Position numbers and translations under genes: made by a program
Shown here: piece after piece, positions 1 through 64,000 of the stretch
Layout of the letters: the number at the start of each line of letters is the position of its first letter
Numbering within the stretch: the stretch's first letter is position 1
Source: Clostridia bacterium
GTDB taxonomy: Bacteria > Bacillota > DAOUPZ01
Direction: 5' to 3'
Length of the DNA: 64,000 nt
Assembly (NCBI GenBank): GCA_030625885.1
Contig: DAOUPZ010000003.1
Span: 1 to 64,000 of the forward strand
Notes under the pieces: generated by a model
What the model saw: the letters and a program-made list of their open reading frames with translations, nothing else
The model's database searches: none
What the model was told of the DNA's origin: nothing

Positions 1-873
1 TACAACGAGGTTAGGATTTTCCGTTACAAATGCACGGTCATAACCACCATGGACTGTCATAAACTTATCCGCAGTTAGTGAATCCATTCCTGTGATGTCG
101 TAGATACCATATTTTGTGGCACTGGATGACTCAATGCGATCTGGGTTACCCTGGGGTACAATGCCACCAGAAGTGACGATTGCAACTTTTACCTTGGACA
201 TATCTTTAGTAGCTGGTAACGGTTCTACCCGGTCAAAAACAGGCATCGGATATTCAGTTACAAATTCTTTACCATTGATCTTTTTAAGAAGCATATCAAT
301 TGCGCGTTCTGTACCTCTTTTTTCATGGAAGTAATTGACTCTGATTCCTCTTATTAAATAACCTTCTTTTTCCGGGGGGCCTACTTCTTCGCCTTTAGCT
401 AATTTCAAACCCAATTTTGCAATCTTGGGTATTGCATTTTTCATATCAGCTGCAGAATCAGCTGTTTCAATAACATGCAGGTCTTTTTTAAACATATCAG
501 CACCTGGATTTTCAATATACATACCTGTAATAACTGGGATATTTAATTCATCCTCTACTGCTTTTGCTATAGTTCCACAGGCCACACCATATCTTCCAGC
601 ATTAAATGCAGGGCCTGCCACGAATAAATCAGGATTGTATTTCTTAATCATTTCCAGAAGTGTTGTTTGGGCTTCTTCCAGATTTTCTCCAAAATAGGAG
701 TCCCCGCAAATAGCAGTCGCTACGACTTCGGCTTCATCGCCAAAAGCCTTATCTAAGGCCATACCAGGGCCTACAACACCTTCTCTGATTTCTGGAACAA
801 TGTCTGCTTTTTCTTCTCCACCAATTCCGGCAAAAAAGTTATTAATATAATGAACAACTTTTATTTTACTCAT
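1..873 (-). CDS. grdB: Glycine reductase component B, selenoprotein subunit GrdB (N-terminal part, cut by window edge)
   Basis: Open from an ATG at 873 to the left edge: 291 codons without a stop. The translation starts MSKIKVVHYINNFFAGIGGE and carries later GDSYFGENLE and AGPAFNAGRYGVACG segments, as in the GrdB/GrdF/GrdH family. GrdB binds and activates the amino acid (glycine, sarcosine or betaine) for reductive deamination to an acetyl-selenoether on GrdA. The family's selenocysteine (in-frame UGA) lies near residue 350, so it is outside the window and cannot be confirmed. A strong ribosome site (AAAGGGGGAG) precedes the start, 16 bases after grdE, so the two are co-transcribed. The N-terminus looks more like the glycine-specific form than the betaine form, from memory of the family only; substrate is not proven. 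Confidence 0.9.
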   Translation of the reverse strand, partial: MSKIKVVHYINNFFAGIGGEEKADIVPEIREGVVGPGMALDKAFGDEAEVVATAICGDSYFGENLEEAQTTLLEMIKKYNPDLFVAGPAFNAGRYGVACGTIAKAVEDELNIPVITGMYIENPGADMFKKDLHVIETADSAADMKNAIPKIAKLGLKLAKGEEVGPPEKEGYLIRGIRVNYFHEKRGTERAIDMLLKKINGKEFVTEYPMPVFDRVEPLPATKDMSKVKVAIVTSGGIVPQGNPDRIESSSATKYGIYDITGMDSLTADKFMTVHGGYDRAFVTENPNLVV

Positions 874-889
874 TTTTTCTCCCCCTTTC

Positions 890-2179
890 CTAGTAGGTTC
901 TGGCGGCTAGCTTGTTATAACCATTGGCAATTGTACTAGCAATAACAAGTTGAAGTTCTCCTTCAATGCTGCCATCTGGTTTTAAACTGCCTTCATATCC
1001 GCCAATTTGGCTTTCAATATAGTCAAGCATTCCGATTACCTTATCCATTGGTGGGAAATTAAGAATGATGTTACCTTGTCCACATGAAACAAGTGCATCG
1101 GCTTCCGGCTTAGCATCAGCCAATGATTGAGATTTCCCATCTCTTCCAGGGAACTCATCTGTAATAAGGACAACCTTAGCGCCTGCATCTGTTGCTTTTT
1201 TACAGTTCATCATCAAGTCTGTATCAGGATTACCATATCCTTCTTCAGTGATAAGAACACCATCTAAGCCAAGATATTCTACGAATTTTCCAACCATATC
1301 AGAAGATCTTTCTTTATCTGCCAAGAAGACGTTTTCATTTGTTAAAATAACACCCACAAAGTTAAGATCCTTACCATGTCTTTTATAAAGATCTTCGATA
1401 ACTGGGTTGTTCAAATGATGGAATGTGGTTACTTTATCACAAGGTGCCACACAGTTACCGCTTGTAATTGCCCCGTCCATAATCTCGGTTGGATACATGA
1501 ATGTTGGTACAATTTCCTTAGCATCAACGCCATAATAATACGTATCGTGAAGCAAACCCTGTGATTGAAGCATATGGATGTATCCGATTTTTGGTAAATC
1601 AGGATATTCGTTTATTTGCTCTAAAAGTGGTTTGGTTTCATAAACGACTACTTCATCAGGCTTAACATTTCTTCCCGCTTCTCCTACTGCTGCTGCTATT
1701 TTTAAGCCGGCTTCTCTGGCAACAGCTTCATAAATATGTGTTTCCAGTCCTTCTTTAGGCGTAACAACTACAACAACATTGTAAGTTTCGGAAAACGGAC
1801 AATATTTGGCGATCGGACCAGACATATCAATAACACCTTCTTGGAAACCAACAATTTTACCGCATGTAATAACAGTAGAACCAACTAATGCATGAGTACG
1901 TCCCGTTCCAACTGTTTTAACCTTGTTTCCAACCATGCCAGGGAACATAACACCAGATCCTTCTACTTTAACTCTGGGTTCAATAACATCTTTTACCGGT
2001 GTAATTCTGGTAGAATCCCCTGGGCGTGCAAGCTCGATATTTACATTTTCCAAGCGATCGTCTTGCATAGCAATGTCAATTAATTCTTGTTTGTTAACAT
2101 ACAGAGTTTCGTTTTCAACCTTGGTTGTTTCACCAAATTGAATATCAGTGATTTTTATTTTTCCAAGTTCTAAACGCAT
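890..2179 (-). CDS. grdE: Glycine/sarcosine/betaine reductase component B, proprotein GrdE
   Basis: 429 residues, the usual length for GrdE. This is the pyruvoyl-protein precursor of component B: it self-cleaves at an internal cysteine into two chains, and the new N-terminal pyruvoyl group forms the Schiff base with the substrate amine. The predicted cleavage site is visible as S240-G-N-C243 followed by VAPCD, almost the same position as the Cys242 known in Clostridium sticklandii. The ATG at 2179 follows AAGGAGGTGGGG at ideal distance. It lies between grdX and grdB; the usual trxB, trxA and grdA genes do not sit between these members. GrdI (betaine) or GrdG (sarcosine) are the alternatives. 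Confidence 0.93.
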   Translation of the reverse strand: MRLELGKIKITDIQFGETTKVENETLYVNKQELIDIAMQDDRLENVNIELARPGDSTRITPVKDVIEPRVKVEGSGVMFPGMVGNKVKTVGTGRTHALVGSTVITCGKIVGFQEGVIDMSGPIAKYCPFSETYNVVVVVTPKEGLETHIYEAVAREAGLKIAAAVGEAGRNVKPDEVVVYETKPLLEQINEYPDLPKIGYIHMLQSQGLLHDTYYYGVDAKEIVPTFMYPTEIMDGAITSGNCVAPCDKVTTFHHLNNPVIEDLYKRHGKDLNFVGVILTNENVFLADKERSSDMVGKFVEYLGLDGVLITEEGYGNPDTDLMMNCKKATDAGAKVVLITDEFPGRDGKSQSLADAKPEADALVSCGQGNIILNFPPMDKVIGMLDYIESQIGGYEGSLKPDGSIEGELQLVIASTIANGYNKLAARTY

Positions 2180-2203
2180 AACCCCACCTCCTTATATTTT
2201 CAA

Positions 2204-2222
2204 CTTGTGCTGAGAGCACAAG
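2204..2222 (-). promoter_or_regulatory. Short hairpin between grdX and grdE
   Basis: On the - strand CTTGTGCT and AGCACAAG form an 8-bp stem with a 3-base loop, about 25 bases before the grdE start. It lacks a U-tract, so it is not a classical terminator; it could stabilise the grdE message or tune expression relative to grdX. Function is inferred only. Confidence 0.4.
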
Positions 2223-2272
2223 GATATAACATTGGTAATAGCGATTATAATCATTTGAATTTTACACCAATA

Positions 2273-2659
2273 TTACAAACAGTACATTTTTTTAATAGCG
2301 TTTTCGATTAAAGACAAATCAATCAACCTAAAATCATTTGCAATTTTTTCGCTGCAGTGGGGCGTTGGTCGATTATTAAGAAATTTCTTAGTCGAAGCAA
2401 TACTATTTTCAATAAGGTATAGGCCATCAAAATCCATTGTTTGCACCTTTTGGCTAATTATTATAGATTTAAAAGGTGTTTCATTCGGCTTGACACTCCC
2501 AGATAAAGGATGTGTCAGTAACTTATGTCTTTGGTGAATCTTGTCTCTAACACATTCCAGTACTTGTAAAAAAGTTTGTTCGTTTAAATATTTTGTTTCA
2601 ATTTCCTTACTATATTTATCATAAACAAAGTTATTATTAGTAATGATTAATTTGTCCAT
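2273..2659 (-). CDS. grdX: GrdX family protein
   Basis: 128 residues from the ATG at 2659, chosen because AAAGGTGAG sits directly upstream at proper distance; an ATG 15 bases further up has no such site. The segment KPNETPFKSIII and the overall length fit the GrdX family, a small protein of unknown biochemical role encoded at the head of glycine, sarcosine and betaine reductase operons. It starts the leftward operon here (grdX-grdE-grdB), with 93 bases to grdE. Its presence supports assigning the next two genes to a complete glycine reductase locus. No transmembrane segment or known catalytic motif is visible. Confidence 0.85.
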   Translation of the reverse strand: MDKLIITNNNFVYDKYSKEIETKYLNEQTFLQVLECVRDKIHQRHKLLTHPLSGSVKPNETPFKSIIISQKVQTMDFDGLYLIENSIASTKKFLNNRPTPHCSEKIANDFRLIDLSLIENAIKKMYCL

Positions 2660-2780
2660 ATTCTCACCTTTCATTTATAGAATTCCAGAACATTTAATTA
2701 TTTGTTTAAATATTTTACTCAACTATTATTCACTTTTACGTTATATTATATTTACATAAAACATACTAATGTTTTGTATA

Positions 2781-2820
2781 ATAGGATTTAACTATAAAAA
2801 TTAGGATTTAACTATAAAAA
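2781..2820. repeat. Tandem direct repeat, 2 x 20 bp, in the grdX/miaB divergent region
   Basis: Two adjacent copies of a 20-bp unit (core AGGATTTAACTATAAAAA) differ only at the first base. They lie in the 407-bp AT-rich region between the divergent genes grdX and miaB, which otherwise holds only a probable miaB promoter. The copies could be a recent slippage duplication or binding sites for a regulator of the grd operon. Confidence 0.7.
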
Positions 2821-2995
2821 TAAGGAAATAATTATTTTTATGGATAATAAAGAGAGAAGAGAAAGACTGTGAAAGCAGGACAACTATGTTAATCAGATAC
2901 ATAGTGTAATAGAAAATAATTATTATGAATTCGAAGTATATTATTGGAAAGTATCAAAGCAGTGGTAGAATAAACCATCGTATTTTTGTATTATA

Positions 2996-3004
2996 TGGTA
3001 TAAT
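2996..3004 (+). promoter_or_regulatory. Extended -10 promoter upstream of miaB
   Basis: TGGTATAAT is a perfect extended -10 element (TGN-TATAAT) about 62 bases before the miaB start. No good -35 is seen at 17 bases, which is tolerated for extended -10 promoters. Confidence 0.55.
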
Positions 3005-3066
3005 GTAACACGTATTAAGTCCAAAATAACTAATGTATAATATTCAGGCTTTAGGAGGAATTAAAA

Positions 3067-4461
3067 ATGAATAAAGATACAAATAATGATATTGCTGTAA
3101 ATAATGATATGGAAAATAGTCTAAATAATACAAATAACCTAGAAAAGGACAATCAAAAGTTTCTAACAGTTACCATGGGTTGTCAAATGAATGTACGTGA
3201 TACGGAGATTATGGAACAAATGCTTCGGGAAATGAATTATGAAGCAACACACGAACAAGAAGATGCTGATCTAATTCTCTTTAATACGTGTTGCATAAGA
3301 GAAACTGCGGAAAATAAAGCCTATGGGCGTATTAGCAGCCTTAAAAAATTAAAAGAAAAGAATCCTAACTTAATTATTGTTGTTGCGGGTTGTATGGCCC
3401 AAAAAGATCAAGAAGCTGTGAGAAAGCGCGTGCCTCATGTCGATCTGGTGTTTGGAACGCACAATCTGCATCAATTTCCTGATTTGTTACAAGAATTTAA
3501 AAGGTATCATCATGTTAAGACATCTATTTGGGAAGAAGATGAGGGTTTGGTACCTGTTTTGCCAACTAAACGAAAATATAGCTTTAGTGCTAGTGTTAAT
3601 ATCGTATATGGTTGTAATAATTTCTGTACGTATTGTATTGTACCTTATGTCCGAGGGCGGGAACGGAGCCGTTTACCTGAGGATATTATTGCAGAAATCA
3701 AAGAATTGGTAGAAAATGGGGTTAAGGAGGTGACGTTGTTAGGTCAAAATGTCAATTCTTATGGAAAGAATTTCAAAGAAGCATTTGATTTTTCCGACTT
3801 GCTTATCGAAATTGATAAAATTGATGGATTAGAACGGGTTCGGTATATGACATCTCATCCACGTGATTTTTCGGATAAATTAATCGATACCATTGCTCAA
3901 AGCCAAAAAATATGCGAGCATTTCCACTTGCCTATTCAATCAGGCAGCGATCATATCCTCAAGGAAATGAATCGTGGTTATACACGAGAAATGTATATGA
4001 ATATTGTTGCAAAGATTAGACAGCGTATTCCCAATGCATCGATAACTACAGATATCATTGTGGGTTTTCCCGGCGAAACAGATGAAAATTTTCAAGAAAC
4101 GATGGAATTAGTGAATGATGTTCAGTACGATAGTGCGTTTACCTTTATTTTTTCACCTCGTTCAGGAACGCCCGCAGCAAAAATGGAGGATCAAGTTCCG
4201 ATAGACGTAAAAAAGGAAAGACTGCAGAAATTAATGGAACTTCAAAACAATAGCAGTTTGAGAATCAATAAAGCATTGGAAGGACAAATACTTCAAGTAC
4301 TTGTAGAAAAGGTAAGTGATCATAATTCAGATATGATGTCAGGCCGAACACGGACCAATAAGATTATTATATTCCCGGGTGATGAAGGGATGATTGGTAA
4401 ATTAATACCTGTGCAAGTGACTAGAGCGCAAACCTGGAATTTAATGGGAGAAACTGTCTAA
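3067..4461 (+). CDS. miaB: tRNA-2-methylthio-N6-dimethylallyladenosine synthase MiaB
   Basis: Radical SAM methylthiotransferase that adds the 2-methylthio group to i6A37 in tRNAs reading UNN codons. The N-terminal domain carries three cluster cysteines (C39 in TMGCQMN, C75 or C76, C109), and the radical SAM motif is C183-x3-C187-x2-C190 (YGCNNFCTYC). A C-terminal TRAM region ends the 464 residues. The first 30 residues are an Asn/Asp-rich extension that the core family does not need. AGGAGG precedes the ATG. miaA, whose product supplies the i6A substrate, lies 6 kb downstream in the same block. Confidence 0.96.
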   Translation: MNKDTNNDIAVNNDMENSLNNTNNLEKDNQKFLTVTMGCQMNVRDTEIMEQMLREMNYEATHEQEDADLILFNTCCIRETAENKAYGRISSLKKLKEKNPNLIIVVAGCMAQKDQEAVRKRVPHVDLVFGTHNLHQFPDLLQEFKRYHHVKTSIWEEDEGLVPVLPTKRKYSFSASVNIVYGCNNFCTYCIVPYVRGRERSRLPEDIIAEIKELVENGVKEVTLLGQNVNSYGKNFKEAFDFSDLLIEIDKIDGLERVRYMTSHPRDFSDKLIDTIAQSQKICEHFHLPIQSGSDHILKEMNRGYTREMYMNIVAKIRQRIPNASITTDIIVGFPGETDENFQETMELVNDVQYDSAFTFIFSPRSGTPAAKMEDQVPIDVKKERLQKLMELQNNSSLRINKALEGQILQVLVEKVSDHNSDMMSGRTRTNKIIIFPGDEGMIGKLIPVQVTRAQTWNLMGETV

Positions 4462-4529
4462 TAATTTTTATTGTCGGCAGGAATTGCAATGGTTGTTGTG
4501 GAATAGCCTCAAAGATAGGAGGTGAAAAC

Positions 4530-4910
4530 ATGACAGCAATTGTACAAAAGACGAAAGAATTGGCCAATTTAATTATAGATACACCTGAATATTTAAATTG
4601 GAGACAAGCAGAAGAGGCTATGTATGCAGATGAAGCTGCGGCAGAATTTCTAGGAAGACTAGAACAGAAACGTCAGTTTTTAGCTAAGATGCAGGAACAA
4701 CAAGTTCAACTAAAAAAAGAAGATATCAACGAATTTCATGCCCTGCAGCAAAAAGTAGAGTCATTGGAAATCGTACAAGCATACAGAATGGCGCAAGAGG
4801 CTTTTAATGAAATACTGGATAATATTAACGGGATTATTGGTGCCGCAATTTCTGGTGTAGAAGATTGTGGTGGACAATGTTCATCCTGCAGTTCATCCTG
4901 CTCTCATTAG
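4530..4910 (+). CDS. YlbF family regulator with Cys-rich C-terminus
   Basis: 126 residues, largely helical and rich in Glu/Gln, matching the YlbF/YmcA family. In Bacillus, YlbF, YmcA and YaaT form a complex that carries iron-sulfur clusters and affects RNase Y-dependent RNA processing, competence and sporulation. Here the C-terminus is CGGQCSSCSSSCSH, four cysteines suited to metal or cluster binding. An AGGAGGTG site precedes the ATG. It lies between miaB and mutS, followed by an intrinsic terminator. The family call is fairly sure; the exact role in this organism is inferred. Confidence 0.8.
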   Translation: MTAIVQKTKELANLIIDTPEYLNWRQAEEAMYADEAAAEFLGRLEQKRQFLAKMQEQQVQLKKEDINEFHALQQKVESLEIVQAYRMAQEAFNEILDNINGIIGAAISGVEDCGGQCSSCSSSCSH

Positions 4911-4927
4911 TAACATGAGTAACACGA

Positions 4928-4959
4928 AAGAATCATGGGGATACCATGGTTCTTTTTTT
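4928..4959 (+). terminator. Intrinsic terminator after the miaB-ylbF unit
   Basis: AAGAATCATGG pairs with CCATGGTTCTT (one G-U pair), followed by a run of seven T. Confidence 0.8.
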
Positions 4960-4972
4960 GTATTGTCGCGTA

Positions 4973-4981
4973 TGTTATAAT
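4973..4981 (+). promoter_or_regulatory. Extended -10 promoter for mutS
   Basis: TGTTATAAT matches TGN-TATAAT and lies about 45 bases before the chosen TTG start of mutS, just after the preceding terminator. Confidence 0.55.
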
Positions 4982-5025
4982 GAATGGTAATAATATCTAA
5001 TGTTTATAATAAGGAGAGAAAAGCA

Positions 5026-7620
5026 TTGTCTAAAGAAACGCCAATGATGCGACAATATAATCAAATAAAGGAAGCCCATCCAGATACCATTCTTTTTTTT
5101 AGGCTGGGTGATTTTTATGAAACATTTGCTGAAGATGCAAAAAATACAGCACGTGAATTAGAAATAGCGTTAACTGCCCGGGCGGGTGTACCAATGGCTG
5201 GTATGCCTTACCATGCTGCTGATACATATATTGCACGTCTCGTTGAAAAAGGGTATAAGGTTGCCGTTTGCGAACAAATGGAGGATCCTAAATCAGCTAA
5301 AGGGATTGTTAAACGGGAAGTGGTTCGGGTTATTACACCTGGAACTGTGATTGATCAACAAATGCTCGATGAAAAGAAAAATAACTACCTGATTTCATTA
5401 GCAACAGAACAAACAGGTTTCGGCATGGCCATTATTGACGTATCAACAGGGGTATTTAATGTTACTGCTTTTAATGGTGAAGCCGCAATGGATGATTTAA
5501 AAAACGAGATTTCACGACTTCACCCTAAAGAATGTATTCTTAATTCAATGTTGGCTAATCAGTCCAAATTCCAACACTTTTTAAGCGAACAATTAAAGAT
5601 AATTACTTATCCATATGAAGATCGTGCTTTCCAATATAAAAATGCTTATAACAAACTACTGGAACACTTTAATGTTGCTTCATTAGAAGGTTTTGGGTGT
5701 CAGGAAATAACAGGAGGTATCAAAGCTGCGGGTGCTTTAATCTCATATTTAGAAGAAACGCAAAAAGTTAATTTAATGCATATTAATCATTTGACAACCT
5801 ATGATACTCGAAAATATATGGTTTTAGATGCCGCAACGCATAGGAATCTGGAACTCATTCAAACGTTAAGGGAAGGAAATAAGCGGGGTTCTCTACTATG
5901 GGTTTTGGACAAAACTGTGACTGCTATGGGCGGAAGGATGCTTCGTCAATGGGTAGAACAGCCTTTGGTTCAGAAAAAAATAATTGAACAACGGCTTGAT
6001 ACAGTGGATGAACTTGTTAATGATCTGTTTTTCCGTTCTGACTTACGTGAAAGTTTAAATGAAATATATGATTTGGAACGATTAGTAAGTAAGATTGTGT
6101 ACGGTACGGTGAATGCTAAAGATATGATTGCATTAAAAGCTTCTTTATTAAAGATTCCTTTAGTAAAAGAATTGTTAAATAATGCGCAATCACAAATGTT
6201 AATCGGTTTGAACGAGAACTTGTGTCCGTTAGATCGTTTAACCGATTTATTGAATCATGCTATAGAAGACAATCCCCCTTTTTCTGTGCGTGAAGGTGGT
6301 ATTATTAAGACGGGTTATCATCCAGAAGTGGACAAGTTACGTGAAGCGCGATCCAAGGGTAAAACATGGATTGCTTCTCTGGAGGCCAAAGAAAAAGAAC
6401 GTTCTGGGATAAAGTCTTTAAAGGTTGGTTTCAATAAAGTTTTTGGTTATTACATAGAAGTAACAAAAGCCAATTTACATCTTGTACCTGATGACTTTCA
6501 GCGCAAACAGACGCTAGCTAATGGGGAAAGATTTATTACGCCACAACTAAAAGAGTATGAATCCCTTATTCTTGGGGCAGAAGAAAAAGTGATTGAATTG
6601 GAATACCAATTATTTCAGGAAATTAGGGGAACGATTATACAATTTATTGAATCTATTCAGCATGATGCCAGAATTATTGCTCAATTGGATACATTAACAG
6701 CTTTTGCTGAGGTGGCCGTAGAAGAAAATTATTGTAAACCTGTGATTACGAATGAAGATGCCATACAGATCAAAGAAGGACGCCATCCAATTGTTGAAAA
6801 AGTACTTCAAAGTGATTCTTTTGTCCCCAATGATGTGTACTTGGATGAGAACGAAGACCGTTTTTTAATTATCACAGGACCAAACATGGCGGGAAAGTCA
6901 ACTTACATGCGTCAAGTGGCTTTGATTGTATTAATGGCTCAAATCGGTAGCTTTGTACCGGCGCTACAAGCTGAAATTGGTATTGTTGACCGTATTTTTA
7001 CCCGAGTGGGTGCTTCAGATGATCTCGTTAGCGGTCAAAGTACTTTTATGGTTGAAATGAATGAAGTTAGCAATATTCTCAATCATGCTACATCTAAAAG
7101 TCTTATCATATTGGATGAAATTGGACGAGGTACCAGTACATTTGACGGGTTAAGTATTGCTTGGTCAGTTGTTGAATATATTAATAATCCGCATATTATT
7201 GGCGCAAAGACGCTTTTTGCAACGCATTATCATGAACTCACTGCTCTAGGAGATAATTCCTCTTCCATAAAAAATTATTCTGTTGCTATTAAAGAAAAAG
7301 GGGAAGACATTATCTTCTTACGCAAAATCATTTCTGGTGGTGCAGATCGAAGTTATGGTATTCAAGTGGCTCGTTTAGCTGGTTTACCAAGACCAGTCAT
7401 TGAGCGTGCCAAAACCATTTTAGATCATCTTGAATCCGATCAAAATGGCAAAGAGAATAGGACTCAATTGGAACTGCCTCTATTTGTGTCTGAGGTGCCT
7501 AGTATTAATGAACCATCACCTATTTTAGAAGAACTCAAAAGTTTGAATGTGATGCATATGACACCGCTTCAAGCTTTAAATACATTGTATGAATTGCAGG
7601 AAAAAGCGAAGAAGGAATAA
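5026..7620 (+). CDS. mutS: DNA mismatch repair protein MutS
   Basis: Mismatch recognition ATPase of the MutS1 type, 864 residues. The mismatch-wedging Phe-x-Glu motif is F30-Y31-E32 (GDFYETF), the Walker A motif GPNMAGKST is near residue 618, and signature segments DDLVSGQSTF, DEIGRGTST and ATHYHEL follow. I place the start at TTG 5026 because AAGGAGAG lies 8 bases before it and MSKETPMMRQYNQIK is the usual family beginning; an in-frame ATG at 4984 overlaps the promoter and has no ribosome site. mutL follows 22 bases after the stop. Confidence 0.97.
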   Translation: MSKETPMMRQYNQIKEAHPDTILFFRLGDFYETFAEDAKNTARELEIALTARAGVPMAGMPYHAADTYIARLVEKGYKVAVCEQMEDPKSAKGIVKREVVRVITPGTVIDQQMLDEKKNNYLISLATEQTGFGMAIIDVSTGVFNVTAFNGEAAMDDLKNEISRLHPKECILNSMLANQSKFQHFLSEQLKIITYPYEDRAFQYKNAYNKLLEHFNVASLEGFGCQEITGGIKAAGALISYLEETQKVNLMHINHLTTYDTRKYMVLDAATHRNLELIQTLREGNKRGSLLWVLDKTVTAMGGRMLRQWVEQPLVQKKIIEQRLDTVDELVNDLFFRSDLRESLNEIYDLERLVSKIVYGTVNAKDMIALKASLLKIPLVKELLNNAQSQMLIGLNENLCPLDRLTDLLNHAIEDNPPFSVREGGIIKTGYHPEVDKLREARSKGKTWIASLEAKEKERSGIKSLKVGFNKVFGYYIEVTKANLHLVPDDFQRKQTLANGERFITPQLKEYESLILGAEEKVIELEYQLFQEIRGTIIQFIESIQHDARIIAQLDTLTAFAEVAVEENYCKPVITNEDAIQIKEGRHPIVEKVLQSDSFVPNDVYLDENEDRFLIITGPNMAGKSTYMRQVALIVLMAQIGSFVPALQAEIGIVDRIFTRVGASDDLVSGQSTFMVEMNEVSNILNHATSKSLIILDEIGRGTSTFDGLSIAWSVVEYINNPHIIGAKTLFATHYHELTALGDNSSSIKNYSVAIKEKGEDIIFLRKIISGGADRSYGIQVARLAGLPRPVIERAKTILDHLESDQNGKENRTQLELPLFVSEVPSINEPSPILEELKSLNVMHMTPLQALNTLYELQEKAKKE

Positions 7621-7642
7621 TTTTATTGTAAAGGATGATTTT

Positions 7643-9574
7643 ATGGCAAATGTTATCTCCATTTTAGCTCAAGGTGTTGCTAATAAAATTGCAGCTGGTG
7701 AAGTGGTAGAAGGGCCTGCTTCAGTGGTTAAAGAGTTAGTAGAAAATGCCATTGATGCGAAAAGTACATCGATAGAAGTATCTATTGAAAATGGCGGGGT
7801 AGATAGCATACAGGTTAGAGATAATGGTAAAGGTATGTCCGCTGATGATGCGCTTCTTTGTCTTAAGCGGCATGCTACGAGTAAGATTGTTGGTGCAGAT
7901 GATTTAAACCATATCAGTACTTTAGGGTTTCGGGGAGAAGCCCTGCCTAGTATCGCCTCCGTTTCAAAATTAGATTTGATTACACGGGAAAAAGATAGCA
8001 TAGAAGGGACATGCATCGTTGTCAATGGTGGAGAAATTAAGAAACAGGAATCAATTGGATGCCCTTTGGGGACAGTTGTTACTGTTAAACAACTTTTCTA
8101 TAACACGCCTGCACGTCTAAAATATCTCAAATCTACAAGTGTAGAGTTTGGGAAGATTAGTGATTTTATTAATCGGCTGTCACTTTCTTATCCTTCAGTA
8201 TCATTTTCTTTATTTCATAATCGCCGAAAAATTACTCAAACACCGGGTAAAGGAAATATCCGTGAAACCATTGCTTCAATTTATGGAAAAGATTTAGCCA
8301 AGAACATGTTGCACGTTTCTTGTGAAAGTGATGATATGAATATCTCGGGATTTATTGCTCGACCTACCCATACACGTTCAAGTCGTCATTATCAGTCATT
8401 TTTTATTAATGGACGCTATATTCGCAGTAAGCTCATGAGTGATGCGCTTCAAGAAGCTTTCCATACTTTGTTGCCTGTTCATCGTTATCCAATTGGTATG
8501 CTGTATCTTACATGCCCTCCAACGCATGTTGATGTAAATGTTCATCCTGCAAAAATGGAAGTTCGTTTTCGTCATGAGAAAGCAGTTTACCAACTGGTAT
8601 TAACCAGTATAAAAAATACGTTGGGTAACGCGCAATTAATTCCTGAAATTATAAGTGATCAGTGGAAAGAAGATAAAAAACCAGTTAGTAAGCCCATTCA
8701 AAATGATCTTAATTTAAATTTTTCTCAGAATCGTTTCAATGAAATACCCCCCAAAAATAATCGTGATGAACAAAGTAATCATAAGGATAAACCTTTAGAG
8801 TCAGAGCCAATCAATGAAGTGAAAGAAGCATTAGAAAAAGTATTCATAAATCCTGTTACTGTCAAGGAATCATCACCAAAACCTAAAAAGCCGTTTAAAC
8901 GCCAAAATGAATATGTTCATCAATCGTGTCAGGTATCTCCAAAGCCAAGTGGATACGACAGTAATAAATCAAATCATAAAGCTTCCCCGTTAGCCTATAC
9001 AATGATACCTATTGGGCAAATAGATCAAACTTATATTGTATGTCAGGACGGTAAAAATATGATTTTGATTGACCAACATGCGGCTCATGAGCGCATACTC
9101 TATGAAAAATTCATGAAAGATGCAGAACAACAGCAGATTTCATCGCAAATACTCCTTATTTCAGAAACGATAGAATTAACGCCACAGGAATACGAGATTA
9201 TAACCCGAAATATTTCCTTCGTAAAAAATCTTGGTTTTGATATAGAATCCTTTGGACAAAATACTTTTATCGTCAGAGCAATTCCAGCTTTTTTACAACA
9301 GACAGAAACTAAAGATTTTATTTTAGCTATTATAGATCAGGTGTTGACTCTTGGTAAAGGTACTACTTTAACGGAATGTATAGAGTCGACTGTTATTATG
9401 ATGGCCTGTAAAGCTGCAATTAAAGCGGGAAAAAGATTGGATTTGAACGAGATGCATCATCTTATCACACAACTTTCTCAAACTAAAATGCCTTACACCT
9501 GCCCGCATGGGCGTCCAACCACCATTAAATTTACAGGATATGAATTGGAGAAGATGTTTAAACGGGTACAATAG
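7643..9574 (+). CDS. mutL: DNA mismatch repair endonuclease MutL
   Basis: 643 residues from ATG 7643 (AAGGATG site). The N-terminal GHKL ATPase shows E34-N35 (ELVENAIDAK), D60-NGKGM and GFRGEALPS. After a variable, Ser/Lys/Asn-rich linker (about 345-455) the C-terminal domain has DQHAAHERILYE, ACKAA and CPHGRPT: the metal-binding endonuclease motifs of MutL proteins from bacteria that lack MutH. It therefore probably nicks the strand itself. Operon partner of mutS directly upstream. Confidence 0.97.
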   Translation: MANVISILAQGVANKIAAGEVVEGPASVVKELVENAIDAKSTSIEVSIENGGVDSIQVRDNGKGMSADDALLCLKRHATSKIVGADDLNHISTLGFRGEALPSIASVSKLDLITREKDSIEGTCIVVNGGEIKKQESIGCPLGTVVTVKQLFYNTPARLKYLKSTSVEFGKISDFINRLSLSYPSVSFSLFHNRRKITQTPGKGNIRETIASIYGKDLAKNMLHVSCESDDMNISGFIARPTHTRSSRHYQSFFINGRYIRSKLMSDALQEAFHTLLPVHRYPIGMLYLTCPPTHVDVNVHPAKMEVRFRHEKAVYQLVLTSIKNTLGNAQLIPEIISDQWKEDKKPVSKPIQNDLNLNFSQNRFNEIPPKNNRDEQSNHKDKPLESEPINEVKEALEKVFINPVTVKESSPKPKKPFKRQNEYVHQSCQVSPKPSGYDSNKSNHKASPLAYTMIPIGQIDQTYIVCQDGKNMILIDQHAAHERILYEKFMKDAEQQQISSQILLISETIELTPQEYEIITRNISFVKNLGFDIESFGQNTFIVRAIPAFLQQTETKDFILAIIDQVLTLGKGTTLTECIESTVIMMACKAAIKAGKRLDLNEMHHLITQLSQTKMPYTCPHGRPTTIKFTGYELEKMFKRVQ

Positions 9575-9602
9575 GGAAAACAGATAAAGAAAGGGCTTTA
9601 TT

Positions 9603-10388
9603 ATGAAAGATTTTATTATTACCACTTCACAATCATTAACACCTGATTTAGAAAATACGGCTTTAAAGCTTTCGGAAGAATTAAACGTTCCATATATTAA
9701 CCGAAATAAAAAATCTTTAACTCAAATCACAAACAATCCGTTTGTTTTAGTTGTTACGCGTCAAAAATTAATCCTTAAAACACCTTCCGGTGATTTTTTC
9801 TTTCATCCTAATATGGCGCAATTACGTATTAAAAATTTGCGTGAAGGCAAAAAAGATTTTATGGTTGAGGCTGCTGCGTTAAAAAAGGGGGATTCATTTA
9901 TCGATTGCACATTAGGATTGGGGTCAGATGCTTTAGTTGCCAGTTATGTGACTGGCAGAGAGGGCGAAGTTGTTGGAATTGAATCAATTCCAGTTATCGC
10001 CTTACTTACAGAAATGGGGTTTTTGCAATATCCATGGCCCAATGAACGCATGCGCATCACTGCAAAGCATATAAAAGTGATGAGGATGAATCATCTAGAG
10101 TTTCTCCGTACTTTACCTGATAGAAGCTTTGATGTGGTATATTTTGATCCCATGTTTCGAATACCCATTTCAACTTCAAAAGGCATTTCACCATTAAGAG
10201 AAATTTGTGATGCTAATCCTATGAATTTTGAAGCAATCATTGAAGCAAAAAGGATTGCGCGAAAAAGAGTGGTCCTTAAAGAAACCCGTTATTCTCCTGA
10301 ATTTGAACGATTAGGATTTGACCACTTTATTGGGGGAACTTACAGTGATTTTGGTTATGGATATATTTCGATAAAGGAGGAAATCTGA
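9603..10388 (+). CDS. RsmJ-like class I SAM-dependent methyltransferase
   Basis: 261 residues. The middle contains a Rossmann-type SAM site (DCTLGLGSDALVAS) and a DVVYFDPMF motif resembling the active-site loop of RsmJ, the 16S rRNA m2G1516 methyltransferase of Escherichia coli. Clostridial relatives of this family sit, as here, between mutL and miaA. The stop overlaps the miaA ATG (TGATG), so translation is coupled. Whether the target is rRNA in this organism is unknown; the call rests on fold motifs and position. Confidence 0.75.
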   Translation: MKDFIITTSQSLTPDLENTALKLSEELNVPYINRNKKSLTQITNNPFVLVVTRQKLILKTPSGDFFFHPNMAQLRIKNLREGKKDFMVEAAALKKGDSFIDCTLGLGSDALVASYVTGREGEVVGIESIPVIALLTEMGFLQYPWPNERMRITAKHIKVMRMNHLEFLRTLPDRSFDVVYFDPMFRIPISTSKGISPLREICDANPMNFEAIIEAKRIARKRVVLKETRYSPEFERLGFDHFIGGTYSDFGYGYISIKEEI

Positions 10389-11317
10389 TGTCCTATAAGC
10401 CTTTGGTGGTAATTATCGGTCCTACCGCTGCAGGAAAAACAGCAGTGTCTGTTCAATGTGCCCAGGCGTTGGAAGGTGAAATTGTATCGGGCGATTCTAT
10501 GCAAGTTTATCGCGGTATGGATATTGGTACGGCCAAAATTACACCTTATGAAAAACAAAATATACCTCATCACATGATTGATATTATTAACCCTGACGAA
10601 GAATTCAGTGTGGCAGATTTTCAAGAGCGTGCTCAGAGTTGCATTGATAACATCTTAATTCGACAAAAACTTCCCATTCTGGCAGGGGGAACTGGATTGT
10701 ATATTCAGGCTATTGTAGATAACTTAGATTTTACAGAAATTGAAATTGACTGGGATTTCCGCAATCAATTAAAAGCATTGGCACAGGAAAAAGGGAATGC
10801 GTATTTACATCAGCAGTTAAAAAATGTTGATCCCCAGGCTGCGCTGAAGATACATCCTAATGATTTAAGAAGAATGATTCGTGCCTTAGAAGTTTTTGAA
10901 AAAACAGGTAAACCTATTTCTGAGTTTCAAAAAGATTCAAAGCAAATACCTTCTCCTTATTCCCCCATTATGATTGGAATTTCGATGGAAAGAGAAGTTT
11001 TATATGAAAGAATTAATGAACGAGTAGAAAAAATGTTTGAAATGGGCCTGGAAGAAGAAGTGAAAAAACTGTTGAGTAAAGGTTATGATCCTTCTCTTAT
11101 AGCTATGCAAGGATTGGGCTATAAAGAGGTAATTTCATATTTGCAAGGGCAATATGACTTAGAGGAAGCAAAACGCGTCTTAAAACGGGATACCCGTCAT
11201 TTTGCTAAACGTCAGTTAACCTGGTTTAAAAGGGATGAGCGAATTACATGGTTCAACGGACTTGAAAATCATGTGGTAGACCACATTGTTTTGCATATTA
11301 ATGACCAATTATTATAG
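10388..11317 (+). CDS. miaA: tRNA dimethylallyltransferase MiaA
   Basis: Transfers a dimethylallyl group from DMAPP to A37 of tRNAs, giving i6A, the substrate of MiaB encoded upstream. 309 residues with the P-loop GPTAAGKT at 11-18, SGDSMQVYRGMDIGTAK and GGTGLYIQA signatures, and a basic DTRHFAKRQLTWF segment near the C-terminus. The ATG overlaps the stop of the preceding gene and an AAAGGAGG site lies within that gene's 3' end. Confidence 0.97.
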   Translation: MSYKPLVVIIGPTAAGKTAVSVQCAQALEGEIVSGDSMQVYRGMDIGTAKITPYEKQNIPHHMIDIINPDEEFSVADFQERAQSCIDNILIRQKLPILAGGTGLYIQAIVDNLDFTEIEIDWDFRNQLKALAQEKGNAYLHQQLKNVDPQAALKIHPNDLRRMIRALEVFEKTGKPISEFQKDSKQIPSPYSPIMIGISMEREVLYERINERVEKMFEMGLEEEVKKLLSKGYDPSLIAMQGLGYKEVISYLQGQYDLEEAKRVLKRDTRHFAKRQLTWFKRDERITWFNGLENHVVDHIVLHINDQLL

Positions 11318-11334
11318 TTCGAGGAGCGATTAAA

Positions 11335-12630
11335 ATGGATGATGCATTAAAGTGTTTTTTACAAAAAGAATATCAATTTTCCCCCAAAGTAGTAGATTTA
11401 TTAGACAGAATTGAAGCAGAGGTACAGCCTATGCTTAGTAAGGTAGATTGCATTTCTGCGTATAATCAAGCAAAGATGCTTAAGGGATTTCATGATGTCG
11501 GTATTAATGAATCTCACTTTATGGGGACGACGGGATATGGTTATGATGATTTGGGTAGAGAAGCATTAGGAGAAGTATATGCTAAAGTATTTAAAGCTGA
11601 AGATGCTCTGGTAAGAGCCCAAATTGTATCTGGAACCCACGCAATTGCCAGTTGTTTATTTGGAATATTACGCCCGGGTGATGAGGTGGTGTACCTTACA
11701 GGTAAGCCTTATGATACTTTTGAGGAAGTCATAGGTATTCGAGGAAACCAGTCTGGTTCTTTGATGGACTGGGGTGTTCGTTATAATCATTTGGATTTAA
11801 CGCCGGAAGGAAAAGTAGATATTGAAAACATAGCGGAAGTTATTAAACCGACAACCAAAATGGTGGTATTGCAGCGTTCACGTGGTTATGCTTGGCGATC
11901 TTCGCTTACGATTGATGACATTGATAAAATTTTACAGGTTTGTTATGAGCTTAATCCTAATCTTGTATCTTTAGTTGATAATTGTTATGGGGAATTTGCG
12001 GAAATACAAGAACCAACAGAGGTAGGGGCGGATCTGATTGCTGGTTCTTTAATAAAAAATCCCAGTGGTGGGATTGCACCTATGGGGGGGTATGTATGTG
12101 GCAAGAAGAAATATGTTGATCAAGTTGCAAATTGGTTGACTGCACCAGGATTAGGCCGGGAGGTAGGCGCCAGTGTAAATGCGCATCGATTGTTCTATCA
12201 AGGATTCTTTTTGGCACCTCAAGTGGCAGCGGGAGCTATGAAAGGGGCCATATTAGCTTCTCATCTTTATAAAATGTTAGGATTTGATGTTTTGCCTATG
12301 CCTGATGCAAAAAGAGGAGATATTGTTCAAGCAATTCGTTTTGAGGATGAAAATAAATTAATTGCCTTTTGTCAGGGCATACAAATGGGATCTCCGGTTG
12401 GTGCTATTTATTTACCCATACCAGCCGATCAACCCGGTTATGATGATAAAATTATCATGGCAAGTGGTAGTTTCATTCAAGGATCATCTATTGAGCTTAG
12501 TGCGGATGGTCCTTTGAGGTCTCCATATATTGCTTATTTACAAGGTGGATTGACGTATGATTATGCAAAATTGGGTATTGCAATTGCAACAAATCATATG
12601 TATCAAAAAGGATTATTGGATATTACATAA
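11335..12630 (+). CDS. Methionine gamma-lyase family PLP enzyme (YnbB / aluminium resistance family)
   Basis: 431 residues of a fold type I PLP-dependent enzyme. Family-like segments are SGTHAIASCLFGILRPGDEV, TTKMVVLQRSRGY and a probable PLP lysine in AGSLIKNPSGGIAPMGGYVCG near residue 240. The family is annotated as methionine gamma-lyase-like (older name: aluminium resistance protein); its substrate is not established. It follows miaA by 17 bases with a GAGGAG-type site, as in many Bacillota where the gene sits between miaA and glnR or lexA. Here ndk follows, after a 111-base gap. Confidence 0.85.
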   Translation: MDDALKCFLQKEYQFSPKVVDLLDRIEAEVQPMLSKVDCISAYNQAKMLKGFHDVGINESHFMGTTGYGYDDLGREALGEVYAKVFKAEDALVRAQIVSGTHAIASCLFGILRPGDEVVYLTGKPYDTFEEVIGIRGNQSGSLMDWGVRYNHLDLTPEGKVDIENIAEVIKPTTKMVVLQRSRGYAWRSSLTIDDIDKILQVCYELNPNLVSLVDNCYGEFAEIQEPTEVGADLIAGSLIKNPSGGIAPMGGYVCGKKKYVDQVANWLTAPGLGREVGASVNAHRLFYQGFFLAPQVAAGAMKGAILASHLYKMLGFDVLPMPDAKRGDIVQAIRFEDENKLIAFCQGIQMGSPVGAIYLPIPADQPGYDDKIIMASGSFIQGSSIELSADGPLRSPYIAYLQGGLTYDYAKLGIAIATNHMYQKGLLDIT

Positions 12631-12741
12631 CTTTTTAACATTATTAATAAGATATTAGCAGGAATATCTATCCAATATGTCGAAAATGTCGAACTTGCAG
12701 AAATTAAATTTATTAATAAATATGTAGGAGGGCGAATTATT

Positions 12742-13191
12742 ATGGAACGTACTTTTGTTATGGTTAAACCAGATGGGGTTCAAAGAGGTCTGATTGGAGA
12801 AATTATTAATCGTTTTGAAAAAAAGGGTATTAATATTGTTGGGTTAAAGCTGATGCAGATTCCAGCTGAAATGGCAGAAAAGCATTATGGTGAACATAAA
12901 GATAAACCTTTTTTTAAAGAATTAGTTAATTTTATTACTTCAGGTCCTGTTGCTGCTATGGTGCTAGAAGGTGAAAATATAGTTCCTATTGTGAGAGCTA
13001 TGATGGGAACAACCAACCCTAAAGATGCAGCTCCAGGTACCATTCGTGGAGATTATGCTATGGTGATCAGCAATAATATTGTACATGGCTCTGATTCTCC
13101 GGAAAGTGCAGAACGTGAAATTAACATCTTTTTTAATGAAAATGAGCTCATTGATTATAAAAAAGCAACTGAACATTGGATATATGGTTAA
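12742..13191 (+). CDS. ndk: Nucleoside diphosphate kinase
   Basis: 149 residues, full length. Transfers the gamma phosphate between nucleoside di- and triphosphates through a phosphohistidine. The active-site histidine is H115 in [13 protein letters not shown], and the N-terminal [14 protein letters not shown] and GTIRGDYA motifs are intact. AGGAGGGCG precedes the ATG. A hairpin directly after the stop closes the gene. Confidence 0.97.
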
Positions 13192-13214
13192 GAAAGACAG
13201 CGTTGCTGTCTTTC
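13192..13214 (+). terminator. Hairpin terminator after ndk
   Basis: GAAAGACAG pairs with CTGTCTTTC, 5-base loop, starting at the base after the ndk stop codon. The 3' side has only three T before GGCAGGTAGC, so termination may be partial. Confidence 0.6.
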
Positions 13215-13245
13215 GGCAGGTAGCAACCAGCAGGTAGAAGGTAGG
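13214..13245. repeat. GCAGGTA-type intergenic repeat after ndk
   Basis: Begins CGGCAGGTAGCAACCAGCAG and continues with a third AGGTAG unit. The same motif recurs after trxA (59837-59876) and after uvrB (36198-36270). The rest of the 330-base gap before surE is AT-rich, with a probable terminator near 13369-13410 and many AATAATTAATAA-like tracts. Confidence 0.7.
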
Positions 13246-13368
13246 CTTCAATACAATATTTGTAATTTTTTTAGTAATATTGTAGAATAATTGTAAGTTT
13301 TTAGATTTGAAATTTTCGATTATCAAATTTCTAGAAAATATCAATTTGTTAGTTTGGTTTATATACTT

Positions 13369-13410
13369 AAAGCCTCTTGAGTGTTTATCACCCATAGGGC
13401 TTTTCTTTTA
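13369..13410 (+). terminator. Possible intrinsic terminator upstream of surE
   Basis: AAAGCC pairs with GGCTTT across an imperfect inner stem (GTG/CAC), followed by TTCTTTTA. It is about 110 bases upstream of surE and 180 bases after ndk. Confidence 0.4.
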
Positions 13411-13521
13411 TAAAAATTATAATTTTATTTTTGAAAAAGATAATTATGGGTAATAATAATTAATAACAATTAATAACCATTAATAACAATAAATTTTGTA
13501 TGATGATTGGGAGGATATATG

Positions 13522-14277
13522 ATGCGAATTTTAGTGACAAATGATGATGGGGTTCATGCTGAAGGTATTCAGGCTTTATATAAAGCTTTGGATAAGATTG
13601 CTGACGTATTTGTCGTAGCTCCCGAAAGGGAACGGAGTGCCGTAGGCCATGGTATTACGATGCATAAGCCTTTGTTTGTAAAAGAAATCAATTCATCTTC
13701 TGATCACATAAAAATATGGTCTGCAAATGGGACGCCTTCAGACTGTGTTAAATTAGGTGTGGAAGCAATGAAGGATATTAAACCGGATATCATTATGTCT
13801 GGTATTAATGCTGGTGCAAATTTAGGAATAGATATATTGTATTCTGGAACGGCGTCGGCTGCTATAGAAGGAATGATTTTAGGAATTCCATCCGTTGCCA
13901 TTTCATTAGCAACTTATGACCATCCAGACTTTACACTTGCGGCTCAGTTTTCTGTTAATTTAGCTAAAAAAATAGTAGAACAACCTCTGCCTGAAGGCAC
14001 TTTTTTGAATGTCAATATTCCTCCTGACGCTGATCTTGATTTTAATCGTGTTGCTATTACCACTTTAGGGAAAAGACGTTATAGTAATTCTTTTGATAAA
14101 AGAACCGATCCTCGGGGAAGAACCTATTATTGGCTTTCGGGTGATGTTATTGAATATAATGAGGGAAAAGAAACAGATATAGGGGCTGTAAAACAAAAAT
14201 ATATTTCTATTACACCGGTACGTTTTGATTTTACTGATAAAGATACCGCGGTAGCGATTAAAAAATGGTATGAGTAA
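13522..14277 (+). CDS. surE: 5'/3'-nucleotidase SurE
   Basis: Survival protein E, a divalent-metal-dependent nucleoside monophosphate phosphatase; 251 residues from ATG 13522. The metal site begins at N7-D8-D9 (LVTNDDGVHAEG), and SGINAGANLG and SGTASAAIEG follow as in the family. GGGAGG ends 7 bases before the chosen ATG; the ATG just before it is too close. Monocistronic by appearance, with a terminator downstream. Confidence 0.95.
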   Translation: MRILVTNDDGVHAEGIQALYKALDKIADVFVVAPERERSAVGHGITMHKPLFVKEINSSSDHIKIWSANGTPSDCVKLGVEAMKDIKPDIIMSGINAGANLGIDILYSGTASAAIEGMILGIPSVAISLATYDHPDFTLAAQFSVNLAKKIVEQPLPEGTFLNVNIPPDADLDFNRVAITTLGKRRYSNSFDKRTDPRGRTYYWLSGDVIEYNEGKETDIGAVKQKYISITPVRFDFTDKDTAVAIKKWYE

Positions 14278-14345
14278 AATATAACTTTGTACTTTAACAG
14301 TGGGTTTCATCTTAGATAGGAATGTTTAAATGTGTCCAAAATGGA

Positions 14346-14374
14346 AAGAATAGGTTATGCCTATTCTTTTTTTT
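14346..14374 (+). terminator. Intrinsic terminator after surE
   Basis: AAGAATAGG and CCTATTCTT form a 9-bp stem with a short TTATG loop, followed by an uninterrupted T tract. Confidence 0.8.
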
Positions 14375-14456
14375 ACTTGTATTTGTGGTATATCTGAAAA
14401 GGATTTTGCATAAATTTTTTTATAAAAAGAACTAAATCTTAAAGGAGGTTTAAAAA

Positions 14457-14879
14457 ATGAATTTTTCCCATGCAAAATCTTTTAAAAATTCTTCAACTAC
14501 TGAAAGGGAGAATCTGCAATTATTAAATATACTTCAAGGCACTCTGTTTTGTTTTATAATTGTTCTTTGTGGTTACATTATTTCAAGTATTGTAATATAT
14601 GTATTTAATGTTTCCTCTAGCAGCATTTCTTTATTATCAAATACGTTAGGGATTATTAGTGCTGCGTTTGGAGGAGGATATGCTGCTTGGAAGTCTCAGA
14701 GTAAGGGATGGCTTAATGGTGCGCTAGTTGGGATAAGTTTTATTCTTGTTTCTTTGATCCTGGGATTTATTACAGGGGGGATTCAAATTTCAGCTATTGC
14801 TTTAATACTCAATCGTTTATTGTGGGGATTCCTTACAGGTGCAATAGGTGGTATGATTGGTGTCAATTTTGCGAGATAA
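14457..14879 (+). CDS. TIGR04086 family membrane protein (YrzE-like)
   Basis: 140 residues with about four hydrophobic segments (roughly 28-50, 58-75, 88-106, 112-135), a short polar N-terminus and Gly-rich helices (FGGGYAAW, GGMIGVNFAR). This fits the small TIGR04086/YrzE membrane family of Bacillota, whose function is unknown. AAAGGAGG precedes the ATG. It stands alone between the surE terminator and the next promoter. Confidence 0.65.
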   Translation: MNFSHAKSFKNSSTTERENLQLLNILQGTLFCFIIVLCGYIISSIVIYVFNVSSSSISLLSNTLGIISAAFGGGYAAWKSQSKGWLNGALVGISFILVSLILGFITGGIQISAIALILNRLLWGFLTGAIGGMIGVNFAR

Positions 14880-14883
14880 AGTA

Positions 14884-14912
14884 TTGACAACTTAATAAAA
14901 AAAGTGTACCAT
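14884..14912 (+). promoter_or_regulatory. Promoter of the structured RNA
   Basis: TTGACA (14884-14889), 17-base spacer, TACCAT (14907-14912). A perfect -35 with a 4/6 -10 at ideal spacing, starting just after the upstream stop codon. Predicted transcription start is near 14919. Confidence 0.65.
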
Positions 14913-14918
14913 CAAATT

Positions 14919-15098
14919 AATACAATCGAATAGAAAGTTCTCCGAATGATAGTGACCTAAGGGAAACTAGGGTCCTACCATCGATAGGGTATAATTGGAA
15001 ACCGTTATGCCTCCCCATTGGAAAGGAGAAATGTTAGAGCATATTTACAGCTTTTTTTGCCAACTCCATTCCACATGGGAGTTGGTTTTTTGTTTTTT
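14919..15098 (+). ncRNA. Structured non-coding RNA or riboswitch-like leader, unidentified
   Basis: About 180 bases between a promoter and an intrinsic terminator. Successive hairpins can be drawn: 14954-14974 (GACC.TA with TAGGGTC), about 14976-14992 (TACC with GGGTA), about 14993-15007 and 15010-15027 (CTCC with GGAG), then the terminator 15060-15098. No open reading frame with a ribosome site fills it. I compared by eye the conserved cores of the ykkC (guanidine-I/PRPP), c-di-GMP, TPP, SAM, lysine, glycine, purine, cobalamin and T-box classes and saw no match. It may be a stand-alone sRNA or a leader for the small genes after 15260. Confidence 0.5.
15060..15098 (+). terminator. Intrinsic terminator of the structured RNA
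   Basis: CCAACTCC (15060-15067) pairs with GGAGTTGG (15078-15085), followed by TTTTTTGTTTTTT. Confidence 0.85.
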
Positions 15099-15122
15099 CT
15101 CAAATTGTTAACCCCCAAACCA

Positions 15123-15172
15123 CCTCAGAGTGTATCTTTATAAAGAAACACTCTGAGGATTTTCTTTTTTTT
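15123..15172 (+). terminator. Second consecutive intrinsic terminator
   Basis: CCTCAGAGTGT (15123-15133) pairs perfectly with ACACTCTGAGG (15148-15158), followed by a T-rich tract. It follows the previous terminator by only 25 bases. Confidence 0.75.
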
Positions 15173-15259
15173 AAGGCTAAAAGCAAAAAAATTATATATT
15201 TTTTGTAAACAGGACTAATTTACTATAAAAAATTGTCATTTTAAGGAGGAAATAATATC

Positions 15260-15391
15260 ATGCGTAGAGAAATAATGTCACGAATTGCAAAACAACGTAT
15301 AAAATGGTTTATAATTACATTTTATTACATTATAAAAGTTCTTGTGGCGAAGGAGGTAGTTTTATGCAAGCATATGTTTGTAAAAGATTAG
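15260..15391 (+). CDS. Possible 43-residue small protein
   Basis: ATG 15260 follows AAGGAGGAAATAATATC, an excellent ribosome site. The product is basic at the N-terminus (MRREIMSRIAKQRIKW) with a hydrophobic stretch FIITFYYIIKVLV, so it could be a short membrane peptide. It overlaps the start of the next gene in another frame by 28 bases, and the ribosome site of that gene lies inside it, which suggests a leader peptide or translational coupling. No family is recognised. Confidence 0.35.
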   Translation: MRREIMSRIAKQRIKWFIITFYYIIKVLVAKEVVLCKHMFVKD

Positions 15392-15648
15392 GAAGTTTGT
15401 CGGAAAAGATTTTAAGTACCGTATCTTCTGCTTTTAAAAAAGATTCTTCTGCTTTAACCAGTGTGGATGCTTCATTGTCTTATGATAAAGGCCTTTACGA
15501 TGAGCTTTTTATGAATGAAGATTTATTTGTGAACCAAACAGATAAGATGAATGATTGTATCTTAGAACCTGAATCGGGAAAACAACCTGATCTAAATATT
15601 TACAAGCATCCATTAACAATGGAAGAACGAAAGTTTTTAGGATTTTAA
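15364..15648 (+). CDS. Hypothetical protein, 94 residues
   Basis: ATG 15364 follows GAAGGAGGTAG at ideal distance, so this start is preferred over an in-frame ATG at 15304. The product begins MQAYVCKRLGSLSEKILSTV and ends PLTMEERKFLGF, is Ser/Asp-rich, soluble and without transmembrane segments. No domain is recognised. It lies between the double terminator and the prfB region and has its own terminator. Good ribosome site and terminator support a real gene; function unknown. Confidence 0.6.
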   Translation: MQAYVCKRLGSLSEKILSTVSSAFKKDSSALTSVDASLSYDKGLYDELFMNEDLFVNQTDKMNDCILEPESGKQPDLNIYKHPLTMEERKFLGF

Positions 15649-15693
15649 TTCTAAAAACAGTCAATATTTTTTAAAATTAGAATATTTTTTTAA

Positions 15694-15720
15694 TAAAAGG
15701 CACATTTGATGTGCCTTTTA
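15694..15720 (+). terminator. Intrinsic terminator after the 94-residue gene
   Basis: AAAAGGCACA and TGTGCCTTTT form a 10-bp stem with a TTTGA loop; the U-tract is short because it is part of the stem. Confidence 0.7.
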
Positions 15721-15727
15721 TACTTTG

Positions 15728-15773
15728 TTTACTATGGTTACTTTAGTATGCTTTCTCTGCAAACCATAGTAAA
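15728..15773. repeat. Inverted repeat upstream of prfB
   Basis: TTTACTATGGTT (15728-15739) and AACCATAGTAAA (15762-15773) are perfect 12-bp arms around a 22-base loop. It has no T tract; it could be an operator or a leader hairpin before the prfB promoter. Confidence 0.5.
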
Positions 15774-15801
15774 GTGTTCTTCGGTCTTCCCCAAAAAAAA
15801 C

Positions 15802-15830
15802 TTTCATTTATTCATTAGGAATAGTATAAT
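15802..15830 (+). promoter_or_regulatory. Probable prfB promoter
   Basis: TATAAT at 15825-15830 with a weak TTTCAT at 15802-15807, 17 bases apart. The prfB ATG is 32 bases further on. Confidence 0.45.
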
Positions 15831-15861
15831 AAACTGATAAGATATTTTAGGAGGGAAAAAA

Positions 15862-16966
15862 ATGCTGCAGGAACTAAAAGGTGAAATAAAACAAATAGCA
15901 GTTAAATTATTCGAAATGAGGAATTCACTTTGACATTGATTATAAAAAAGAAAGCGTAAAGCAATTAGAAAAACAGATGATAAAAGATGATTTTTGGAAT
16001 GAAGTAGAAGAAGCACAACATATTACAAAAGAAACAAATTCCCTGAAGGCTAGTATAGACTATTATGAACAATTAGTTTCTCAAGTTGAAGAAACGGAAT
16101 TATTAATAGATTTAGAAATTGAAGAAAATGATGAGAGTATGGTGCCTGAAATTTGCGATCAAGTTGCAAAACTTGATCGCAAGATTGAAAAATTATTCTT
16201 AGAAACACTTCTTAAAGGAAAATTTGATCGTCATAATGCTATTCTTTCTTTACATGCAGGTGCAGGTGGAACTGAAGCGCAAGATTGGGTTCAAATGCTA
16301 CTGCGGATGTATACGCGTTGGGGAGAAAGCAAAGACTATGAAATAGAGATATTAGATCTTTTACAGGCAGATGAAGCAGGCATTAAAAGTGTCACGTTTA
16401 TGATAACGGGTTTAAATGCCTATGGATTTTTGAAAAGCGAAAAAGGGGTTCATCGATTAATTAGAATTTCACCATTTGACGCTTCCGGAAAGCGCCATAC
16501 GACTTTTGCGTCTGTTGATGTGATGCCTGAAATAGAAGATGATATTGATCTTGACATTAATCCTTCAGATTTACGGATTGAAACATTTCGTGCTGGAGGT
16601 GCAGGCGGACAGCATGTCAATAAAACGGATTCAGCTGTGCGTATTATTCATATTCCAACTGGAATTATTGCTCAGTGTCAAAATCAGCGTTCCCAGCATA
16701 GCAATCGAATAACAGCCATGAAAATTCTCAAGGCTAAACTCTATGAAAAAATCCAGCTGGAAAAAGAAGAACAATTATCTGTCATTCGAGGAGAACAGCA
16801 AGAAATTGCTTGGGGAAGTCAAATACGTTCCTATATATTTCAACCCTATACGATGGTAAAAGATCATCGAACAAATGTAGAAGTAGGGAATGTCAATGGC
16901 GTTATGAATGGTGACTTGGATGAACTCATTTACGGTTATTTACAGACAAAATCCCAACCTTCATAA
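15862..16966 (+). CDS. prfB: Peptide chain release factor 2, expressed through a programmed +1 frameshift
   Basis: RF2 releases peptides at UGA and UAA. Translation starts at ATG 15862 (GGAGGG site), reads 23 codons to CTT and meets an in-frame TGA at 15931-15933; a +1 shift at CTT-TGA-C continues in the frame of 15932 to the stop at 16966, giving about 367 residues, the normal length. The anticodon-mimicking SPF tripeptide (RISPFDASGKRH) and the catalytic GGQ loop (GGAGGQHVNK) are present. The frameshift lets RF2 control its own level. The usual upstream secA neighbour is absent. In an organism that also decodes UGA as selenocysteine, RF2 level affects competition at UGA. Confidence 0.96.
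15919..15934 (+). promoter_or_regulatory. Programmed +1 frameshift site of prfB
   Basis: The slippery CTT-TGA-C is conserved. The stimulatory Shine-Dalgarno-like element is only GAGG, ending about 6 bases before CTT, instead of the usual AGGGGG about 3 bases before. Confidence 0.85.
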
Positions 16967-16986
16967 ATATTGAAAGGGGTAATATA

Positions 16987-17403
16987 ATGTCTACTAATAG
17001 AAAAGTCAAACAAACCATGATAATTATTGCCTTAATTGGCTTTGCCTTTGTTTTGGTTCAAGCCGTACAAGCAGCTACGACAGAACCTGGATCTGAGGCA
17101 GATCCGATCGTATCTAAAAGTTACGTAGATGAACAATTGCAATGGAAGGTAGAGGAACTATCGAATGACCAAATCCTTGAATGTCAAGCGGGGGCAGAAA
17201 TTATTTTGCGAGGTGGTTCTGCTTCTGCAATTGCCAGCCAACAAGGCGGGCTTTCAGATGTTACAGGTGGAAGAGACTTACAAACCGGAGCTATTATTCC
17301 TACCAATCATTTATTAATTATTCCTCGTTCCGATGGGCGTGGCATCCAGGCAACGAGTGAAAAAATATGGGTTATGGTAAAAGGTGCTTACGAGATAAAA
17401 TAA
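16987..17403 (+). CDS. Small exported protein of unknown function
   Basis: 138 residues. Residues 1-30 form a typical Sec signal (basic MSTNRKVKQ, hydrophobic core, VQAVQAA near the cleavage site). The mature part has SKSYVDEQLQWKVEEL, AGAEIILRGG and NHLLIIPRSDGRGI segments that look like a conserved domain, but I do not recognise a named family. AAAGGGG precedes the ATG, 20 bases after prfB, so it is probably read from the prfB promoter. A long hairpin follows. Confidence 0.7.
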   Translation: MSTNRKVKQTMIIIALIGFAFVLVQAVQAATTEPGSEADPIVSKSYVDEQLQWKVEELSNDQILECQAGAEIILRGGSASAIASQQGGLSDVTGGRDLQTGAIIPTNHLLIIPRSDGRGIQATSEKIWVMVKGAYEIK

Positions 17404-17423
17404 AACAAATAGCTAATATTGCA

Positions 17424-17472
17424 ACAATAAATATCTAGGGTACAAAAGCCCTAGATATTTATTGTCTGATTT
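17424..17472 (+). terminator. Intrinsic terminator before murJ
   Basis: ACAATAAATATCTAGGG pairs perfectly with CCCTAGATATTTATTGT (17 bp) around a 8-base loop; the downstream T tract is weak (CTGATTTT). Confidence 0.6.
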
Positions 17473-17493
17473 TAAGATTGGAAAGGAAATAAA

Positions 17494-19062
17494 ATGTCAA
17501 GTTCTACCAAAACGGTTAAAGCAGTTAGTTTAATTATTATGGCATCCCTTATTGGCAGAATGCTTGGTTTTTTGCGGGAAGTTGTCTTAGCTGAGAAGTT
17601 TGGTACTGGGATAGAAATTGAAGCTTATATCATTTCACTTGGAATTCCAACTGTCTTATTTGCAGGTATCGGCACAGCGATTAGTACAACATTTATTCCC
17701 ATATTTTCAGAATATCTGAGTAAAAGAAACAAAGAGGAAGCCTATGATTTTGCTAACAATATGATTAATTTTTTGGCCATTTTCTCAATGGTTATTTCTA
17801 TCATTGGGATTATTGGTGCCCCGTTAATTGTACAAATTCTTTCCCCACCTTTAAAAGCGCGGGGAGATATATACATATTAACTATTCGCCTGACACAAAT
17901 TATGTTTCCAATTTTAATATTTACAGGTGTCACTTATATTGCGAGTGGTATGCTGCAATCTTTGAACCGTTATACGATTACCGCACTTATAAGTATTCCA
18001 TATAATCTTGTTGTCATTATCTATTTATGGGTATTAAACCCTTATTTTGGTATTTTAGGTCTGTCTGTAGCCACCTTTGTTGGCTGGGTATTACAGTTTG
18101 GTATTCAAATTCCTTTTCTATATAAAGAGCGTTATCGATATAAATTCGTACTGGATTTTAAAAATGAGGGTGTGCGCAAAGTATTTGTTTTAGTGATCCC
18201 TGTTATTTTAGGTACGACTGTACAACAAATCAATACATTAGTGGACCGCGCTTTAGGAGCGGGGTTGGGTGGAAAAGCGATACCTGCCTTAAACTATGCT
18301 AATCGTTTAGCTTTTCTATCCGCGTTATTATTTGTTTACGGGATCACAACGGTGATTTATCCCCGACTTTCATCTCTGTCTGCTCAAAAAAATATGGCGG
18401 AATTTAAGAAGCATATAACAAGTGCCGTTAATGTGATTATTTTTATCATTTTTCCTTTAACATTAGGGCTAATTCTTTTGCGTGTTCCAATTATCCGTAT
18501 TGTTTTTGAGCGAGGAGAATTTACTAAGGACGATACCCTATTAACCAGTATTGCTCTTTTATACTATGCTATTGGTTTAGCTGGACTTGGTATAAGAGAG
18601 ATTTTGGATCGTGCTTTTTATTCCCTTCAAGACACGCGTACACCCATGATTAATGGTATTTTTATTGTTATCGTTAATGTGATTCTTGACATCGTTTTAG
18701 TTCGTTACATGGGTTTAGGCGGCTTAGCATTAGCGACTTCAATTTCGTTTATCATGGGTGTACTCATTTTACTTTATTTATTGCGTCAAAAAATTGGTCC
18801 TCTACAGGGAAGGAAGATGCTAATTGCTTTTTTTAAGGTTACTTGTGCGACAGTTGTGATGGGAATAATAGTGAGTTTCGCGCAAAATTTCTTGCCTTTG
18901 GGGATTGAAAATGTTGTTTCAATGAACTATGTTATAAATTGTATGGTATTAATCTTTATAGGTGTTATTACTTATGCATTAGCATCTATCGTTTTTCAGA
19001 TTGAAGAGGCGCATTTTGTTTGGAACATCTTAAAAGAGAAATTACTAAAAATTAAGGGTTGA
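17494..19062 (+). CDS. murJ: Lipid II flippase MurJ (MviN family)
   Basis: 522 residues with about 14 hydrophobic segments typical of the MOP exporter superfamily. The N-terminus (SLIIMASLIGRMLGFLREVV) and LNRYTITALISIPYN, GLGGKAIPALNYANRL segments fit MurJ, which moves lipid II, or another undecaprenyl-linked precursor, across the membrane. It heads a run of genes for a surface polymer, so it could also serve that polymer. GGAAAGGAA precedes the ATG. Confidence 0.9.
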   Translation: MSSSTKTVKAVSLIIMASLIGRMLGFLREVVLAEKFGTGIEIEAYIISLGIPTVLFAGIGTAISTTFIPIFSEYLSKRNKEEAYDFANNMINFLAIFSMVISIIGIIGAPLIVQILSPPLKARGDIYILTIRLTQIMFPILIFTGVTYIASGMLQSLNRYTITALISIPYNLVVIIYLWVLNPYFGILGLSVATFVGWVLQFGIQIPFLYKERYRYKFVLDFKNEGVRKVFVLVIPVILGTTVQQINTLVDRALGAGLGGKAIPALNYANRLAFLSALLFVYGITTVIYPRLSSLSAQKNMAEFKKHITSAVNVIIFIIFPLTLGLILLRVPIIRIVFERGEFTKDDTLLTSIALLYYAIGLAGLGIREILDRAFYSLQDTRTPMINGIFIVIVNVILDIVLVRYMGLGGLALATSISFIMGVLILLYLLRQKIGPLQGRKMLIAFFKVTCATVVMGIIVSFAQNFLPLGIENVVSMNYVINCMVLIFIGVITYALASIVFQIEEAHFVWNILKEKLLKIKG

Positions 19063-19067
19063 TTGAT

Positions 19068-19598
19068 ATGATAAAGAAAGGTTGTTTAATGCTTTACTAT
19101 TTAATTGCTAGACATTTACCAGCGTCAGATAGTCCTTATAGCTTGAAAGCAAAATCAATTCGTCGCTTCCTTTGCCACCATATTTTTAAATATTGTGGAC
19201 ATGCAGTCAACATTGAACATGGTGTTTTCTTTGGAAACGGAAGTGAGATTGAAATAGGGAATTATTCTGGATTGGGAATCAATGCTAAATTAAGTGGTCC
19301 ATTAAGAATTGGTAATAACGTCATGATGGGACCTGACGTCATGATTTATACGCAAAATCATAATTTTGATCGATTAGATATTCCTATGATTCAACAGGGG
19401 AATACGCCCCCCCAACCTGTCATTATTGAAGATAATGTTTGGATTGGGGCACGAGCCATTATTCTTCCGGGAGTTAGGATTGAAACAGGGGCCATCATTG
19501 CTGCAGGTGCTGTTGTTACAAAAGATATTAAATCCTATACGATTGTTGGGGGTAATCCAGCTAAGCCGATAAAAAACAGAAAGGAAATGAATACATGA
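19068..19598 (+). CDS. Hexapeptide-repeat acyltransferase
   Basis: 176 residues from ATG 19068, a few bases after the murJ stop. The C-terminal two thirds show left-handed beta-helix hexapeptide repeats (GNYSGLGINAKL, IGNNVMMGPDVMI, IIEDNVWIGARAIILPGV, AIIAAGAVVTKDI) and end VGGNPAKPIKNR, as in serine/maltose/virginiamycin O-acetyltransferases. It probably O-acetylates a sugar in the polymer made by this cluster. ATG 19089 behind AAAGAAAGG is an alternative start. The stop overlaps the next gene (ATGA). Confidence 0.85.
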   Translation: MIKKGCLMLYYLIARHLPASDSPYSLKAKSIRRFLCHHIFKYCGHAVNIEHGVFFGNGSEIEIGNYSGLGINAKLSGPLRIGNNVMMGPDVMIYTQNHNFDRLDIPMIQQGNTPPQPVIIEDNVWIGARAIILPGVRIETGAIIAAGAVVTKDIKSYTIVGGNPAKPIKNRKEMNT

Positions 19599-20737
19599 AA
19601 CAGCCGATCGTCATCTTTTCTATGATTGAATGGTATTCATCTCTATTACATCGCAATCATATGCTAGCGAAGTATTTTGCCCGGAAGGGTCATCCTGTTC
19701 ACTTTATTGAAAAAAAGCAGTTAAAGTCCATAAAAGATGTTAGCAGCAATTTTTTACTTGAAGTCATCTCAGTTGATGATCATATTACAGTTTATCAAAT
19801 ACCGCGGATTCCGTATTTGAAAGGTCATTTTCCACCATCCTATTTTCTAAACGATTACTTTCTTATTCCATATATTAATAAGATTGCAAAAGGGTTAAAA
19901 AATTCTATAGTTATTGTTGAATTTCCCATGTGGATTAATCTTATTCGTAATAGCAACTTTAAAGAATGTACATTATGCTATGATATGAGTGATGATTATG
20001 AATTATTTGAGACAAATCCTAGTTTAAAGCAGAAAATCAGATCATATGAGCAAAACGCTATTAAAGAAGCTGACTATACATTTGTCACCTCAAAAAATCT
20101 AATACAAAAAACAAAGCCTATCACCGCTAAAACTGACAGAAAATCTGTTTTTATTATTGAAAACGGAGTGGATTTGGAGCTATTTAAGGATGCTCAGCTT
20201 AGAGATGAGAGGGTTTATAGGACTTTTAAAAGGCCCATTATCGGTTTTATCGGGGGAATATTTTCCTGGGTGAATTTGGATCTTATTAAGGAAGCAGCTG
20301 TACATTATAAAGATTATTCTTTTGTTCTCATAGGGCCGACAGATCAAGAAGGCAAAATAGAGCTTTTACAGCAACTGCCTAATGTTTATTATTTAGGAGC
20401 AAAAACGAAAGATGAAATTGCTCATTATTTCAAAGCATTAGATGTCGGCTTGGTTCCCTATGTATCAGAAGCAAAGTATTCACGCTTGAAAACGGTTAAT
20501 TCTAATAAGATATTTCAATATATGTTTTATGGTTATCCGGTTGTTTCTACATATTATAGTCAAACAGAGTCGTTTTCTGATATGGCTTACATCTCACATG
20601 ACAATGACGCGTTTATCCAAAATATCGAAAAAGCAATTCTGGAAAACGATAGAGAGAAAAAACAAAAGCGTCAAGAATTTGCTTTAAACCATTCTTGGGA
20701 AAAAGTAGTGGATGACATGATCGAGATTATCGGTTGA
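19595..20737 (+). CDS. Glycosyltransferase (GT4-like, TuaH type)
   Basis: 380 residues with a two-Rossmann GT-B layout: an N-terminal domain beginning IVIFSMIEWYSS and a C-terminal domain with PIIGFIGGIFSWVNLDLI, LPNVYYLGAKTKDEIAHYFKALDVGLVPY split over residues about 215-300 and SNKIFQYMFYGYPVVST. The layout resembles TuaH-type enzymes acting on lipid-linked wall polymers. Translationally coupled to the acyltransferase (ATGA overlap). Donor and acceptor sugars cannot be told from sequence. Confidence 0.8.
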   Translation: MKQPIVIFSMIEWYSSLLHRNHMLAKYFARKGHPVHFIEKKQLKSIKDVSSNFLLEVISVDDHITVYQIPRIPYLKGHFPPSYFLNDYFLIPYINKIAKGLKNSIVIVEFPMWINLIRNSNFKECTLCYDMSDDYELFETNPSLKQKIRSYEQNAIKEADYTFVTSKNLIQKTKPITAKTDRKSVFIIENGVDLELFKDAQLRDERVYRTFKRPIIGFIGGIFSWVNLDLIKEAAVHYKDYSFVLIGPTDQEGKIELLQQLPNVYYLGAKTKDEIAHYFKALDVGLVPYVSEAKYSRLKTVNSNKIFQYMFYGYPVVSTYYSQTESFSDMAYISHDNDAFIQNIEKAILENDREKKQKRQEFALNHSWEKVVDDMIEIIG

Positions 20738-20763
20738 AGATTTTTACATGAAGGGAGGTATCG

Positions 20764-21924
20764 TTGCTTAGTTCGTTTAAGCACAAACAGATGAAGATAA
20801 TACACATAATAAGTGGTGGCGATATTGGCGGTGCCAAAACACATGTACTGACCCTAATTAAAGCCCTTCAACAACATGCAGAAGTGAAATTGATTTGTTT
20901 TATGCATGGAGAATTTTATGAAGAAGCACGATCTATGGGGCTTCCTATTGAATTGATTCCACAAAAAAAACGGTGTGATCTTTCCGTTATTAATACAATG
21001 GTACAGATTATTCAGTCGGAAAAATTTGATGTCATTCATTCGCATGGTGCACGCGCAAATTTTCTTACTTTTTTCGTTAAGAGAAAAGTTGATTTACCTT
21101 GTATAACAACGGTTCATAGTGACTATCGCCTTGATTTTCAGGGGAACTTTTATAAAAATATTATTTTTAGAGGGTTAAATACTTTTTGTTTAAAGTATTT
21201 TGATTATTATATTGGTGTCTCTGAGAGTTTTAAAAAAATGCTGGTTGAACGCGGGTTTTCTGCGAATCAAATATTCACTGTATATAATGGGATTGATTTT
21301 GATTCCCCGCTTACGATGATGAATAAAGAAGAATTCTTAAAGCATTATAATCTGCAACTTCCTCCCGAACATAAGATTGTGGGAATATTAGGCCGTCTTC
21401 ACCCTGTTAAAGGCCATAAAGTGTTTTTGGAAGCAGCAAGAGAAGTATTAGGGCGCCTGTCCAATGTGTCGTTCTTAATTGGAGGGGATGGAGAAGAAAT
21501 AAAACATTTAGAGGATTATGCTTGTCAATTAAATATTAGAAAGAATATTCACTTTTTAGGTCAGGTTGAAAACCCATATGATTTTATGAATGTGATTGAT
21601 TTGAATGCGCTGACTTCTTATAGTGAAAGTTTTCCTTATGTTTTATTGGAAGGGGCTCGCTTAAAGAAGCCTACGATTAGTTCTAAAGTAGGGGGCATCT
21701 CAGATATGATTATCCACGGTGAAAATGGTTATTTGTTTCCCCCTGGTGATGGGAAATCGTTAGCTGATTATATTGTGGAATTACTTTCTGATCCTCAAAA
21801 ATCACGAGATTTTGGACAGAAATTCTATGAATATACTTATAATCATTATTCCAGTCATACCATGGCGCAAGCGCATCTAAAAATATATAAGCAAATTATA
21901 CTTGCAAGGAGGTCTAAAGCATGA
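20764..21924 (+). CDS. Glycosyltransferase family 4
   Basis: 386 residues. The start is TTG 20764, five bases after GGGAGG; ATG 20791 is the only alternative. N-terminal KIIHIISGGDIGGAKTHVL, a central GILGRLHPVKGHKVFLEA and the C-terminal E-x7-E region (SYSESFPYVLLEGARLKKP) are classical GT4 features, with the two Glu binding the nucleotide-sugar phosphate region. Cytoplasmic, probably adding a sugar to an undecaprenyl-linked precursor. Ends overlapping the next gene by 4 bases. Confidence 0.87.
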   Translation: MLSSFKHKQMKIIHIISGGDIGGAKTHVLTLIKALQQHAEVKLICFMHGEFYEEARSMGLPIELIPQKKRCDLSVINTMVQIIQSEKFDVIHSHGARANFLTFFVKRKVDLPCITTVHSDYRLDFQGNFYKNIIFRGLNTFCLKYFDYYIGVSESFKKMLVERGFSANQIFTVYNGIDFDSPLTMMNKEEFLKHYNLQLPPEHKIVGILGRLHPVKGHKVFLEAAREVLGRLSNVSFLIGGDGEEIKHLEDYACQLNIRKNIHFLGQVENPYDFMNVIDLNALTSYSESFPYVLLEGARLKKPTISSKVGGISDMIIHGENGYLFPPGDGKSLADYIVELLSDPQKSRDFGQKFYEYTYNHYSSHTMAQAHLKIYKQIILARRSKA

Positions 21925-22412
21925 AGGCAATAGATAAAAGAGGAAACATTTTTGGTAAATTCAATATCATTGATGCTTTGGTATTATTCGTTATTGTTAT
22001 GATTGCAGCGGCGGGAGCCTATAAGTTTTTAAGCGTTAATCCTCAGGTTGCAGCACAAGAAAAAGCGATGGAAATTACAATTAAAGTTGAAGGGGTGCGT
22101 CAACCCACTGTTGATATCATTCATGAAGGGGATCAGGTACAGGAATATGATAGTAATCTTCCCTATGGAGAACTTATTAAAAAAGAAGTTATGCCAGCAA
22201 CAGATATTATTGAAACAGCAGATGGCCGATTTGTTGAAGCAGAAATACCAAACAAATTTGATATGATGTTGACATTTGCTGTTCAGGGTACAGTTAACGA
22301 TAATTCTATTACAGTTGCAAGTAAGGAAATGCGTATTGGTGGGAAAGTTGTCATTAAAACCAACATTTATGCGGTTAATGGAAGAATCTTCGAACTTAAA
22401 ATTATAGAATAA
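21921..22412 (+). CDS. DUF4330 domain-containing membrane-anchored protein
   Basis: 163 residues. One N-terminal transmembrane segment (about 16-37, IIDALVLFVIVMIAAAGAYK) follows the positively charged MKAIDKRGNIFGKFN; the rest is a predicted extracytoplasmic beta-rich domain. Both the motif and its position between glycosyltransferases and an O-antigen-ligase-like gene match DUF4330 proteins. Its role is unknown; position suggests a part in polymer assembly or export. Coupled to the upstream gene by ATGA overlap. Confidence 0.75.
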   Translation: MKAIDKRGNIFGKFNIIDALVLFVIVMIAAAGAYKFLSVNPQVAAQEKAMEITIKVEGVRQPTVDIIHEGDQVQEYDSNLPYGELIKKEVMPATDIIETADGRFVEAEIPNKFDMMLTFAVQGTVNDNSITVASKEMRIGGKVVIKTNIYAVNGRIFELKIIE

Positions 22413-22431
22413 GAATAACGGGGCGGATAAA

Positions 22432-24048
22432 ATGAAACAAAGTTTTATTATACAATCGTTAATGTCATTAATGTATGCATTGAATAGAAGTCTGAATCAG
22501 AGTTTTTTTTCTAAATGTATAATGTGGTTTGAAAAGAAGGCTTACCAAAGTTGGTTTGTGAATCATTTTTCAAGTGTGGAAATAATTGATAAGAAAAGTT
22601 TGCGATTTCTCTATAAGGAATGGGTTATTAAAACGAGTGAGCATTTCTATCTCAAATTAAGCAGGTGGGTTAGAGGAAGCAAGGTATGTTCTTTCTTTTT
22701 ATCCAAAACCAAAAAGAATATAATATGGATTAACATGATCATTTTCTTGAGTATGGGGATCGGACTCTATCTTTATCTATATTCACAGTACACTTTGCTT
22801 GCAAAACTACTAGGTGCTTTTGTTTTTCTATTAATTTCACTTTTGTCATTAAAATGGGGTCTCTATATAACCGTGTTTGTGATGCCGTTTATTAATATCA
22901 CAAATACGCTGGGTCTTTCGTTGGCGGTAGGTGTTGCTTTTATAATACATTTTTTGTGGCAAAGGAAGTTTTATTTGCCAAAAAATCCTTTAAAGGTACC
23001 ATTATCCTTATTTATTCTGGTTATCTTTATCGCGGCTATAACATCTGTGACACCACAAGAAAGTATTAAACAGTTGTTGTTTTATTTGACAGCATTTATT
23101 ATTAGCGGTGTGATCATCTTTTCGATAAAAGACCAAATTCAATTAAATGAGCTGATTTATATTCTAACCCTTTCTGTGCTTATCGTTTCATTGTATGGTA
23201 TTTATCAATACTTTATTGGCGCTGAAGCAGGATCGGGATGGGTAGATGCTAAATTAAATCCTGATTTAAAAACGAGGGTTTATTCTACTCTCGAAAATCC
23301 AAATATTTTAGCAGAATACCTCGTATTGTTTTTGCCGTTATCCGTTGCGGGACTTTGGAACGAAAAAAATAAATTCCGTCAGTTATTATATATAATTAGT
23401 ATCGGTCTTGGAGCCCTTTGTCTTATTTTTACGTTTTCTCGCGGTGGTTGGGTTGGATTTGCACTGGCTTTAGGACTCTTTATTTTCATTCGCGAACCAA
23501 AGTTACTGATACCGTTAATGATTATTGCCCTCATCAGTCTATTTTTTGTGCCTGATGTAATATTAGCAAGACTATCCAGTATCGGTAGTTTTGAAGATAC
23601 CTCTAATGCTTATCGACTTTCAGTATGGCAGGCCAGTCTTGGTATGATTGGGCATTATGGTTTGACAGGCGTAGGATTAGGGTATGCTGCTTCTTTATAT
23701 ACCTATCCGGCTTTTATGCTGGCAGGGATAAAAGCCGCTCATGCTCATAATATTTTTCTTCAATTGACCATCGAATTGGGAATAGTGGGAATTTTAGTAT
23801 TTCTGTGGCTCATTATTAAATTATACCGATTATCTTCAAATGTTATTTTGAAAGGAAAGAACCTTCAAGCAAAAACCATAGCCATTTCTGTTATGGGGGC
23901 ATTTACAGGGCACTTATTTCACGGTCTAGTAGAATATGTGTGGTTTCATCCCAAAATTTTGTTGACTTTTTGGGTGATGGTTGGTATTCTTATTGCTGCC
24001 TATAACTTAAAAGATCAATCATTGCCATACAGTAAAATGAATGAATAA
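22432..24048 (+). CDS. O-antigen ligase/polymerase family membrane protein
   Basis: 538 residues with about 12 hydrophobic helices after a roughly 95-residue cytoplasmic N-terminus. A large loop with YSTLENPNILAEYL, FSRGGWVGFALALG and, later, HAHNIFLQLTIELG matches the Wzy/WaaL O-antigen ligase domain, including the characteristic RGG and H-x-H-N elements. It probably polymerises repeat units or ligates a polymer to an acceptor at the outer membrane face. ATG behind GGGGCGG. Confidence 0.85.
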   Translation: MKQSFIIQSLMSLMYALNRSLNQSFFSKCIMWFEKKAYQSWFVNHFSSVEIIDKKSLRFLYKEWVIKTSEHFYLKLSRWVRGSKVCSFFLSKTKKNIIWINMIIFLSMGIGLYLYLYSQYTLLAKLLGAFVFLLISLLSLKWGLYITVFVMPFINITNTLGLSLAVGVAFIIHFLWQRKFYLPKNPLKVPLSLFILVIFIAAITSVTPQESIKQLLFYLTAFIISGVIIFSIKDQIQLNELIYILTLSVLIVSLYGIYQYFIGAEAGSGWVDAKLNPDLKTRVYSTLENPNILAEYLVLFLPLSVAGLWNEKNKFRQLLYIISIGLGALCLIFTFSRGGWVGFALALGLFIFIREPKLLIPLMIIALISLFFVPDVILARLSSIGSFEDTSNAYRLSVWQASLGMIGHYGLTGVGLGYAASLYTYPAFMLAGIKAAHAHNIFLQLTIELGIVGILVFLWLIIKLYRLSSNVILKGKNLQAKTIAISVMGAFTGHLFHGLVEYVWFHPKILLTFWVMVGILIAAYNLKDQSLPYSKMNE

Positions 24049-24068
24049 CAATAATAAGGAGAATAAAA

Positions 24069-25187
24069 ATGAAACGTGTACTTATATGCGGTTATCATGG
24101 CTTTGGTAATAGTGGAGATGAAGCGATTCTCTTAGCGATTAAGAATAATCTAACAGCCCTATACCCAGACATGCAATTAACCGTTTTATCCCATAAACCA
24201 GATGAAACTGAAAAAATTTATGACATTCGTGCTGTACAACGTTTTGATATGATTGGAATTATTAAAACCATTAAACAAGCAGATTTGCTTATTAGTGGGG
24301 GTGGGAGCCTACTTCAGGATGTGACCAGTACACGTTCATTATTTTATTATTTGACCATTATCTATCTTGCTAAGCAATTTAAGAAACCTGTTATGCTTTA
24401 TGCAAATGGTATCGGTCCTATTAATAAACCTTATAATCGTAAAATAACACAAAAAATCATTAATCATGTTGATCTTATTACCTTGAGAGAAAGTATATCT
24501 GAAGACGAATGTCAGCAGCTTGGAATTAAAAAAGCGCCAATTATTATCACAGCAGATCCTGCATTAACGTTAGAAGCTTCCCCCAAAAGGCATGTGCTTA
24601 AAATTTTGGAATTTGCTAAAATTCCATTGGATAAGCCCATTGTGGGAATATCTCTAAGGCCCTGGGAATATGGATGTGACTTTGAACAGAAAATTGCTCA
24701 CCTTGCAGATCAATTAATTGAAAACCGCAATGTTAATATTGTGTTTCTACCCATGCAAATTCCCCGAGATATCAAAGTTTGTGCTAGTGTCATGATGCAT
24801 ATGAAAAACAAGTCATATTTGCTAGAAGAAACCTATTCTGCATCAGAAATAATTGGCTTAATTGGGCAAATGGACTTATTGGTGAGTATGCGTTTACATA
24901 CCCTGATATTTTCTACTATTGTGCTCACGCCTATGTTTGGGTTGGTATATGATCCGAAGGTTGCTAATTTCTTGAAATTGATTGAACAACCTTTTATTGA
25001 GGAATTATCTAATCTAAATGAGCAGAATATGCTTCAAGGGGTTACTAATTTGTATGACAATCGACAAATAGAACGGGAAAAATTACAGGAAAAAAGTAGT
25101 GTTTTGAAAGCTAAAGCATTACAAAATGCTCAATTAGCAATTGATTTACTTAAAGAAAAGCCAGGATTATTTGAGAAAAGAAAATAA
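24069..25187 (+). CDS. csaB: Polysaccharide pyruvyl transferase CsaB
   Basis: 372 residues with the polysaccharide pyruvyl transferase fold: VLICGYHGFGNSGDEAILLA at the start, LISGGGSLLQD, YANGIGPI, GISLRPWEY and VSMRLHTLIFS further on. CsaB adds ketal pyruvate to a secondary cell wall polymer, creating the ligand of SLH domains that hold S-layer proteins. The gene is immediately followed by a WecG/TagA transferase, the common arrangement in Peptococcaceae-like genomes. It implies SLH-domain proteins elsewhere in the genome. Confidence 0.93.
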   Translation: MKRVLICGYHGFGNSGDEAILLAIKNNLTALYPDMQLTVLSHKPDETEKIYDIRAVQRFDMIGIIKTIKQADLLISGGGSLLQDVTSTRSLFYYLTIIYLAKQFKKPVMLYANGIGPINKPYNRKITQKIINHVDLITLRESISEDECQQLGIKKAPIIITADPALTLEASPKRHVLKILEFAKIPLDKPIVGISLRPWEYGCDFEQKIAHLADQLIENRNVNIVFLPMQIPRDIKVCASVMMHMKNKSYLLEETYSASEIIGLIGQMDLLVSMRLHTLIFSTIVLTPMFGLVYDPKVANFLKLIEQPFIEELSNLNEQNMLQGVTNLYDNRQIEREKLQEKSSVLKAKALQNAQLAIDLLKEKPGLFEKRK

Positions 25188-25205
25188 AAAAATGTGGTGA
25201 TAAAG

Positions 25206-25931
25206 ATGAGTGAAAAAGTGTCAATATTAGATATTCCTATTAGTAATCTAACCTTGTCACAGGCATTGAAAACAGCAACAGACTATTTAAAACAACCTGC
25301 TTGCCATATGATTTTTACCCCAAATTCTGAAATGTTAATGGTTGCACAAAAAGATCCGGAATTAAAAATGGTACTACAACAAGGTGATGTGGTTGTTCCA
25401 GATGGAATTGGTGTTGTGATTGCTTCCCGGTTATTAGGGCATGCCTTGCCTGAACGTGTAACGGGGTTTGATATGATGCACTCATTTCTAGAACGGGGGG
25501 ATCAGTACAACTATTCTTTCTATTTTCTCGGAGGGAAACCAGGAATTACAGATATTATGGTTGAGAATATTCAAAAAAAGTATCCTCAACTTAAAATTTG
25601 TGGGCATCATCATGGATATTTTGACATTAAAGAGGAAAATGCTATACTGGAGGAAATTAATCAATTAAAGCCTGATTTTCTTTTTGTAGCACTGGGTATG
25701 GGGAAACAGGAAAAATGGATTTATGCTAACCGAGAAAAAATGAATACCCATATTGCTATGGGAGTAGGTGGAAGTTTTGATGTTTTTGCTGGTAAAGTCA
25801 AACGCGCACCTGTTTTCTTTCAAAAAACTGGATTAGAATGGTTTTATCGCTTGATACAAGAACCATGGCGGTATAAGCGTATGATGGCATTACCATACTT
25901 TATATTGAAAGTGCTGCAACAAAAGAAATAA
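25206..25931 (+). CDS. WecG/TagA/CpsF family glycosyltransferase
   Basis: 241 residues from ATG 25206 (GTGGTG lies at proper distance; upstream in-frame GTGs lack a site). GT26 motifs are present: TPNSEMLMVAQ, DGIGVVIASRLLG, ERVTGFDMM, FFLGGKPG and VALGMGKQEKW with GVGGSFDVFAGKVKRAP. TagA adds N-acetylmannosamine to undecaprenyl-PP-GlcNAc, making the linkage unit for wall polymers. Next to csaB, it supports synthesis of a peptidoglycan-linked secondary polymer. Confidence 0.92.
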   Translation: MSEKVSILDIPISNLTLSQALKTATDYLKQPACHMIFTPNSEMLMVAQKDPELKMVLQQGDVVVPDGIGVVIASRLLGHALPERVTGFDMMHSFLERGDQYNYSFYFLGGKPGITDIMVENIQKKYPQLKICGHHHGYFDIKEENAILEEINQLKPDFLFVALGMGKQEKWIYANREKMNTHIAMGVGGSFDVFAGKVKRAPVFFQKTGLEWFYRLIQEPWRYKRMMALPYFILKVLQQKK

Positions 25932-25955
25932 TGCTGACATGAGGGAGGCATCCCA

Positions 25956-26801
25956 TTGAAAAAGAGAATTTTTGAGTATTCAGGTATTATTTTGGGTTGT
26001 TTTATAATAGCTATGGGGTTTAATCTATTTCTTATTCCCAATAAAATTGCGCCTGGTGGGCTTTCTGGACTGGCAACCATTTTGTATTATCTATTTGGTT
26101 TTCCTGTAGGTATGATGATGCTGGTATTTAATATTCCTCTTTTAATAATCGGCGTCAAAAAATTAGGATTGCATTTTGGGACACGTACCATTTTTGGCAG
26201 CATTGTGCTATCATTATTTATTGATGGAAGCGCACCGTTTTTACCCACATTAACCACGAATATACTATTGGCAGCTTTATTTGGTGGTATAATTATGGGA
26301 CTTGGTTTGGGGATCGTATTCAAGTTTAAGGGAACTACAGGGGGAACGGATATTATCGCGCGGCTCATTTATGATTATACCGATATCCGTATCGGACAGG
26401 CAATGCTTATGATAGATTTTATTGTCATTACGTTTGCTGCATTTGTTTTTCGGGATGCAGATTTAGCACTTTATGCTTTGATTGCGATCTATGTTGCCAG
26501 TAAAGCCATTGATTTAGCGCAAGGTGGTGTGAATTATGCTAAAGCGGCGCTTATCATTTCTGATCATACAGAAATCATAGGGGAAGCCATTTTAAAAGAT
26601 ATGGGTCGTGGGGTAACTGCATTAAGAGGACAGGGTCTCTATACACAAACACTCAAAGATGTGCTTTTATGCGTACTGCCTCGTTCGGAAGTTTCTGAAC
26701 TCAAAGATATTGTTAAAAAAGCAGATCAAAAAGCTTTTGTTATTATCACTAATGTATATGAGGTTTTAGGAGAAGGATTTGAAAAATATCAACTAAAGTA
26801 A
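25956..26801 (+). CDS. YitT family membrane protein
   Basis: 281 residues; TTG start behind GAGGGAGG (8-base spacing). Five to six hydrophobic segments occupy residues 5-180 (YSGIILGCFIIAMGFNLFLI, GGLSGLATILYYLFG), followed by a cytoplasmic DUF2179 domain (RGVTALRGQGLYT, VLLCVLPRSEVSELK). YitT proteins are widespread in Bacillota and lack an established function; transport is suspected. It ends the surface-polymer block. Confidence 0.88.
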   Translation: MKKRIFEYSGIILGCFIIAMGFNLFLIPNKIAPGGLSGLATILYYLFGFPVGMMMLVFNIPLLIIGVKKLGLHFGTRTIFGSIVLSLFIDGSAPFLPTLTTNILLAALFGGIIMGLGLGIVFKFKGTTGGTDIIARLIYDYTDIRIGQAMLMIDFIVITFAAFVFRDADLALYALIAIYVASKAIDLAQGGVNYAKAALIISDHTEIIGEAILKDMGRGVTALRGQGLYTQTLKDVLLCVLPRSEVSELKDIVKKADQKAFVIITNVYEVLGEGFEKYQLK

Positions 26802-26830
26802 GGGATAACGAAATATATTTTCTTATCCCT
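26801..26830 (+). terminator. Hairpin between yitT and transketolase
   Basis: AGGGATAA and TTATCCCT form an 8-bp stem immediately at the yitT stop. No T tract follows, so it may be a weak terminator or an RNA-processing or stability element. Confidence 0.35.
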
Positions 26831-26860
26831 AAGTGTTCGAAAAGGAGAGTAGATAAAGAT

Positions 26861-27661
26861 ATGCAACATTTAGAAGTGACTGCAAAAAAGATTAGACGAC
26901 ATATCATTGAAATGATTGGTACCGCGAATTCGGGTCATCCAGGTGGTTCCTTATCAGCAACTGAAATTGTGACATCTTTATATTTTGATGTCATGAACAT
27001 TGATCCTGAAAATCCTGCCGATCCTAAGCGGGATCGATTTGTTCTCTCTAAAGGGCATGCTGCTCCTGTACTATATGCAGCATTAGCTGAAAAAGGTTTT
27101 TTCCCAGTAGAAGAATTAAAAACATTGCGTCAGATTAATTCCCGCCTTCAAGGACATCCTGCAAAACATAAGTTGCCTGGGATAGAATCATCAACAGGTT
27201 CATTAGGGCAGGGAATTTCAACGGCAGTTGGTATGGCTTTAGCGGGGAAATTGGACCAAAGCGATTATCGCGTTTTTTGTCTTTTAGGTGATGGTGAAAT
27301 ACAGGAAGGGCAGGTTTGGGAAGCCGCGATGGCAGCAGCGCATTATAAATTATCTAATCTGGTTGCTATTGTTGATAATAATGGGTTGCAAATAGATGGA
27401 TCGATCTCTGATGTGATGTCACCTAATCCCATTGATAAGAAATGGGCGTCTTTTGGCTGGGAAGTCATCACAGTCGATGGACACGATTTCAAACAAATCA
27501 TAGATGCACTGAATAAAGGTAAAAGTACCGATAAACCTTTATTAATCTTAGCAAAAACGACAAAAGGAAAGTGTATTTCCTTTATGGAAAATTTGGCGGA
27601 TTGGCATGGTAAAGCACCTTCGGCAGAACAAGTGCAATGTGCTTTGGAAGAATTGAAGTAA
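26861..27661 (+). CDS. Transketolase, N-terminal (TPP-binding) subunit
   Basis: 266 residues, equivalent to the first half of classical transketolase. It holds the thiamine diphosphate motif GDGEIQEGQVWEAAMAAAHY ending near NLVAIVDNNGLQIDG, and the substrate residues in GTANSGHPGGSLS and SKGHAAPVLYA. Together with the next gene it forms a split transketolase, common in Clostridia, for interconverting pentose and hexose phosphates. Start ATG behind AAAGGAGAG. Confidence 0.93.
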   Translation: MQHLEVTAKKIRRHIIEMIGTANSGHPGGSLSATEIVTSLYFDVMNIDPENPADPKRDRFVLSKGHAAPVLYAALAEKGFFPVEELKTLRQINSRLQGHPAKHKLPGIESSTGSLGQGISTAVGMALAGKLDQSDYRVFCLLGDGEIQEGQVWEAAMAAAHYKLSNLVAIVDNNGLQIDGSISDVMSPNPIDKKWASFGWEVITVDGHDFKQIIDALNKGKSTDKPLLILAKTTKGKCISFMENLADWHGKAPSAEQVQCALEELK

Positions 27662-27727
27662 TATAATTTCTAGTTTTGAGTTAATATGTCTATTTTGAAC
27701 TTTAAATTTCTAAATGGGGTGAAAGTT

Positions 27728-28672
27728 TTGACAGAAATAAAGAAAATGGCGACAAGAGATGCATATGGAAATGCACTGGTTGAGCTTGGAAAAGAGCATG
27801 AAGATATTGTAGTATTGGATGCGGATTTATCAAAATCCACTAAAACAAATACATTCGCAAAAGAATTTCCGGAACGTTTTTTTGATATGGGGATTGCAGA
27901 ACAAAATATGATGGGTGTTGCGGCCGGATTGGCAGCAGCAGGCAAGGTTCCCTTTGCCAGCTCCTTTGCAATTTTTGCAACCGGACGGGCATATGAACAA
28001 ATTCGTAACTCAATTTGTTACTCCAAGTTAAATGTAAAAGTCGCGGCGACACATGCCGGCCTTACGGTAGGAGAAGACGGTGCCACGCATCAAGCACTTG
28101 AGGATATTGCATTAATGAGAGCCATTCCTAATATGACCGTATTGGTGCCAGCAGATGGAGTAGAAGCACTTCAAGCTGTAAAAGCAGCTTATGAATTAAA
28201 TGGGCCAGTGTATATTCGACTTGGGAGACCTAAAGTAGATGCAGTTTTTACAGAAGATTATGAATTTAAAATTGGTAAGGCGGCCTACCTCCGTAAAGGT
28301 AAAGATGTTACCCTTATTGGGACCGGATTCATGACTTCAGAAGCTTTAAAAGCAGCTGATATACTTGCTGCAGAAGGAATTGATGCTGAAGTGATTAATA
28401 TCTCTACGATTAAACCGCTTGATGAAGAAACAATCATAGAATCCGCAACTAAGACACGTTGTATGGTAACTGCAGAAGAACATAATATTATTGGTGGTTT
28501 AGGAAGTGCAGTTGCAGAAACATTAGTTAGTCATTGTCCAGTACCTATGGAACGTGTTGGTGTTAATGATACGTTTGGTGAATCGGGAAAACCGGCTGAT
28601 TTGATGCAAAAATATGGATTGACTGCCAAAGATATTGCAGATGCGGCGAAGAAAGTATTAGCCAGGAAGTAA
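27728..28672 (+). CDS. Transketolase, C-terminal (pyrimidine-binding) subunit
   Basis: 314 residues from TTG 27728, preferred because GGGGTGAAAG ends just before it; the upstream ATG at 27686 lacks a site. MATRDAYGNALVELG, DMGIAEQNMMGVAAGLA (with the TPP-activating Glu) and HAGLTVGEDGATHQ are typical of the Pyr and C-terminal domains. Pairs with the preceding gene in a heterotetramer. A long terminator closes the operon. Confidence 0.92.
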   Translation: MTEIKKMATRDAYGNALVELGKEHEDIVVLDADLSKSTKTNTFAKEFPERFFDMGIAEQNMMGVAAGLAAAGKVPFASSFAIFATGRAYEQIRNSICYSKLNVKVAATHAGLTVGEDGATHQALEDIALMRAIPNMTVLVPADGVEALQAVKAAYELNGPVYIRLGRPKVDAVFTEDYEFKIGKAAYLRKGKDVTLIGTGFMTSEALKAADILAAEGIDAEVINISTIKPLDEETIIESATKTRCMVTAEEHNIIGGLGSAVAETLVSHCPVPMERVGVNDTFGESGKPADLMQKYGLTAKDIADAAKKVLARK

Positions 28673-28715
28673 GAAAAATACTTAAAGGTTTATTGAGTAT
28701 CATAAAATTTATAAT

Positions 28716-28757
28716 AAAAGACACTAACTTAAAAATTTTTAAGTTAGTGTCTTTTAT
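28716..28757 (+). terminator. Intrinsic terminator after the transketolase genes
   Basis: AAAAGACACTAACTTAAAAA pairs perfectly with its complement in 28736-28755. The perfect symmetry would also allow termination on the other strand. Confidence 0.8.
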
Positions 28758-28941
28758 ATTTGTATCTCATTGATTTGAAAAACAAGAAGAATAGATTTAG
28801 AAAATACTTTCAAAAATATAGACAAAATGATACAATATGAGTACGTAAATATGTTATATAATTCATTATTTGTATTTATTTTCTTAATTATTGATAATAT
28901 TGCTACTTGAAAAATATAGAACCCAAAAGGAGGTTAAGATG

Positions 28942-29235
28942 ATGTCAGAGAAGAGAGATTATAGAGCTGAAGTGATTCTTAAAGCGATGAAGGATGAGGA
29001 TTTCAGGCAAAAACTTTTGGACAATCCCAAAGCAGTTATTGAACATGAACTGGGAATCATCATACCCGACCAGGTCAATATCCAAGTGTTAGAAGAAAAA
29101 CTTAAAGCTGCATCAAAACAAGAATTAACAGATGATGAACTGGATAGGGTTGTCGGAGGTGGTGTTTTTTGGGATAAATTTTGGGATTTTTTAGAAGGAG
29201 GCCATGATTGGAGTTCAGAAGGAGCAGGTGTTTAA
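28942..29235 (+). CDS. NHLP-type RiPP precursor peptide, copy 1
   Basis: 97 residues from ATG 28942 behind AAAAGGAGG (another ATG lies 3 bases earlier). The leader (1-73) carries LKAMKDEDFRQKLLDNPKAV, ELGIIIPDQVNIQVLEE and ELTDDELDRVVGGG, the nitrile hydratase alpha-like leader (NHLP/TIGR03793) ending in a double-glycine site. The core after GG is 23-24 residues, aromatic-rich (VFWDKFWDFLEGGHDW) and without Cys or Thr, so it is an unlikely lanthipeptide or thiazole peptide. No modification enzyme, C39 peptidase or exporter is encoded nearby. Sister copy follows 50 bases later. Confidence 0.87.
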   Translation: MSEKRDYRAEVILKAMKDEDFRQKLLDNPKAVIEHELGIIIPDQVNIQVLEEKLKAASKQELTDDELDRVVGGGVFWDKFWDFLEGGHDWSSEGAGV

Positions 29236-29284
29236 TGCTGCATACCTTTTCATTTAATATAAAACCCAAAAGGAGATGAAGATA

Positions 29285-29590
29285 ATGTCACAACAGAGAG
29301 ATTACAGAGCTGAAATTACTCTTAAAGCGATGAAGGATGAGGATTTCAGGCAAAAACTTCTGGATAATCCCAAAGCTGTTATGGAACATGAACTGGGGAT
29401 CGTCATACCGGATAAAATCAACATTCAAGTGTTAGAAGAAAAACATGATAATTTTTACCTTGTTCTGCCGCCCAAAGCTTCTTCAGAGCAAGAATTAACA
29501 GATGATGAATTGGATAGTGTTGCTGGTGGGAATCATAGTTTTTGGTATTACGTTAATCGTTTTATGACTGCTTTGGGAGATGGTCACTAG
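29285..29590 (+). CDS. NHLP-type RiPP precursor peptide, copy 2
   Basis: 101 residues from ATG 29285; an in-frame ATG 9 bases earlier directly abuts the AAAAGGAG site. The first 53 residues are almost identical to copy 1 in protein and DNA. A 10-residue insertion (HDNFYLVLPP region) precedes ELTDDELDSVAGG, and the 19-residue core (NHSFWYYVNRFMTALGDGH) differs completely from copy 1. It too lacks Cys. Both genes share an ACCCAAAAGGAG leader, pointing to tandem duplication with core diversification. Maturation and export must be supplied from elsewhere, if they occur. Confidence 0.87.
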   Translation: MSQQRDYRAEITLKAMKDEDFRQKLLDNPKAVMEHELGIVIPDKINIQVLEEKHDNFYLVLPPKASSEQELTDDELDSVAGGNHSFWYYVNRFMTALGDGH

Positions 29591-29629
29591 AAAAATCAAA
29601 TTTTAAAGGCAAGGATCTTGGATTGGAAA

Positions 29630-29716
29630 ATGCAAAAGCATGAAGCGCTTCTTTATGGCGGTTTTAATTCATTTGTGGATCGGTGTATAAATGAAGAGGA
29701 TGAGTCAGTAAAATAA
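29630..29716 (+). CDS. Possible 28-residue peptide or gene remnant
   Basis: Reads MQKHEALLYGGFNSFVDRCI then NEEDESVK and stops 2 bases before a terminator stem. A TTG 12 bases upstream is an alternative start; neither has a strong ribosome site. It could be a small peptide of the NHLP locus or the tail of a deleted gene. The remaining part of this 343-base gap up to ftsE is AT-rich with no other clear signal. Confidence 0.25.
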   Translation: MQKHEALLYGGFNSFVDRCINEEDESVK

Positions 29717-29717
29717 G

Positions 29718-29755
29718 AAAAATAGCCTAGTCCTAGGCTATTTTTCTTATTTTGA
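29718..29755 (+). terminator. Intrinsic terminator of the NHLP locus
   Basis: AAAAATAGCCTAG pairs with CTAGGCTATTTTT around a 2-base centre, followed by CTTATTTT. It marks the 3' end of a transcript that would hold both NHLP genes. Confidence 0.8.
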
Positions 29756-29933
29756 ACGATCTCATTAGATTTAAAGGGTTTTGTCATGTTTTGACGAATG
29801 ATATTTAGGAATACCTTATGAATGAACGGTTGTATTTTTTATAATCTGTTGGTATGATAATATATGTACTAATTGTCTTAAAACATAATATATCTTGTAA
29901 ATTAAATATTGCTTAAATATTGGAGTGTAAGAG

Positions 29934-30614
29934 ATGATCAAAATGTTTAATGTAACGAAGAGATATGAGAATGGTATTATTGCGTTGGATAATATATCTG
30001 TCAGTATTGATAAAGAAGAATTTGTTTTCATTGTTGGTCCCAGTGGTGCAGGAAAATCTACATTAATAAAACTTATTTACCGTGAAATATTACCTACAAT
30101 GGGACAAGTTATTATTAATGGCAGGAACATTAATCGATTTAAGAAAAAGGAAATTCCGTATTTTCGCAGAAATATAGGCGTGATCTTTCAAGACTTTCGT
30201 CTTATTGAGACAAAGACAGTTTTTGAAAATATCTCCTTTACTTTAGAAGTTACAGAGACACCGACAAAAGAAATAAAACGTCGGGTTTACAATGTTTTGG
30301 AAATGGTAGGATTGACCCATAAAGCTGACGCCCTCCCTTTGCAGCTCTCAGGAGGAGAGCAGCAGCGGACGGCAATTGCCAGGGCAATTGTTAATAATCC
30401 TTCTCTTGTCGTGGCAGATGAGCCAACAGGTAATCTGGATCCCAAAACATCACGACAAATTATGGATATATTTAAAGAAATCAATATGCGGGGGGCTACA
30501 GTGGTTATTGCTTCTCATGCTTTAGACATTATAAATGAAATGAATAAACGTACGATAGTTGTCGAAAATCATAGAATAAAAAAGGATATTAAAAAGGGGG
30601 CAGTTTGTATATGA
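29934..30614 (+). CDS. ftsE: Cell division ATP-binding protein FtsE
   Basis: 226 residues, the standard FtsE length. Walker [10 protein letters not shown] at 35-43, signature [16 protein letters not shown], Walker [13 protein letters not shown] and the FtsE-like [18 protein letters not shown]-loop are intact. FtsE and FtsX form a membrane complex that transmits ATP hydrolysis to periplasmic murein hydrolases; the next two genes encode FtsX and such a hydrolase. The stop overlaps the ftsX ATG. Confidence 0.96.
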
Positions 30615-31498
30615 AGATGCATTCCTTACGTTATGCCCTCAAGCAAGCACTAAAAAACATAAAAAGAAATGGTTTAATGAGTTTGATTTCTGTTAGCACG
30701 GTTACCATTACCCTTAGTATTTTAGGGATATTAATTTTATTAGTCAGTAATCTGAATTTTTTTGCCACGAATTTAGAGCAAAAATTAGAAATATCTGCAT
30801 TTTTAGCAGAAGGCCTTTCGCAATCACAACAAAATCAAATAGAAGATCAATTGCTTGCTTTTGATAATATTCAAGAAGTTACTTTTGTTTCTAAAGAGGA
30901 AGCGCTTAAGAATCTTGAAGAAAGTATGGTCGATAAAAAGGATTTGTTCGATACAATCAGAGAAGATAACCCTTTGCCGGATTCTTTTGAAGTTCATGTT
31001 AACGAAGTGGAAGGTATACCGGCAACCGCCAACTATATTAAGGATATTGAAGGTGTACAAGAAGTCTATTATGGACAGGATATCGTCGAACAATTACTTA
31101 CGCTAACGAAAACACTTCGTAAGGCGGGTACTGTTTTTATGGGTTTGCTGTTACTTGCAACCATGTTTTTAATATCGAATACCATTAAATTAACTGTTTT
31201 TGCGAGACGAAAAGAAATTGAAATTATGAAACTGGTTGGTGCAACGAATTGGTTTATACGCTGGCCTTTTATGTTAGAAGGCATTTTTATCGGAAGTTTT
31301 GGTTCACTCATATCTATCTTTATTATTTTTCAAATCTACCGTCTCATCCTTGTTAAGATCTATCAATCGATTCCTTTCATACCTTTTTTGACGAATAATC
31401 ATTTAATGTTAACGATTTCTATAAGTATTTTCTTTTTTGGACTCACGATTGGTACGTTAGGCAGCGGTTTTTCTTTGAGAAAATTTTTAGATGTATAG
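30611..31498 (+). CDS. ftsX: Cell division protein FtsX
   Basis: 295 residues from ATG 30611 (ATGA overlap with ftsE, AAGGGGG upstream). One N-terminal membrane helix (about 20-45), an extracytoplasmic domain (about 50-165) and three C-terminal helices give the FtsX topology, with FARRKEIEIMKLVGATNWF conserved between helices 2 and 3. The extracellular loop of FtsX binds and activates hydrolases with coiled coils, consistent with the following gene. Confidence 0.95.
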   Translation: MKMHSLRYALKQALKNIKRNGLMSLISVSTVTITLSILGILILLVSNLNFFATNLEQKLEISAFLAEGLSQSQQNQIEDQLLAFDNIQEVTFVSKEEALKNLEESMVDKKDLFDTIREDNPLPDSFEVHVNEVEGIPATANYIKDIEGVQEVYYGQDIVEQLLTLTKTLRKAGTVFMGLLLLATMFLISNTIKLTVFARRKEIEIMKLVGATNWFIRWPFMLEGIFIGSFGSLISIFIIFQIYRLILVKIYQSIPFIPFLTNNHLMLTISISIFFFGLTIGTLGSGFSLRKFLDV

Positions 31499-31565
31499 GA
31501 AAACTGATTTGTTTTTAAGAGGAAAACCAGAGTGTAAAGAAATGACTGAGAAAGGAAGCGGGAGC

Positions 31566-32693
31566 ATGATGTATTCTAGATTTTTAAAATTGTTTGCTGT
31601 CATTACATTATTTTTTGTAGTTATAACGGTTATCCCACTGCAGGCTTCTGAATTAGAGGAACAAGAACAAAAACTTAATTCTGTTAAACAACAAATTAAT
31701 CAACAACAAGGGAAATTAACCCAAAAGAAAAAAGAAGAAAGAAGATTACTTTCTGACTTGGATTCTATTGAAAAAAACATAGAATCTGCCCAAAGTCAAT
31801 TAAATAAAATTGAAAGTAGACTTGGTACAACAAAGAATGAAATCGTAAAAAATCAAGGAGAAATTGAAAAAACTAAAGAAGAATTAGATAAGCATACTGA
31901 GCAATTAGGTAAACGTTTAAAAGAAATGTATGTAAAAGGCAATGTAGAATATTTGGAAATTTTGTTGGAGTCAGAAGATTTTTCTGAACTACTAACAAGA
32001 ACGCAATTTATAAAAAGGATTTTTGCTCAAGATGTTGAACTTCAGCAACAAATTAAAACAGAAAAAGAAGCATTAGAAGATAATCAAGAAAATTTAGAAC
32101 AAAAAAAGATATCATTAATTGCTCTGCAAAAAGTCCAGGAAAAACGAGAAGGAGAAATGAAAGTTCAATTAGCATCCCGTGAAAATATTTTAAGAAAGGT
32201 TCAAACTGATCGAAAAGCGTACGAACAGTCAATCAATGAATTAGAGGCTGTTTCACATGATATACAAAAAGAACTGTCAAAAATACCTGGATATAAAGGA
32301 CCTGTTAGTACAGGACCTATGATATGGCCAACGCAAGGACGAGTATCATCGCCATTTGGCTATCGTATACATCCTATATTTAAAACCAAGAAATTACATA
32401 CGGGGATAGATATCGCCGCGCCAATGGGTCGAAACATTGTAGCAGCTAATGATGGTAAAGTACTTTCTGCTGGGTGGAGGAATGGATATGGTAGAACGCT
32501 TATGATCGATCATGGTAAAGGAATTACAACGCTGTATGCACACACTTCCAAGCTATTAGTCAAAAAAGGAGATATTGTATCAAAAGGACAAATTGTAGCA
32601 AAGGTTGGCAGTACGGGATATTCTACGGGACCTCACTTGCACTTTGAAGTTCGAGTGAATGGTGCACCAAAAAACCCTATGGGATGGCTGTAA
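31566..32693 (+). CDS. Murein hydrolase (activator) with coiled coil and M23/LytM domain, EnvC-like
   Basis: 375 residues from ATG 31566 (ATG 31569 is equally possible). A signal sequence (SRFLKLFAVITLFFVVITVI) is followed by a long Gln/Lys/Glu-rich coiled coil (about 28-240) and a C-terminal M23 domain with the zinc ligands in KLHTGIDIAAP and GPHLHFEVRVN. The architecture matches EnvC/PcsB-type partners of FtsEX that cut septal or peripheral peptidoglycan. The coil lies next to the ftsX gene product in function and in gene order. Confidence 0.9.
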   Translation: MMYSRFLKLFAVITLFFVVITVIPLQASELEEQEQKLNSVKQQINQQQGKLTQKKKEERRLLSDLDSIEKNIESAQSQLNKIESRLGTTKNEIVKNQGEIEKTKEELDKHTEQLGKRLKEMYVKGNVEYLEILLESEDFSELLTRTQFIKRIFAQDVELQQQIKTEKEALEDNQENLEQKKISLIALQKVQEKREGEMKVQLASRENILRKVQTDRKAYEQSINELEAVSHDIQKELSKIPGYKGPVSTGPMIWPTQGRVSSPFGYRIHPIFKTKKLHTGIDIAAPMGRNIVAANDGKVLSAGWRNGYGRTLMIDHGKGITTLYAHTSKLLVKKGDIVSKGQIVAKVGSTGYSTGPHLHFEVRVNGAPKNPMGWL

Positions 32694-32714
32694 AAACAGC
32701 CTGCGGCTGTTTTG
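32693..32714 (+). terminator. Hairpin terminator after the M23 gene
   Basis: AAAACAGC pairs with GCTGTTTT over a CTGCG loop, starting at the stop codon; T tract of four lies inside the stem. Confidence 0.55.
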
Positions 32715-32763
32715 AGTTGACAGTTGATAGTTGACAGTTAAAAGACAAAAAGATTAAAAAAAT
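32715..32763. repeat. GACAGTT-type intergenic repeat
   Basis: AGTTGACAGTTGATAGTTGACAGTT in three heptamer-like units followed by AAAAGACAAAAAGATTAAA. A shorter version starts the repeat block after uvrB (36198), where it is joined to GCAGGTA units. Confidence 0.65.
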
Positions 32764-32797
32764 GATAACAGATACATATTGATATAATTGTAAAATA

Positions 32798-32831
32798 AGC
32801 AGGGGACATTAAAGTGTTCTCTGCTTTTTTA
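32798..32831 (+). terminator. Intrinsic terminator upstream of the double P-loop ATPase gene
   Basis: AGCAGGGGA pairs with TTCTCTGCT (G-U pairs) followed by six T. Confidence 0.65.
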
Positions 32832-32980
32832 TACAATAAAGAATTACATTGCGTATTTGCAAGAGCCATTCTAAATACAAAATCTTTATTACAAAGTATA
32901 GATATTTAAAATATATTTTCACCTTCTCATCATATAATGAATAATAATAGTTGAAGGAGAAAAAGAGGAGGTATTAGAAT

Positions 32981-34066
32981 ATGGATAATGAACGCAAAAT
33001 TAAACATATTTTTGCTGCAGGAAATACGGGAAAGGGGTTTGTATCCTTCTTTGATGAATACTTATCTCGAGCAAGAAAAACTTTTATTATTAAAGGTGGA
33101 CCGGGAACAGGCAAATCAACACTTATGCGTAGTGTAGGAATGATAATGATAGAAAAAGGATATGATGTTGAATTTGTCCATTGTTCTTCTGATTGCAATT
33201 CCTTAGATGGAATCTATATTAATCAGTTAGATATTGCTATGGTGGATGGAACTTCTCCACATGTTGTAGAACCTCGTAATCCTGGCGTATGTGAAGAATA
33301 TATTAACTTAGGAGACTTATGGAATAGCGATAAACTAGAGGAACATAGTAATGAAATTAAAAAATTGACGGCACAAATCAGTCATTGTTTTCAATCGGCT
33401 TACAAGGAATTGGCTAAGGGGAAAGATTTACATGATCAGTTAGAAGCATATTACATTAAAGCTATGGATTTTGAAGCGCTGGATCAAAAAACGTATCAGT
33501 TAATTGAAAAAATCTTCGGTACTAAACCTCAGGTAAGGGATCTATTTGCTAGCGGCATAACACCTCAAGGTGCTGTTAATTATATGAATAACCTTACAGA
33601 AGACATGCAAAAACGCTATATTATCAAAGGGAGAGCGGGTACAGGAAAATCAACGTTATTAAAGAAAGTGGCTGAGGTTGCTATTGCCCGGGGGCTCGAT
33701 GTGGATCAATACCATTGCTCATTTGATCCAGACAGCTTGGATATGGTCATTATCCCATCTCTTAAAATTGCGCTTCTAGATGGAACAGCGCCTCATGTTA
33801 TTGATGTCGAGCGTGAAGGTGATGAAATTGTAAATGTGCTTGAATGTGTCGATATGAGTTGGATAGAGGCAAGCTGGGACAAAATGAGTGAAGTCGAAAA
33901 TTCTTATAGCCAGGCCGTAGCCCAGGGTATTGATTATATTAAGTCAGCTAAAACGCTCCATGATGACTTGGAGGGCTATTATCAAGCCGCTATGGATTTT
34001 ACAAAAATGGATGATATAAAAAATAAGGTATTAAAACATATTGGGAAATTTGAAAGTAAAATCTAA
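32981..34066 (+). CDS. PRK06851-type protein with two P-loop ATPase domains
   Basis: 361 residues made of two similar halves. Each has a Walker A motif (GGPGTGKST at 39-47; GRAGTGKST at 217-225), then a HCS(S/F)D segment (FVHCSSDCNSLDG and QYHCSFDPDSLDM) and a DGT(S/A)PHV segment. This internal duplication fits the PRK06851 family of Clostridia, function unknown. The HCS-D and DGT-PHV repeats may form the nucleotide or effector site. AGAGGAGG precedes the ATG; the gene is flanked by terminators, so it is monocistronic. Confidence 0.8.
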   Translation: MDNERKIKHIFAAGNTGKGFVSFFDEYLSRARKTFIIKGGPGTGKSTLMRSVGMIMIEKGYDVEFVHCSSDCNSLDGIYINQLDIAMVDGTSPHVVEPRNPGVCEEYINLGDLWNSDKLEEHSNEIKKLTAQISHCFQSAYKELAKGKDLHDQLEAYYIKAMDFEALDQKTYQLIEKIFGTKPQVRDLFASGITPQGAVNYMNNLTEDMQKRYIIKGRAGTGKSTLLKKVAEVAIARGLDVDQYHCSFDPDSLDMVIIPSLKIALLDGTAPHVIDVEREGDEIVNVLECVDMSWIEASWDKMSEVENSYSQAVAQGIDYIKSAKTLHDDLEGYYQAAMDFTKMDDIKNKVLKHIGKFESKI

Positions 34067-34090
34067 GAAGATTAATACTTTTTATCAGTA

Positions 34091-34134
34091 AATAAAGTAG
34101 GAATCCTAAAATTTTTAGGATTCCTACTTTATTT
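34091..34134 (+). terminator. Intrinsic terminator after the ATPase gene
   Basis: A long near-perfect stem: AAAGTAGGAATCCTAAAA with TTTTAGGATTCCTACTTT, bordered by A- and T-rich sequence, able to act on both strands. Confidence 0.8.
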
Positions 34135-34182
34135 ATATAGTACAATGCGTAATATCTTGATATCGAAAATCTGTTCGCTTTA

Positions 34183-34191
34183 TGTTATAAT
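34183..34191 (+). promoter_or_regulatory. Extended -10 promoter of uvrB
   Basis: TGTTATAAT (TGN-TATAAT) 27 bases before the uvrB ATG. No LexA-type box is obvious beside it. Confidence 0.5.
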
Positions 34192-34217
34192 AATCCTATC
34201 TAGAAAGAGGTGATTTA

Positions 34218-36197
34218 ATGGAATTTCAACTTGTTTCAGATTATAAACCGACTGGTGATCAGCCTCAGGCTATTGAAAAATTAGCAAGAAATGTTAATCA
34301 CAATGAAAAACATCAAACCTTATTAGGCGTTACAGGATCAGGAAAAACGTTTACAATGGCCAATATCATTCAACAGGTACAAAAACCGACTTTAATCATT
34401 GCACATAATAAAACGCTGGCTGGTCAATTATGCAATGAGTTTAGAGAATTTTTCCCGCATAATGCGGTAGAATATTTTGTGAGTTATTATGACTATTATC
34501 AGCCAGAAGCCTATCTGGCTCAGACCGACACTTATATTGAAAAAGATACATCCATTAATGATGAGATTGATAAACTACGTCACTCAGCAACCTGTTCTTT
34601 GGCAGAAAGACGTGATGTGATCATTGTTGCCAGTGTTTCTTGTATTTACGGTTTGGGTTCTCCGGAAGAATATATGAAACAGGTCCTATCTTTGAGAACG
34701 GGGCAAACGATAGTATGGGAATCTTTATTGCGAAAACTGGTTGATATTCATTACGATCGTAACGATATTAATTTTATCCGCGGTACATTTCGTGTCAGAG
34801 GCGATACCATAGAAATTTATCCTGCTTCATCAACGGATAAAGTGATTCGTATTGAAATGTTTGGTGATGAAATTGATCGCATGCTGGAAGTAGATGCTGT
34901 ATCAGGTCATATTATTGGCAAAAGAGAACATGTTGCAATCTATCCGGCCACTCACTTTATCACGTCACCTGAAAACTTAAAACGCGCTATTGGTGACATT
35001 GAAACTGAATTAGAGAAACAATTAAAAATTTTGAAGGCAGAAGATAAATTGCTCGAAGCCCAACGTTTGACACAACGTACTCATTATGATCTAGAAATGT
35101 TACAGGAGGTCGGTTTTTGTTCGGGAATAGAAAATTACTCCCGTCATTTAACGGGAAGAACAGCAGGAGAACCACCTTATACCTTAATTGATTATTTTCC
35201 GGATGACTTTTTACTCTTTATTGATGAATCACATGTAACCTTGCCACAAATTCGTGCGATGTATGGTGGCGATCGAGCCAGGAAGGATTCTTTGGTTAAT
35301 TTTGGTTTTCGCTTACCGTCCGCTTATGATAATCGCCCCTTTACTTTTGAAGAATTCGAAAAAAAAATTAACCAAACGATATATGTTTCTGCTACGCCTG
35401 GTCCTTACGAATTACAGCTTAGCACTCAAGTTGCACAACAAATTATTCGTCCTACTGGATTACTTGATCCGATAATAGAAGTACGTCCTATAAACGGACA
35501 AATTGACGATTTGATTGCGGAAATTCATCAACGTATTGAAAACAAGGAACGGGTTTTGATAACCACATTAACCAAAAAAATGGCAGAAGATCTGACGGAG
35601 TATTTAAAAGAAATTGGGATAAAAGTACGTTATCTTCATTCCGATATCCACACATTAGAGCGTCTTGAAATTATACGTGATTTACGATTGGGTGTTTTTG
35701 ATGTACTAGTAGGGATTAATTTATTAAGGGAAGGATTAGATATTCCAGAAGTTTCACTGGTAGCCATTTTAGATGCTGATAAGGAAGGCTTTTTGCGCTC
35801 CGAGCGTTCCTTGATCCAGAACATAGGCCGTGCTGCGCGAAATGTGCATGGGAAAGTTATTATGTATGCAGATGTGATAACGGATTCTATGAATAAAGCA
35901 ATTAAGGAAACGAATCGGCGGCGTCAAATTCAAATGACATACAACGAGAAATACAATATTACACCTCAAACCATTAAAAAAGCGGTTCCAGAATTGATAC
36001 GAGCTACAGAAATTGTTGCAGAAGAATCTGCTCCATATGACATTAAGACGACAGGTAAAAAGTTATCTAAAAAAGAGCAAGATAAGTTAATTCGAAAACT
36101 TGAAAAGGAAATGAAAGAAGCCGCTTCTCAGTTGGAGTTTGAAAAAGCAGCAGAATTACGTGATGCTATTATGGCGTTGAGGAAAGGGAAAGATTAG
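34218..36197 (+). CDS. uvrB: UvrABC excinuclease subunit B
   Basis: 659 residues, full length. Damage-verifying helicase-like subunit of nucleotide excision repair. Walker A GVTGSGKT at 37-44, the beta-hairpin [19 protein letters not shown], and helicase motifs ([29 protein letters not shown]) are present, with a C-terminal UVR domain ([20 protein letters not shown]) that contacts UvrC. AGAGGTG precedes the ATG. First gene of uvrB-uvrA-uvrC. Confidence 0.98.
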
Positions 36198-36270
36198 TTG
36201 ACAGTTAAAAGATTAAAAAAGCAGGTAGCAGGTAGGAAAAGATTAAAGATTAAAGATAAAGAATAATGTA
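36198..36270. repeat. Composite intergenic repeat between uvrB and uvrA
   Basis: Begins at the base after the uvrB stop: TTGACAGTTAAAAGATTAAA, then GCAGGTAGCAGGTAGGAAAAG, then three GATTAAA/GATAAAG units. It joins the GACAGTT motif seen at 32715 with the GCAGGTA motif seen at 13214 and 59837. Confidence 0.7.
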
Positions 36271-36311
36271 TAGTAAATGTTAAGTTTAAAGAAAGAATGA
36301 TGGAGGAAAGT

Positions 36312-39131
36312 ATGGGAAAAAATAAGATTGTTATTCGAGGCGCAAAACAACATAATTTAAAAAACATTGATTTAGAACTGCCGCGTGATCAACTCATTGT
36401 TTTTACAGGATTAAGCGGTTCAGGGAAATCATCCCTGGCGTTTGATACCATTTATGCTGAAGGACAGCGTCGTTATGTGGAGTCCCTTTCAGCATATGCA
36501 CGCCAATTTCTAGGCCAAATGGACAAACCTCATGTTGAATACATTGAAGGCCTTTCACCGGCTATTTCTATTGACCAGAAAACGACTAATCGCAACCCGC
36601 GCTCTACTGTGGGAACGGTAACAGAAATATACGATTATATGAGGCTGCTTTTTGCTCGTATTGGCAAACCCCATTGTCCTAAATGTGGGCGTCCAATTGC
36701 TAAACAAACCGTCCAACAAATTGTTGACCAATTAATGGCGTTAAATGAACAAACTAAGATTCAGATTATGAGTCCCATTATTCGTGGGAAAAAAGGTCAG
36801 CATAAAAAGGTTTTAGAGAACATTCAAAAAAAAGGATTCACCCGGGTAAGAATTGATGGCCATCAGTATGATTTATATGAAGAGATTGATCTTGAAAAAA
36901 ACATTAAACACACCATTGAAGTTATTGTAGACCGTATTGTGATCAAGCCTGGTATAGAGAAACGATTGGCTGATTCACTGGAAACATCATTTAAGTTGAG
37001 TGAAGGGATTACTTTAGTTGATGTGCTGGGTAGTAAAGAATTGATTTTTAGTCAGAATTTTGCATGTGTACATTGTGGAATTAGTTTCGAAGAGATAGAA
37101 CCACGGATGTTCTCTTTTAATAGTCCTTATGGTGCCTGTCCTGAATGTGATGGCTTAGGAATAATGATGAATATTGATGCGGATCTTGTTATTCCTGATG
37201 ATTCTTTATCTCTTAATGAAGGCGCTATTGCACCCTGGTCCAATAATCACGATGGCTATTTTTTTCGCTTTTTAGAAGGCCTGGCGGCGCACTATGGATT
37301 TAGTATGGATACACCGGTTACTGAGCTGTCATCCGATCATTTGCAAAAAATTCTCTATGGAACGGGTCATGAAAAAATATCAATGCAGTATAACCACAAA
37401 GGATTGGGTAAAAAAACATATGTTACCACTTTTGAAGGTGTGATTCCTAATCTACAGCGGCGACATCGCGAAACACAATCAGAATATATGCGGCGTGAAA
37501 TTGAAAAATATATGAGTACCAAACCCTGTCATTTATGTAAGGGGAAGCGACTCAAAAAAACCAGTTTGGCTGTTACGGTTAATGAGAACTCTATCTATGA
37601 TATTGCCCAATTGTCAATCAGTGACGCCAAAAAATTCTTTAACCATCTTGAACTATCTGAGCGAGAACAGTTTATTGCAGAACAGGTATTAAAGGAAATC
37701 AATGAACGTTTGTCATTCTTGGTTGATGTTGGATTAGAATATCTATCTCTTAATCGTGCAGCGGGGACGCTTTCAGGGGGAGAAGCACAGCGAATTCGCC
37801 TGGCGACTCAAATTGGTTCCAGTTTGGTGGGTGTATTATATATTCTAGATGAACCCAGTATTGGATTACACCAACGGGATAATCAGCGGCTTATCAGCAC
37901 ACTTAAGCATCTACGGGATCAGGGAAATACGCTCATTGTTGTGGAACATGATGAAGATACGATTCATGAAGCAGACTTTATTGTTGATATTGGGCCTGGG
38001 GCAGGTGTTCACGGTGGAGAAATTGTTACGGCTGGCTCTTTAGATGTGATAAAAAATAATGAAAATTCAATTACAGGTCAATATCTATGTGGTGTTAAAC
38101 AGATTCCAGTTCCTCAAAAGCGGCGTCCTTCAAATGGTAAAACGTTACAAATATTAGGGGCACGGGAACATAACTTAAAGAATATTCAGGTTGACATTCC
38201 CCTTGGAAATTTTGTGTGTATCACCGGTGTATCTGGTTCCGGCAAGAGTACACTTATCAATGATATCCTTTACAAAAAATTAGCACAGCAGTTAAACCGT
38301 GCTAAGGAAAAATCAGGTGCTCATGATGAGATTAAGGGGATAGAACATATTGATAAAATCATTAACATTGACCAGTCTCCCATTGGTCGTACGCCTCGCT
38401 CCAATCCTGCCACCTATACAAGTGTATTTGATGATATCCGTCAATTATTTGCGCAAACAGGGGAAGCCAAAATGAGGGGTTATAAACCAGGACGATTTAG
38501 CTTTAATGTCAAAGGCGGGCGTTGTGAAGCTTGCAGCGGAGATGGAATTATTAAAATCGAAATGCATTTTTTACCCGATGTTTATGTTCCTTGTGAAATA
38601 TGTAAAGGTAAGCGTTATAATCGTGAGACATTAGACGTTTTATATAAAGGGAAGAATATTTCTGATGTATTAAATATGATTGTCGATGAAGCATTAGAAT
38701 TTTTTGAGAATATTCCTAAAATAAAGCGCCGCCTGCAAACCTTGCATGACGTAGGCTTAGGTTATATGACTCTAGGACAATCCGCAACGACATTGTCCGG
38801 AGGAGAAGCTCAACGGATAAAACTGGCGACTGAATTAAGTAAACGCAGCACTGGGAGAACGCTGTATATTCTTGATGAGCCAACGACCGGGTTGCATATA
38901 GCAGATATTCAACAGTTATTAAACGTGCTTGATCGATTGACGGATGCTGGAAATACAGTTGTTGTTATTGAGCATAATTTAGATGTTATAAAAACGGCAG
39001 ATCATATTATTGATTTAGGACCTGAAGGTGGAGAAAAGGGCGGACAAATTATAGCGACAGGAACACCGGAGGAAGTCGTACAGGTCTCTGCCTCATATAC
39101 AGGACAATTTTTAAAATATTTACTGGATTAG
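36312..39131 (+). CDS. uvrA: UvrABC excinuclease subunit A
   Basis: 939 residues from ATG 36312 (GGAGGAAAG just upstream). Damage-sensing ABC ATPase with two nucleotide-binding domains: Walker [10 protein letters not shown] near the start and GVSGSGKST near 640, signatures [13 protein letters not shown] and [13 protein letters not shown]. Zinc-site cysteines lie in CVHCG/CPECDG, CHLCKG and [14 protein letters not shown]. Follows uvrB and overlaps its operon; uvrC starts 12 bases after. Confidence 0.98.
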
Positions 39132-39143
39132 AAAGGTGATATT

Positions 39144-40991
39144 ATGGCGTTAACGGAAAAATTATCATTGCTTCCAACTCAACCCGGTGTCTATATCATG
39201 AAAAACAGAGATGACCAGATCATTTATATTGGGAAAGCGGTTTCTCTGAAAAACCGAGTTCGTTCATACTTTAATCAGTCCGGTCAAAAACATCCCAAAG
39301 TAAAAGCGATGGTACAGCATATTGCCGACTTTGAATATATTATTACGGATTCTGAACTGGAAGCACTTATTTTGGAATGTAATTTAATTAAAAAGCATCG
39401 CCCAAAATATAATATTCTCCTTAAGGATGACAAGCATTATCCCTACTTGAAAATAACGCTTCAAGAGGACTTTCCCCGCATCATAATCTGTCGAGAGGTT
39501 AAAAAAGATGGGGGTAAATATTTTGGCCCTTATACGAATACCAGTGCTGTATATGAAACATTGCGAATTATCAAAAAAATATTTCCTCTGCGTCAATGCA
39601 GAAATACAAAACTAATGAAAAATAAGCCCTGTCTCAATTATCATATCAAGCAATGCAGTGCACCTTGTGGCGGGCACATATCGAAGGAAGAATATAGGGA
39701 AATTATTAAACAAGTTATTCTATTCCTGGAAGGCAGACAGGAGCAGGTTATCAAAGATTTACAAAAAGAAATGGTTCTAGCATCAGAAAACTTGCAATTT
39801 GAAAAAGCAGCTATATTACGAGATAAGATTAAAGCGATTGAAAAGGTAGTAGAAAAACAGAAAATGATTAATGCTGCTTTGGAGGATCAGGATGTTATTG
39901 CTTTTGCGAAGGATAATCATACCGCTTGCGTTCAGACTTTTTTTATTAGAGGCGGCAAATTAATAGGACGGGAGCATTTTTTACTGAATGGAACAGATGA
40001 TATTGAAGACAGCGAAATACTGACCGCATTTATCAAGCAATTTTACATGAATCAGGATTTTGTACCTCGGCAAATATTACTTCAACATGAAATTGATGAA
40101 GTCAAGATCATTGAAAGTTGGCTTCATTCTAAACGAGGTCAGAAGGTCTATATTAAAGTACCGAAAAAGGGCGAAAAACATCAACTGGTAGATTTGGTAG
40201 CCAAAAACGCTGAGGAAGCGTTAAAAGAGCTAAAATTTAAAGTCCAGGCAACAAAAGAAAAGGAAAAGAGAAAAATTGAAGGATGGGAAGGGTTAAGAGA
40301 ACGATTGCATTTAGATTTACTTACCCGCATTGAAGCGTATGATGTTTCAAATGTCCAAGGGGCTTATACGGTTGCCTCTATGGTTGTTTTTACAGAGGGT
40401 GAATTCCAAAAATCCCATTATCGACGTTTTAAAATAAAAACGATCTCAGGCCAGAACGATGTTGCGGCGATCTACGAAGTCATTTCCCGTCGCTTTAAGC
40501 GGGGATTGCAAACACAGGCAGATGATGAGAAGCAAGATGAAAGCTTTGCGAGTTTTCCCGATCTTATACTCATAGATGGCGGTAAAGGACAGGTTCATAG
40601 TGCCCAAAAAGCCTTAGCAGAACTAGGTATTATTATTCCTGTATGTGGTATGGTTAAGAATGAAAAACATCAAACAAGGGGATTGCTGATACATGATCAA
40701 GAATTAATTCTTCCAACGCATAACGAGACTTTTAAACTGATTACTCGCATTCAAGATGAAGCACATCGTTTTGCAATTTCTTATCAACAGACCCTTCATA
40801 AAAAGGGAACATTTTCTTCAATACTAGATGAAATTCCCGGTATTGGTCCTAAACGGCGCCAGGCTTTATTAAGCCATTTTAAATCCATTACAGAGATTAA
40901 AGAGGCGTCTATTGAAACACTTCAAAATGCGCCGCAAATGAATCAAAAGAGTGCACAACAGGTTTATAATTACTTTCGCAGGGGAAACTAA
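39144..40991 (+). CDS. uvrC: UvrABC excinuclease subunit C
   Basis: 615 residues. Dual-incision nuclease: N-terminal GIY-YIG domain (PGVYIMKNRDDQIIYIGKA), a central UVR motif (LQKEMVLASENLQFEKAAIL), an RNase H-like endonuclease (RIEAYDVSN ... LILIDGGKGQVH) and C-terminal helix-hairpin-helix repeats (LDEIPGIGPKRRQALLSHF). Full length. A terminator stem begins inside the last codons. Confidence 0.98.
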   Translation: MALTEKLSLLPTQPGVYIMKNRDDQIIYIGKAVSLKNRVRSYFNQSGQKHPKVKAMVQHIADFEYIITDSELEALILECNLIKKHRPKYNILLKDDKHYPYLKITLQEDFPRIIICREVKKDGGKYFGPYTNTSAVYETLRIIKKIFPLRQCRNTKLMKNKPCLNYHIKQCSAPCGGHISKEEYREIIKQVILFLEGRQEQVIKDLQKEMVLASENLQFEKAAILRDKIKAIEKVVEKQKMINAALEDQDVIAFAKDNHTACVQTFFIRGGKLIGREHFLLNGTDDIEDSEILTAFIKQFYMNQDFVPRQILLQHEIDEVKIIESWLHSKRGQKVYIKVPKKGEKHQLVDLVAKNAEEALKELKFKVQATKEKEKRKIEGWEGLRERLHLDLLTRIEAYDVSNVQGAYTVASMVVFTEGEFQKSHYRRFKIKTISGQNDVAAIYEVISRRFKRGLQTQADDEKQDESFASFPDLILIDGGKGQVHSAQKALAELGIIIPVCGMVKNEKHQTRGLLIHDQELILPTHNETFKLITRIQDEAHRFAISYQQTLHKKGTFSSILDEIPGIGPKRRQALLSHFKSITEIKEASIETLQNAPQMNQKSAQQVYNYFRRGN

Positions 40992-41025
40992 CCATAAATA
41001 TTGGGAAGTTTCCCCTTGCTTTTTG
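40981..41025 (+). terminator. Intrinsic terminator overlapping the uvrC 3' end
   Basis: GGGGAAACT (40981-40989, including the last sense codons) pairs with AGTTTCCCC (41007-41015), followed by TTGCTTTTTG. Confidence 0.65.
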
Positions 41026-41145
41026 CAGGATTTTACTAAAAAAAGATAAATATATATGTTAATCTGTAATATGAAAATTGTTTTTATGGTAGAATGTAAA
41101 ATATACTTATAAAGTAAGGATAATACTTGCAATGGAGGTATCTTG

Positions 41146-41904
41146 ATGTCTAATAATGAACAGGGAATGCAGTCCTTATTAAACGAAATTGATTTGACGA
41201 AAACACCTCAGCATGTGGCTATTATTATGGATGGTAATGGACGCTGGGCCAAAAAGAAGGGGCTGCCACGGATAGCGGGTCATCATGCCGGTGTAAAATC
41301 ATTAAAAAAGATTGTTATGGCTTGCAAGGACTTAAATATTAAATATCTCACCGTTTATGCATTTTCAACAGAAAATTGGAAACGTCCTCAGGAAGAGGTT
41401 TCCCATCTTATGAAGCTTTTAGTGGATGCACTAAGGAAAGAAATTAAAGAACTTCACGAGAATAAAGTTAGAATTAAAGCAATTGGTCGATTGGAATATC
41501 TTCCGGAAGCATCCCAAAAAGCAATAAAAGAAGCAGAAATATTAACAAAAGATAATGATGCGCTTACACTGATAGCTGCGTTAAATTATGGCGGGCGGGC
41601 AGAAATTGTAGATGCCGTAAAAAAAATGTTACCTGATTTTCAAACGGGTAAAGTGAATATAAATAACTTGGATGAAACAATTTTCAGCCAATATCTATAC
41701 GATACTGAAATTCCTGATCCGGATTTGGTCATCCGAACTGCTGGCGAATCTCGCATCAGTAATTTCTTACTTTGGCAGATTGCATATAGTGAATTTTACA
41801 TCACACCAGTGTTATGGCCAACCTTTGATAAAAACCATTTAGTTGAAGCAATCCATAATTATCAAAAACGCGAACGCCGTTTTGGCGGAATAAATAATAA
41901 ATAA
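41146..41904 (+). CDS. uppS: Isoprenyl transferase (undecaprenyl diphosphate synthase)
   Basis: 252 residues from ATG 41146 behind GGAGG. Cis-prenyltransferase that extends farnesyl diphosphate to the C55 carrier for wall synthesis. The catalytic Asp sits in IIMDGNGRWAKKKGLPR, followed by GHHAGVKSLKKIV and the C-terminal DLVIRTAGESRISNFLLWQ. First gene of uppS-cdsA-dxr-rseP-ispG-proS, an order common in Bacillota. Confidence 0.96.
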   Translation: MSNNEQGMQSLLNEIDLTKTPQHVAIIMDGNGRWAKKKGLPRIAGHHAGVKSLKKIVMACKDLNIKYLTVYAFSTENWKRPQEEVSHLMKLLVDALRKEIKELHENKVRIKAIGRLEYLPEASQKAIKEAEILTKDNDALTLIAALNYGGRAEIVDAVKKMLPDFQTGKVNINNLDETIFSQYLYDTEIPDPDLVIRTAGESRISNFLLWQIAYSEFYITPVLWPTFDKNHLVEAIHNYQKRERRFGGINNK

Positions 41905-41913
41905 GGTGATGAC

Positions 41914-42702
41914 ATGCTTTCTAAGAGAATTATTTCAGCAATTATCGGAATACCTTTGGTTATTTTTATCATTATCAGTGGGGGGTATCCGTTCTTAACA
42001 GTAGTGGGACTGGTTATTATTTTAGGTATGAGAGAATATTATCAAATGATGAACCATGCCGGTCTTTATCCGGAGCGCAAATTGGGTTATGTAATTACGT
42101 TATTGGTTTTTTTATCTTTTATTGTGATAGAGGGTAAATTTATTCATATTACTTTAACATTTGTCATTCTCATTTCGTTACTTATTCCTATTTTTCAATA
42201 TCGTAATCATACGTTTATTGATGGGATTATTACGCTTTTTGGCACTTTATACATTGGATGGTTATTGGGTCATATTGTACTTATGCATTATTTGCCTCAA
42301 GGTTCCTTCTATATTCTCCTATCCTTATTTGTTACTTGGATTATAGATAGTGGTGCCTACTTTGCAGGCAGTTATCTGGGTAAACATAAATTATGTCCTC
42401 ATATCAGTCCTAAAAAAACCATTGAAGGCGCTTTTGGCGGATTCCTTGCGGGTGTTATAAGCACAGTAGGGTTCGGAACATTTTGGCTGAAATTGCCCTT
42501 GGAACATATGATTCTCATGGGCTCAATCGTGGGTATAATAGCGCAGTTAGGTGATTTAGCTGAATCAGCTTTAAAACGTTATGCTGATATAAAAGACTCT
42601 GGAAATATCATTCCCGGACACGGGGGGATTTTAGATCGTGTTGACAGTATCCTTTTTGTTATTCCAACAGTCTATTATTATCTCAAATATTTTGTGTTAT
42701 AA
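41914..42702 (+). CDS. cdsA: Phosphatidate cytidylyltransferase
   Basis: 262 residues with about seven membrane helices and the CDP-diglyceride synthase signature near the C-terminus (ISPKKTIEGAFGGF, then GDLAESALKRYADIKDSG and IIPGHGGILDRVDS). Makes CDP-diacylglycerol from phosphatidate and CTP for phospholipid synthesis; the cardiolipin synthase at 53157 uses its downstream products. Nine bases after uppS. Confidence 0.95.
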   Translation: MLSKRIISAIIGIPLVIFIIISGGYPFLTVVGLVIILGMREYYQMMNHAGLYPERKLGYVITLLVFLSFIVIEGKFIHITLTFVILISLLIPIFQYRNHTFIDGIITLFGTLYIGWLLGHIVLMHYLPQGSFYILLSLFVTWIIDSGAYFAGSYLGKHKLCPHISPKKTIEGAFGGFLAGVISTVGFGTFWLKLPLEHMILMGSIVGIIAQLGDLAESALKRYADIKDSGNIIPGHGGILDRVDSILFVIPTVYYYLKYFVL

Positions 42703-42724
42703 TGAATTAATATAATAAAGTTAC

Positions 42725-42833
42725 AGTTATCAGTTCTCGGGAAAAGAATAGAAAATCTTCTACCTTCAACGAAAATAAACATCAAAGCATTAGCTTAGCT
42801 TATTTAGTTAGCTTTTTGCTGAGAACTGACAAC
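42725..42833. repeat. Imperfect inverted repeat between cdsA and dxr
   Basis: GTTATCAGTTCTC (42726-42738) and GAGAACTGACAAC (42821-42833) are 13-bp arms with one mismatch around an 82-base centre holding AGCTTAGCTTATTTAGTTAGC. Both arms are followed or preceded by CGGGAA. It resembles a small mobile or REP-type element inserted between otherwise tightly packed genes. Confidence 0.55.
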
Positions 42834-42863
42834 CGGGAACCGAAAAATAAAAGGGTGACGAAT

Positions 42864-44021
42864 ATGAAAAAAATATCTATTTTAGGTTCAACAGGATCCA
42901 TCGGTGTACAAACACTTCAGGTTGTTGAAGCATTTCCCCAAGAATTTGAAGTTGTTGCACTGGCTACATATAATGAAATAGAAATTCTACAAGAACAAAT
43001 TAAAAAATTCCAACCACTTTATGTTTCAGTTGGTAATGCGCAATTCGCTCAAGCATTACAGGCTAAGTGTCCAGACTTTAAAGGGGACATTATCTGGGGG
43101 CAAGAGGGACTGAGCCAAATTGCTACTGCGCCTGAAGCAGAGATTGTTGTGACTGCTGTAAGTGGTGCTATAGGATTAGTTCCTACATGGAAAGCGATTG
43201 AAGCTGGAAAAGATATTGCTTTAGCAAATAAAGAAACACTCGTAGCCGCTGGAGAGCTGGTAATGGACTGGGCGAGACAAAACCATGTTCGTATTTTGCC
43301 AGTGGATAGTGAGCATAGTGCTATTTTCCAATGCTTGCAAGGTAATCGTATACAGGATGTAGAGCGTATTATTCTAACAGCATCCGGCGGCCCTTTTAGA
43401 ACCTGGTCAAAAGAAACACTTCATCACATTACGCCTAAAGAGGCTTTGAAACATCCACGTTGGACTATGGGGCCAAAAATCACGATTGATTCAGCGACTT
43501 TAATGAATAAGGGGTTAGAAGTTATTGAAGCACGTTGGCTTTTTGACGTGAATTTTGATCAAATTGATGTTTTGGTACATCCCCAAAGTACCATTCATTC
43601 TATGGTAGAATACCAAGATGGTTCAGTAATGGCTCAGCTAGGCATTCCGGATATGCGTATTCCCATTCAGTATGCTTTAACTTATCCACAGCGCTGGCAA
43701 AACCACCTGCCCAAACTTGATTTATCAAAATTAGGGCAGCTTACCTTCGAAAAGCCAAACTTTGGTAAATTTCCTTGCTTAAAATATGCCTTCGACGCAG
43801 GAAAACAGGGGGGTACACTTCCTGCTGTTATGAATGCGGCTAATGAAATAGCAGTGCACGCTTTCCTTGAAGAAAAGGTGGGTTTTACAAAGATTGCTGA
43901 AATTATCTCTAAAACAATGGAGCAGCATAGCTACATAACAAATCCAGTTTTAGAACAAATTTTAGAAGCGGATCAATGGGCAAGAAGGTATGCTCAAAAT
44001 TTATTAGAAAAGGAAGGATAA
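42864..44021 (+). CDS. dxr: 1-deoxy-D-xylulose 5-phosphate reductoisomerase
   Basis: 385 residues from ATG 42864 (AAGGGTG site); the longer frame upstream is repeat sequence. Second enzyme of the DXP isoprenoid pathway. NADPH site GSTGSIGVQTLQ, ANKETLVAAGELV, metal/substrate residues in PVDSEHSAIFQ, and the TASGGPFR and HPRWTMGPKITIDSATL segments are intact. ispG, a later enzyme, lies two genes on. Confidence 0.97.
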   Translation: MKKISILGSTGSIGVQTLQVVEAFPQEFEVVALATYNEIEILQEQIKKFQPLYVSVGNAQFAQALQAKCPDFKGDIIWGQEGLSQIATAPEAEIVVTAVSGAIGLVPTWKAIEAGKDIALANKETLVAAGELVMDWARQNHVRILPVDSEHSAIFQCLQGNRIQDVERIILTASGGPFRTWSKETLHHITPKEALKHPRWTMGPKITIDSATLMNKGLEVIEARWLFDVNFDQIDVLVHPQSTIHSMVEYQDGSVMAQLGIPDMRIPIQYALTYPQRWQNHLPKLDLSKLGQLTFEKPNFGKFPCLKYAFDAGKQGGTLPAVMNAANEIAVHAFLEEKVGFTKIAEIISKTMEQHSYITNPVLEQILEADQWARRYAQNLLEKEG

Positions 44022-44026
44022 TCAAT

Positions 44027-45052
44027 ATGAATATGATTATTATTACGATATTGTTATTAAGTGTTTTAGTCGTTTTCCATGAATTCGGTCATTTTATTGT
44101 TGCTAAAAAAGTTGGTATTGAAGTAGAAGAATTTAGTGTTGGTTTTGGGAAAAAACTTTTTAGCAAAAAAAAGGGTGAAACGGTTTATTCACTTCGTGCA
44201 CTTCCACTGGGTGGTTATGTTAAGTTGGCGGGTATGGAAGATGGTGATGTCGAATACGAACGAGGCTTTAATAAAAAACCAATATGGCAGCGGATGTTGA
44301 CACTGTTTATGGGACCTTTTATGAATTTCTTTTTAGCAGTAATTTTTCTAGCACTGGCTTTTATGTCTATGGGGGTTCCAGTCTCCTTATCAGAAAAAGC
44401 TGAAATAGGTGATACATTTGTGGGGTATCCAGCTGACCTTGCAGGTTTAAAGCCTGGTGATCAAATCAACGAAATCAATGGTGAAAAAGTTTTTTCTTGG
44501 GAGCAAGTTACAAAGATAATAAATAATAATCCGGAAAAACCACTTCGATTACTCGTGAAAAGAGATAACCAAATTTTTGATATAACGGTTACACCTAAGA
44601 ATGAAAAAGAGAAAGGTATTATTGGCATTGCACCCAAAATAGTGATGAATAAACTTGGTTTTTTTGAAAGTATAAAGGAAGGATTTTTAGAAACCATTCG
44701 CTTTACACTCTTGATCATTACCTCCCTAGGACAGATGATCATGGGGAAAGTTTCACCCGATTTAGTAGGACCTGTAGGGATGACTAAAATGGTAGGTCAT
44801 GCTGCTTCTATGGGGATAGGGTATTTACTGCGATTAGCAGGCATATTAAGTGTCAATTTAGGGTTGCTTAATTTATTTCCTTTTCCTGCATTGGATGGGG
44901 GACGCATATTGTTTTTAGGGATAGAAGCAATTCGAAGAAAACCAATTAATCCAGAAAGAGAAAACTTAATTCATCTTGTAGGCTTTGGATTATTAATGTT
45001 ATTGATTGTTTTTACGACATATTCAGATTTAATTCGCTTTAAGCTTTTCTAA
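44027..45052 (+). CDS. rseP: Site-2 protease RseP (M50 family)
   Basis: 341 residues from ATG 44027 (AAGGAAGG site, 5 bases after the dxr stop). Membrane zinc metalloprotease: HEFGH at 18-22 in the first helix, one PDZ domain (about 125-205), and the second metal motif in LNLFPFPALDGGR. Cuts membrane proteins within the bilayer during stress or sporulation signalling. The dxr-rseP-ispG order is standard. Confidence 0.96.
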   Translation: MNMIIITILLLSVLVVFHEFGHFIVAKKVGIEVEEFSVGFGKKLFSKKKGETVYSLRALPLGGYVKLAGMEDGDVEYERGFNKKPIWQRMLTLFMGPFMNFFLAVIFLALAFMSMGVPVSLSEKAEIGDTFVGYPADLAGLKPGDQINEINGEKVFSWEQVTKIINNNPEKPLRLLVKRDNQIFDITVTPKNEKEKGIIGIAPKIVMNKLGFFESIKEGFLETIRFTLLIITSLGQMIMGKVSPDLVGPVGMTKMVGHAASMGIGYLLRLAGILSVNLGLLNLFPFPALDGGRILFLGIEAIRRKPINPERENLIHLVGFGLLMLLIVFTTYSDLIRFKLF

Positions 45053-45115
45053 GAAAAACAACAAATCATTTAATACTTACCTTTTAAATAATTCTTAATG
45101 AGACAGGTGAATCTT

Positions 45116-46183
45116 ATGATAAAACGTCATAAAACGCAGGAAGTTTGGGTTGGAAATGTGCCGGTGGGCGGAGATCATCCTATTACTGTACAAAGTATGA
45201 CAAATACTGACACGAGAAATGCAGCAGAAACAATACAACAAATTAAGGAATTAGAAAGCATTGGCTGCGAGATTATTCGAGTGGCTGTTCCGGATATGGA
45301 AGCAGCTAATAAACTCGAACAAATAAAAAGAGAGATCAATATTCCTCTCGTTGCAGACATTCATTTTGACTACCGCCTAGCACTTACAGCTCTTTCTCTA
45401 GGAATTGACGCATTGCGTATTAATCCTGGAAATATCGGCTCCAAGACAAAAGTACAAAAGGTTGTAGAAAAAGCCCAAGAAAAAAATATACCCATTCGTA
45501 TAGGTGTTAATGCGGGTTCATTAGAAAAGCACCTCTTAGAAAAATATGGTGGTCCAACGCCGGAAGCAATGATTGAAAGTGCATTAGCTCATGTAAATAT
45601 TCTTGAATCGTTAAAATTTGATTCAATTATTATTTCATTAAAAGCATCTGATGTCCTCGCCACTTGCAAGGCCTATGAATTAATGGCACAACGTTGTAAT
45701 TATCCGTTGCATCTTGGAATTACGGAAGCGGGAACATTACAAACAGGTACAATAAAATCAGCCATTGGGATCGGCAGCCTATTGTTGAATGGTATAGGTG
45801 ATACCATTCGCATTTCATTAACAGCGCATCCAAAAGAGGAGGTGCGTGTTGCCTTCGAAATTCTTAAAGCATTAGGAATTCGTCAAAAAGGTCCTAAGAT
45901 TATTTCATGCCCAACATGTGGGCGGTGTGAAATTGATCTTATTCGGATTGCGAGAGAAGTAGAGGATGCACTTCAAGATGTACAGTATCCCTATCATATT
46001 GCTGTGATGGGCTGTGTTGTAAATGGTCCTGGTGAAGCAAGGGAGGCAGACTTTGGTATTGCAGGGGGTAAAGAATGTGGTATTGTTTTTAAAAAGGGCA
46101 AACCGATTCATCGTGTTGAAGAAAATGAGTTAGTAGCTACATTGTTAGATGAAATTAAAAAAGATGAACATTTAAGAGGCTGA
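45116..46183 (+). CDS. ispG: 4-hydroxy-3-methylbut-2-enyl-diphosphate synthase (flavodoxin)
   Basis: 355 residues from ATG 45116, since AGGTGA ends 6 bases earlier; ATG 45098 has no site. A TIM barrel (VQSMTNTDTRN, VADIHFDYRLAL, RINPGNIG) is followed by the cluster-binding domain with CPTCGRC and GCVVNGPGEA, supplying the three cysteines of the 4Fe-4S cluster. Reduces MEcPP to HMBPP in the DXP pathway. Confidence 0.97.
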   Translation: MIKRHKTQEVWVGNVPVGGDHPITVQSMTNTDTRNAAETIQQIKELESIGCEIIRVAVPDMEAANKLEQIKREINIPLVADIHFDYRLALTALSLGIDALRINPGNIGSKTKVQKVVEKAQEKNIPIRIGVNAGSLEKHLLEKYGGPTPEAMIESALAHVNILESLKFDSIIISLKASDVLATCKAYELMAQRCNYPLHLGITEAGTLQTGTIKSAIGIGSLLLNGIGDTIRISLTAHPKEEVRVAFEILKALGIRQKGPKIISCPTCGRCEIDLIRIAREVEDALQDVQYPYHIAVMGCVVNGPGEAREADFGIAGGKECGIVFKKGKPIHRVEENELVATLLDEIKKDEHLRG

Positions 46184-46184
46184 G

Positions 46185-46213
46185 TTGACAAAGGGAATTT
46201 ACTCTGATAATAT
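46185..46213 (+). promoter_or_regulatory. Promoter of proS
   Basis: TTGACA (46185-46190), 17 bases, TAATAT (46208-46213), starting right after the ispG stop. No T-box leader lies in the remaining 70 bases. Confidence 0.55.
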
Positions 46214-46283
46214 TTTTATACAATTTATATTTATGGGACAAACTAATCAATAAAACAATTCATGAACAAAAGGAGATAGTCTT

Positions 46284-48008
46284 ATGAAAATGTCACAATT
46301 ATTAATGCCTACCCTTAGAGAGGCACCTGCAGAAGCAGAAATTATGAGTCATAATTTAATGTTAAGGGCAGGCTTAATACGTAAGCTTGCAGCGGGCGTT
46401 TATTCTTTTCTACCTTTAGGATATCGTGTTATTAAGAAAATTGAAAATATAGTACGGGAAGAAATGGATAGAAAAGGGGCTCAGGAACTTTTGCTTCCAG
46501 CACTTCAACCTGCAGAACTTTGGCAGGATTCTGGACGTTGGAATGTTTATGGTAAAGAATTAATGCGGCTTAAAGATCGGCATGATCGTGATTTTTGCCT
46601 TGGACCTACGCATGAAGAAGTTATTACGGACTTGGTACGACGTGAAGTTAAATCTTATAAGCAATTACCGCTTAATCTCTATCAGATTCAAACTAAGTTT
46701 CGCGATGAAATTCGACCTCGATTTGGTCTCATGAGAGGTAGAGAATTCATTATGAAAGATGCGTATAGTTTTGATTATTCACGTGAGGGTTTAGATGAAA
46801 GTTATGAAAAAATGTATGAAGCTTATTGTAATATATTTAAACGTTGTGGTTTAGTTTATCGTGCCGTAGAAGCTGATACCGGTGCAATTGGCGGCAGTGA
46901 TTCTCATGAATTTATGGTTATGGCTGAAACTGGGGAAAATGAGATTGTTCATTGTGCATCATGTCATTATGCTGCTAATATGGAAAAGGCAGTTTGTGCC
47001 GCCCCCCAAGAATTAGATGCAGCTTCTCAAGAAATGTTACCGTTAGAAGAGGTTAAAACACCTGATATCCATACGATAGAAGAATTAAGTGAATTCTTGA
47101 ATATTAATGTTGAGCAAACAATTAAAACATTACTTTATCAAGCTGATGATGAAGTGGTTGCGGTTCTCGTAAGAGGGGATCGAGAAGTTAATGAAATTAA
47201 ATTAAAAAATATGCTTGGATGTATTGAGCTTTATTTGGCTGAAACTGAGATCGTTGAAAAAATCACAAATGCAGCTGTTGGATTTGCGGGTCCTGTTAAT
47301 TTATCAGGGGTAAAGGTATTTGCGGATTATGAAATTACAAATGTAATAAATGGCATTGCGGGTGCCAATAAAACGGATTATCATTTGAAAAATGTCAACT
47401 TCAAGCGCGATTTTCAAGTGGAAGCGTTTTGCGATTTGCGTTTGGCTACTGTAGATGATCCATGCCCTCACTGTGGTAATCCAGTTGCAATCACCAGAGG
47501 AATTGAAGTAGGGCATATTTTTAAGCTGGGAACCAAATATAGTGAAGCGATGAACGCGACATACCTTGATGAAAATGGAAAAGAAAAAGTGTGTACCATG
47601 GGTTGCTATGGTATTGGTATCGGCAGGACAGCAGCTGCTGCAATTGAGCAAAACAATGATGATAAAGGTATTATTTGGCCTATGCCTATTGCACCGTTCC
47701 ATGTCGTTATTGTTCCCATTAAAGCCAATGATCGTGAAATAATGGATATTGCCGATAATATATATCAATCATTCTCAGAAAAAGGCATTGAAGCGATTAT
47801 TGATGATCGTAAGGAACGACCTGGCGTCAAGTTTAATGATGCTGATTTAATAGGATTCCCTATTCGTATTGTAGTTGGTAAAAAATCAGTCAATGAGGGT
47901 AAAGTAGAAGTTAAAATACGAAAAAGTGGGGAAGAATGGGAAGAACAACTGGATCAAGTTATACCAAAAATTATTTCTCTTGTTCAAGCAGATTTAGAAA
48001 TGAAATAG
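46284..48008 (+). CDS. proS: Prolyl-tRNA synthetase (bacterial type)
   Basis: 574 residues, the long bacterial form. Class II motifs: motif 1 around [13 protein letters not shown], motif 2 [20 protein letters not shown], motif 3 [16 protein letters not shown]. Between them (about 225-400) lies the YbaK-like editing insertion that clears Ala-tRNA(Pro). AAAGGAG precedes the ATG. Confidence 0.97.
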
Positions 48009-48071
48009 CTTGTTGTTTCATATACATAGAGAAAGTTATTTAATTATATTTTTCTAGTATTCTTTGGCAAA

Positions 48072-48109
48072 GATTTTACCAGGATATAATTTTATATCCT
48101 GGTAAAATT
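48072..48109 (+). terminator. Intrinsic terminator after proS
   Basis: ATTTTACCAGGATATA pairs with TATATCCTGGTAAAAT over a 4-base loop; T content downstream is modest. Confidence 0.7.
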
Positions 48110-48209
48110 ATATATTCTCATTCTGCCTGTTTAATTGATGTACTTTCTTTTTTTAGTAAATGTTTTGGAGATTAAATAACTAAAACGGCAGTTTGAAAGA
48201 GGTGAATGT

Positions 48210-49127
48210 ATGTTAAGCGATTTATTTAGAAAAAAGAGAAAATATGTAACCATCTCGCGTGATAAGGAACTTAAACCCCCTATTACTGATGATGCAATTT
48301 ATGAACCGTTAGAAGAAACAATAGAGCAAAAATCAGATATTCAAGATGGTTTATGGATTAAATGTCCTGACTGTGACGAAGTAATGTATCAAAAAGAGTT
48401 AGATAATAATCAAAAAATATGTCCAAAATGTAATTATCATTTTCGGCTTTCTAGTATTGAACGCTTAGCCATTACAGTTGATGATGATAGCTTTATTGAA
48501 CTTGATGAGAACATGGTCTCCCTGAACCCTTTGAGTTTCCCTGATTATGAAGCAAAATTAGAGAAGGCGCGAAATAAATCTGGTTTAAAAGAGGGCGTTA
48601 TTACGGGTGAAGCAACTATAAATGGCTTTCCAATTATCATTGCTGTTTTAGACTTCAACTTTATGGGAGGAAGCATGGGTTCTGTGGTTGGAGAAAAGAT
48701 CACCAGGGCTATTGAAACATCTATTGATAAACAATTGCCTCTGATTATCATTTCAACATCCGGAGGGGCGAGAATGCAAGAGGGGATTTTATCACTGATG
48801 CAGATGGCGAAAACCAGTGCAGCACTTGCAAAGCTTGATCAGGCAGGTCTTCTGTATATTTCTGTTTTAACGGATCCTACGACAGGTGGGGTAACGGCTA
48901 GTTTTGCTTCTTTAGGAGATATTATTATCGCTGAGCCTAAAGCACTTATTGGTTTTGCCGGTCAACGCGTTATTGAGCAAACCATCCGCCAAAAACTTCC
49001 TTCCGGATTCCAACGTTCGGAATTTATGTTAGAACATGGTATGATTGATCTCATTATTGATCGTAAGAATATGAAAGATACAATTGCTAATATATTAAAA
49101 ATGCATAGTCGGAAGGAGGAGATTTAA
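48210..49127 (+). CDS. accD: Acetyl-CoA carboxylase carboxyltransferase subunit beta
   Basis: 305 residues. The N-terminal zinc ribbon has C52-x2-C55 and C71-x2-C74; the crotonase-like domain shows ISTSGGARMQEGILSLMQMA and PTTGGVTASFASLGD. Joins AccA to move the carboxyl group from biotin to acetyl-CoA for fatty acid synthesis. accB and accC are not in the window. AGAGGTG precedes the ATG. Confidence 0.97.
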   Translation: MLSDLFRKKRKYVTISRDKELKPPITDDAIYEPLEETIEQKSDIQDGLWIKCPDCDEVMYQKELDNNQKICPKCNYHFRLSSIERLAITVDDDSFIELDENMVSLNPLSFPDYEAKLEKARNKSGLKEGVITGEATINGFPIIIAVLDFNFMGGSMGSVVGEKITRAIETSIDKQLPLIIISTSGGARMQEGILSLMQMAKTSAALAKLDQAGLLYISVLTDPTTGGVTASFASLGDIIIAEPKALIGFAGQRVIEQTIRQKLPSGFQRSEFMLEHGMIDLIIDRKNMKDTIANILKMHSRKEEI

Positions 49128-49129
49128 CA

Positions 49130-50080
49130 ATGTCTTCTGACTTACTTAATCTTGAGAAACCTATAGTAGAATTAGAAAAAAAGATTGAAGAATTAAAGCA
49201 ATTCTCTATTGATAAAGAAATTGATCTTTCAACCGAAATTGAATTACTTGAACAAAAAAGGATCAATTTAGAAAAAGATACTTATTCAAATCTATCACCG
49301 TGGCAGCATATTCAAATTGCTCGTCATTTTAAACGACCCTCTTTCTACGAATATGTAGATCATATTTTTGAAGGTTTTATTGAACTTCACGGTGACCGTT
49401 TGTTTAGGGATGATCCTTCTATTGTTGGTGGCATTGCTTATTTAAATCAACAGTCCGTTACTGTTATTGGACATCAAAAAGGAAAAGATACGAAAGAAAA
49501 TATTAAGCGTAATTTTGGTATGCCAAATCCTGAAGGATATCGTAAAGCACTTCGCTTGATGAAGCAAGCCAGTAAATTTAATAGGCCCATTATTACATTT
49601 ATTGATACTCCAGGCGCTTTCCCGGGGATCGAAGCAGAAGAAAGAGGCCAAGGGGAAGCGATTGCAAGAAATCTTCTGGAAATGGCTCAACTTGAAGTGC
49701 CTATTATTAGTGTCATTATTGGTGAAGGTGGAAGTGGAGGCGCTCTGGCTATCGCTATGGGAAATCACGTCCTTATGTTAGAACATGCGATCTATTCCGT
49801 TATTTCTCCTGAATCCTGCGGCGCGATTTTATGGAAGGATAGCTCAAAGGGTGAAAAAGCTGCTGAGGCTTTGAAAATTACGGCTAAAGATCTTCTAAAC
49901 CTTGGTGTTATAGATGATATAATCACGGAGCCTTTAGGCGGGGGGCATCATAATCCAGAACAACTTATGGGAAGTGTTAAAAAAGCTTTAATATCACATT
50001 TAGATGTATTGAAAGAATATAGTAAGGAAAAAATAGTTGAACATCGATATAATAAGTTTAGAAAAATGGGATTATTTTAA
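49130..50080 (+). CDS. accA: Acetyl-CoA carboxylase carboxyltransferase subunit alpha
   Basis: 316 residues, starting 3 bases after accD with AAGGAGGAG inside the accD end. N-terminal helical region, then ARHFKRPSFYEYVDHIFEGF, ELHGDRLFRDD, FIDTPGAFPGIEAEERGQGE and GEGGSGGALAIAMGN, all standard AccA segments. Forms an alpha2-beta2 complex with AccD. Confidence 0.97.
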   Translation: MSSDLLNLEKPIVELEKKIEELKQFSIDKEIDLSTEIELLEQKRINLEKDTYSNLSPWQHIQIARHFKRPSFYEYVDHIFEGFIELHGDRLFRDDPSIVGGIAYLNQQSVTVIGHQKGKDTKENIKRNFGMPNPEGYRKALRLMKQASKFNRPIITFIDTPGAFPGIEAEERGQGEAIARNLLEMAQLEVPIISVIIGEGGSGGALAIAMGNHVLMLEHAIYSVISPESCGAILWKDSSKGEKAAEALKITAKDLLNLGVIDDIITEPLGGGHHNPEQLMGSVKKALISHLDVLKEYSKEKIVEHRYNKFRKMGLF

Positions 50081-50200
50081 GAAAATTGATGATAATATTG
50101 ACGGTTTAGGTAATGAATGGTATGCTGATATAAAGATATATGCTTTACAATAAAGAAATTACATCGCCTAATTTGTATCATAGGATTACACCTTTTTTAA

Positions 50201-50289
50201 TGGAATGTCCAGGGGTGTTTATTGTCATGATTACGGAAAAGCAATGCAAGACTGGGGACATTCCAAGAGGTATGAGTGGTGTGTCCCCA
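50201..50289. repeat. REP-like element with two competing hairpins after accA
   Basis: TGGAATGTCC (50201-50210) is complementary to GGACATTCCA (50256-50265), while TGGGGACA (50253-50260) is complementary to TGTCCCCA (50282-50289). The two stems share bases and cannot form together. It occupies the middle of the 320-base gap between accA and the MoaD-like gene; a 70-codon frame crossing it has no ribosome site and is not counted as a gene. Confidence 0.55.
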
Positions 50290-50400
50290 ATTTTGTATGC
50301 AAAAAACCTTTATTGTAAGTTATATACAAAGACATCCTTCATTCTTCAGTAGATTCTTTTTTATAAGTCATATTTAAAACGACAAAGGAGGGTATTTAAG

Positions 50401-50640
50401 GTGCGTGTGCGTATAGAAGTGGATAGCATTATTGAATCTTACGTCAAAGTAAGCCTTGAACAGTTAAAAGATTTGGAATTATCAAATGATACGAGCATTA
50501 ATCAGTTATTGAAACAATTAACCATTCCAACAGATGAAATTGGGATGATTATCAGAAACAATCGAGCAATTTTTGACTATGATATGATTTTAGAATCCGG
50601 AGATGAAATTACTATTTTTTCAGAGATTAATGGCGGATAG
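50401..50640 (+). CDS. MoaD/ThiS-like sulfur carrier protein
   Basis: 79 residues; GTG start behind AAAGGAGGG. Beta-grasp pattern with a C-terminal Gly-Gly (GDEITIFSEINGG), the site that is adenylated and then thiocarboxylated in MoaD and ThiS. The next gene encodes a matching activating enzyme, so the two form a sulfur-transfer pair. No other molybdopterin or thiamine gene is nearby, so the acceptor pathway is unknown. Confidence 0.8.
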   Translation: MRVRIEVDSIIESYVKVSLEQLKDLELSNDTSINQLLKQLTIPTDEIGMIIRNNRAIFDYDMILESGDEITIFSEINGG

Positions 50641-50660
50641 GGTATAAGGAGTCATATAAA

Positions 50661-51518
50661 ATGAAAAGAGAACAAATCATTGAGACGATTAAGAATGAAA
50701 GTTTGCCTGTTTCAACGTCTGAAGGGGAAACAATTTTACATCTCCCGTTTATTAAAGAAAGGGAATTAGTAAAAAAGTTGCCAATATCATTCAATGAACT
50801 TGAGCAAGAAGCTTTAAAGGCCAAGATTATTCCAGAACGTTATGCACGTAGTATCGGTACAACCACAATTGATGGGCAAATTAAACTTTTGGAAGCACGT
50901 GTTGCAGTCATTGGTGCGGGTGGTTTAGGCGGGACAATTATTGAGTTTTTAGCACGTATGGGTATTGGTTATCTTGTCATTGCTGATGGGGATACCTTTA
51001 GTGAAAATAATCTTAACCGTCAATTACTCAGCTCAGAAAAAAACGTAGGTAATAATAAAGCCAAAGTTGCTGGTAATCGTGTTGAGGAAGTTAATTCTGC
51101 TGTAACGCCGATAATCTTTGAAGAATATTTCACAGAAGAAAATGCTAAGAATATTCTTAAAGACTGTGATGTAGTAGTAGATGGGCTTGATAATTTATCT
51201 TCACGGTTCTTAGTATGGCAAACAGCCAAGCAAATGAATATTCCTTTTATCCATGGTGCTATAGGTGGGTTTTGCGGTCATGTCACGACATTTTTCCCTG
51301 ATGATGAGGGTTTAGAACTTATTTATAGCAATAAACAGCGAAAAAGCAATCGAGGTAATGAAGTCATACTTGGTAATCCGGCAGCAACGCCACTTATGAT
51401 TGCCGCATGGCAAATTCAAGAAGTTATTAAATTAATCACTGGACAAGGTTCTCCTCTCCATCACCAAATGCTTTATATGGATGCAGGACGCAATGTGGCC
51501 CAAATATTTGAATTGTAA
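50661..51518 (+). CDS. HesA/MoeB/ThiF family adenylyltransferase
   Basis: 285 residues. After an unusual 55-residue N-terminal part, the E1-like domain starts: nucleotide motif VAVIGAGGLGG at 82-91, NLNRQLL, NKAKVAGNRVEEVN and the Asp in VVVDGLDNLSSR. No CxxC zinc pairs are seen, unlike E. coli MoeB and ThiF. It probably adenylates the C-terminal glycine of the preceding carrier. AAGGAG lies upstream. Confidence 0.87.
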   Translation: MKREQIIETIKNESLPVSTSEGETILHLPFIKERELVKKLPISFNELEQEALKAKIIPERYARSIGTTTIDGQIKLLEARVAVIGAGGLGGTIIEFLARMGIGYLVIADGDTFSENNLNRQLLSSEKNVGNNKAKVAGNRVEEVNSAVTPIIFEEYFTEENAKNILKDCDVVVDGLDNLSSRFLVWQTAKQMNIPFIHGAIGGFCGHVTTFFPDDEGLELIYSNKQRKSNRGNEVILGNPAATPLMIAAWQIQEVIKLITGQGSPLHHQMLYMDAGRNVAQIFEL

Positions 51519-51547
51519 ACCTGTGTTCATTACAGGTTTATTTTTTA
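51517..51547 (+). terminator. Intrinsic terminator after the ThiF-like gene
   Basis: AAACCTGT (overlapping the stop codon) pairs with ACAGGTTT, followed by ATTTTTTAG. Confidence 0.75.
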
Positions 51548-51560
51548 GCTTAGAAAGTAT

Positions 51561-51669
51561 AAGCTGTTCTTGATATAGAAAAGGAGCTCATAGTCCTAGG
51601 GTTATGAGCTCCACCTACAGAAAATCTGTAGTATTTTTATCGGCTTCCATCCACAAGAAGAAACAGCTT
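51561..51669. other. Candidate folded RNA or regulatory DNA element, three-stem junction
   Basis: AAGCTGTT near 51561 can pair with AACAGCTT ending at 51669, closing a junction with two inner hairpins: GGAGCTCATA with TATGAGCTCC (about 51583-51612) and CTACAGA with TCTGTAG (about 51615-51632), the latter followed by TATTTTT. A further palindrome GGTTATACTATAACC lies near 51721. The rest of the 295-base gap between the ThiF-like and PHP genes shows no gene. The strand of any RNA is uncertain. Confidence 0.4.
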
Positions 51670-51813
51670 CTACATGTTCTCATATTCTCTGCTGTTTTTG
51701 CATGCTTCAGGAAAACCGTTGGTTATACTATAACCCGTAATAAGAAAAATATGCATTATATGATTATTATGATGATATAAGTAACGTGTTAAATTAGCTG
51801 AGGAGGGTTATCA

Positions 51814-52638
51814 ATGAAAGCAGATCTTCATATTCATACAACAGCATCAGATGGCACTTATATGCCGCAAGAGATCGTAAAGAAGGCCTATCAGGATGGA
51901 TTGAGTGCCATTGCTATTACGGATCATGATACCTTTGATGGTATTGAAGCTGCTAAGCAAGCTGAACAAAAGATTAACATTGAAGTTATACCGGGCATTG
52001 AAATGACAACCTATGATCAGGGAAAAGAAATTCATATTCTTGGTTACTTCCCAAATTTACTTTATCAGCCATTGGTCAAATTATTAGATAAAATCAAAGC
52101 AGATAAAGTATTGCGTATTGAGAAAATGATCGCTAAACTGCAAGAAATGGGTTTATCAATTCAATTTTCAGAAGTTATGGAAGAGGCAGGTGGAGAAAAT
52201 CCTGGACGCCCTCATATAGCACGTGTTCTGATCCAGAAAGGGTATATACAGAGCTTTTCAGAGGCCTTTGAAAGATACATTGGGAATCAATGCACAGCCT
52301 TTGTCTCCCGAGATTATCTGCCAACTCAATTAGCTATCGAATATCTCATTCAAGCAAAAGCAATTCCCGTATTAGCACATCCACAGATGCAGGTGTCCTC
52401 CCAGCAAGTAGATGAATTTATAAAGTATGGACTTAAAGGCATCGAAGTATTTCATCCTAAACATACTAATCAAATGAAAGAATATTATCTGGCCTTTGCC
52501 CTGAAAAAAAAATTAATTATTACTGGAGGGTCGGATTTTCATGGGGATTCGGAACAAGTGCTTAATATAACAGCAATTCCTTATAAATATGTTCAAAAAA
52601 TCAAAGAGATAAGAAAAAATAACCATAAACAAACATAA
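51814..52638 (+). CDS. PHP-domain phosphoesterase (RNase AM / YciV-like)
   Basis: 274 residues. PHP metal motifs are visible: ADLHIHTTASDGTY at 3-16, ITDHDTFDG, a Glu in PGIEMT, LAHP and the final GGSDFHGD. This subfamily hydrolyses 3',5'-bisphosphorylated nucleotides or short 5'-phosphorylated RNAs, with three metals. Substrate here is inferred from family only. AGGAGGG precedes the ATG. Confidence 0.88.
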   Translation: MKADLHIHTTASDGTYMPQEIVKKAYQDGLSAIAITDHDTFDGIEAAKQAEQKINIEVIPGIEMTTYDQGKEIHILGYFPNLLYQPLVKLLDKIKADKVLRIEKMIAKLQEMGLSIQFSEVMEEAGGENPGRPHIARVLIQKGYIQSFSEAFERYIGNQCTAFVSRDYLPTQLAIEYLIQAKAIPVLAHPQMQVSSQQVDEFIKYGLKGIEVFHPKHTNQMKEYYLAFALKKKLIITGGSDFHGDSEQVLNITAIPYKYVQKIKEIRKNNHKQT

Positions 52639-52643
52639 TTGCT

Positions 52644-52672
52644 ATTGACTTATATCAATAAATTGTGTATAC
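52644..52672 (+). promoter_or_regulatory. Promoter of the Asp-Phe-Gly tRNA operon
   Basis: TTGACT (52644-52649), 17 bases, TATACT (52667-52672), 31 bases before tRNA-Asp. Confidence 0.8.
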
Positions 52673-52703
52673 TATATCTTGTCGGTTGAGAAAACATCTA
52701 AAT

Positions 52704-52780
52704 GGCCTAGTAGTTCAGATGGTTAGAATGCCAGCCTGTCACGCTGGAGGTCGAGGGTTCGAGTCCCTTCTAGGTCGCCA
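52704..52780 (+). tRNA. tRNA-Asp (anticodon GTC)
   Basis: 77 bases with encoded CCA. GGCCTAG pairs with CTAGGTC; anticodon loop CTGTCAC; T loop GGTTCGAGTCC. First of three tRNAs in one unit. Confidence 0.97.
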
Positions 52781-52788
52781 TTACGTTT

Positions 52789-52864
<76 letters not shown>

Positions 52865-52877
52865 CAACTTAATTAAT

Positions 52878-52952
52878 GCGGAAGTGGCTCAGTGGTAGAG
52901 CATCGCCTTGCCAAGGCGAGGGTCGCGGGTTCAAATCCCGTCTTCCGCTCCA
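52878..52952 (+). tRNA. tRNA-Gly (anticodon GCC)
   Basis: 75 bases with encoded CCA. GCGGAAG pairs with CTTCCGC; anticodon loop TTGCCAA. Last tRNA before the terminator. Confidence 0.97.
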
Positions 52953-52962
52953 TTAATGCTTA

Positions 52963-52998
52963 AAAACACATGTTATAACCATTCATGTGTTTTTTTTA
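52963..52998 (+). terminator. Terminator of the Asp-Phe-Gly tRNA operon
   Basis: AAACACATG pairs with CATGTGTTT, followed by TTTTT. Confidence 0.8.
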
Positions 52999-53156
52999 TA
53001 TTTATCGGAAATAATAAGAACGTCTGTTTTCGGTTTATATTTAGTAGGTATTGATCAGCTAAATATAAACTTTTTTCAATCGAAAATGCATTTAATAAAT
53101 CGTATATATATATGATATAATATCAATAGAATTATTAACTATAAATGTGTGGTGAT

Positions 53157-54794
53157 ATGAATTTGAAACGCGTAGGATTGTTGATTCTTACTATTAGTTT
53201 GTTTGTTTTTATATATTTTAACATTTTTCTTATTAATCAAAGTGAAGGTTATGATTGTATTGCTTACGCGTTCAGTCAAAGTGATCAATCTTCTTCATCT
53301 TCAACATTATTATACAGTATCGGACAATCATCCCAAGCTTCATCTCATATTGTTAGAATTTCAACACGTATTATTACTACTTTCTTTACTTTATCAGTTA
53401 TTTTTATTGGGCTCGTTATTTTTTTTGAAAACCGTAATCCATCAAAAACAGCCTCTTGGCTATTAGTGCTGGGCGTTTTCCCAATATTAGGTTTTTTTCT
53501 TTATATACTTATAGGACAAAATTTTCGAAAAAAGAAATTAGTTAAGGCAAAGAAGTTTCAAAACATTCGCTTTCTTGATAATATCGTAAACAATCAATTA
53601 GAAGCAATCGATCATAAAATGATTTTCGAAGGACAATCCAATGATATGAATCGTCGATTAATCAATTTAATGCTTAATAATGCTAGATCACCTTTTACAA
53701 TTAATAATTGTTCTTGTGTGTTACAAAATGGTGATGAAACATTTAATGAGATTATTCAATCTTTAGAAGAAGCTAAGGATCATATTCATTTAGAATATTT
53801 TATTATTAAAGATGATGAAATAGGTCGTAAAATCCAACAAATTTTAATAGAACGTGCTAGAGCAGGTGTTAAAGTTCGGCTAATCTACGATGGGGTAGGT
53901 AGTTGGCGTTTAAATGGAAATTATTTAAATCCCCTTATTCAAGCTGGTGTTGAAATTGCCTCATTTTTTCCGGCAACTTTTCCGCTTTTAAGTTCCAAAA
54001 TAAACTTTCGTAATCATCGCAAAATTATTGTGATTGATGGAAAAACAGGTTTTCTGGGAGGACTAAATATAGGGGATGAATATCTGGGTAAGAATTTAAA
54101 ATTAGGTTTTTGGCGCGATACGCATTTAAAGATTGAAGGAGAAGCAGTATATATGCTGCAAACTATTTTTCTGATGGACTGGTATTTTATTACCAAAGAA
54201 GAATTTAATGAGTTAACATTTTTCCCAAAGTTAAAACGTTATGGTGAACAACTAATTCAAATTAATGAAAGTGGCCCGGATTCTGATTGGCAATCTATTA
54301 TGCAAGCTTATTTTTATACGATTACAGCCGCACAGGAAAGGATTTATATTATAACGCCTTATTTGGTACCTGGAGAGAGTATTATGACGGCATTAAAAGT
54401 CGGGGCTCTAAGTGGTGTAGATGTACGAATTATTGTTCCTGGAAAACCTGATCATATTACAGTGTTTTGGGCATCTGTTTCCAATTTTAAAGAATTACTA
54501 GAAGCTGGGGTTAAAATATATCAATATCAAAAAGGCTTCATTCATGCTAAAACAATGGTTATTGACGGGACTGTGGCTTCAATTGGAACGGCAAATATGG
54601 ATGTCAGAAGCTTTCAATATAATTTTGAAGTAAATGCATTTTTATATGATCATCAAGTTGCTAAAAAACTTGAAAGGGATTTTTTAAATGATTTAGAAGA
54701 TAGTAAGGAAATTACATTAGAACAATATTTAAAGCGTCCCTTAATTAATAAATTTAAAGAATCTAGTGCCCGATTAATATCACCTCTCCTATAA
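53157..54794 (+). CDS. cls: Cardiolipin synthase
   Basis: 545 residues from ATG 53157 (GGTG just upstream; ATG 53145 is an alternative). Two N-terminal membrane regions (about 5-22, and two helices at 75-120 around NPSKTASWLLVLGVFPILGF), then two phospholipase D HKD motifs: NHRKIIVIDG and FIHAKTMVIDG. Condenses two phosphatidylglycerols to cardiolipin. The extracytoplasmic Ser/Gln-rich stretch near 45-60 (QSDQSSSSSTLL) between the first helices is longer than usual. Confidence 0.92.
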   Translation: MNLKRVGLLILTISLFVFIYFNIFLINQSEGYDCIAYAFSQSDQSSSSSTLLYSIGQSSQASSHIVRISTRIITTFFTLSVIFIGLVIFFENRNPSKTASWLLVLGVFPILGFFLYILIGQNFRKKKLVKAKKFQNIRFLDNIVNNQLEAIDHKMIFEGQSNDMNRRLINLMLNNARSPFTINNCSCVLQNGDETFNEIIQSLEEAKDHIHLEYFIIKDDEIGRKIQQILIERARAGVKVRLIYDGVGSWRLNGNYLNPLIQAGVEIASFFPATFPLLSSKINFRNHRKIIVIDGKTGFLGGLNIGDEYLGKNLKLGFWRDTHLKIEGEAVYMLQTIFLMDWYFITKEEFNELTFFPKLKRYGEQLIQINESGPDSDWQSIMQAYFYTITAAQERIYIITPYLVPGESIMTALKVGALSGVDVRIIVPGKPDHITVFWASVSNFKELLEAGVKIYQYQKGFIHAKTMVIDGTVASIGTANMDVRSFQYNFEVNAFLYDHQVAKKLERDFLNDLEDSKEITLEQYLKRPLINKFKESSARLISPLL

Positions 54795-54823
54795 GTATAT
54801 AAGATAATTTTTTTTATAAACCC

Positions 54824-54852
54824 TTGACTATTGCTTATGATTTTGTTATAAT
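54824..54852 (+). promoter_or_regulatory. Promoter of the Cys-Leu tRNA unit
   Basis: TTGACT (54824-54829), 17 bases, TATAAT (54847-54852), with TGT before the -10, so also an extended -10. Starts 32 bases before tRNA-Cys. Confidence 0.85.
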
Positions 54853-54883
54853 AAATTTCGTCGGTAAGAAAGTTAATATTAAT

Positions 54884-54958
54884 GGCGCCATAGCCAAGTG
54901 GTAAGGCAGAGGACTGCAAATCCTTTATTCCCCAGTTCAAATCTGGGTGGCGCCTCCA
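54884..54958 (+). tRNA. tRNA-Cys (anticodon GCA)
   Basis: 75 bases with encoded CCA; GGCGCCA pairs with TGGCGCC, anticodon loop CTGCAAA. Confidence 0.96.
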
Positions 54959-54964
54959 TAATGT

Positions 54965-55053
54965 GCCGGGGTGGCGGAACTGGCAGACGCACGGGACTTA
55001 AAATCCCGCGAGGCTTACCCCTCGTACCGGTTCGATTCCGGTCCTCGGCACCA
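54965..55053 (+). tRNA. tRNA-Leu (anticodon TAA)
   Basis: 89 bases with a long variable arm (GCGAGGCTTACCCCTCG) and encoded CCA; anticodon loop CTTAAAA. Six bases after tRNA-Cys. Confidence 0.96.
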
Positions 55054-55059
55054 ATCTTT

Positions 55060-55084
55060 TAACGTTTTGACGTTATTTTTTTTT
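55060..55084 (+). terminator. Terminator after tRNA-Leu
   Basis: Short stem TAACG/CGTTA followed by nine T. May be partial, since tRNA-Val follows 16 bases later. Confidence 0.55.
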
Positions 55085-55100
55085 CATTATAATGATATAT

Positions 55101-55176
55101 GAGAGCATAGCTCAGTAGGGAGAGCGCTACCCTGACACGGTAGAGGTCACAGGTTCGAACCCTGTTGTTCTCACCA
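55101..55176 (+). tRNA. tRNA-Val (anticodon GAC)
   Basis: 76 bases with encoded CCA; GAGAGCA pairs with TGTTCTC, anticodon loop CTGACAC. It lies after a weak terminator, with TATAATGATATAT just upstream that may serve as its own -10. Confidence 0.95.
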
Positions 55177-55186
55177 TAAGAAGATT

Positions 55187-55213
55187 AGATAGGTTAAACA
55201 CCTATCTTTTTTT
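55187..55213 (+). terminator. Terminator after tRNA-Val
   Basis: AGATAGGT pairs with ACCTATCT, followed by seven T. Confidence 0.8.
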
Positions 55214-55301
55214 GATGTTAAAACACATTCGAAAAAATAGCAAGTTAGTATGCTCGGATATTTGACTTGGTATTTTATCTCATAAGACTAAGGAGAAAAT
55301 A

Positions 55302-56042
55302 ATGAAAACACCATTTATTCCGGAAGATCGTGTTCGTTTGATTGCTATTGACAGTAGATATGTGGATTCGCCTATTGCGAGCGCCATAAAAAAGTTAGGC
55401 ATAAAGCTTTTCCCTGTTTACCCATGCCAAGATACCTATCAATCTATTAACTGTCATCCGGATATTCAATTTCATCCATTGGATGAGAAAAATATCATTG
55501 TTGCTCCAAATGCTCATCCAAGAAACATCCAAGGCTTAAAGGATTTAAAATTTAATATCATTGTTGGCAAAACACCTGTTGGGGCTGCTTATCCTCAGAA
55601 CATTTGTTATAATGTGGGACGTATTGGCAGGTATGCCTTTCATGATTTCCGATATACAGATCCTATTTTAATAATGGAATTAAAAAAGAGGCAAATAAAA
55701 CTAATTCAAGTAAAACAAGGCTACACGAAATGTTCAATGGCGATATTAAATCATAATACCTTTGTTACACAAGATAGGGGTATATATAGAGCTGCGATAA
55801 GTAACGGACTAGAAGCACTTCTCATGTCTCCAGGGGGTATTGAACTTCCGGGACACCCCTATGGGTTTATTGGAGGAGCGACAGGGCTTATAGGAGAAAA
55901 TGAACTTGCCATTACTGGCTCTTTGAAAAATCATCCAGATGTTACTTTCTTAGAAAACTTTGTTAATAATCATAATATTAAACTGTTAGCACTAACAAAT
56001 AACCCATGTATAGATATTGGATCTTTGATCTATCTAAAATAA
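55302..56042 (+). CDS. DUF6873 family (GME fold) protein
   Basis: 246 residues. Segments VRLIAIDSRYVDSPIA, VAPNAHPRNI, CYNVGRIGRYAFHD and GFIGGATGLIGENE resemble clostridial DUF6873 proteins, predicted to adopt the guanidino-group-modifying-enzyme fold of amidinotransferases and agmatine deiminases. The typical catalytic Cys of active members would lie near the C-terminus, and NNPCIDIGS offers one; activity is unproven. AAGGAGA precedes the ATG. Confidence 0.7.
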   Translation: MKTPFIPEDRVRLIAIDSRYVDSPIASAIKKLGIKLFPVYPCQDTYQSINCHPDIQFHPLDEKNIIVAPNAHPRNIQGLKDLKFNIIVGKTPVGAAYPQNICYNVGRIGRYAFHDFRYTDPILIMELKKRQIKLIQVKQGYTKCSMAILNHNTFVTQDRGIYRAAISNGLEALLMSPGGIELPGHPYGFIGGATGLIGENELAITGSLKNHPDVTFLENFVNNHNIKLLALTNNPCIDIGSLIYLK

Positions 56043-56134
56043 AATAAAATATCTTCCTTTTTGCTGCATCTGTATACAAAATTTTTCTTAAACATATAAT
56101 AGCTATTAAAGATGCTGAAAAGGAGGACGAAATA

Positions 56135-57031
56135 ATGGAATCCATCATTATTGGTACTACATGTCATGCAAAAGAGATAAAGGAAAAACTACAGTATAAT
56201 TTCTCGGATTATGATGATATAAAAATTGTAACCCAAGAAAATAGTAAAGGGAATTTAACATTTGTTGAATGTACTTTAGATAATAAAATTAATTCCATTC
56301 CTTCTGATTATCAAAGAAGTATTTTTCGCTATTATGTGTCTAACGCAGTTTCTGATATTATCATTGATAATTTGGAAGATTATCTCATTCAAAAAATCAT
56401 CTCACAGGATTATTGCTATTTAAGCCCTTTAGATCAGGAGACGATTGTTAAATATACCTATAACAATCTCAATAAGTCATTCGAATATCCTTGTACATCT
56501 CAAAATACTAAAAATCTTATATCTCTAATTAAAAGGAAAAAGAAAATATTATCAAAGGTATTAGAATATTTAGATGATAGTAATCAATTGATTTTAGAAG
56601 GTTTTGTGAGTTTTCGTCTTAAAGAATATATTGAAGAACTTCGAAGCGCTATTGAGAATTCAGCACAGTCTTATAAAGTTGAACAAGAATATGAAGAATT
56701 CATCCAGTTATTAAAGTACTTTGTTGATATTCAGGAACCCAAAATAGATGAAGTTAACGTCATTATGAAAGAGAATGGTTCATTTCAACTTTTTGATGAT
56801 CAAATGAAGACTATAGATGAAGAATATTTAAAGGATTTTATCTATGATATGATCGATCAAGATATTAATTTTGAAGATTTACTCATCAGCATATTAATTA
56901 CAATTGCACCTCGCGTTATTGTCTTGCACATCAAACCGCATCAAAAAGAACTGGAAATTATTAATACCATTCGTAATGTCTTTAGTGGGCGTGTTTTTAT
57001 TTGTGAAGGGTGCCCTATGTGTCGATTATAA
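56135..57031 (+). CDS. ytxC: Putative sporulation protein YtxC
   Basis: 298 residues, soluble, Glu/Asp/Ile-rich with several helical stretches. Segments YYVSNAVSDIIIDNLEDYLI, FVSFRLKEYIEELRSAIE and QEYEEFIQLLKYFVDIQ fit the YtxC family of spore formers; function is unknown. The C-terminal RVFICEGCPMCRL holds two Cys pairs that could bind metal. AAGGAGG precedes the ATG. Supports an endospore-forming host. Confidence 0.8.
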   Translation: MESIIIGTTCHAKEIKEKLQYNFSDYDDIKIVTQENSKGNLTFVECTLDNKINSIPSDYQRSIFRYYVSNAVSDIIIDNLEDYLIQKIISQDYCYLSPLDQETIVKYTYNNLNKSFEYPCTSQNTKNLISLIKRKKKILSKVLEYLDDSNQLILEGFVSFRLKEYIEELRSAIENSAQSYKVEQEYEEFIQLLKYFVDIQEPKIDEVNVIMKENGSFQLFDDQMKTIDEEYLKDFIYDMIDQDINFEDLLISILITIAPRVIVLHIKPHQKELEIINTIRNVFSGRVFICEGCPMCRL

Positions 57032-57082
57032 GAAGAATTGCAAAACAATAACCCAAAAAAGATAATTATTTCAAATTAATGC

Positions 57083-57111
57083 TTGTATTATTCGTGACTC
57101 TATTGTATAAT
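57083..57111 (+). promoter_or_regulatory. Promoter of tRNA-Sec
   Basis: TTGTAT (57083-57088), 17 bases, TATAAT (57106-57111), 22 bases before the tRNA. Confidence 0.75.
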
Positions 57112-57133
57112 AGAGTTTGTCGAGTTAATATTT

Positions 57134-57231
57134 GGGGGTGGTTGGGTGACTGGTGTGCCCTCTGGACTTCAAATCCAGTATCGGGTGTTAAGAGCATCCG
57201 AGGTGGGTTCGATTCCCACACATTCCCGCCA
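57134..57231 (+). tRNA. selC: Selenocysteine tRNA (anticodon TCA)
   Basis: 98 bases with encoded GCCA end. The extended acceptor (GGGGGTG with CATTCCC, two G-U pairs), a long D arm, anticodon loop CTTCAAA and a long variable arm (CGGGTGTTAAGAGCATCCG) are the marks of tRNA-Sec, charged with Ser and converted by SelA. It stands 200 bases before selB. The glycine reductase proteins encoded at the left edge are expected clients. Confidence 0.95.
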
Positions 57232-57247
57232 TTTATATTTTTGATAA

Positions 57248-57281
57248 GAAAACTGCAAGCATCATTGTAGTTTTTTTTTTT
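57248..57281 (+). terminator. Terminator after tRNA-Sec
   Basis: AAACTGCAA pairs with TTGTAGTTT (one G-U), followed by ten T. Confidence 0.75.
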
Positions 57282-57431
57282 CTATTTAGCCCTAAGGTAT
57301 ATTAAAAAAATAAGACTAATATAATTTGCGTTGTTACTCTATACTATAAGTGTACTTATAAAGAATAAATATATCGTTTATAATGAAGATTTTACATTAA
57401 AGATTGGAAATGTAAATACTGGAGGGATAAT

Positions 57432-59339
57432 ATGAAACATGTGGTAATGGGTACTTCTGGCCATGTTGATCATGGAAAAACGACGTTAATAAAAAGGCTT
57501 ACAGGTATTGATGCAGACCGATTAAAAGAAGAGAAAAAAAGAGGTATGACAATTGAGCTCGGTTTTGCTCCATTGGAACTGCCAGATGGAAGAACACTAT
57601 CTATCATTGATGTTCCAGGGCATGAAGGATTAATAAAAACCATGGTGGCCGGTGCCAGCAGTATTGACTTTGTCCTCATGGTTATTGCTGCAGATGAAGG
57701 GGTTATGCCTCAAACAATAGAACATCTTAAAATTCTTTCACTTCTAGAAGTTAAAAGAGGAATTATTGCACTTACTAAAATGGACCTTGTCGATGAAGAA
57801 TGGCTGGAATTGGTTATGGCAGATGTTCAAGATACCGTTCAGGGAACTTTTTTAGAAGATGCACCTATAATCCCAGTTTCGTCTCAAACAGGTCAAGGAT
57901 TAGATGAACTGACAAATGAGATCATTTGCTTAACCAAACAGGCTGAAGAGGAAAAATCAGGCGAGTTTTTCCGCATTCCCATTGACCGCGTCTTTACCAT
58001 TTCGGGTCATGGAACCGTTATTACCGGAACATTACTGGGTGGTAAAGTGGCAAAAGGAGATACTGTACAAATGATGCCATCCCAAAAAGTTGCTCGCGTC
58101 AGAGGGGTACAAGTTCATGGTAAACCAGTAGAGGAAGCTGTTTCGGGTGATCGTTGTGCTTTGAACTTAGGCGGCATACAAAAAGAAGATATTGAAAGAG
58201 GGGAGTTTGTTGTTTTTCCCAATGTATTAGAAGCTACGCGGCTATTAGATGCCAGTTTACTTGTTGTGGATGATCAAGTTTCTTTGAAGCACGGGCAACG
58301 CGTTCGAATACATATAGGTACTTCTGAAGTAATGGGAAAAATCCGTATGATTGGAAAGGATCAGATGGAAGAGGGAGAAAGGGGATATGTTCAACTTAGA
58401 ACAGAAGAACCGATTGTTGCAATCCGGGGGGATCGATACATCTTGAGATTTTATTCCCCTATGCGAGTTATTGCCGGGGGAAAGATACTTAACCATCACG
58501 TACCCAACCGCTCCCGTTTTTCTGAAAAAACACTTGAAATACTTGAAATTGAATCAAAAGGTAAACCGCAAGAACTGATCTCTTTAGCTTTTTTAAATCA
58601 TCCCATGTCCAGTGAACAATTGATCCAGTCTACATTTCTCTCAAAGAATGCGGTAGAAAAGTCCTTAAATGATCTTGAAGTATCCGGCAAAGTGCTTTAT
58701 TTTCCATCTATAATAAAATGGTTTCCAGTGGAGAATTATGAAATTTTATCTTCCCATATTATTGATATAGTGGGTAAGTATCATAAAGCCTATCCTTATC
58801 GTGATGGGATTGAAAGGGAAGAAATTAGAAATAAATTGTTTGAGAAATGGGAAATAAAAGATTTTAATGCGTTCATTGATAAGATGTCTGAAAAAGGTTT
58901 AATTGCACAAAAAAATAATATTATTTTTGATCCCAAAAAGAAACAATCTGGTGAATTATTGACGAGTAAAAATACTCAGGCTATTCTAAAAATGTATCAA
59001 TCAGAGGGTGTTATGCCGCCTTCTTTAAATAAATTATCAGAAGAATTAAATTTAGAAGAAAAAGAGATTATAGACATTCAGAATTTTCTATATAGAGAAG
59101 GTCATCTAGTTGGGAACAATAAAAATGTGTTATTTCATTCTGATGTTATGATTCAAATAAAAAATACCGCAAAGAAAATCCTGAATGAAGAGGGCGAGTT
59201 AACAGTTGGAAACTTTAGAGATCAAATTAGCAGCAATCGTCAGAACACAATAGCAATTTTAGAATATTTCGATACCATCGGTTTTACTAAACGCAAAGAG
59301 AATGTTCGTATAAAAGGATCAAAATTCTCGGATTGCTAG
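57432..59339 (+). CDS. selB: Selenocysteine-specific translation elongation factor SelB
   Basis: 635 residues. GTPase domain: GHVDHGKT at 10-17, DVPGHE and TKMD (in place of NKXD), then beta-barrel domains and a C-terminal half of winged-helix repeats (about 390-635) that bind the SECIS hairpin in mRNA. Delivers Sec-tRNA to in-frame UGA. GGAGGG precedes the ATG. Neighbouring tRNA-Sec and trxA match its role; selA and selD are not in the window. Confidence 0.97.
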   Translation: MKHVVMGTSGHVDHGKTTLIKRLTGIDADRLKEEKKRGMTIELGFAPLELPDGRTLSIIDVPGHEGLIKTMVAGASSIDFVLMVIAADEGVMPQTIEHLKILSLLEVKRGIIALTKMDLVDEEWLELVMADVQDTVQGTFLEDAPIIPVSSQTGQGLDELTNEIICLTKQAEEEKSGEFFRIPIDRVFTISGHGTVITGTLLGGKVAKGDTVQMMPSQKVARVRGVQVHGKPVEEAVSGDRCALNLGGIQKEDIERGEFVVFPNVLEATRLLDASLLVVDDQVSLKHGQRVRIHIGTSEVMGKIRMIGKDQMEEGERGYVQLRTEEPIVAIRGDRYILRFYSPMRVIAGGKILNHHVPNRSRFSEKTLEILEIESKGKPQELISLAFLNHPMSSEQLIQSTFLSKNAVEKSLNDLEVSGKVLYFPSIIKWFPVENYEILSSHIIDIVGKYHKAYPYRDGIEREEIRNKLFEKWEIKDFNAFIDKMSEKGLIAQKNNIIFDPKKKQSGELLTSKNTQAILKMYQSEGVMPPSLNKLSEELNLEEKEIIDIQNFLYREGHLVGNNKNVLFHSDVMIQIKNTAKKILNEEGELTVGNFRDQISSNRQNTIAILEYFDTIGFTKRKENVRIKGSKFSDC

Positions 59340-59344
59340 AATAT

Positions 59345-59380
59345 AAAAAATCTTACCAATTAGAGTTGGTAAGATTTTTT
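59345..59380 (+). terminator. Intrinsic terminator after selB
   Basis: AAAAAATCTTACCAA pairs perfectly with TTGGTAAGATTTTTT over a 6-base loop. Confidence 0.85.
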
Positions 59381-59412
59381 ATTACGATATATTTAAATAT
59401 TTAATAAAACCA

Positions 59413-59441
59413 TTGACTTTATTAATATATCGTAATATAAT
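59413..59441 (+). promoter_or_regulatory. Strong promoter of trxA
   Basis: TTGACT (59413-59418), 17 bases, TATAAT (59436-59441); near-consensus sigma-A promoter 52 bases before the GTG start. Confidence 0.85.
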
Positions 59442-59492
59442 AATAAATAGCGATAGAGTTAATTTTTATAAATACTTCAGGAGGTGTATTTC

Positions 59493-59813
59493 GTGAGTAT
59501 TGTTCACGTTAATGAAAGTAATTTTAAACAAGAAGTACTGGATGATAAGGGTGTCGTGTTAGTCGATTTTTGGGCAACCTGGTGTGGTCCTTGTCAAATG
59601 CTTGGACCCGTATTAGAAGAATTAGCAACTGATTTTGAAGGAAGATTAAAAATATGTAAAGTTGATGTAGATGAAAATCAGCAGCTTGCTTCTCAATTTC
59701 AAGTTTTTAGTATTCCAACAATGATTATTTTTAAAGACGGTAAACCAGTAGATCAAATGGTTGGGTTTTCCCCAAAACCTGTGCTTTCAGCTAAATTAGA
59801 AAAGCAATTATAG
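59493..59813 (+). CDS. trxA: Thioredoxin
   Basis: 106 residues from GTG 59493, six bases after AGGAGGTG; an upstream in-frame GTG overlaps that site. Active-site W30-C-G-P-C34 within VDFWATWCGPCQMLGP, and the cis-proline region FSIPTMIIFKDG. Reduces disulfides; in glycine-reducing clostridia thioredoxin also donates electrons to the reductase, but the trx genes usually lie in the grd operon. It is driven by its own strong promoter here. Confidence 0.96.
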   Translation: MSIVHVNESNFKQEVLDDKGVVLVDFWATWCGPCQMLGPVLEELATDFEGRLKICKVDVDENQQLASQFQVFSIPTMIIFKDGKPVDQMVGFSPKPVLSAKLEKQL

Positions 59814-59837
59814 GAAAAACGACTAACGTCGTTTTTC
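59814..59837 (+). terminator. Hairpin terminator after trxA
   Basis: GAAAAACGAC pairs with GTCGTTTTTC around TAAC, starting right after the stop codon. Confidence 0.7.
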
Positions 59838-59876
59838 GGCAGGTAGCAAACAGCAGGTAGTAGGTAGGAAAAGATT
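59837..59876. repeat. GCAGGTA-type intergenic repeat after trxA
   Basis: CGGCAGGTAGCAAACAGCAG followed by GTAGTAGGTAGGAAAAGAT. Matches the copy after ndk in 27 of the first 32 bases or so by eye, and like it begins at the last base of a terminator stem. Confidence 0.7.
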
Positions 59877-59940
59877 TAAATAATAAAACCATTTCTAAAA
59901 GATAAAAAGGCTTATAAATAGTGCATTTCAGACATTTCAA

Positions 59941-59987
59941 AAAAGAGGAAGATTAACATAATTTGATTATGTTAATCTTCCTCTTTT
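59941..59987. terminator. Bidirectional terminator between trxA and the recombinase
   Basis: AAAAGAGGAAGATTAACATAA pairs with its complement ending at 59987, 5-base loop. A flanks on one side and T on the other let it act on both strands. The right arm contains the last four sense codons and stop of the recombinase gene. Confidence 0.85.
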
Positions 59988-60871
59988 AAGTATTGGGATA
60001 AAGGATGACGTCGTGCTAAATCCTGTAATTCCTTTTGCTCAATGTGAGTATATACCTCGGTTGTTAAAGAAGTACTGTGGCCTAACCATTCCTGAACTTC
60101 CCGTAAAAGACCTTCTTTTTGCAACATGGTTGCGCAAGTATGACGTAATTTATGTGGGGTTACTTCTTTTTTAATACCACAGTTTGTTGCATATTGCTTA
60201 ACCAGACGTTGCACACTACGTACAGAAAGACGTGTTTTCTTCGTAGAAATAAATAAAGCAGGATTATTTTTGACATAGGGACGCTCATCCATGTAGCGTT
60301 CTAATAAGAGAATGGCTTCATAAGCTATGGGAACTAAGCGTTGCTTATTTCCTTTACCGGTCACTCTTAAATTTTCACTAGCCAGATCGACGTCTCTTAA
60401 ATTTAAACCCACCAATTCAGAAACTCTTAGACCACAATAGAGTAGTAAAGCTATTATAGAACGGTCACGCACCTCAAATTTGGTGCCTTCTGGCGCCTTT
60501 AAAAGCTTCTCAGACTCGTCTAGAGATAAATAGACAGGTAATCGTTTAGGAAGTGTAGGAATCTCAAAATTAATGGCGGGATTTTTTTCCAATAATTCTA
60601 ACTTAGTTAATGCGTTGAAGAAGGATTTAATCGTAGAAACTTTACGGGCTGTTGCAAAGGGAGAATTATGAAGTGATTTTTTCGTAAAAGCAGAAAATGA
60701 AACAAGATGTTCTAATGTAATTGCATCAACTGTGGTAATATCATAAGTATCGTTTAAATAAGCACAAAAAATATTCATATCTACTTCATAAGCTTTAACA
60801 GTACCAGGAGAATATTGTTTATAATCTTTTACATACCATAAGAATTTTTCTTTGGCAGGGAGTAAATCCAT
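59972..60871 (-). CDS. Tyrosine recombinase, XerC/XerD family
   Basis: 299 residues from ATG 60871 (the frame continues upstream for 41 codons, but 299 is the normal length and MDLLPAKEKFLWYVKDYKQY starts a SAM-like core-binding domain). All catalytic residues are visible: R149 (CGLRVSEL), K173 or K176, H240 and R243 (HKLRHT), H265 (LGHS), Y274 (VYTH). Resolves chromosome dimers or acts in another site-specific exchange. No mobile-element partner is nearby, so a chromosomal Xer role is likely. Two DnaA boxes and a palindrome lie upstream. Confidence 0.9.
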   Translation of the reverse strand: MDLLPAKEKFLWYVKDYKQYSPGTVKAYEVDMNIFCAYLNDTYDITTVDAITLEHLVSFSAFTKKSLHNSPFATARKVSTIKSFFNALTKLELLEKNPAINFEIPTLPKRLPVYLSLDESEKLLKAPEGTKFEVRDRSIIALLLYCGLRVSELVGLNLRDVDLASENLRVTGKGNKQRLVPIAYEAILLLERYMDERPYVKNNPALFISTKKTRLSVRSVQRLVKQYATNCGIKKEVTPHKLRHTCATMLQKEGLLREVQEWLGHSTSLTTEVYTHIEQKELQDLARRHPLSQYLKEED

Positions 60872-60897
60872 TGTATTCACCGTCCTAATTGGAAATG

Positions 60898-60918
60898 TTA
60901 TCCACATTTTTATCCACA
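60898..60918. promoter_or_regulatory. Two perfect DnaA boxes upstream of the recombinase gene
   Basis: TTATCCACA at 60898-60906 and again at 60910-60918, same orientation, 12 bases start to start. Each equals the consensus DnaA box. They sit 27-47 bases before the recombinase ATG. Confidence 0.65.
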
Positions 60919-60934
60919 AAAGTGTATTCCGCCT

Positions 60935-60964
60935 AATGTCGCTAAATACAATTTTCGCGACATT
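60935..60964. promoter_or_regulatory. Palindromic site upstream of the recombinase gene
   Basis: AATGTCGC (60935-60942) and GCGACATT (60957-60964), perfect 8-bp arms with a 14-base AT-rich centre. It could be an operator, or a site for the recombinase itself; the dif-type spacing of 6 bases is not matched. Confidence 0.5.
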
Positions 60965-61020
60965 GTAGTTTCTGTTTATAGCTTCTCTCATCAAGTTAAT
61001 TTATCCTGCCTTAAATTTAA

Positions 61021-61057
61021 ACTTTTGATAATAAAATAATATTTTATTATCAAAAGT
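61021..61057 (-). terminator. Intrinsic terminator of the flavin dehydrogenase cluster
   Basis: ACTTTTGATAATAAAAT pairs perfectly with ATTTTATTATCAAAAGT over 3 bases, touching the stop codon of the last gene of the - strand cluster. Confidence 0.7.
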
Positions 61058-62247
61058 TATTTTAACTTTCCACTTGCATCCTTAAATCGTTCTAAAGAAA
61101 ATGGCTGTATATTAAATGAAAGTTTCTTTCCACAAATCAGTTCAGCAATCAGCTTTCCTGTAATAGGTGCTAGTATAATACCATCACCTTCATGTCCAAC
61201 AGCCAGGAGCATTCCTTTGAGTGTTTTAATATGACCTATAATGGGTAAGCCGTCAATCGTTGCTGGTCGTAATCCACTAAAACTGCGGATCATTTTAACT
61301 TCCTTCAATTTAGGAAATAATTGGCAAGCATGTTGAGCAATAGCTGTCATACCTTCATAGGTTGTTCGTGTATCAAAGTTTACATACTCTCTTGTACTTC
61401 CTATCAATAAATTGCCCTCAATCGTTTGTTCCAAAGATAATCCTCTTCCCAAAGATACGATTGGATCGTTTATATCCTTTTTATCACATAAATGATGTTT
61501 TGCTTTTAAATAACAACCACATATGATGCTGTTATTAATAAACGGAGGAATGGATTCGGTTACTAATACTTGCCCACGTTTGGGAAGGACAGGAATATCA
61601 ATTTCAGTCATTTTTCCTATTTCATTAGCATAAACGCCCGTTGCATTAACGATATACTTTGCATAAATCTCTTGGCAAGCAGTACGTACACCTAAAACCT
61701 GCCCTTTCTTATATAATATCTCTTTTACAGGTTCATGTAAAAGAATATCAGCACCCTGTTGACGTGATTTTTGATACAATCCTAAAGTTAACATAATAGG
61801 ATTTATATGACCATTCTCTTGTGTATGACAACTCCCATAAATATCTGAGGTCAAAAAAGGCTCTGTGTTTCTCGTTTGTTTATCGTCCATTAACTTTACG
61901 TTTAATCCTGCTTCTTGTTGTTGTTTAATATTCTTCTGGGATAAATCCCATTGCTCTTTAGTTTCTAGAAGCATTAAGCATCCATTTTTACGATATCCTA
62001 CATTGACATCTAAATCTTTTATTAATGATGGGAATAACTTTAAACTTTCTCGTGCTAATTGAAAATGGTGACCAGGGCTTTTAGAAAGGAGCATTAAATT
62101 TCCATCACACGCACCAGAAGTGCCACTCGCGATATCTTCTTTTTCGATAAGTGTTACCTTTACGCCTTCTTTTACTAAATAATAGGCTATAGATGTTCCG
62201 ATCACACCACCACCAATAATAATGACATCAACGTATTGACGCTTCAT
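61057..62247 (-). CDS. FAD-dependent amine/amino-acid oxidoreductase (DadA/HcnC/glycine-oxidase-like)
   Basis: 396 residues. DAO-type flavoprotein: FAD Rossmann motif IIIGGGVIGTSIAYYL at 10-24, GTSGACDGNL, and a C-terminal GLRPATIDGLPIIGHI with VGHEGDGIILAP that binds flavin. It is the likely substrate-oxidising subunit of a three- to four-component dehydrogenase with the next genes. Relatives oxidise proline, hydroxyproline, glycine or sarcosine; substrate cannot be told. GGAGGAGAAG precedes the ATG, which lies 20 bases inside the preceding gene. Confidence 0.87.
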   Translation of the reverse strand: MKRQYVDVIIIGGGVIGTSIAYYLVKEGVKVTLIEKEDIASGTSGACDGNLMLLSKSPGHHFQLARESLKLFPSLIKDLDVNVGYRKNGCLMLLETKEQWDLSQKNIKQQQEAGLNVKLMDDKQTRNTEPFLTSDIYGSCHTQENGHINPIMLTLGLYQKSRQQGADILLHEPVKEILYKKGQVLGVRTACQEIYAKYIVNATGVYANEIGKMTEIDIPVLPKRGQVLVTESIPPFINNSIICGCYLKAKHHLCDKKDINDPIVSLGRGLSLEQTIEGNLLIGSTREYVNFDTRTTYEGMTAIAQHACQLFPKLKEVKMIRSFSGLRPATIDGLPIIGHIKTLKGMLLAVGHEGDGIILAPITGKLIAELICGKKLSFNIQPFSLERFKDASGKLK

Positions 62248-62518
62248 CCTCTTCTCCTCCTATTTTTCCTAAAAGAGTAGGTTCAGTGGGGGGACGGAAA
62301 TGTCCTGGTGTGACATCACAAGGTTTTTTACCTGTTTCTTCAATGATTAAACGTCGAATTAAATGTTCACATGTCCTCCCCTGACACAACCCCATTCCCC
62401 CTCGTGTACGTCGTTTTACTTCATCAATGGTTTGTGCACCTTCTCTAATCGCTTGTATGATTTCTCCTTTAGTAATTTCTTCGCAACGGCAAATGATGAT
62501 TTCATGATCATGATCCAT
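62228..62518 (-). CDS. (2Fe-2S)-binding BFD-like protein
   Basis: 96 residues. IICRCEEITKGEI gives C-x-C and GLCQGRTCEHLI gives C-x4-C, the four ligands of the BFD-like [2Fe-2S] fold found in HcnA/B-type and opine/hydroxyproline dehydrogenase complexes. Probably relays electrons between the two flavoproteins of the cluster. Overlaps the genes on both sides by 10-20 bases, so translation is coupled. Confidence 0.87.
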   Translation of the reverse strand: MDHDHEIIICRCEEITKGEIIQAIREGAQTIDEVKRRTRGGMGLCQGRTCEHLIRRLIIEETGKKPCDVTPGHFRPPTEPTLLGKIGGEEDEASIR

Positions 62519-63023
62519 TTTCTTTCCTCCTTGCTATTCCTCTCACTTCTTCAGCATATTCTTTGGGTATCAGGAGAGAAATGATAGGTGTATGATGATA
62601 AGATGGTTTTATATCCACTCTTTTTACCTTCCCTTTGGTAATAATAACCCCTTCGCGATTAACTGCATCAACGACTTGATTCTCAAGCGGCAGAGGTAAT
62701 AACTCATAGGGAAATTGGATTAACGCTTCCGTTTCTGAATAATTTAAGTTAACAATAAAAATTGCCAGCCCGGGACATGCTGCGATACATTTCCCACACC
62801 CTATACACTTTTTTTCATTTAAGATCGGTCGACGGGATAAATCTTCTCCTATGACAATCGCCCTTGTTGGGCAAGACGCTTCACAAGGATTACATGGAAT
62901 GTTTTGCATACATTCAATTACAGCTACAGGTCCTTTTTCCATTCTGTTCCTAGTGGGATATCCAGGAAGCATTTGAAGTTCTTCTAGTGTTGGTGCACCC
63001 GTTTTTAGATATCCTTTATCCAT
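62508..63023 (-). CDS. 4Fe-4S dicluster ferredoxin-like protein
   Basis: 171 residues. Two cluster motifs: IPCNPCEASCPTRAI with an upstream Cys in IECMQN, and CIGCGKCIAACPG. The N-terminal MLPGYPTRNRMEKGPVAVI and C-terminal region around VKRVDIKPSYHHTPIISL are typical of ferredoxin subunits in anaerobic amino-acid dehydrogenase clusters. It may pass electrons to ferredoxin-linked acceptors, replacing oxygen-linked oxidase chemistry. AAGGGGG lies before the ATG. Confidence 0.83.
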   Translation of the reverse strand: MDKGYLKTGAPTLEELQMLPGYPTRNRMEKGPVAVIECMQNIPCNPCEASCPTRAIVIGEDLSRRPILNEKKCIGCGKCIAACPGLAIFIVNLNYSETEALIQFPYELLPLPLENQVVDAVNREGVIITKGKVKRVDIKPSYHHTPIISLLIPKEYAEEVRGIARRKENGS

Positions 63024-63050
63024 ATCCTTTCCCCCTTCAGCAGATGGTTG

Positions 63051-64000
63051 CTATCTTCTTAAATTTTTTAAGTCATTTTCAATATTGCTTCTTTGTTTTT
63101 CTAAAAATGCATGATTATAATAGCCTAAACTTGTGGCAGCTGCTAACCCGGCGAGTTTTCCTTCTTCCATTGCAATAGTGGCTTCCCCAATACCAGCCAC
63201 ATCGCCAGCAACATAAATATTTTTGATGTTGGTTTCCATATACGGATTATGCCATGGTATATGTGATCCTAAAGCCGGTTTGTAATCAAAATGACAACCA
63301 CACATCCATGCTAATTCTGCTAAAGGGTTTAAGCCTATCGCCAAACAAATGGTATCCACATAAAACTCTTTGAGTGAATTTAAAATGATCTTTTGATTTT
63401 GATCAATCTTTCCTATCACTGCTTTTTCAACTTTTTTATTCCCTTTGGCTTCTAAAATCGTATGTTGAGTATAAATAGGTATGCCCAATCGTCTTATTTT
63501 GGCGCTATGTACACCATAGCCTTTTATCTCAGAAGCAAGCTCAACGATTCCAACAACATTGACACCTGCTTGTAATAACTGATAGGTTACAATAAGTCCC
63601 ACATTTCCGGAACCAACCATTAAAACCTCTTTACCTGGCTGAACACCTTGAATATTACATAAAGTTTGAGCCGCACCTGCTCCCATTACCCCTGGTAAAG
63701 TAGAACCTGGAAAAGCCAGGCTTTTCTCTATTGCGCCAGTTGCTAAAATGATTTTTTGTGCTTGAATTATTTCTGTTCCATGTGGAGTTACCATCATGAT
63801 CTTACCTTCAGGGAAAATACCTCCGACATAACTTTGTAAGTGGATCTCAACAGCTAACTTATTACAGGACTCCAGAAGTTTCCTACCAATTAGAAAACCT
63901 CGCTCTCCTGCAAAATGTTTACTAGAGCCAAAAAATTTATGGATTTGTTTGAACAACTGTCCGCCTGCTTCAAGATTTCGATCAATAAGACACACTTTAG
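63051..64000 (-). CDS. FAD/NAD-dependent oxidoreductase subunit, HcnB/sarcosine-oxidase-alpha-like (5' end outside window)
   Basis: About 316 codons visible, open to the right edge, so the true N-terminus with the first dinucleotide motif is missing. Visible are LIDRNLEAGGQLFKQIHKFF, a second nucleotide-binding motif VLMVGSGNVGLIVTYQLL and a C-terminal NIYVAGDVAGIGEATIAMEE. It fits the large flavin subunit that partners BFD-like and DAO-type proteins. The cluster order is large subunit, ferredoxin, 2Fe-2S protein, DAO subunit. Confidence 0.85.
   Translation of the reverse strand, partial: KVCLIDRNLEAGGQLFKQIHKFFGSSKHFAGERGFLIGRKLLESCNKLAVEIHLQSYVGGIFPEGKIMMVTPHGTEIIQAQKIILATGAIEKSLAFPGSTLPGVMGAGAAQTLCNIQGVQPGKEVLMVGSGNVGLIVTYQLLQAGVNVVGIVELASEIKGYGVHSAKIRRLGIPIYTQHTILEAKGNKKVEKAVIGKIDQNQKIILNSLKEFYVDTICLAIGLNPLAELAWMCGCHFDYKPALGSHIPWHNPYMETNIKNIYVAGDVAGIGEATIAMEEGKLAGLAAATSLGYYNHAFLEKQRSNIENDLKNLRR

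Follow-up and report, generated by a model that had tools for sequence, protein, structure and literature searches.

Two adjacent genes of a Clostridia bacterium encode precursor peptides that are probably cleaved and exported in trans by an NHLM-type exporter on another contig and, on balance, leave without classical modification. The pair is best explained as functional precursors with NHLP (nitrile-hydratase-like) leaders that were duplicated, after which the cores diverged. It belongs to a known peptide family and is a fairly ordinary new addition to it. In the mechanism that we propose from sequence comparison, the leader shared by both precursors would be recognised by the single NHLM exporter of the genome, encoded on contig C14. 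Both precursors would then be cut after Gly-Gly and exported by its HlyD, C39-peptidase ABC1 and ABC2 subunits. The cores would leave the cell, probably as short aromatic peptides lacking lanthionine or azole modification, and could serve as a signal or an antimicrobial.

The genes lie within the window, that is, the whole stretch of 64,000 nucleotides analysed, on contig C15. Their features are as follows:

28714-28757, no strand assigned: terminator-like perfect inverted repeat 3' of the transketolase gene, setting the pair apart on its 5' side
28928-28933, plus strand: Shine-Dalgarno AGGAGG of gene 1, read from the sequence, 8 nt 5' of the ATG at 28942
28942-29235, plus strand: gene 1, NHLP-leader precursor of 97 aa, intact ORF (TIGR03793, 63.2 bits, cut-off 50.9)
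28942-29160, plus strand: gene 1 leader, 73 aa, ending in VVGG and lacking a nine-residue strand present in gene 2
29161-29232, plus strand: predicted gene 1 core, GVFWDKFWDFLEGGHDWSSEGAGV, 24 aa, net charge about -4, beginning after the Gly-Gly site
29271-29275, plus strand: Shine-Dalgarno AGGAG of gene 2, read from the sequence
29285-29590, plus strand: gene 2, NHLP-leader precursor of 101 aa (TIGR03793, 88.9 bits; NHase_alpha PF02979, 34.5 bits)
29285-29530, plus strand: gene 2 leader, 82 aa, ending in VAGG, matching the NHLP structures 8tb1 and 9cjx
29531-29587, plus strand: predicted gene 2 core, NHSFWYYVNRFMTALGDGH, 19 aa, net charge about 0
29710-29753, no strand assigned: terminator-like inverted repeat with 21-nt arms and a T-rich 3' arm, between the pair and ftsE

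Both reading frames are intact, and a strong Shine-Dalgarno sequence precedes each. Gene 1 has an alternative start at the ATG at 28939; an in-frame ATG of gene 2 at 29276 is too near the ribosome site. The pair is probably transcribed as a small unit of its own. A promoter scan gave no excess over shuffled sequences. The open reading frames listed for the window, read by eye, are housekeeping genes and include no RiPP enzyme, peptidase or NHLM exporter, in agreement with the initial annotation, which had reported no maturation enzyme, peptidase or transporter locally. Between gene 2 and the second repeat there is also an ORF of 28 codons (29630-29716, plus strand; MQKHEALLYGGFNSFVDRCINEEDESVK); it lacks a clear ribosome site and could have arisen by chance.

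The assignment of both proteins to the NHLP type holds, as both pass the TIGR03793 cut-off. Gene 2 also exceeds the cut-off of the nitrile hydratase alpha family (27.2 bits), and gene 1 falls below it with 18.5 bits. Cys is absent from the whole of both precursor proteins, so the metal-binding Cys motif of nitrile hydratase is deleted. The leaders had been described as nearly identical. This is fair at the DNA level, where a 189-nt segment is 87% identical and a 56-nt segment 84%, except that gene 1 carries a 27-nt in-frame deletion that removes the strand HDNFYLVLP(P). The C-terminal end ELTDDELD-V-GG is retained in both. The 72 leader codons that can be aligned yield a dN of 0.076 and a dS of 0.58, a ratio of about 0.13 that averages over both copies and is compatible with relaxation in gene 1 alone. 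By this ratio, the leaders have been under purifying selection since the duplication, and they look maintained rather than decaying. With a strand missing and VVGG in place of VAGG, the gene 1 leader may be less well handled.

The cores that follow Gly-Gly are strongly different from one another. Together with the identity of the leader DNA, this bears out the earlier view that leaders were duplicated and cores diverged, and the Gly-Gly ends, the core lengths of 19 and 24 residues, the richness in aromatic residues and the lack of Cys were all correctly described. Calling the cores unrelated was a slight overstatement: FW...F...L..GH can be aligned between them, a similarity that is suggestive at most (shuffle p = 0.046). 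Released after Gly-Gly and unmodified, the 24- and 19-residue cores would have average masses of about 2728.9 and 2315.5 Da.

The initial annotation treated the pair as orphan and advised a search of the whole genome for an NHLM-type exporter or peptidase. A genome-wide family search located one, and the pair is orphan only locally. The sole peptidase C39 match in the genome is on contig C14, within one operon that encodes HlyD (TIGR03794, 347 bits, cut-off 156.2), ABC1 with its C39 domain (TIGR03796, 1134.6 bits, cut-off 853.3) and ABC2 (TIGR03797, 963.1 bits, cut-off 709.4). As these thresholds are equivalog cut-offs and all three subunits exceed them, the NHLM exporter of the genome is complete, and it is unlinked to the pair. 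When the C39 domain is aligned with the solved PCAT1, the Cys, His and Asp positions that we take to be the catalytic residues are conserved.

The pairing of these precursors with this exporter is in line with previous work. Phylogenetic profiling ties NHLP leaders to the NHLM exporter above any modifying enzyme, leader conservation has been proposed to reflect handling by the transporter, and NHLPs were already noted in species lacking TOMM or lanthionine enzymes (Haft et al. 2010, PMC2887384). Leaders of the Nif11 type and of the NHLP type alike are cut by the C39 domain LahT150, through a recognition motif in their last 13 residues (PMC6363468). We infer cleavage and export in trans because NHLPs track the exporter (PMC2887384), a C39 domain is known to cut such leaders (PMC6363468) and both precursors have kept their ELTDDELD-V-GG ends. 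Among known systems, NHLP (TIGR03793) with NHLM (TIGR03794/03796/03797), as described by Haft et al. 2010 (PMC2887384), shares with the pair the leader resembling nitrile hydratase alpha without its metal site, short and hypervariable cores after a Gly-Gly end, several paralogues per leader and an NHLM exporter in the genome. The present case differs in that the precursors are far from the exporter, adjacency being usual rather than required, and in that the cores are Cys-free in a genome with no LanC-like or YcaO match.

Similar arrangements occur elsewhere in the phylum. An NHLP leader is found in 15 of the 399 genomes sampled. Five of these, all from family f23, carry NHLP-like proteins without Gly-Gly in frame and have no exporter above the cut-off; their proteins look like a different subfamily. 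An exporter above the cut-off is present in seven of the ten remaining genomes, and an eighth, G076, has a copy truncated by the end of a contig; G056 and G146, which are fragmented drafts with an NHLP leader, gave no exporter match. In genomes with both, the precursor is usually unlinked to the exporter: the distance is 0.52 Mb (520 kb) in the closed chromosome of G015, and in G134, G147 and G156 the two map to separate contigs. In G307 and G151 they lie side by side. Since the two are commonly unlinked in the phylum, the arrangement of the pair is less surprising than first held. G307, closed as a single contig, has an NHLP that adjoins the exporter and bears the Cys-free core TFLSLELPLW, and it encodes no LanC-like or YcaO protein. 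As a separate observation, a periplasmic-binding-protein-like gene lies directly 5' of the NHLM HlyD gene (L010:17082-18251, minus strand; L072:1531-2814; L074:5068-6225) in G000, G151 and G147 and not in G307 or G015.

Close relatives of the pair itself were not recovered, as searches at genus, family, order and class level returned only its own genome. The sole find in a scan of named genomes was a Bacteroidales metagenome-assembled genome with leaders 46-48% identical; at one of its two loci lie an NHLM-like exporter and a long ORF resembling LanM, both named by reading ORFs without HMMs. Plasmid tblastn searches yielded eight records, all below 60% identity, and a scan of IMG/VR gave no viral relative.

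We consider it rather unlikely that, as in proteusins, an enzyme from another locus, such as a SPASM or B12 radical SAM protein or another tailoring enzyme, modifies the cores in trans ahead of NHLM export. Proteusins are radical-SAM-modified NHLP products, and radical SAM enzymes that form cyclophanes usually act on aromatic residues, in which the cores are rich. Proteusins share with the pair the leader family and have parallels in G151 and G076, where NHLP precursors with Cys-free aromatic cores lie immediately beside a radical SAM/SPASM protein; the G151 precursor also adjoins a peptide-arginase-like protein. Because of these two genomes, modification of Cys-free NHLP cores elsewhere may well occur. 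The pair differs from proteusins in that no radical SAM or arginase gene is adjacent and in that the lone SPASM enzyme of the genome is of Nif11 type and on another contig.

The enzymes available in the genome, a 39-contig draft that is 98% complete, were surveyed for the LanC-like, YcaO and SPASM families. At E <= 1e-5, the genome has no match to LanC-like (PF05147) or YcaO (PF02624); the former search was positive in other genomes and the latter in both G015 and G134. We thus reject membership of the class II lanthipeptides, given the lack of a PF05147 match and of Cys in the cores, and of the azole RiPPs (TOMM/LAP), given the lack of a PF02624 match. SPASM (TIGR04085) has a single match, a radical SAM protein on contig C23, whose existence leaves one enzyme that could act in trans. 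However, it scores 605.3 bits against the Nif11-peptide maturase model TIGR04064, above the cut-off of 518.7. Its gene (L083:6995-8332, plus strand) adjoins a Nif11-leader precursor gene (L083:8469-8726, minus strand) in convergent or divergent orientation, and the core of that precursor contains one Cys. Being of Nif11 type and beside a Cys-containing Nif11 precursor, the enzyme is a poor candidate for Cys-free NHLP cores. The trans-acting maturation suggested by the initial annotation is therefore supported for cleavage and export, which the C14 exporter could perform, and not for modification.

A further proposal concerns the role of the products and is compatible with export in trans: the two peptides may act jointly, either in the manner of a two-peptide (class IIb-like) bacteriocin or as a pair of signals, and duplication of the leader would allow them to be exported together. 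The genes are adjacent in one apparent unit, and each encodes a double-Gly leader and a core that is short, amphipathic and aromatic; the cores share the similarity described above (p of about 0.046). Class IIb bacteriocins likewise consist of two adjacent short peptides. As with peptides exported by PCAT1, LahT and ComA, cleavage at the double-Gly by a C39 ABC exporter is predicted, and the triad is conserved. Nevertheless, joint action seems unlikely. The core charges of about -4 and about 0 are unlike those of the usual cationic bacteriocins, and the unit includes no obvious immunity gene. In addition, the leader is of the long NHLP type, whereas that of bacteriocins has about 20 residues, and the exporter differs from PCAT/C39 transporters in being of NHLM type with a second ABC subunit.

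It is highly improbable that the two genes are what is left of an earlier NHLP cluster now in decay. A third NHLP leader interrupted by a nonsense codon and the internal leader deletion in gene 1 would fit such a history, but neither frame is broken, each gene has a strong ribosome site, the exporter cognate to them is itself intact, the third leader looks like part of a different pathway, and the leader dN/dS of about 0.13 leads us to reject wholesale decay, which the initial annotation had named as the outcome that would count against its reading.

That third leader, found on contig C24 (L005:9013-9228, minus strand), answers in part the suggestion that further precursors might exist. A TAG interrupts the leader and a transposase-like fragment comes after it, and we read this copy as a pseudogene. 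Because this copy is similar to the leaders that adjoin YcaO in G015 and G134, it appears to belong to a different, lost pathway rather than to that of the pair.

The proposed export of the pair by the C14 exporter has implications for genome mining. Apparently orphan NHLP precursors can be matched to an unlinked exporter of the same genome, and these would be overlooked by cluster mining that considers the neighbourhood only. The pair is also a simple example, open to testing, of NHLP peptides in a genome without lanthionine or azole machinery, and it fits a role of the NHLP leader as mainly an export signal.

Other double-Gly peptides are encoded in the genome. When 489 kb of it, with the window among the stretches used, were scanned for the motif, seven peptides emerged, counting both NHLP precursors and the pseudogene on C24; this sample is non-random, the C14, C23 and C24 stretches having been chosen for the hits there, and the count is not genome-wide. 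No such peptide occurred in five simulated sequences matched in length and dinucleotide content. A tentative extension, which we think possible though doubtful, is that the one NHLM exporter is a hub for dispersed double-Gly peptides of several leader classes, with the NHLP pair exported unmodified as a signal or two-component peptide. The set served by such a hub would comprise the pair (C15), the Nif11 precursor with its radical SAM enzyme (C23) and at least four short Gly-Gly peptides (C14, C15, C23), of which three lie beside secreted TPR proteins, two of them with an Ig-like domain.

The short Gly-Gly peptides include one on the window's own contig, C15 (L087:5638-5823, minus strand), which has a 25-residue core and no Pfam match. 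Three others adjoin TPR-containing proteins: L104:4450-4611 (minus strand) beside L104:3169-4290 (minus strand), L083:3821-4000 beside L083:4254-6941, and L083:12092-12220, spotted by eye among the listed ORFs, beside L083:10978-12060. According to Pfam, these three proteins include two with an Ig-like domain (one below the cut-off) and one with a papain-like peptidase. One such set of peptide and TPR protein is situated a few kb away from the NHLM exporter.
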